Origin: Elusimicrobiota bacterium
GTDB taxonomy: Bacteria; CAYTYR01; UBA6262; DAOVJB01
Length of the DNA stretch: 19,288 nt
NCBI GenBank assembly: GCA_030673425.1
Contig: DAOVJB010000006.1
Span: 1 to 19,288 of the forward strand
Reading direction: 5' to 3'
Below are positions 1 through 19,288 of the stretch, one piece after another. The translations under genes and the position numbers were made by a program. Under the pieces are notes generated by a model. It ran no database searches, was not told the DNA's origin, and saw nothing but the letters and a program-made list of their open reading frames with translations. The stretch's first letter is position 1. Every line of letters begins with the position of its first letter.

Positions 1-30
1 ATGTTGGGCCAGGCAAGAGAGGATGGATAG

Positions 31-732
<702 letters not shown>

Positions 733-832
733 GAAATTAAAAGTGAAAAATTAAAAATTTAGCTGATAAATTAGTAGTGATAAAAATCTTATAATCCAAT
801 AATTCATAAAAGATACTCACGCGGGAGGAACA

Positions 833-1144
833 ATGGCAAAAATTAAAGACTGGGAATTAAATGTTAAGATTAAAACAGAATTTGTCAGGCACTGGGTTGA
901 TGTGCAACATATTGATATTTCTACTACCCGAGGGGTGGCTCACGTTAAAGGAAAATTGGTTTTTAAGGGCGGAAAAGTAGATACTAAATCAGAATTAGCC
1001 GTGGCCAAACAATTAAAAAGCACAGAGCGAGGAATAAGATCAATCATGGGGTTAAGAGATATCAGGTTTAAGTTTGCAGGATGGGAAAAAGCGGGTGGCG
1101 TGTGGAAAGCTTTAAGAGGTAAAAAAGCACAACAAGATGATTAA
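833..1144 (+). CDS. Small BON-like protein of unknown function
   Basis: This 103-residue protein has no signal peptide or membrane segment and is Lys-rich at both ends. Residues about 8-85 have a BON-domain-like pattern: an amphipathic helix, a strand ending in GVAHVKGKLVFKG, a second helix (AVAKQLKSTERGIRSI) and a final strand after MGLRDIRFKF. BON domains usually bind lipids or hydrophobic ligands, or act as protein-binding modules in envelope proteins. The match is by fold pattern only, so a specific role cannot be given. The start at ATG 833 is set by GGGAGG at 823-828. The gene lies between serS and tRNA-Ser(UGA), and a TATAAT hexamer at 790-795 could be its -10 box, although no good -35 precedes it. 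Confidence 0.8.
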   Translation: MAKIKDWELNVKIKTEFVRHWVDVQHIDISTTRGVAHVKGKLVFKGGKVDTKSELAVAKQLKSTERGIRSIMGLRDIRFKFAGWEKAGGVWKALRGKKAQQDD

Positions 1145-1156
1145 TGAATAATTAAC

Positions 1157-1246
1157 GGAGGAGTGGCTGAGTGGTTGAAAGCGGCGGTCTTGAAAACCGT
1201 TATGGGTGTAAACCCATCGAGGGTTCGAATCCTTCCTCCTCCGCCA
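1157..1246 (+). tRNA. tRNA-Ser (anticodon UGA)
   Basis: The acceptor stem GGAGGAG (1157-1163) pairs with CTCCTCC (1236-1242). It is followed by discriminator G and an encoded CCA at 1244-1246. The anticodon stem-loop GGTCTTGAAAACC carries TGA. There is a long variable arm (ATGGGTGTAAACCCAT), the class II hallmark of tRNA-Ser, and a T arm GAGGG-TTCGAAT-CCTTC. The molecule is 90 nt. It lies just after the BON-like gene and about 430 bases after serS, whose enzyme would charge it. Confidence 0.97.
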
Positions 1247-1254
1247 GTAGTACC

Positions 1255-1284
1255 AAAAACCCCTTGTTAATACAAGGGTTTTTG
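1255..1284 (+). terminator. Rho-independent terminator after tRNA-Ser(UGA)
   Basis: AAAAACCCCTTG is followed by a short TTAATA loop and CAAGGGTTTTTG. The TTG/CAA, CCC/GGG and AAAAA/TTTTT stretches pair, with one bulged C at 1260, and the 3' arm ends in a run of T. It begins 9 bases after the tRNA CCA end, so it most likely ends the tRNA transcript and separates it from the Fic gene. Confidence 0.85.
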
Positions 1285-1335
1285 TGTGTATAAGTAACCT
1301 CATCGGTTTTATTGTAAAAATATTTGAAAAAATAC

Positions 1336-1364
1336 TTGACAAATTATATCATTTGATGTATATT
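1336..1364 (+). promoter_or_regulatory. Sigma-70 type promoter for the Fic gene
   Basis: TTGACA at 1336-1341 and TATATT at 1359-1364 are separated by exactly 17 bases. The expected start point near 1371 gives a leader of about 28 bases before the ATG at 1399. It follows the tRNA terminator, so the Fic gene appears to be transcribed independently. Confidence 0.7.
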
Positions 1365-1398
1365 TATTATTGAAAACAAATAAGATTGTGGTGACAAA

Positions 1399-2541
1399 AT
1401 GAGTGACAAAAATATGGTAAAAAAAGTAGAAACTTATAAGTCTGGACCTTTTGCTTTTAGTTTGAATTACGATAGAGAAAAATTAATTGGCCAGCTTGTA
1501 AAAGCCAAAGTGCTATATAATACTATAGCAGAGATCCCAATTTTGCCAAATTTAGCCTCAAGATTGGAAGAAGACCTTATTAGAAAGTCTATTTTTGGGA
1601 CCGCTGCTATTGAAGGGAATCCGCTCTCAGAAGAAGAGGTAAATAAAATACTTTCTGAGGAAGATGTAAAAGGGGAAATTGGTCGAGCACAGAAGCAAAT
1701 TCAAAATTTAAAAGAAGCCTATACAATAATTAAAAAGATTGAGCTTTCCTCAGAACCTTTATTGCTTCAAGAGGACAGAGTTAAAAATCTTCATAAAATT
1801 ATTACTGAAGATTCTGAAGGGAAAGAAAATCTGCCAGGCAAATATAGAAATCATCCTGTTAAAGTTGGGGATGAACAACACGGAGGTATTTATACGCCCC
1901 CCAAGATTTTTGATGATATAAAAAACTTAATGAGTCAATTCATTGACTGGATAAACTCTCCTGAAGTATTAGAAGAAGACCCAGCGATAAGAGGCGCTTT
2001 GGCCCATTATCATTTAGCACTTATTCACCCGTTTAGTGATGGCAATGGAAGAACAGCAAGAGTTGTAGAGGCTATATTATTAAAAAGCGCAGGTATTAAA
2101 TTTGTGTCTCATATGTTAGCTAATTTTTATTATAAAAATATAGACGATTACTTTTGGACTCTTTCTCCTGCACAACGTAGTAAAGATTATAATATTACAA
2201 CGTTCATAGAGTTCTTTGTGAAAGGACTAATTTTATCTTTGGAAACTATCAAATCCGATATTTTTTCGTGGATTAGGAAGTTTACTATTAAAGATTATTA
2301 CATCTATTTAAGGAAAAACAAGGAAATTAGTCAAAGACAGCTTGATCTTTTAACTTTACTACTTGAAGTTTGTGAAAAATTTACTCTTAAGGATTTGTTT
2401 GAAAAAGAGAGATTTGCAATTGTTTACAGAAAGGTTACCGAAAGAACGGCAAGAAGAGATTTGAAACTATTGCAAGGGAAGAAGCTTCTTCAGATAGATA
2501 AAGAAGGCAAGTTTATTTTGAATTATGAAATTTTGGGGTAA
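1399..2541 (+). CDS. Fic family protein (predicted AMP transferase with autoinhibitory motif)
   Basis: The protein has 380 residues. The Fic core motif HPFSDGNGR spans residues 210-218: His210 would be the catalytic base, Asp214 would bind metal and Arg218 the nucleotide phosphate. Upstream, TAAIEGN (68-74) fits the inhibitory helix motif (S/T)xxxE(G/N), with Glu72 placed to block the ATP gamma-phosphate site, as in class II Fic proteins whose inhibitory helix precedes the core. The C-terminal ~90 residues (LLTLLLEVCEKFTLKDLF, then TARRDLKLLQGKKLL) resemble a winged helix-turn-helix, common in this Fic type. Most family members AMPylate proteins; the target here is unknown. The gene is visibly more AT-rich than its neighbours, has its own promoter and follows a tRNA, which fits horizontal acquisition. 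No Fic partner antitoxin is encoded nearby. The ATG at 1399 has only a weak GTGGTG ribosome site. Confidence 0.93.
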   Translation: MSDKNMVKKVETYKSGPFAFSLNYDREKLIGQLVKAKVLYNTIAEIPILPNLASRLEEDLIRKSIFGTAAIEGNPLSEEEVNKILSEEDVKGEIGRAQKQIQNLKEAYTIIKKIELSSEPLLLQEDRVKNLHKIITEDSEGKENLPGKYRNHPVKVGDEQHGGIYTPPKIFDDIKNLMSQFIDWINSPEVLEEDPAIRGALAHYHLALIHPFSDGNGRTARVVEAILLKSAGIKFVSHMLANFYYKNIDDYFWTLSPAQRSKDYNITTFIEFFVKGLILSLETIKSDIFSWIRKFTIKDYYIYLRKNKEISQRQLDLLTLLLEVCEKFTLKDLFEKERFAIVYRKVTERTARRDLKLLQGKKLLQIDKEGKFILNYEILG

Positions 2542-2573
2542 AAATATTGTTCGGACTTAACGGAATAATTCTC

Positions 2574-2602
2574 TTGCTTTTTGGGCTAGTTTTTGATATA
2601 AA
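2574..2602 (+). promoter_or_regulatory. Promoter of the mscS-GH65-GT4 operon
   Basis: TTGCTT at 2574-2579, a 17-base spacer, and TATAAA at 2597-2602. It lies in the only sizeable gap before three closely spaced genes, so it probably drives all of them. The call rests on hexamer match and spacing alone. Confidence 0.55.
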
Positions 2603-2639
2603 TAGGTGTTTTACAATATAACAATATGAGGTAATGAGT

Positions 2640-3275
2640 ATGGAGACAAAAAAAATTCAAAAAGTATGGGGTCCTCTTATTAAGGGGAGTATTCTTCCTT
2701 TAATGATAGGATTAATCATTTTTGCAATGTCTAAGATTATTGATCGATACGGTATGTATAGGAGAGCATATATAGATAAGGTATTTATCAGTTTAGTTAT
2801 ATTGGTTGTCACCTACTGGATCTTTAAGATTGCTGTTGTATTGTTCAGGTGGTATGCGGTAAATATCGCAGCCAAAACTAAATCAGACCTGGATGATAAA
2901 TTCATCCCTCTTTTCAGAAGGGTAACGGTAACATTTATCTGGGTTATAGGTCTGATTATATTGCTTAGCAAACTTGGCGTAAATATAAACGCGCTTGTAG
3001 CTACATTAGGTGTCGGTTCCCTCGCTATTGCTCTTGCTGCGCAGGATACTATAGCCAATGTTATTGCCGGGTTTTTAATTATGGTTGACAGACCTTTTTG
3101 TGTAGGGAACGACATTAAGCTTCCTTCAGGTGAAAAGGTTAAGGTGATAGCAATAGGAACAAGACGATCCAAGTTTATTTCCCAGGAGAAAGCTATTATC
3201 ATTGTGCCTAATTTAGAGTTGAGCAAAAGCAAAATTGTTAATTATTCATATGCAGAAGATGATAAAATAATATAG
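2640..3275 (+). CDS. MscS-family mechanosensitive channel lacking the C-terminal domain
   Basis: This inner-membrane protein of 211 residues should form a small-conductance channel that releases solutes on hypo-osmotic shock. Hydrophobic segments lie near residues 13-33, 47-70, 92-112 and 115-140. The last, GVGSLAIALAAQDTIANVIAG, is the Gly/Ala-rich pore helix. The MscS beta domain follows, from VDRPFCVGNDIKL to IIIVPNLELSKSKIVNYS. The protein then stops, whereas E. coli MscS (286 residues) continues with a roughly 100-residue alpha/beta cage domain. No continuation is seen in another frame, because the next gene starts 15 bases later. I prefer ATG 2640 to the ATG at 2634: GAGG at 2628-2631 is 8 bases from the former and 2 from the latter. 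It is the first gene of an operon with GH65 and GT4 genes. Confidence 0.88.
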   Translation: METKKIQKVWGPLIKGSILPLMIGLIIFAMSKIIDRYGMYRRAYIDKVFISLVILVVTYWIFKIAVVLFRWYAVNIAAKTKSDLDDKFIPLFRRVTVTFIWVIGLIILLSKLGVNINALVATLGVGSLAIALAAQDTIANVIAGFLIMVDRPFCVGNDIKLPSGEKVKVIAIGTRRSKFISQEKAIIIVPNLELSKSKIVNYSYAEDDKII

Positions 3276-3289
3276 AGGTTGTTTAAGCA

Positions 3290-5623
3290 ATGAAAGATTA
3301 TTATGCTAAATACAATACTAAATATTCATGGCTGATTAAAGCGGAAGGCTGGGTGAATTCTCTTCAGGGGGTAAGGGAAAGTCAATTGGCTCTGGGGAAT
3401 GGGCTTTGGGGAAGCCGTGCCGTTTTAGAGGAGATGCCTCATAACGCTAAACCCGGCACCTATATTGCGGGATTATATGATAAAATCGGCTCCCAGGTTT
3501 CAGAGTTAGTTAACCTGCCCAATCCTTTTAATTTCAAGATTATGGTGAACGGAGAGAAACTTGGTGTTGTTACGATGGATATTGCCGAGCATAGGAGAAT
3601 TTTGAATTTAAGACACGGTCTGCTGTCGCGGCGTACAGTTTTCCAGGACAGCAAGAAGAGAAAATATGATTATCAAAGCATGAGATTTGTCTCGATGCAC
3701 GATAAGAATATCGGCGTTATGCAGGTTGCCTTTACACCGCTGGATGACGGGGTTAAGGCCTTCATTGAAACAGGAATAAACACCTCTGTCTATAATGCAA
3801 GGACCGTAACCGAAGGGCGTAAGAGACATTTTACCATCAAGGAAGTCGGCCAATTTAAGGGTGAGGGATATCTTGTAGTTGAAACTTTCGGTAAATTGCA
3901 TAAGGTGATTTTTAGAAGCGGCTTTTATTACCAGACCAGGGGTAAAAAGATTATAGCAAAAGATAATATATTTGAAATGAAGCTACAGAAGAACCAGACT
4001 GTTGTGTTTACCAAGGTATTCTACCTGGATGCTGTTTCAAAGGAGAATGATTTTGATAAGATAAAGAAATTATCAGAGAAGAAATTCAGGAAAGCCTTCC
4101 AAAGTAGCTTTGTTTCTTTAGTTAAAAGGCACATTCGTGCCTGGGAAAATCTGTGGAATGTGGCTGAGGTTTCTATATGGGGTGCCCCGGAGGTTGAAAA
4201 GAGTTTCAGGTTCAATATTTACCATATGCACATATGTGCTCCAGGAGATGGGGGTCTATCCAGTATTGGAGCAAAGACATTAACCGGCGAGGGTTACCGC
4301 GGTCATATCTTCTGGGATACCGAGATTTTCCTTTTCCCGTTTTATCTGTATATCTTACCGGATGTAGCCAGGAATATGTTGCTTTATAGATACAGAAGAT
4401 TAGATAAAGCAAGAAAGATTGCTAAAGAATGCGGCTTTAAGGGGGCAATGTTCCCGTGGGAGTCTGCGGGTTTAGGGGTGGAGGAGACCCCGGAGTGGGC
4501 CAAGGATTTAGACGGGAAAATAATCAGGATACATACGGGTAAAATGGAGCATCATATAACCGCGGATATTGCTTATGCCTTTTATCACTATTACAATGCT
4601 ACGCATGATGAGGAGTTCCTTGAGGATTGCGGTTATGAGGTATTGTTTGAAACGGCAAGGTTCTGGGCCAGCCGCGTTGAATACAACAAAAAGAAGAAGA
4701 AATACGAAATTAAACACGTTATCGGACCCGATGAATTCCATTCAGATGTTAATAATAATGCATTTACGAATGCGATGGCAAAGTGGAATCTGCTTATAGC
4801 ACATAAGATGTTTCAGAAGATAAAAAAAAGAGACTCCGTGGTTTTTCGAAAACTGGTTAAGAAAACAGGGCTTTCAAATGAAGAACCTCTGGAATGGAAG
4901 AATATTGCTACCCAGATCAGTATAAATATAAACAAGGAGCAGATAATAGAACAATTTGACGGGTATTTTAGAAAAAGAAGAGTTAAGATAAGCAATTGGG
5001 ATGAAAATTCTATTCCTATTGTCACGGAGAAAATGACCCCGAGAGATTACGGTAAGACACAACTTGTCAAGCAGGCAGATGTGATTCTGCTTTTGTATCT
5101 GTTTTCTGATGTTTTCAACACCGAGACCATAAAACAAAACTATAAATACTATGTGTCAAGAACAATACACAAATCTTCATTAAGTCTCCCGGTATATGCT
5201 CTTATGGCTATAGATGTTGGGGATAGAGATAGGGCATATCGGTTTTTTAATACCGCGCTACATACAGACATAAGCAATATCAACAACAACACAAACGGAG
5301 GTATTCACGCAGCCTGTCTTGGGGGAACATGGCAGGTTTTGATAAATGGTTTTGCTGGCGTGAGAATATATAAAGAGATATTGTCAATTAATCCAAGACT
5401 GCCAATAATATGGCGGAAGGTTCTTTTTTCATTGCACTGGAGGGGGCACCTGCTTAGACTGGAGGTCAAAGCCGATAGAATAAAAATTCAGATTGTTTCC
5501 CCAGGCAAAAAGAAGAAAATTAAAATAAAAATATTTGGCATTTTGCATGAACTGACAGGTAATAAAACATTTTATATTAGCCGAAAAACGCATAAGGAGA
5601 AACCGCATCCTTACTATCTATAA
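3290..5623 (+). CDS. Glycoside hydrolase family 65 disaccharide phosphorylase (maltose/trehalose/kojibiose phosphorylase-like)
   Basis: Cytoplasmic GH65 enzymes split alpha-glucosyl disaccharides with phosphate, giving beta-glucose 1-phosphate and glucose, or run in reverse. The protein has 777 residues, the usual family length. An N-terminal beta-sandwich of about 270 residues is followed by an (alpha/alpha)6 barrel. Key motifs are GHIFWDTEIF (338-347; Trp342-Asp343 fit the glucose site), FPWESAGLGVEETPEW, EHHITADIAYA, IGPDEFH (478-484; Glu482 is the expected general acid), KQADVILLLY (Lys594-Gln595) and GIHAACLGGTW. It has no signal peptide. It follows the MscS gene by 14 bases and precedes the GT4 gene by 17, so the three are probably one transcript. 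Substrate specificity among trehalose, maltose, kojibiose and nigerose cannot be read from motifs, and no beta-phosphoglucomutase gene is nearby. The ATG at 3290 has GAGG at 3275-3278, a rather long spacing. Confidence 0.92.
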   Translation: MKDYYAKYNTKYSWLIKAEGWVNSLQGVRESQLALGNGLWGSRAVLEEMPHNAKPGTYIAGLYDKIGSQVSELVNLPNPFNFKIMVNGEKLGVVTMDIAEHRRILNLRHGLLSRRTVFQDSKKRKYDYQSMRFVSMHDKNIGVMQVAFTPLDDGVKAFIETGINTSVYNARTVTEGRKRHFTIKEVGQFKGEGYLVVETFGKLHKVIFRSGFYYQTRGKKIIAKDNIFEMKLQKNQTVVFTKVFYLDAVSKENDFDKIKKLSEKKFRKAFQSSFVSLVKRHIRAWENLWNVAEVSIWGAPEVEKSFRFNIYHMHICAPGDGGLSSIGAKTLTGEGYRGHIFWDTEIFLFPFYLYILPDVARNMLLYRYRRLDKARKIAKECGFKGAMFPWESAGLGVEETPEWAKDLDGKIIRIHTGKMEHHITADIAYAFYHYYNATHDEEFLEDCGYEVLFETARFWASRVEYNKKKKKYEIKHVIGPDEFHSDVNNNAFTNAMAKWNLLIAHKMFQKIKKRDSVVFRKLVKKTGLSNEEPLEWKNIATQISININKEQIIEQFDGYFRKRRVKISNWDENSIPIVTEKMTPRDYGKTQLVKQADVILLLYLFSDVFNTETIKQNYKYYVSRTIHKSSLSLPVYALMAIDVGDRDRAYRFFNTALHTDISNINNNTNGGIHAACLGGTWQVLINGFAGVRIYKEILSINPRLPIIWRKVLFSLHWRGHLLRLEVKADRIKIQIVSPGKKKKIKIKIFGILHELTGNKTFYISRKTHKEKPHPYYL

Positions 5624-5640
5624 TTTTTAGGGTGATTATA

Positions 5641-6819
5641 ATGAGAGAGAAGAACTTAAGCATAGCGCATCTTCATTGGGGTTTTCCTCCTGTTATAGGA
5701 GGAGTGGAAACTCATTTGACCATATTGCTGCCAACTTTAGTCAATATGGGGCATAAGGTTAATCTTCTCACGAGTTCTTTTGAAGAGAAAGCGGGAAAAG
5801 ATGAATATAAAGGTGTAGGTATATTTCGACACCCTGTTATGGATTTAAACTGGCTTAGTAAAAGAGGAGTGAACGGTCTTTATGAAGAAGTGCAAGCTGT
5901 ATTTAAGATGTTCTTCGATGAGACAAAACCTGATTGTATCCATGTGCATAATATGCATTATTTTAGCAAGATTCATGCATTTGCAATTAGCGAAATAGCC
6001 AGCAAGAAAGGCATTCCCCTTATTTTGACAGCGCATAACGTGTGGGATGATAATTTATTTCTGGACCTGATGAGAAACATTAAGTGGACACACATTATTG
6101 CTGTCAGTCACTTTATTAAAAAAGAAATTGCAGGAACTGGTTATAGCCGCAGAAATATAACAGTCATCCATCATGGTGTAGACCAGAATATTTATTTTCC
6201 AGGGGTAGATACTCGCTCTGTTTTTAAGAAATATCCTGTCTTAAAAGGGAAAAAAGTAATATTTCATCCAGCGAGGATGGGATTAGCTAAAGGCTGTGAT
6301 GTAGGCATAAAGGCATTACGTATCGTTAAGAAGACATTTCCTGACGTGATTCTGGTACTTGCCGGTACAAAGAATATCATAGACTGGGCACAAACACAAC
6401 AGAAGGACATCGCATATCTGGTAAACCTGATTAAGCTTCTTGGTCTTGAGGATAATGTATTAGTTGATGTTTTCCCGCTGGAAGATATGCCTAGTCTTTA
6501 TAGTACTTCAACAATTTGTATATATCCTTCCAGTGCATCAGAACCTTTCGGATTGACGATGCTGGAAGCCCTTTCATCGGGCAAACCGATGATTGTTACT
6601 GAGACAGGGGGAATGCCTGAGATTATTAAAGAGGGTATTAACGGATTCATCATTCCGGTAAAAGATTTTGAGTCTCTGGCCTCTCGGATTATTCAGCTTT
6701 TAAACAGCAAGGAGTTAAGGGAACGACTGGGGAATACAGGACGGCAGATGGTTGAGGAGCAGTTTACCAAGGAGATTGTTGCTGAGAATACTTTGAAATT
6801 GTACAAGGAGTTATGTTAG
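5641..6819 (+). CDS. GT4-family glycosyltransferase
   Basis: This is a GT-B fold retaining glycosyltransferase of 392 residues, normal for GT4. The N-terminal acceptor domain opens with HWGFPPVIGGVETH, the Gly-rich loop typical of family 4, and has DCIHVHNMH and ILTAHN strands. The C-terminal donor domain includes IFHPARMGLAKGCDVGIKAL, VDVFPLEDMPSLYS and the E-x7-E stretch EPFGLTMLE, followed by SSGKPMIVTETGGMPEI. A nucleotide-activated sugar is the likely donor; the acceptor is unknown. It is the last gene of the MscS-GH65 operon, so the product may be a disaccharide handled by the GH65 enzyme, or a cell-surface glycan. I chose ATG 5641 over GTG 5632 because AGGGTG at 5629-5634 is then 6 bases upstream. 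No signal peptide or membrane segment is seen. Confidence 0.92.
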   Translation: MREKNLSIAHLHWGFPPVIGGVETHLTILLPTLVNMGHKVNLLTSSFEEKAGKDEYKGVGIFRHPVMDLNWLSKRGVNGLYEEVQAVFKMFFDETKPDCIHVHNMHYFSKIHAFAISEIASKKGIPLILTAHNVWDDNLFLDLMRNIKWTHIIAVSHFIKKEIAGTGYSRRNITVIHHGVDQNIYFPGVDTRSVFKKYPVLKGKKVIFHPARMGLAKGCDVGIKALRIVKKTFPDVILVLAGTKNIIDWAQTQQKDIAYLVNLIKLLGLEDNVLVDVFPLEDMPSLYSTSTICIYPSSASEPFGLTMLEALSSGKPMIVTETGGMPEIIKEGINGFIIPVKDFESLASRIIQLLNSKELRERLGNTGRQMVEEQFTKEIVAENTLKLYKELC

Positions 6820-6837
6820 CTGGTTATAAAAAAGTAG

Positions 6838-6866
6838 TTGTTTTTTTCTTAATATTAATATATAAT
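6838..6866 (+). promoter_or_regulatory. Promoter for tRNA-Ser(GCU)-rpsD
   Basis: TTGTTT at 6838-6843, a 17-base spacer and a perfect TATAAT at 6861-6866. The expected start point near 6873 is about 40 bases before the tRNA. The surrounding 6820-6910 region is extremely AT-rich and shows no clear terminator for the preceding GT4 gene. Confidence 0.6.
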
Positions 6867-6911
6867 TAATGTTTTAGAATAAATATATTTTTTAGGATAA
6901 GAGAAGCCTAC

Positions 6912-7004
6912 GGAGAGGTACCCAAGTGGCTGAAGGGGCGGGTTTGCTAAACCTGTAGTGGGTTGATAAACCCAGCGAGAGTTCAAATCTCTCCCTCTCC
7001 GCCA
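6912..7004 (+). tRNA. tRNA-Ser (anticodon GCU)
   Basis: The acceptor stem GGAGAGG (6912-6918) pairs with CCTCTCC (6994-7000), followed by discriminator G and encoded CCA. The anticodon loop TTGCTAA carries GCT. A long variable arm (GTGGGTTGATAAACCCA) marks a class II serine tRNA, and the T arm is GAGAG-TTCAAAT-CTCTC. It reads AGU/AGC codons. The rpsD start lies only 31 bases beyond its 3' end with no terminator between, so both are probably processed from one transcript. Confidence 0.97.
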
Positions 7005-7035
7005 ACTTAAATTACACAAGGAGGAAAACAGCGGT

Positions 7036-7647
7036 ATGAGCGGTGCAAAAGGAAAACATCATCGTTGCAGAGTGGTAGGATATTGCCTATATAATTCACC
7101 GAAATGTCCTTCGCTGAAGAGGGCATATCCACCGGGTAGTCGTGGGAAAGGAATGAGGAGGAAAACTTCTGATTACGGGAGACAGCTTCTTGAGAAACAG
7201 AAGTTGAGAGATACTTACGCTATGAAAGAGAACCAGTTTTTAAGGTTCTTCAAGATGGCTTCCAGGAAGCAGGGCGTCACAACAGGAGATGCGCTCCTGG
7301 TACTTTTAGAAAGCAGGTTGGATAACATTGTTTATCGTTTAGGATTCGGGGTGAATATCTTTGATGCACGCCAGCTTGTAAGCCACGGGCATGTTCTTGT
7401 AAACGGGAAGAAGGTAAATATTCCTTCTTACATAGTAAAAGCGGGCAGTAAAGTTTCTCTTACGGAGAAAGCAAAGAAATTTGTAAGGGTTCAGGAAGCA
7501 GTCGAAATGAATAAGAAAATACCGGTGCTTCCATATATCCAGCCGGACTTTGATAACTTTGAGGGGCTCTTTACAGGGATTAATAATGTTCCTGATGTTC
7601 CTAATAAGGTAGAAATCTCACAGGTAGTAGAGTTCTATTCGAAATAA
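7036..7647 (+). CDS. rpsD: 30S ribosomal protein S4
   Basis: S4 is a primary 16S rRNA-binding protein that nucleates 30S assembly. The 203 residues contain KRAYPPGSRG, DYGRQLLEKQKLR, the S4 RNA-binding core (RLDNIVYRLGF, then RQLVSHGHVLVNGKKVNIPSY) and end in QVVEFYSK, as in the family. The N-terminus is shorter than usual: it begins MSGAKGKHHRC and has only three cysteines (11, 17, 24), spaced unlike the four-Cys zinc knuckle of C+ S4 proteins. It probably does not bind zinc in the classical way. GGAGG at 7020-7024 sets the ATG at 7036. Unlike the common rpsM-rpsK-rpsD-rpoA arrangement, the gene stands apart and follows tRNA-Ser(GCU); a second rpsD may exist elsewhere in the genome. Confidence 0.96.
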   Translation: MSGAKGKHHRCRVVGYCLYNSPKCPSLKRAYPPGSRGKGMRRKTSDYGRQLLEKQKLRDTYAMKENQFLRFFKMASRKQGVTTGDALLVLLESRLDNIVYRLGFGVNIFDARQLVSHGHVLVNGKKVNIPSYIVKAGSKVSLTEKAKKFVRVQEAVEMNKKIPVLPYIQPDFDNFEGLFTGINNVPDVPNKVEISQVVEFYSK

Positions 7648-7669
7648 TAGCTACTTTTCAGGAGTGCTT

Positions 7670-8917
7670 ATGAAAAGATGGATTTTATTTTCATGTCTCT
7701 TATTTGTTTTAATCTGTCCTCTATCCGGTGCTTTTGCACAGGATGAAACGGTTGATAAGAGCTTGCAGATGAACGGGGCGTTCGGGGCCACTTCAATTGA
7801 CGGGGTAATATGGTACAACCTGAGCCTGTTCCCGGAGATTGCTTTCGGTAAGTTAGGCATAGGACTTTATATTCAGATTCTATATAATGATGAAGGCGGA
7901 ATCAGGGAAGACGACTGGGATACATGGGAAGACTGGGCGCAGATAATCTATTATATAAGATGGGCTCATAAAGGCGATCCACTCTATATAAGAGCGGGAG
8001 CTTTGGCAGATACGACATTAGGACACGGGATAATCGTCGGGCATTACAACAACCAGCTGGACATAAACAAGAGGAAAATAGGGCTTGTGTTTGATGTGAA
8101 CATGGACAGTTGGGGAATTGAAACAATGACCAACGATGTTCTAAAAGCACGTGTCATGGGGGTAAGGGGTTACCTAAGACCTCTTGCAAAATCATCACTC
8201 CTGCTTTTAGACAGGTTTGCTGTAGGCGCTACCTATGCTACCGATATAGATCCTGATGATGATAAGAATACCAGGAATGATGGAGTAGCGGTATTTGGCG
8301 GGGATGTTGAATTGCCTTTAATTACAACTAAGGCCTTCAATGCAATTTTATATGATGATTTAGCCAAAATCAGACCCGAGGATGACACTATACGCCAGCA
8401 GTTTGAAGATGACAAATCCGACTGGGGGAATGCTGTCGGCCTGATGGGTAAGGTTGTTATCATAAATTACAGGGTGGAAAGGCGTAATTTCAAAAAGAAC
8501 TTTGCAGTCCCTTATTTTGATTCTTTCTATGAAATGGAAAGAGCTACCAAGTTAGCAACTGTTGCTGCTAACACCGAGGACTTAAAAGGCTGGTACGGAG
8601 AACTCTCCTACGGTATTATGGGATTTTATGCTATGCTTGCTTATGAGGATTACGAGGGGAGAAACCCCCGTATGCGTGGTGAGGCAATGCTTAAGGGAGT
8701 GGTTCCGAGGATATCTTTTAAGATGATATATGATAAAAAAGAGATAGAGAATTTCCCGAAAGATTTAGGCGAATTGGATAGAAACTCGCTTCTTTCTACA
8801 GAGATAGGATATCAGATGACGCCTAATTTTGAAACGGTAATAATCTACCGCCAGGCGTTTGATAAAGACGGTAATGTGACTAAAACATCGTCTTTACAAA
8901 CAAGGTTCAGTTTCTAA
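7670..8917 (+). CDS. Predicted outer-membrane beta-barrel protein
   Basis: The 415-residue product starts MKRWILFSCLLFVLICPLSGAFAQ, a clear Sec signal peptide with likely cleavage after AFA (residue 23). The mature part is a run of alternating polar and hydrophobic strands, rich in Tyr, Gly and Asp (WYNLSLFPEIAFGKLGIGLYI, IIYYIRWAHKGDPLYIRAG, WYGELSYGIMGFYAMLAYEDY). The last residues, LQTRFSF, end in the C-terminal Phe used by the BAM machinery to recognise barrels. This supports an outer-membrane location in a diderm, but I do not recognise the family, so channel, adhesin or structural roles remain open. AGGAG at 7660-7664 is 5 bases from ATG 7670, which is preferred over GTG 7664. It precedes the pilin-like cluster, which has its own promoter. 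Confidence 0.8.
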   Translation: MKRWILFSCLLFVLICPLSGAFAQDETVDKSLQMNGAFGATSIDGVIWYNLSLFPEIAFGKLGIGLYIQILYNDEGGIREDDWDTWEDWAQIIYYIRWAHKGDPLYIRAGALADTTLGHGIIVGHYNNQLDINKRKIGLVFDVNMDSWGIETMTNDVLKARVMGVRGYLRPLAKSSLLLLDRFAVGATYATDIDPDDDKNTRNDGVAVFGGDVELPLITTKAFNAILYDDLAKIRPEDDTIRQQFEDDKSDWGNAVGLMGKVVIINYRVERRNFKKNFAVPYFDSFYEMERATKLATVAANTEDLKGWYGELSYGIMGFYAMLAYEDYEGRNPRMRGEAMLKGVVPRISFKMIYDKKEIENFPKDLGELDRNSLLSTEIGYQMTPNFETVIIYRQAFDKDGNVTKTSSLQTRFSF

Positions 8918-8961
8918 AAAATATTTTCATTTATCGACGATATATAAGCTAATTTTACCCC

Positions 8962-8990
8962 TTGACCACCCCCCTAAAAAGTGCTATTCT
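8962..8990 (+). promoter_or_regulatory. Promoter of the pilin-like cluster (extended -10)
   Basis: TTGACC at 8962-8967, a 17-base spacer, and TATTCT at 8985-8990 preceded by TGC, giving the extended -10 pattern TGnTATnnT. A second TATAAT at 8991-8996 follows directly. The layout closely resembles the promoter at 17716-17743. Its expected start point near 8997 argues that translation begins at ATG 9010 rather than at 8995. Confidence 0.55.
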
Positions 8991-9009
8991 TATAATGGGA
9001 AGATATCGG

Positions 9010-9438
9010 ATGAGGACTTACCCTAAATCCCAAAAAGGCTTTACTTTAATAGAGATTCTCATAGCTATTGCTATTCTAGGTTATGTTATTTTAGCAGTAA
9101 TAGGGCTATTTCAGTATACTACACTTTCTACTAAGGCAAGCGAGTTTTCAACACTGGCAACCAGTTATGCCAGGGAGCAGATGGAGGATATAAAACACCG
9201 GGATTTTGATAGTATTCCCGTAAGTACATGGACAGCTGAGCAGTCTGCACTGGGGCAGAAAGGGAACCTAATTTTTACGCGTCAGGTTACGGTAACCTAT
9301 ATGGATGTATCCTCAGGTGTATTGATTACTTCAGTTTCAGCTACGGACTTAAAGAGAATTGAGGTTAGACTAACCTGGACAGAGCGTGGAGAAGCCAGGG
9401 AAGTGGTTTTGACAAGCTTGGTTTCAAGACACTTATAG
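9010..9438 (+). CDS. Type IV prepilin-like protein (PilV/GspI-like minor pseudopilin)
   Basis: A 142-residue protein with a class III signal peptide: a short basic leader, then KG|FTLIEILIAIAILG. The cut would be after Gly10, leaving Phe +1 and Glu +5 for methylation and assembly by prepilin peptidase. The hydrophobic helix runs to about residue 35. A small, mostly beta globular part follows, containing SYAREQMEDIKHRDFDSI, which resembles PilV/GspI pseudopilins. It would sit in the inner membrane and enter a pilus or secretion pseudopilus tip. An alternative ATG at 8995 lies at the predicted transcription start and has no ribosome site. It is the first gene of the cluster and has a paralogous leader in the gene at 12414. 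No assembly ATPase, platform protein or prepilin peptidase is present in the window. Confidence 0.88.
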   Translation: MRTYPKSQKGFTLIEILIAIAILGYVILAVIGLFQYTTLSTKASEFSTLATSYAREQMEDIKHRDFDSIPVSTWTAEQSALGQKGNLIFTRQVTVTYMDVSSGVLITSVSATDLKRIEVRLTWTERGEAREVVLTSLVSRHL

Positions 9439-9472
9439 CCACTTAATCTGAAGTTGAAAAGAGGCGATGGAT

Positions 9473-11002
9473 ATGGAGATTTTTCGCAAGAAAAATTCAG
9501 AAAAAGGGCAGATTATGGTGATTGGGATTTTATCAATAGCAGTATTGTTAGTAATAGGAGGCACTTTAGTTTTTGTGGCCGTGAATGACAGGATACAATC
9601 AGTTAGAAGCGAACAGGCAACAAAAGCATTTTATGTAGCAGATGCAGGTATTGAATATGCTATATATCGACTGAGGAGTTCTTCAGCTACATTCATTGCT
9701 TCAAATACCTCTATCCCGAATACAGACGGGACTTTTGATGTTAGTGTAAGTACAACGGACATTGTTAATAGATACCAGATAGCTTCAACTGGGCATTATC
9801 CTGATGCATCAGAAGCAAGGGTAAATCGCAATATCTCGGTAAAAATAGCAAGAGACCCTCCTGCCCAGGTTTTTGATTATTCTTATTTCATAAATAACTG
9901 GGGTTGGTACTGGGGGCGTGATATCACAGCCAATGGTGATGTGCGCTCAAATGGTAGGTTTGATTTTGTAAATGGTCCCAGGGTTAACGGGCATATTTAC
10001 GCAGGACTTGAGATTGATGACCATGGAACACCTGTCAGGGGGACGGGTGGGCAGGCTGATCACCAGCATCAGTATCAGGAGAAAGTGGATATGCCAAACC
10101 TGCAGGACATCTCATATTACCAGACTAAAGCCATAAACGAGAGCGGTTCGATAACTATCGACGGCTCTGTTCTTATTGATGGGGTATACGGGGATGATAT
10201 GGGAGAAACAGGCAATCTTGTTCTTATAGGGACATCGCCCGACCCGATTGAACTTAACGGCACAGTAGTAGTTACAGGAGACTTGGTTATCAAAGGCAAG
10301 GTAATCGGGCAGGGTACTATTTATGTCGGACGAAACGCTTATATTGCCGATAATATTGATTACAAAAATTCACCGCCTTCTCCCAGACCGGTAAGCGAGA
10401 CCGCTTCTGTCTGCGACAATTGGGTACAGGCAAATAAGGATAAAGATTTGTTCTGCGTCGCAGCAAAAGAGAATATTATAATGGGAGATTATACCGATAC
10501 TAGCGGAACGGAGCAGTGGTATGCACATAACTGGCTATTCAGCATGGGAACTGAGGATGTAGGGCAGGATGGGATCCCTGATACAGATGATACTGGTGAG
10601 GGTGACGGGCTATTTACCCCAGTATATGAGGACATTGACGGTGATGGCGTTTTTGATGACAATTACAACTGGAGTGATATACAGACACAAACAGATATTA
10701 CAAACTTTACCAATGTACCTGCCGGAGTGACAAGTTTCGGTGATATCTCATCCCTTACTATTAATAAAGTAGAAGGACTATATTATACCAATCATGCTTT
10801 TGCAGGACGCACAGGTAATGCAATGGTATTTAATGGTACGATAGTTTCTAAGGATGAAGCTATAATTTACAGAAATAATATAACATTTAATTATGATGAA
10901 CGGGCAAACAGCAGATATCATGGAGATCCTAACAGATTTGTTGATCTAGGCCTTCCATCAGTAGAAAGGATGGAAGTGGTTGAATGGGAAGAAACAGACT
11001 AA
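9473..11002 (+). CDS. PilX-like minor pilin protein with large beta-rich body and calcium-loop-like motifs
   Basis: This 509-residue protein has one N-terminal membrane helix (about 14-37) after a short basic leader (EKGQIMVIGIL). Then comes the stretch EQATKAFYVADAGIEYAIYRL, whose ADAGIE (56-61) is characteristic of PilX N-terminal proteins. No Glu lies at +5 after the Gly, unlike true prepilins. Residues about 130-300 carry short repeated beta turns (ITANGDVRSNG, ITIDGSVLIDG, GTVVVTGDLVIKGKVIGQG), suggesting a parallel beta-helix. Residues 362-397 contain Asp-rich loops (DGIPDTDDTGEGDG, EDIDGDGVFDDN) like calcium-binding DxDxDG motifs. AGAGG at 9460-9464 fits ATG 9473 better than ATG 9467. 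A role at a pilus tip or surface is inferred from the neighbours; the exact function is unknown. Confidence 0.8.
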   Translation: MEIFRKKNSEKGQIMVIGILSIAVLLVIGGTLVFVAVNDRIQSVRSEQATKAFYVADAGIEYAIYRLRSSSATFIASNTSIPNTDGTFDVSVSTTDIVNRYQIASTGHYPDASEARVNRNISVKIARDPPAQVFDYSYFINNWGWYWGRDITANGDVRSNGRFDFVNGPRVNGHIYAGLEIDDHGTPVRGTGGQADHQHQYQEKVDMPNLQDISYYQTKAINESGSITIDGSVLIDGVYGDDMGETGNLVLIGTSPDPIELNGTVVVTGDLVIKGKVIGQGTIYVGRNAYIADNIDYKNSPPSPRPVSETASVCDNWVQANKDKDLFCVAAKENIIMGDYTDTSGTEQWYAHNWLFSMGTEDVGQDGIPDTDDTGEGDGLFTPVYEDIDGDGVFDDNYNWSDIQTQTDITNFTNVPAGVTSFGDISSLTINKVEGLYYTNHAFAGRTGNAMVFNGTIVSKDEAIIYRNNITFNYDERANSRYHGDPNRFVDLGLPSVERMEVVEWEETD

Positions 11003-11012
11003 AGGAATATGC

Positions 11013-11381
11013 ATGGAAACAAAAGGCACAAAAACTTTTTTATGCATAGTAGTGGTTATTTTTTGTATCGGGTTCTTTTCACACTTAGCGTATGCGCTTA
11101 GAGAAATTCCCGGTGATTATAGGGAGAATATAGAGGAAGACATAAAAAAGGAAAACATCCAGAAGAGAACGATTACAGAAAACAGGAAGAGAAAGCCCCA
11201 AATTAATAAAACGGTAAAGAAGAGTAGTCCCGGGGTTAAAGAACAAAAGAGTTTTTCAAGAGAGATATCAGGTGATAGAGACGAGCAGAAAAAGAGCTCA
11301 AACTTTTATGTTTTCGGTGGACTATTTTTTATTCTGATAGTCGGGGTAGTCATTATTTTTGTTAAGAAGCTGGAATCTTAA
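11013..11381 (+). CDS. Small membrane protein of unknown function within the pilin cluster
   Basis: A 122-residue protein that I do not recognise. The N-terminus (TFLCIVVVIFCIGFFSHLAYA) is a signal peptide or membrane anchor with possible cleavage after AYA. The middle (about 28-95) is very hydrophilic and rich in Lys, Glu and Arg. The C-terminus (FYVFGGLFFILIVGVVIIFV followed by KKLES) is a second membrane helix with a short basic tail. If the signal is cleaved, the charged part would face the periplasm. AAAGGA at 11001-11006 lies 6 bases before ATG 11013, so I use that start; an in-frame ATG at 10980 overlaps the previous gene and lacks a ribosome site. Position between two PilX-like genes suggests a helper or anchor for the same apparatus. 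Confidence 0.72.
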   Translation: METKGTKTFLCIVVVIFCIGFFSHLAYALREIPGDYRENIEEDIKKENIQKRTITENRKRKPQINKTVKKSSPGVKEQKSFSREISGDRDEQKKSSNFYVFGGLFFILIVGVVIIFVKKLES

Positions 11382-11397
11382 TAAAAGAGGTCGGGCG

Positions 11398-12375
11398 ATG
11401 AAAAGATTTGTCCTTAAGGGTAAAAGAGGGCTTGGAATTGTTTTACCGCTTGCGATAGTAATTGTGTTGATTGTACTGGGGCTGTGTTTAAGTTTCTTAG
11501 TATCCCATGAGACAAAAAGGCGCATCAAGAGTAAAAAATCCACCCTTGCTTTATATATTGCTGATGCGGGGATAGAAACCGCTCTTTATGAATTTGAACA
11601 ATCAACAGGACCGTATTCTTTTGGTGGAATAGAAACATTTTTACCGGACAGTACTGAGCCGGAGGGAAGTTTTATAGTCTCTTTTTCAAGCTCCCTAGCT
11701 TTTCCTGACCGCTGGGTGATAGAATCTATAGGGTATGTTCCCAATAGTGCATCTCCGAGGGCCACCAGAAAAATTGAAGCGATCTGTGAAAAGCCAATTT
11801 CTGTAACAAGTGCACTTGCTGCTGGCGGCAATGTAACGGTAGGAGGAAATGCTTCAATAGATGGCGGGACATTGCCAGGTGTTACATACCCCCCTAATGC
11901 TACTCCACCAGCTACACATGGTAGTGGAACTATCACCGGGCAACCAACAGATACAGCTACCGCCCCTTTTCCCTCTTTTGAAGGAACTTTTGGAATAACC
12001 TTTGACGAAATGTTTGACATAGCTATTTCCACATATACTTCTCCTGCCAATAATGTTCCTGCCGACGGAATTACCTGGTGCGATGGTGATTTTCAGGTAA
12101 CTACAAGCGGCTGGACAGGTTCGGGTATACTTGTAATAAGAGGGGATTTCAGGATGACAGGCGGGCAGTTTAACGGTATAATTTATGTTAAGGAGGGTTC
12201 TTTTGATATGTCAGGTGGTGCCTCAATTGTTGGATGCGTGTTTAGTGAAGATACCGCTGATATTGAGCTGGCAACAGGGACATCATCCATTACTTATAGT
12301 ACAACAACTGTTAACTCTGCCAGGGAGTTATATCCTTACAAGTACAAGATGACCTCATGGAAAGAGGTCCTCTAA
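11398..12375 (+). CDS. Second PilX-like protein with beta-rich body
   Basis: A 325-residue protein built like the product at 9473 but shorter. It has a basic leader, a membrane helix (about 12-36, LGIVLPLAIVIVLIVLGLCL) and a helix ending ALYIADAGIETALYEFE, with the same ADAGIE motif (55-60). Short Gly-rich beta turns follow (AAGGNVTVGGNASIDGG, GILVIRGDFRMTGG, GSFDMSGGASIVG), and the end is Ser/Thr-rich. It lacks the Asp-rich loops of the larger paralogue. No Glu +5 is present, so processing by prepilin peptidase is doubtful. AGAGG at 11386-11390 is 7 bases from ATG 11398. The pair probably arose by duplication and divergence. It likely joins or caps a pilus-like structure; this is inferred from context. 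Confidence 0.78.
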   Translation: MKRFVLKGKRGLGIVLPLAIVIVLIVLGLCLSFLVSHETKRRIKSKKSTLALYIADAGIETALYEFEQSTGPYSFGGIETFLPDSTEPEGSFIVSFSSSLAFPDRWVIESIGYVPNSASPRATRKIEAICEKPISVTSALAAGGNVTVGGNASIDGGTLPGVTYPPNATPPATHGSGTITGQPTDTATAPFPSFEGTFGITFDEMFDIAISTYTSPANNVPADGITWCDGDFQVTTSGWTGSGILVIRGDFRMTGGQFNGIIYVKEGSFDMSGGASIVGCVFSEDTADIELATGTSSITYSTTTVNSARELYPYKYKMTSWKEVL

Positions 12376-12413
12376 GCAGATAATTTTTGATTCTGAATTC
12401 TCCGGGTATATAT

Positions 12414-12929
12414 ATGAACAAATTGTCTAAAGGCTTTACTTTAGTAGAGATATGTATTGCCATAGCTATTCTTGGAATATTTATTGCAGGAGGAGCTGTT
12501 TTTTTTACCAAGATATATTCCTTGTGGCTGGATAATGCTGACCAGATAGAAATCCAGCAAAATGCCCGTATAGCAATGGATGAAATGAGTAAATACATCC
12601 GTCAGGCTTCATCTCCAACGGTCACTAATTCTGTTTTTATAGATAACTATGGGACAGAACCCGCATCAAGCCGGATACGTTTTCATCTTATTGATTGGAC
12701 AACAATCCAGTACTATCAAAGGGACGGAAAACTTTACAGAAGCAGGAATAATCCCGGTGAGAGTGCCCTGGAGACCGAGGTTACCGATAATCTAGGTGAG
12801 ATTTATTTTGTCAAAGAAAACCCTCAAGGAGCAGCTGATGATTATTGTGTAAAAATTTCCACCCTGACTTTAGAGAAAGACAACCAGAGTGTTACTTTAA
12901 GAGGGTATATACACTTGAAGAATCCCTGA
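12414..12929 (+). CDS. Type IV prepilin-like protein (PilW/GspJ-like minor pseudopilin)
   Basis: A 171-residue protein beginning MNKLSKGFTLVEICIAIAIL, a class III prepilin signal with the cut after Gly7, Phe +1 and Glu +5. A hydrophobic helix runs to about residue 30. It is followed by QIEIQQNARIAMDEMSKYIRQA, the conserved stretch of PilW/GspJ pseudopilins, and a beta-rich C-terminal part. It would be assembled with the product at 9010. ATG 12414 is chosen over TTG 12387 because it leaves the normal short leader peptide; the ribosome site is weak. It closes the cluster, and the gap that follows holds the DnaA-box-like sites before tmk. Confidence 0.88.
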   Translation: MNKLSKGFTLVEICIAIAILGIFIAGGAVFFTKIYSLWLDNADQIEIQQNARIAMDEMSKYIRQASSPTVTNSVFIDNYGTEPASSRIRFHLIDWTTIQYYQRDGKLYRSRNNPGESALETEVTDNLGEIYFVKENPQGAADDYCVKISTLTLEKDNQSVTLRGYIHLKNP

Positions 12930-12949
12930 GACAGAGGGATATTACCTAG

Positions 12950-12979
12950 TTATCAACAAGTTTATTCACAGTATCAACA
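12950..12979 (+). promoter_or_regulatory. Cluster of three DnaA-box-like 9-mers before tmk-holB
   Basis: Three same-direction 9-mers occur within 30 bases: TTATCAACA (12950-12958), TTATTCACA (12962-12970) and GTATCAACA (12971-12979). The second fits the DnaA consensus TTATNCACA exactly; the first differs by one base and the third by two. The third abuts the tmk ribosome site AGGGGG. DnaA or another repeat-binding regulator could control tmk-holB here. No clear -35/-10 pair is visible nearby, so transcription may start inside the preceding gene. Confidence 0.45.
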
Positions 12980-12988
12980 GGGGGCTTA

Positions 12989-13639
12989 ATGGGAAGGGGC
13001 ATCTTTATTACTTTAGAGGGACCTGACGGGGGTGGTAAGAGTACACAGGCCCAGAAATTATATAAATATTTACGTAATAAAGGCTATTCTGTTATAAGGA
13101 CCCGTGAGCCTGGCGGGACAAAGGTTGCGGAAAAATTGCGTTCGATACTGCTTGATGCGGGAAATAAGATATCCTCTCTTGCTGAAATATTTTTGTATGA
13201 AGCAATAAGGGCCCAGCATGTACAGGAACTGATAAAACCGGCAGTTGATGAGGGAAAGATAATTATTTGCGAGAGGTTCAGCGATGCCACATTTGCTTAT
13301 CAGGGATATGGCAGGGGAAAAGATATGAATATGATAAAAAAACTTGATAGTGTTGCTACGGACGGAGTTATTCCTCATTTAACTATCTTGCGTGATATAC
13401 CGCCGAAAACAGGAAAGATAAGGCTAGTGAATAGTTCTAAAAAACAAGATAGAATAGAACAGGAAAATATAGCCTTTCATAAAAGGGTTAGAGAGGGATA
13501 TTTAGAATTAGCACGCAAGTATCCTGGCCGTATAAAGATAATTTCTGCTCTGGGTTCAAAACAGGATATACATGAGAAAATAGCAGGATATGTTGAAGAA
13601 GTGATAAGGAGAAATAGAATAAAAAGATCAAGAAAATAA
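12989..13639 (+). CDS. tmk: Thymidylate kinase
   Basis: This cytoplasmic P-loop kinase phosphorylates dTMP to dTDP, an essential step to dTTP. The 216 residues include the P-loop GPDGGGKST (11-19), TREPGGT (38-44), RAQHVQELIKPA, and ICERFSDATFAYQGYGRG (93-110), which aligns with the DRY motif. Here Asp is replaced by Glu95, a conservative change. The LID-like part runs from Arg145 through QDRIEQE, followed by HKRVREGYLELA. Length is normal. AGGGGG at 12979-12984 precedes ATG 12989. It is followed 12 bases later by holB, giving a replication-linked pair conserved in many bacteria. Glu95 and the unusual IRLVNSSKKQD stretch make it a slightly divergent member, but the identity is firm. Confidence 0.94.
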   Translation: MGRGIFITLEGPDGGGKSTQAQKLYKYLRNKGYSVIRTREPGGTKVAEKLRSILLDAGNKISSLAEIFLYEAIRAQHVQELIKPAVDEGKIIICERFSDATFAYQGYGRGKDMNMIKKLDSVATDGVIPHLTILRDIPPKTGKIRLVNSSKKQDRIEQENIAFHKRVREGYLELARKYPGRIKIISALGSKQDIHEKIAGYVEEVIRRNRIKRSRK

Positions 13640-13651
13640 GGACAGCATTAA

Positions 13652-14671
13652 TTGTTTAAGGATATTATAAGACAAAATTCGGCTGTAGAGATCTTAAAAG
13701 CAGCGATAACCAATAACAGATGCGCATCGAGTTATTTATTTACAGGGACTGAGGGTGTAGGGAAGAAGCTCGCTGCTTTATCTTTTGCCCAGGTTCTTAA
13801 CTGCAGTGACTCTTTTGGTTCAGATGCCTGCGGGAAGTGTGTATCCTGCAGAAAGATAGCACACGGTAATCATCCTGAGGTTCAGGTCATTGTCCCGCAA
13901 AAGAAATCCATTTCAATTGACCAGATCCGTTCTGTGCAGAAGGATTCGTTTTTTAGACCTCTTGAGGCCAGAAGAAAAATTTATATTATAGATAAAGCCG
14001 AGACTATGACCCAGGAGGCGATGAACTGTTTCCTGAAGATACTGGAAGAACCTCCTCGGCAGGTTATTTTTATTTTAATCACATCAAATATATTGGGACT
14101 TCTTGAGACAATCGTGTCTCGCTGCCAGATAATTAAGTTTAATAATCTCCCAAGAGATATTATCAGCGGATTTCTTAAAGAAAAACATGGATTAGTCGAA
14201 GACGACGCATCTCTTGTTGCATCCTTATCCGGTGGGAGCATAGGACTTGCGCTTAATTACTGGAATTATGGAGTTGTGGAAAACAGGCAAGATATGGTAA
14301 AATTATTAGATGAGGTAAGTAGAGGGAATATATCTGTTTTATTTAGAGAAGCAGAGGCTTTGTCTAAAAACAAGGATGATATACAGATGGTGCTTAATCT
14401 CCTTTTAAGTCTTTACAGGGATATGCTTCTGGCGAAGTTTACCGCCCAATCCAAAGACGAAGAAATGAAAGATAAACTGTTAATAAATACAGAGCTTTAC
14501 AGTAGTCTTCCTGAGAAAGTAGAAGCTTATTCAACCGGGAAGTTAAAAGATGCCCTGAACGTTATTCTTACAACAAAAGGGCTCCTTAGCAAAAATGTAA
14601 ATGCACAATTGGCGTTAGAGACGATGTTTTTAAAACTCGTAGAAATCTACGGGAATCAGCCTGTAGTTTAA
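13652..14671 (+). CDS. holB: DNA polymerase III subunit delta' (clamp-loader subunit)
   Basis: This AAA+ subunit of the clamp loader helps place the sliding clamp on DNA. The 339 residues start MFKDIIRQNSAVEILK, typical of delta'. They contain a P-loop-like GTEGVGKK (32-39), a zinc knuckle of Cys51, Cys60, Cys63 and Cys66, the DEAD-box-equivalent IYIIDKAETMT, LLKILEEPP-like FLKILEEPP, and the SRC motif Ser156-Arg157-Cys158 whose arginine acts on the neighbouring subunit's ATP. A C-terminal helical collar domain follows. The start is the TTG at 13652, supported by AAGGA at 13638-13642 and by the conserved MFKDI beginning. It lies between tmk and ricT, the order seen in Firmicutes. The rare start codon may keep expression low. 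Confidence 0.94.
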   Translation: MFKDIIRQNSAVEILKAAITNNRCASSYLFTGTEGVGKKLAALSFAQVLNCSDSFGSDACGKCVSCRKIAHGNHPEVQVIVPQKKSISIDQIRSVQKDSFFRPLEARRKIYIIDKAETMTQEAMNCFLKILEEPPRQVIFILITSNILGLLETIVSRCQIIKFNNLPRDIISGFLKEKHGLVEDDASLVASLSGGSIGLALNYWNYGVVENRQDMVKLLDEVSRGNISVLFREAEALSKNKDDIQMVLNLLLSLYRDMLLAKFTAQSKDEEMKDKLLINTELYSSLPEKVEAYSTGKLKDALNVILTTKGLLSKNVNAQLALETMFLKLVEIYGNQPVV

Positions 14672-14694
14672 CTTATGTTTGAGGAGAGATATTG

Positions 14695-15519
14695 ATGCCG
14701 GAAGTAGTGAGTGTTTGCGTCAGAAAGATGAAAGAGATATTTTACTTTGACCCCAAGGGGATAGATTTGGGTATAGGGGACGTCTGTCTTGTAGAGACAG
14801 AGAATGATATGGAACTCGGTACCGTAACAGAGGAGACCAAGATTGTTGCCGAAGTTCCCGGTGACCTGAGGAAGGTTGTGCGTAAGCTTTCGCCTGATGA
14901 CCAGAGGCAACTTAGGGAGAACAGTAAAAAAGAGCAGGAGGCATACAGTGTATGTTTAAGGAAAATAGATGATAAAGAACTGGATATGAAACTGGTGAGT
15001 GTCTCCTACACATTTAACCGGAATAAATTATTCATTTATTATACTGCTCCTGAGAGGGTGGATTTCAGGGAACTGGTTAAGGATTTAGCATACATGTTGA
15101 AAACACGAATTGAAATGTGCCAGATAGGGGTAAGGGACGAGGCAAAGATATGCGGCGGTTTCGGTCTTTGTGGAAGACCGTTGTGCTGTGTCTCTTTCCT
15201 TAAGGATTTTAAACCCGTAACGATAGAGATGGCAAAAGACCAGGAACTATCCCTGAGTTCGTCCAAAATCTCGGGATTGTGCGGGCGCCTGATGTGCTGC
15301 CTGGCTTACGAACATGCTTTTTATCAGGGAATGAGAAGGGATATGCCGCGTATAGATGATAAGGTCCGGACAAGCGACGGTACAGGCAGGGTAGTTTCAA
15401 TCAATGTGCTTAAGAAAGAAGTTGTTGTAGAACTCGATGAAGGCCTCGTAAAGAAGTTTCCCCCCAGCGGTATATCAAAAATCTATTCAAACAGAAACAA
15501 ATCAAAACATCACAAGTGA
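14695..15519 (+). CDS. ricT: PSP1-domain protein of the RicT/YaaT family
   Basis: The 274 residues match RicT (YaaT), which in Bacillus subtilis works with RicA and RicF in an Fe-S-containing complex that supports RNase Y mRNA processing and development. Cys153, 159, 164, 165, 196, 201 and 202 lie in CGGFGLCGRPLCC and ISGLCGRLMCC, the conserved cysteine-rich segments. MAKDQELSLSSSKISG is the linking signature. The C-terminus after about residue 220 forms a KOW-like beta module (KVRTSDGTGRVVSINVL) and a basic tail. GAGGAG at 14681-14686 sets ATG 14695, preferred over the TTG at 14692. It lies between holB and metG, as in many genomes. RicA and RicF homologues are not seen here, so the role in this organism is uncertain. 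Confidence 0.92.
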   Translation: MPEVVSVCVRKMKEIFYFDPKGIDLGIGDVCLVETENDMELGTVTEETKIVAEVPGDLRKVVRKLSPDDQRQLRENSKKEQEAYSVCLRKIDDKELDMKLVSVSYTFNRNKLFIYYTAPERVDFRELVKDLAYMLKTRIEMCQIGVRDEAKICGGFGLCGRPLCCVSFLKDFKPVTIEMAKDQELSLSSSKISGLCGRLMCCLAYEHAFYQGMRRDMPRIDDKVRTSDGTGRVVSINVLKKEVVVELDEGLVKKFPPSGISKIYSNRNKSKHHK

Positions 15520-15537
15520 GGAATATTAGATATAGTT

Positions 15538-17064
15538 ATGAAGAAAAAATTTTACGTGACAACCGCGATTGTTTATGCCAACGCCATCCCGCATATCGGA
15601 TACGCAAACGAGGTCCTTGCCGCTGATGTCATTGCACGTTACAAGCGTCTGTGCGGGTTCGATACATTTTTCCTTACAGGTATGGATGAGCACAGCAGTA
15701 ATGTTCAGCAGAAGGCTTTATCCATGGGACTTGACCCAAAGAAGTATTGTGACCAGATGGCTGATGTTTACAAGGATGTGTGGAAGAGGTTAAATATAAG
15801 TTATGATGATTTCATCCGGACATCGCAGGAGCGTCATATACAGGTTGTGCAGAAGATACTGAGGAAAATTTATGATAAAGGAGAAATTTATAAAGGGTTT
15901 TATGAAGGATGGTACTGTACGTCGTGTGAGGCATTTTATCTTGAGTCAGACCTCAAGGAAGGCAAATGCCCTGTGCATAAAATAGATCCTAAATGGCTGA
16001 AAGAAGAAAACTACTTCTTCAGGTTATCTAATTATCAGGATAAACTTCTTGAAATAATAGAGAATAATCCGGAGTTCATTCAGCCTAATGTCCGCCGTAA
16101 CGAAATTATAAATATTATTAAAGGCGGGTTAAAAGATATAAGTATTTCAAGGTCAACGTTCACATGGGGCATTCCCTGTCCGTTTGATGAAAAGCATGTC
16201 GTTTATGTCTGGGTTGATGCCCTGATTAATTATGTTTCAGGCGTAGGATTCGTTCTCGATAAGAAAAAATTTAAGCATTTCTGGCCTGCTGATGTGCATA
16301 TTATCGGCAAGGATATCACCAGATTTCACTGCATTATCTGGCCGGCAATGTTGATGTCTGCGGGGCTTGAACTCCCCAGGAAAATATTCGGGCATGGGTT
16401 CTTGAAAATTCAGGGTGAGAAAATTTCCAAAACCAAGGGGAATATAATCGATCCTTTAATGCTTATTGACGAGTTTGGGGTAGATGGTCTGAGGTATTTC
16501 CTCTTGAGGCATATACCTTTTGATACAGATGGTGATTTTTCTCTTGAGGCGATGAAGTATCGTTTTAACAGTGACCTGGCTAATGATCTGGGAAATTTGC
16601 TCAACCGCAGTCTTGCTATGTGCGAGAAGTATTTTAACGCAGAGGTTCCGGAGCCGGGGGAAGAACTACAGATTGATAAAGATCTTAAAGGTCAGGTTGA
16701 TATAACTTGCGGGAAACTTGATGAATATATGGCGAGGTTAAGTTTCAATCAGGCGTTAGCAAGCATCTGGGAACTGATTAATAAAGCTAATAAGTATATT
16801 GATACAACAGCTCCGTGGAAGTTATTCAAAGAGGATAAACAGAGGCTCGCTACAGTTATACATAATTTGATTGAGACCCTCAGGATAATCTCTATTTTTA
16901 TCCTGCCGTTTATGCCTGGTGCGGCACAGAAAATGTGGCAGCAGTTAGGGCTTAAGGAACCAGTTACGAAGCAGACGATTAAAGACGCCACTTGGCAGGG
17001 TATAGGGAAAAATGTCAGGATAAGAAAAGACAAAATTCTTTTTCCGAGGATAGAGGTTGAATAG
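15538..17064 (+). CDS. metG: Methionyl-tRNA synthetase
   Basis: A class I enzyme that charges tRNA-Met, including initiator tRNA, in the cytoplasm. The 508 residues carry the HIGH-type signature PHIGYANEV (18-26), a zinc knuckle Cys127-x2-Cys130-x13-Cys144-x2-His147, ENYFFRLSNYQ, VYVWVDALINY, the KMSKS-type loop KISKT (295-299), and an anticodon-binding helical domain ending near WQGIGKNVRI. The Cys-x2-Cys...Cys-x2-His single-knuckle form occurs in the Thermus/Aquifex-type group. No C-terminal tRNA-binding dimer domain is attached. The ATG at 15538 begins the expected MKKKFYVTTAIVY. It follows ricT by 18 bases and is nearly joined to the 3D-domain gene, 3 bases downstream. Confidence 0.96.
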   Translation: MKKKFYVTTAIVYANAIPHIGYANEVLAADVIARYKRLCGFDTFFLTGMDEHSSNVQQKALSMGLDPKKYCDQMADVYKDVWKRLNISYDDFIRTSQERHIQVVQKILRKIYDKGEIYKGFYEGWYCTSCEAFYLESDLKEGKCPVHKIDPKWLKEENYFFRLSNYQDKLLEIIENNPEFIQPNVRRNEIINIIKGGLKDISISRSTFTWGIPCPFDEKHVVYVWVDALINYVSGVGFVLDKKKFKHFWPADVHIIGKDITRFHCIIWPAMLMSAGLELPRKIFGHGFLKIQGEKISKTKGNIIDPLMLIDEFGVDGLRYFLLRHIPFDTDGDFSLEAMKYRFNSDLANDLGNLLNRSLAMCEKYFNAEVPEPGEELQIDKDLKGQVDITCGKLDEYMARLSFNQALASIWELINKANKYIDTTAPWKLFKEDKQRLATVIHNLIETLRIISIFILPFMPGAAQKMWQQLGLKEPVTKQTIKDATWQGIGKNVRIRKDKILFPRIEVE

Positions 17065-17067
17065 GTT

Positions 17068-17712
17068 ATGGATATTTTAAAAAAAAGTAAAATTATTCCC
17101 TTTTGTATGGTAATTGCTGTGGGGGCTATTTGCCTTACCTCTTTTTTATCTCTTCCGAAGGTGACGATTAGTGTAATAAAACAGAAGCATGAAATTCCGT
17201 ACGAAGTAATTTCACGTTCACTGATGGAGAAGAATTTAAGACCTGTTGAATTACTGAAAGGGTACGAGGGAACAAAAGAGAAAATTATAAGGATAACCTA
17301 TTTTGACAATAAAGAACATAAAAGAGAGGTGTTAGAGGAGAAGGATGACAAGAAGGTTGTGTTCAAGTTAGCAGTTAAATACAAAAACGGGAAAACCGAG
17401 AAGATATATGACTTGTCAAAGGCTGAAAAGATGTATGTAACGGCAACAGCTTATTATCCCGGTGACCCGATGTGCAAACCATATGACGGGTTTACTACTG
17501 CTATCGGGATGAGGTTAAGGCGGGGATTGATTGCTGTAGATCCCAGGGTTATCCCTTTAAGAAAAAGACTTTATATCCCCAGGTACGGGTATGCTTATTC
17601 TGCTGATACAGGAGGAATGATAAAGGGGAAAAGAATAGATGTGTGTGTTGCTGACGCCAAGAGTGCGTACAAGTTCGGGAGACAGAGGCTTCTTGTATAT
17701 ATTTTAGAATAA
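17068..17712 (+). CDS. Membrane-anchored G5 and 3D domain protein (cell-wall active, YabE-like)
   Basis: A 214-residue protein with one N-terminal membrane helix (about 9-30), so the rest is exported. Residues about 43-105 resemble a G5 domain (EIPYEVISRSL, ELLKGYEGTKEKIIRITYFD), a peptidoglycan/glycan adhesion module. Residues 123-213 form the 3D domain, a double-psi barrel shared with lytic transglycosylases. Its three conserved aspartates are Asp158 in AVDPRVIPL, Asp180 in YSADTGGMIKG and Asp191 in RIDVCVAD. The usual ending FGRQRLLVYIL is present. The family is predicted to cleave or bind peptidoglycan. Bacillus YabE/RpfB-like proteins with G5 and 3D domains occur near metS, so this position is conserved synteny. 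It starts 3 bases after metG stops, suggesting coupled translation. Confidence 0.88.
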   Translation: MDILKKSKIIPFCMVIAVGAICLTSFLSLPKVTISVIKQKHEIPYEVISRSLMEKNLRPVELLKGYEGTKEKIIRITYFDNKEHKREVLEEKDDKKVVFKLAVKYKNGKTEKIYDLSKAEKMYVTATAYYPGDPMCKPYDGFTTAIGMRLRRGLIAVDPRVIPLRKRLYIPRYGYAYSADTGGMIKGKRIDVCVADAKSAYKFGRQRLLVYILE

Positions 17713-17715
17713 CCC

Positions 17716-17743
17716 TTGCCAACAAACATTTTGGTGCTATAAT
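17716..17743 (+). promoter_or_regulatory. Extended -10 promoter for the CBM-like gene
   Basis: TTGCCA at 17716-17721, a 16-base spacer and TATAAT at 17738-17743 preceded by TGC, giving a full TGnTATAAT extended -10. A second TATAAT-like hexamer follows directly. The predicted transcript starts near 17750 and has a leader of about 108 bases. Confidence 0.7.
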
Positions 17744-17749
17744 TATAAT

Positions 17750-17857
17750 AGGAGGGACCCCGTCCGAAAGGGAATATTATTGTGAATTTTTTAGAACGAA
17801 AATAGTCCCGGGGTGTCTAATATATGTAATGGATTAAAATCTAAAGAGGGCATCAAA
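17750..17857 (+). promoter_or_regulatory. Structured 5' leader of the CBM-like gene (unclassified)
   Basis: In this leader, ACCCCG (17757-17762) can pair with CGGGGT (17809-17814), with weaker pairs extending outward. GGGAC (17754-17758) can instead pair with GTCCC (17805-17809). Both pairings share bases and would compete. Inside the helix, CC-GAAA-GG at 17764-17771 can form a GNRA-capped hairpin. I do not recognise a known riboswitch class. AGAGGG at 17845-17850 is the ribosome site. Confidence 0.35.
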
Positions 17858-18769
17858 ATGAAGAATAGAAAAGTAGTCTTATGGATTATTCTTGTAGTTG
17901 ACATTTTCATTATAATAGAAGCAGGGTTGTTTGTCTGGAAGAAGCTGCACACGCCTAAAGGTAAACCGGAGGCAACCAAAGTTGTCGAGAAAAGACCTCC
18001 TGTCCTCACCCCTAAGGTTGTAAAAAAACCTGCTGAAAAACCAAAAGTTGTAGCTAAGAAAAAAACGATTTCTTCTAAGCCCACCAAGCCTAAAGTTACC
18101 CAAAAACCTAAGGTAACCGAACCAAAGAAAAAAGAAAAACCTAAACCTGTAAAACCCGCAATTAAAAAGCTTTCAACTTCTACAACCGTAGCTAAGAAAA
18201 AGAAGACCTCTAAAACTGAAACAACGGCCGATATAATAAGATCCAGAGGAGATTTAATATTTGGATTTGAAACTACTTTGGAAGGGTGGGAAATTCCTGA
18301 CTGGGCATTGGAAAAAGATGATCATGTGGCTAAAAGCGCGACCTTATCAAGAGAGCATGCTTCAGAAGGCCAATATTCGCTCAAACTTGTAGCGGATTTC
18401 CCCGGAGGCGGTGCCTGGACGGCAGCACTGATAGAAGTGATGGAATATTTTGATTGGAGTCCATACAGTGTCATATCAGTAGATGTTTATATACCTGAAG
18501 GTGCTACTAACAAACTTAAAGGCGAAATAATTTTTACTGTAGGGGAGGATTGGACATGGACAGAAATGAGTCGCACGACAAAATTGAAAACTGGAGAATG
18601 GACTACTATTAAAGCCAACATGAAACCGGGGAGCAAGACTTGGAGACGGTATAAACCTGATGATGAATTCAGAGCCGATGTCAGGAAGGTGGCGATAAGA
18701 ATAGCTTCTGATAAATTTCCTGTCTACAACGGACCGATTTATATTGACAATATCAGGCTTATAAAGTAA
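17858..18769 (+). CDS. Membrane-anchored protein with Lys/Pro-rich linker and CBM-like C-terminal domain
   Basis: A 303-residue protein in three parts. A membrane helix (about 6-27, VVLWIILVVDIFIIIEAGLF) is followed by a low-complexity linker (about 33-122) made of Lys, Pro, Thr and Val repeats such as KKPAEKPKVVAKK, like the wall- or periplasm-spanning linkers of TonB-type proteins. A globular beta domain (about 130-303) follows. This domain begins IFGFETTLEGWEI and ends YNGPIYIDNIRLIK. The FE...LEGWE opening, DVYIPEG strand and YIDNIRL ending are typical jelly-roll carbohydrate-binding (CBM11/CIA30-like) folds, so it may bind glycans in the periplasm or surface layer. No catalytic domain is attached. 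AGAGGG at 17845-17850 sets ATG 17858. The gene has its own promoter and structured leader. The CBM assignment is by fold pattern only. Confidence 0.82.
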   Translation: MKNRKVVLWIILVVDIFIIIEAGLFVWKKLHTPKGKPEATKVVEKRPPVLTPKVVKKPAEKPKVVAKKKTISSKPTKPKVTQKPKVTEPKKKEKPKPVKPAIKKLSTSTTVAKKKKTSKTETTADIIRSRGDLIFGFETTLEGWEIPDWALEKDDHVAKSATLSREHASEGQYSLKLVADFPGGGAWTAALIEVMEYFDWSPYSVISVDVYIPEGATNKLKGEIIFTVGEDWTWTEMSRTTKLKTGEWTTIKANMKPGSKTWRRYKPDDEFRADVRKVAIRIASDKFPVYNGPIYIDNIRLIK

Positions 18770-18801
18770 AATTAATCATAAGATATACATACAATATAAT
18801 A

Positions 18802-18842
18802 AAACTCACAAAGGAAATGTGACTTTGTGGTTTCTTTGTTTG
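18802..18842 (+). terminator. Terminator-like hairpin between the CBM-like gene and the last gene
   Basis: CACAAAG (18807-18813) pairs with CTTTGTG (18823-18829) around a 9-base loop. The stem extends by AAAC/GTTT past one bulged T, and a T-rich tail follows. It begins 32 bases after the CBM-like stop codon. A TATAAT at 18795-18800 just before it could be the next gene's -10 box, in which case the hairpin would lie in that gene's leader. Confidence 0.6.
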
Positions 18843-18860
18843 AAGGGAGGATAGAAAAGA

Positions 18861-19288
18861 ATGTTTGGTTTATTAAAGCAGAATCCTGAGATAGTATTTT
18901 ATATTATGCTCATCATAGTGGGTATTTTTATTATATTTTTAGTAAACTGGATTAGAAATATTTATAAAATTTTGGAGCAAAAGGGTATCAGCGGTGGTAC
19001 CTCAAAGGATTCAAGTGGTATACTAAAGCGGGTCAACGCAAGGATTGATGATTTGCAGGAGATTCTCGCTGGATTAGGCGAGGAGACAAAACTTATCAGT
19101 AAGAAATACGGCGAATACGCCACTCATGTAGTAAGTGTTGAAAAGGGCGTTGATACCGAAAGAAAGAAGATGCTCAATATACAGAAAAGTCTGGAGGAGA
19201 AGCTGAAAAAGCTGCCTGCTGCAGGCGGCCCTGAAGTAAACAAACAGCTCTTGGGTGACCTGAAAGAAAAGCTGGAATATATTCTTGA
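18861..19288 (+). CDS. Membrane-anchored coiled-coil protein, cut by window end
   Basis: The frame is open from ATG 18861 to the last base (142 codons, no stop), so the C-terminus lies outside. AAGGGAGG at 18843-18850 supports the start. The N-terminus MFGLLKQNPEIVFYIMLIIVG leads into a single membrane helix (about 12-35, ending FLVNWIRN). A Gly/Ser-rich turn (GISGGTSKDSSG) follows, and then a long charged helical part with heptad-like spacing (VNARIDDLQEILAGL, RKKMLNIQKSLEEKLKKL). It resembles inner-membrane proteins with a cytoplasmic coiled coil, such as DUF4446-like proteins, but the match is not firm and no function is assigned. Confidence 0.78.
   Translation, partial: MFGLLKQNPEIVFYIMLIIVGIFIIFLVNWIRNIYKILEQKGISGGTSKDSSGILKRVNARIDDLQEILAGLGEETKLISKKYGEYATHVVSVEKGVDTERKKMLNIQKSLEEKLKKLPAAGGPEVNKQLLGDLKEKLEYIL

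Follow-up and report, generated by a model that had tools for sequence, protein, structure and literature searches.

Introduction

What a type IV pilus binds is decided by the complex at its tip, and the described systems closest to the locus reported here are type IVa minor-pilin clusters, the minor pseudopilins of the type II secretion system (T2SS) and the ComZ locus of Thermus thermophilus. The residue Glu5 is absent from PilX of Myxococcus xanthus, Pseudomonas and Neisseria gonorrhoeae and from GspK (PMC7541494). A subunit which is oversized and lacks this residue has been proposed as the signature of the first, or tip, subunit, and most systems have one such subunit per set (PMC5207764). 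ComZ binds DNA, is required for transformation and has been proposed to be a tip-located DNA receptor; the ice-binding protein FfIBP was reported as closest to its beta-solenoid (PMC6561018).

Here, we describe a five-gene minor-pilin locus in a 19,288-nucleotide stretch of DNA (the window), which is the entire contig C155 of an 88% complete, 1.32 Mb Elusimicrobiota assembly. We consider it fairly probable that the locus is a PilY1-independent, alternative minor-pilin cassette which primes a type IV filament and forms its tip, a place at which many other bacteria rely on the adhesin PilY1.

Results

Gene products of the locus

An earlier note, made from the sequence alone, had listed a PilV-like prepilin, a large PilX-like protein, a small membrane protein, a second PilX-like protein and a PilW-like prepilin, and all five open reading frames are indeed present in this order on the + strand. 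We refer to the two PilX-like proteins as XL and X2.

9010..9438, + strand: PilV/GspI-like minor prepilin, 142 aa; N_methyl match (5.6e-8), class III leader, Glu+5
9467..11002, + strand: XL, large PilX/GspK-type minor pilin; stalk ~1-130, conserved body ~131-509, no Glu+5
11013..11381, + strand: small membrane protein, 122 aa, from hydropathy
11398..12375, + strand: X2, second PilX/GspK-type minor pilin, 325 aa; stalk and predicted solenoid body ~133-307, no Glu+5
12414..12929, + strand: PilW/GspJ-like minor prepilin, 171 aa; N_methyl match (3.8e-6), class III leader, Glu+5
12989..15519, + strand: tmk, holB-like and PSP1 genes (Thymidylate_kin 4.4e-49, PSP1 1.3e-32); syntenic context, outside the putative tip cassette

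The PilV- and PilW-like products carry the hallmarks of type IV minor pilins: both score above the N_methyl cut-off and begin with a leader of the G/FTLxE type (MRTYPKSQKG/FTLIE and MNKLSKG/FTLVE, the slash marking the cleavage site) followed by a hydrophobic helix. The former also matches the PilV model TIGR02523 (1.1e-8) and a GspI model, in each case under the model's cut-off. XL is 511 aa long, or 509 aa if started at the second ATG (9473). The hydropathy profile of the small protein shows a signal-peptide-like N-terminal segment, a charged linker and a C-terminal transmembrane segment with a basic tail. A match of this protein to EssA of the type VII secretion system (E 0.0014) lies under the cut-off and was set aside as compositional or transmembrane-driven. 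Matches to the Verru_Chthon cassette and to Hps rest on the generic leader, and we found nothing on either in the literature. Elsewhere in the window, a signal-peptide protein is encoded directly upstream of the cassette (7664-8917), with an NCBIfam ImpL63 match far under cut-off; the relatives carry another gene at this place. The product of 17813-18769 combines a hydrophobic N-terminal segment, a K/P-rich linker and a C-terminal CBM27-like carbohydrate-binding domain (1.3e-7).

A pilin-type stalk common to XL and X2

The N-terminal stalks of XL and X2 align with one another over ~116 residues (hhalign probability 98.1%, E 1.3e-13). Their bodies do not align, and the idea that these are the same domain was dropped. 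Individually, both proteins match PilX_N weakly and under the Pfam cut-off (E 0.0175 and 0.14 in a one-genome search). Three of the five X2 orthologues match PilX_N, and among 24 XL homologues there are PilX_N matches in seven and GspK matches in six (best 1.7e-5). The homology of the stalks to one another, together with these matches among homologues, identifies both proteins as PilX/GspK-type, and the possibility raised at the outset that the proteins would share no pilin-type helix did not materialise. Residue +5 is I in XL and L in X2. The absence of Glu+5 had been correctly noted; that it is an oddity is overruled by the literature, in which PilX and GspK normally lack the residue (PMC7541494, PMC5207764). 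Two such proteins in one cassette would, by comparison with described sets, be the less usual feature, and they fit poorly with a simple one-cap model.

The cassette is conserved in the class

We compared the source genome with four further genomes of the same class, five in all. The genes pilV, X2 and pilW, followed by tmk and holB, are kept at the matching place in all four, and the tmk, holB-like and PSP1 genes come after the cassette in the same order in L028, L033 and L035, and in L027 as far as the available sequence extends. This confirms that the locus is real and conserved rather than a product of chance, because relatives keep the genes in order; the search of other genomes for the same gene order thus came out in favour of the locus. 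XL lies between pilV and X2 in two of the four (L027, L028), whereas the cassettes of G001 and G004 are without XL and without the small-protein half. XL is therefore dispensable, since two of the five genomes of the class have the cassette without it. Where present it is the best conserved cassette protein, as judged by identity to G003 (XL 57%, thymidylate kinase 52%, PilV-like 50%, X2 42%, PilW-like 42%, small protein 34%), with 57/54% identity to its same-class orthologues. Corresponding values are 47-50% for the PilV-like protein across three same-class genomes and 38-45% for the PilW-like protein; X2 has orthologues in all four. The two genomes without XL encode further X2-like pilins away from the cassette (L034 6443-7405 on G001:C58, and G004:C41:29507-30424).

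The small protein had been described as the product of its own gene, which is the case here but not in two relatives, where it is fused to X2 in a single open reading frame of 463 and 471 aa (L027 and L028). The fused product consists of a signal-peptide-like segment, a linker, a transmembrane segment and a basic stretch, followed by the PilX-type helix. This 'Rosetta-stone' arrangement points to a joint function of X2 and the small protein. An assembly frameshift was considered as the origin of the split in the window and rejected: X2 has its own Shine-Dalgarno sequence and an ATG 16 bases past the stop of the small gene, which makes a real gene split more likely, though not proven.

The X2 body is predicted to resemble ComZ and ice-binding proteins

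An AlphaFold model of X2 has a mean pLDDT of 61, rising to 84-91 over residues 211-280, and its stalk region is of low confidence. Residues 133-307 superpose on ice-binding proteins with VIA-align Z scores of 13-15 (rmsd 2.6-3.0 Å over 150-165 residues), and we predict from this model that the X2 body folds as an ice-binding-protein beta-solenoid. The only pilin among the structural matches is ComZ of T. thermophilus (6QVI; Foldseek ranks 3-5, E 0.013-0.033). The alignment with 6QVI extends over 218 residues within 34-312 (VIA-align Z 9.5) and takes in the stalk side as well as the solenoid, but the placing of the two domains relative to one another is unconfirmed because the rmsd is 10.4 Å. 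With that proviso on domain placing, the predicted model of X2 combines a pilin domain with an ice-binding-type beta-solenoid, as ComZ does.

XL belongs to a family found in another phylum

With a profile built from four sequences, we searched 40 genomes of another phylum and found XL-family members in 12, mainly as full-length proteins; matches in further genomes are partial and more diverged. The body corresponds to no named family in Pfam or NCBIfam and contains three conserved motifs: (F/Y)xNNWGWxWG...GDxRSN..FDF, GPVVVxGDVxIxGxITGQGTLYxGxNIYIAG and YTNHAxAG...G..I.(R/K)DEA. By these profile comparisons, XL represents a large, widespread and as yet unnamed family. Weak matches of the homologues to the beta-helix families MinC_C, Bactofilin, FapA and DapD, and nothing beyond such weak profile matches, make the stretch ~250-300 of the XL body probably beta-helical. 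The AlphaFold model of XL, made from a three-row alignment, is unusable (pLDDT 31), and no fold search was based on it. Sequence comparison of XL with ComZ is not significant (E 0.13).

In the other phylum, XL-family genes mostly have pilV- and pilW-like prepilin genes as neighbours. In 13 of 20 loci, one of the next three genes downstream encodes a protein of 100-220 aa that has a hydrophobic segment near its N-terminus and a single C-terminal transmembrane segment. The same architecture occurs in none of 55 other open reading frames of that size in those loci and in two of 75 in further loci (Fisher p ~1e-9, a value which overstates independence since the loci are related). Architecture and position are what these proteins and the small protein of the window have in common; sequence homology between them was not found (hhalign probability 2%). 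One locus (L085 4588-8257, - strand, G090), in a phylum different from that of the window, contains two tandem XL-family pilins downstream of pilV and pilW, a further two-cap cassette.

Pilus machinery is encoded elsewhere and PilY1 is not detected

We searched the source genome family by family with profiles. Length and sequence mark four of its ATPases as PilB-type and two as PilT-type, and it also encodes a prepilin peptidase, three secretins and 14 N-methyl prepilins; pilus machinery is thus present elsewhere in the genome, where the earlier note had advised looking for it. None of the assembly ATPase, platform and secretin lies within the window, and all are present elsewhere; the suggestion that the locus might be a distinct pilus-tip or secretion system is not supported in the sense of a separate machine. 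A T2SS on contig C93 has its own H-I-J-K minor pseudopilins with a secretin, and an H-V-W-X minor-pilin cluster on C19 adjoins pilM and is conserved in the class. Since both have their own sets, the cassette in the window is a third, separate minor-pilin set.

PilY1 (PF05567) has no match in the 88% complete source genome or in the four same-class genomes (G000-G004). The earlier note's statement that no PilY1 gene is present thus extends from the window to five genomes. As a positive control, the same search gave PF05567 matches in 23 of 145 sampled genomes. PilY1 carries a propeller-type domain. On C19 (L030, G000:C19, 1858-3321, + strand; also L040-L042), a PilX-type pilin is fused to a PQQ/BamB-like beta-propeller (PF13360, 4.5e-31). 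Because of the propeller-type domain common to both, this fusion is a candidate for a one-polypeptide replacement of PilX and PilY1, which would be a second substitute in the same cell.

Discussion

If the locus is indeed a priming and tip cassette, the PilV-like and PilW-like proteins, XL and X2 would be processed by the prepilin peptidase of the genome and would then form an inner-membrane priming complex, which would start the fibre and end at its tip. There, with PilY1 missing, the X2 solenoid (as in ComZ) and the XL body would be displayed as an adhesin or receptor. The small protein would be a membrane partner of X2, and probably of XL, and perhaps holds the bulky caps before assembly. 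Bulky pilins without Glu5 are what would be expected of a first or tip subunit by analogy with described systems (PMC5207764, PMC7541494); we infer the tip position, the adhesive or receptor role, the part played by the small protein and the assembly machine used. The proposal that XL itself fills a PilY1-like tip role survives in part. The ComZ precedent (PMC6561018) and the failure to detect PilY1 speak for it, but XL is not the sole candidate, given the PilX-propeller cluster, and the likeness to ComZ was found for the X2 body rather than for XL.

The evidence also has to be weighed against other uses of the same proteins. In one, the locus would supply the minor pseudopilins of a second type II-like secretion system, and XL and X2 would be GspK-like caps in contact with secreted substrates instead of surface adhesins. 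The GspK matches among XL homologues, the GspI match of the PilV-like protein under cut-off and the presence of three secretins and four PilB/GspE-type ATPases would all suit such a system, yet the recognisable T2SS on C93 already has H-I-J-K with a secretin, secretion genes were not found beside the cassette in the relatives examined and the presence of two PilT-type ATPases suggests retractile pili. We regard this explanation as unlikely. We give no greater weight to a special case of the tip cassette, a ComZ-like competence tip with solenoid bodies which would bind extracellular DNA for uptake: the alignment of X2 with ComZ, a DNA-binding protein on which transformation depends (PMC6561018), argues for it, but ice-binding proteins have the solenoid fold too, so that the ligand cannot be read from the fold.

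It is less likely still that the XL body is a catalytic domain, for instance one active on polysaccharides, carried on a pilin stalk. Its conservation (38-40% identity to an other-phylum homologue, and invariance at many W, Y, D, N and H positions) is above that expected of a variable adhesin and would accord with catalysis. Against this, the body gives no meaningful-score match to any enzyme family in Pfam or NCBIfam, and distant members of the family lose most of the invariant polar residues. A more far-reaching version of the priming and tip cassette is that giant tip pilins of the XL type form a cross-phylum family not described before which, with a dedicated small membrane partner encoded alongside, takes the place of PilY1 as the adhesin and priming module of type IV filaments, here in a two-cap tip with the ComZ-like X2; we put this forward tentatively, as a possibility we rather doubt. 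Since PilY1 was found in 23 of 145 sampled genomes, other tips probably exist, and the XL family, its recurrent small partner and the ComZ-like pilin offer specific candidates for tips that work without PilY1 in uncultivated phyla.

Compared with the FimU-PilV-PilW-PilX-PilY1 clusters of type IVa systems in M. xanthus and Pseudomonas (PMC7541494), the cassette likewise combines PilV- and PilW-like proteins with Glu5 and PilX-type proteins without it, and M. xanthus, like the source genome, has several minor-pilin sets (PMC7541494). The cassette differs in having no FimU, in the lack of a PilY1 match in the genome, and in its two oversized PilX-type proteins and extra small membrane protein. 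GspH-I-J-K of the T2SS includes in GspK a bulky cap without Glu5, and some members of the XL family match the GspK model; however, the X2 model does not show the inserted helical domain of GspK, and the T2SS of the source genome holds a separate H-I-J-K set. Ice-binding proteins of the DUF3494 fold (e.g. 5UYT, 4NU2) resemble X2 in the body, at 12-20% identity, but X2 is carried on a pilin stalk and the likeness is one of predicted fold. The ComZ/PilA2 locus of T. thermophilus resembles the cassette in having a large pilin whose body is a beta-solenoid of the ice-binding-protein fold, an A(E/D)AG motif past the stalk, a gene placed among minor pilins and a proposed tip position. In the cassette, the solenoid likeness is seen for X2 only, X2 is the smaller protein (325 aa), a part in DNA binding and transformation would follow only by analogy, and XL and the small membrane partner are additional.
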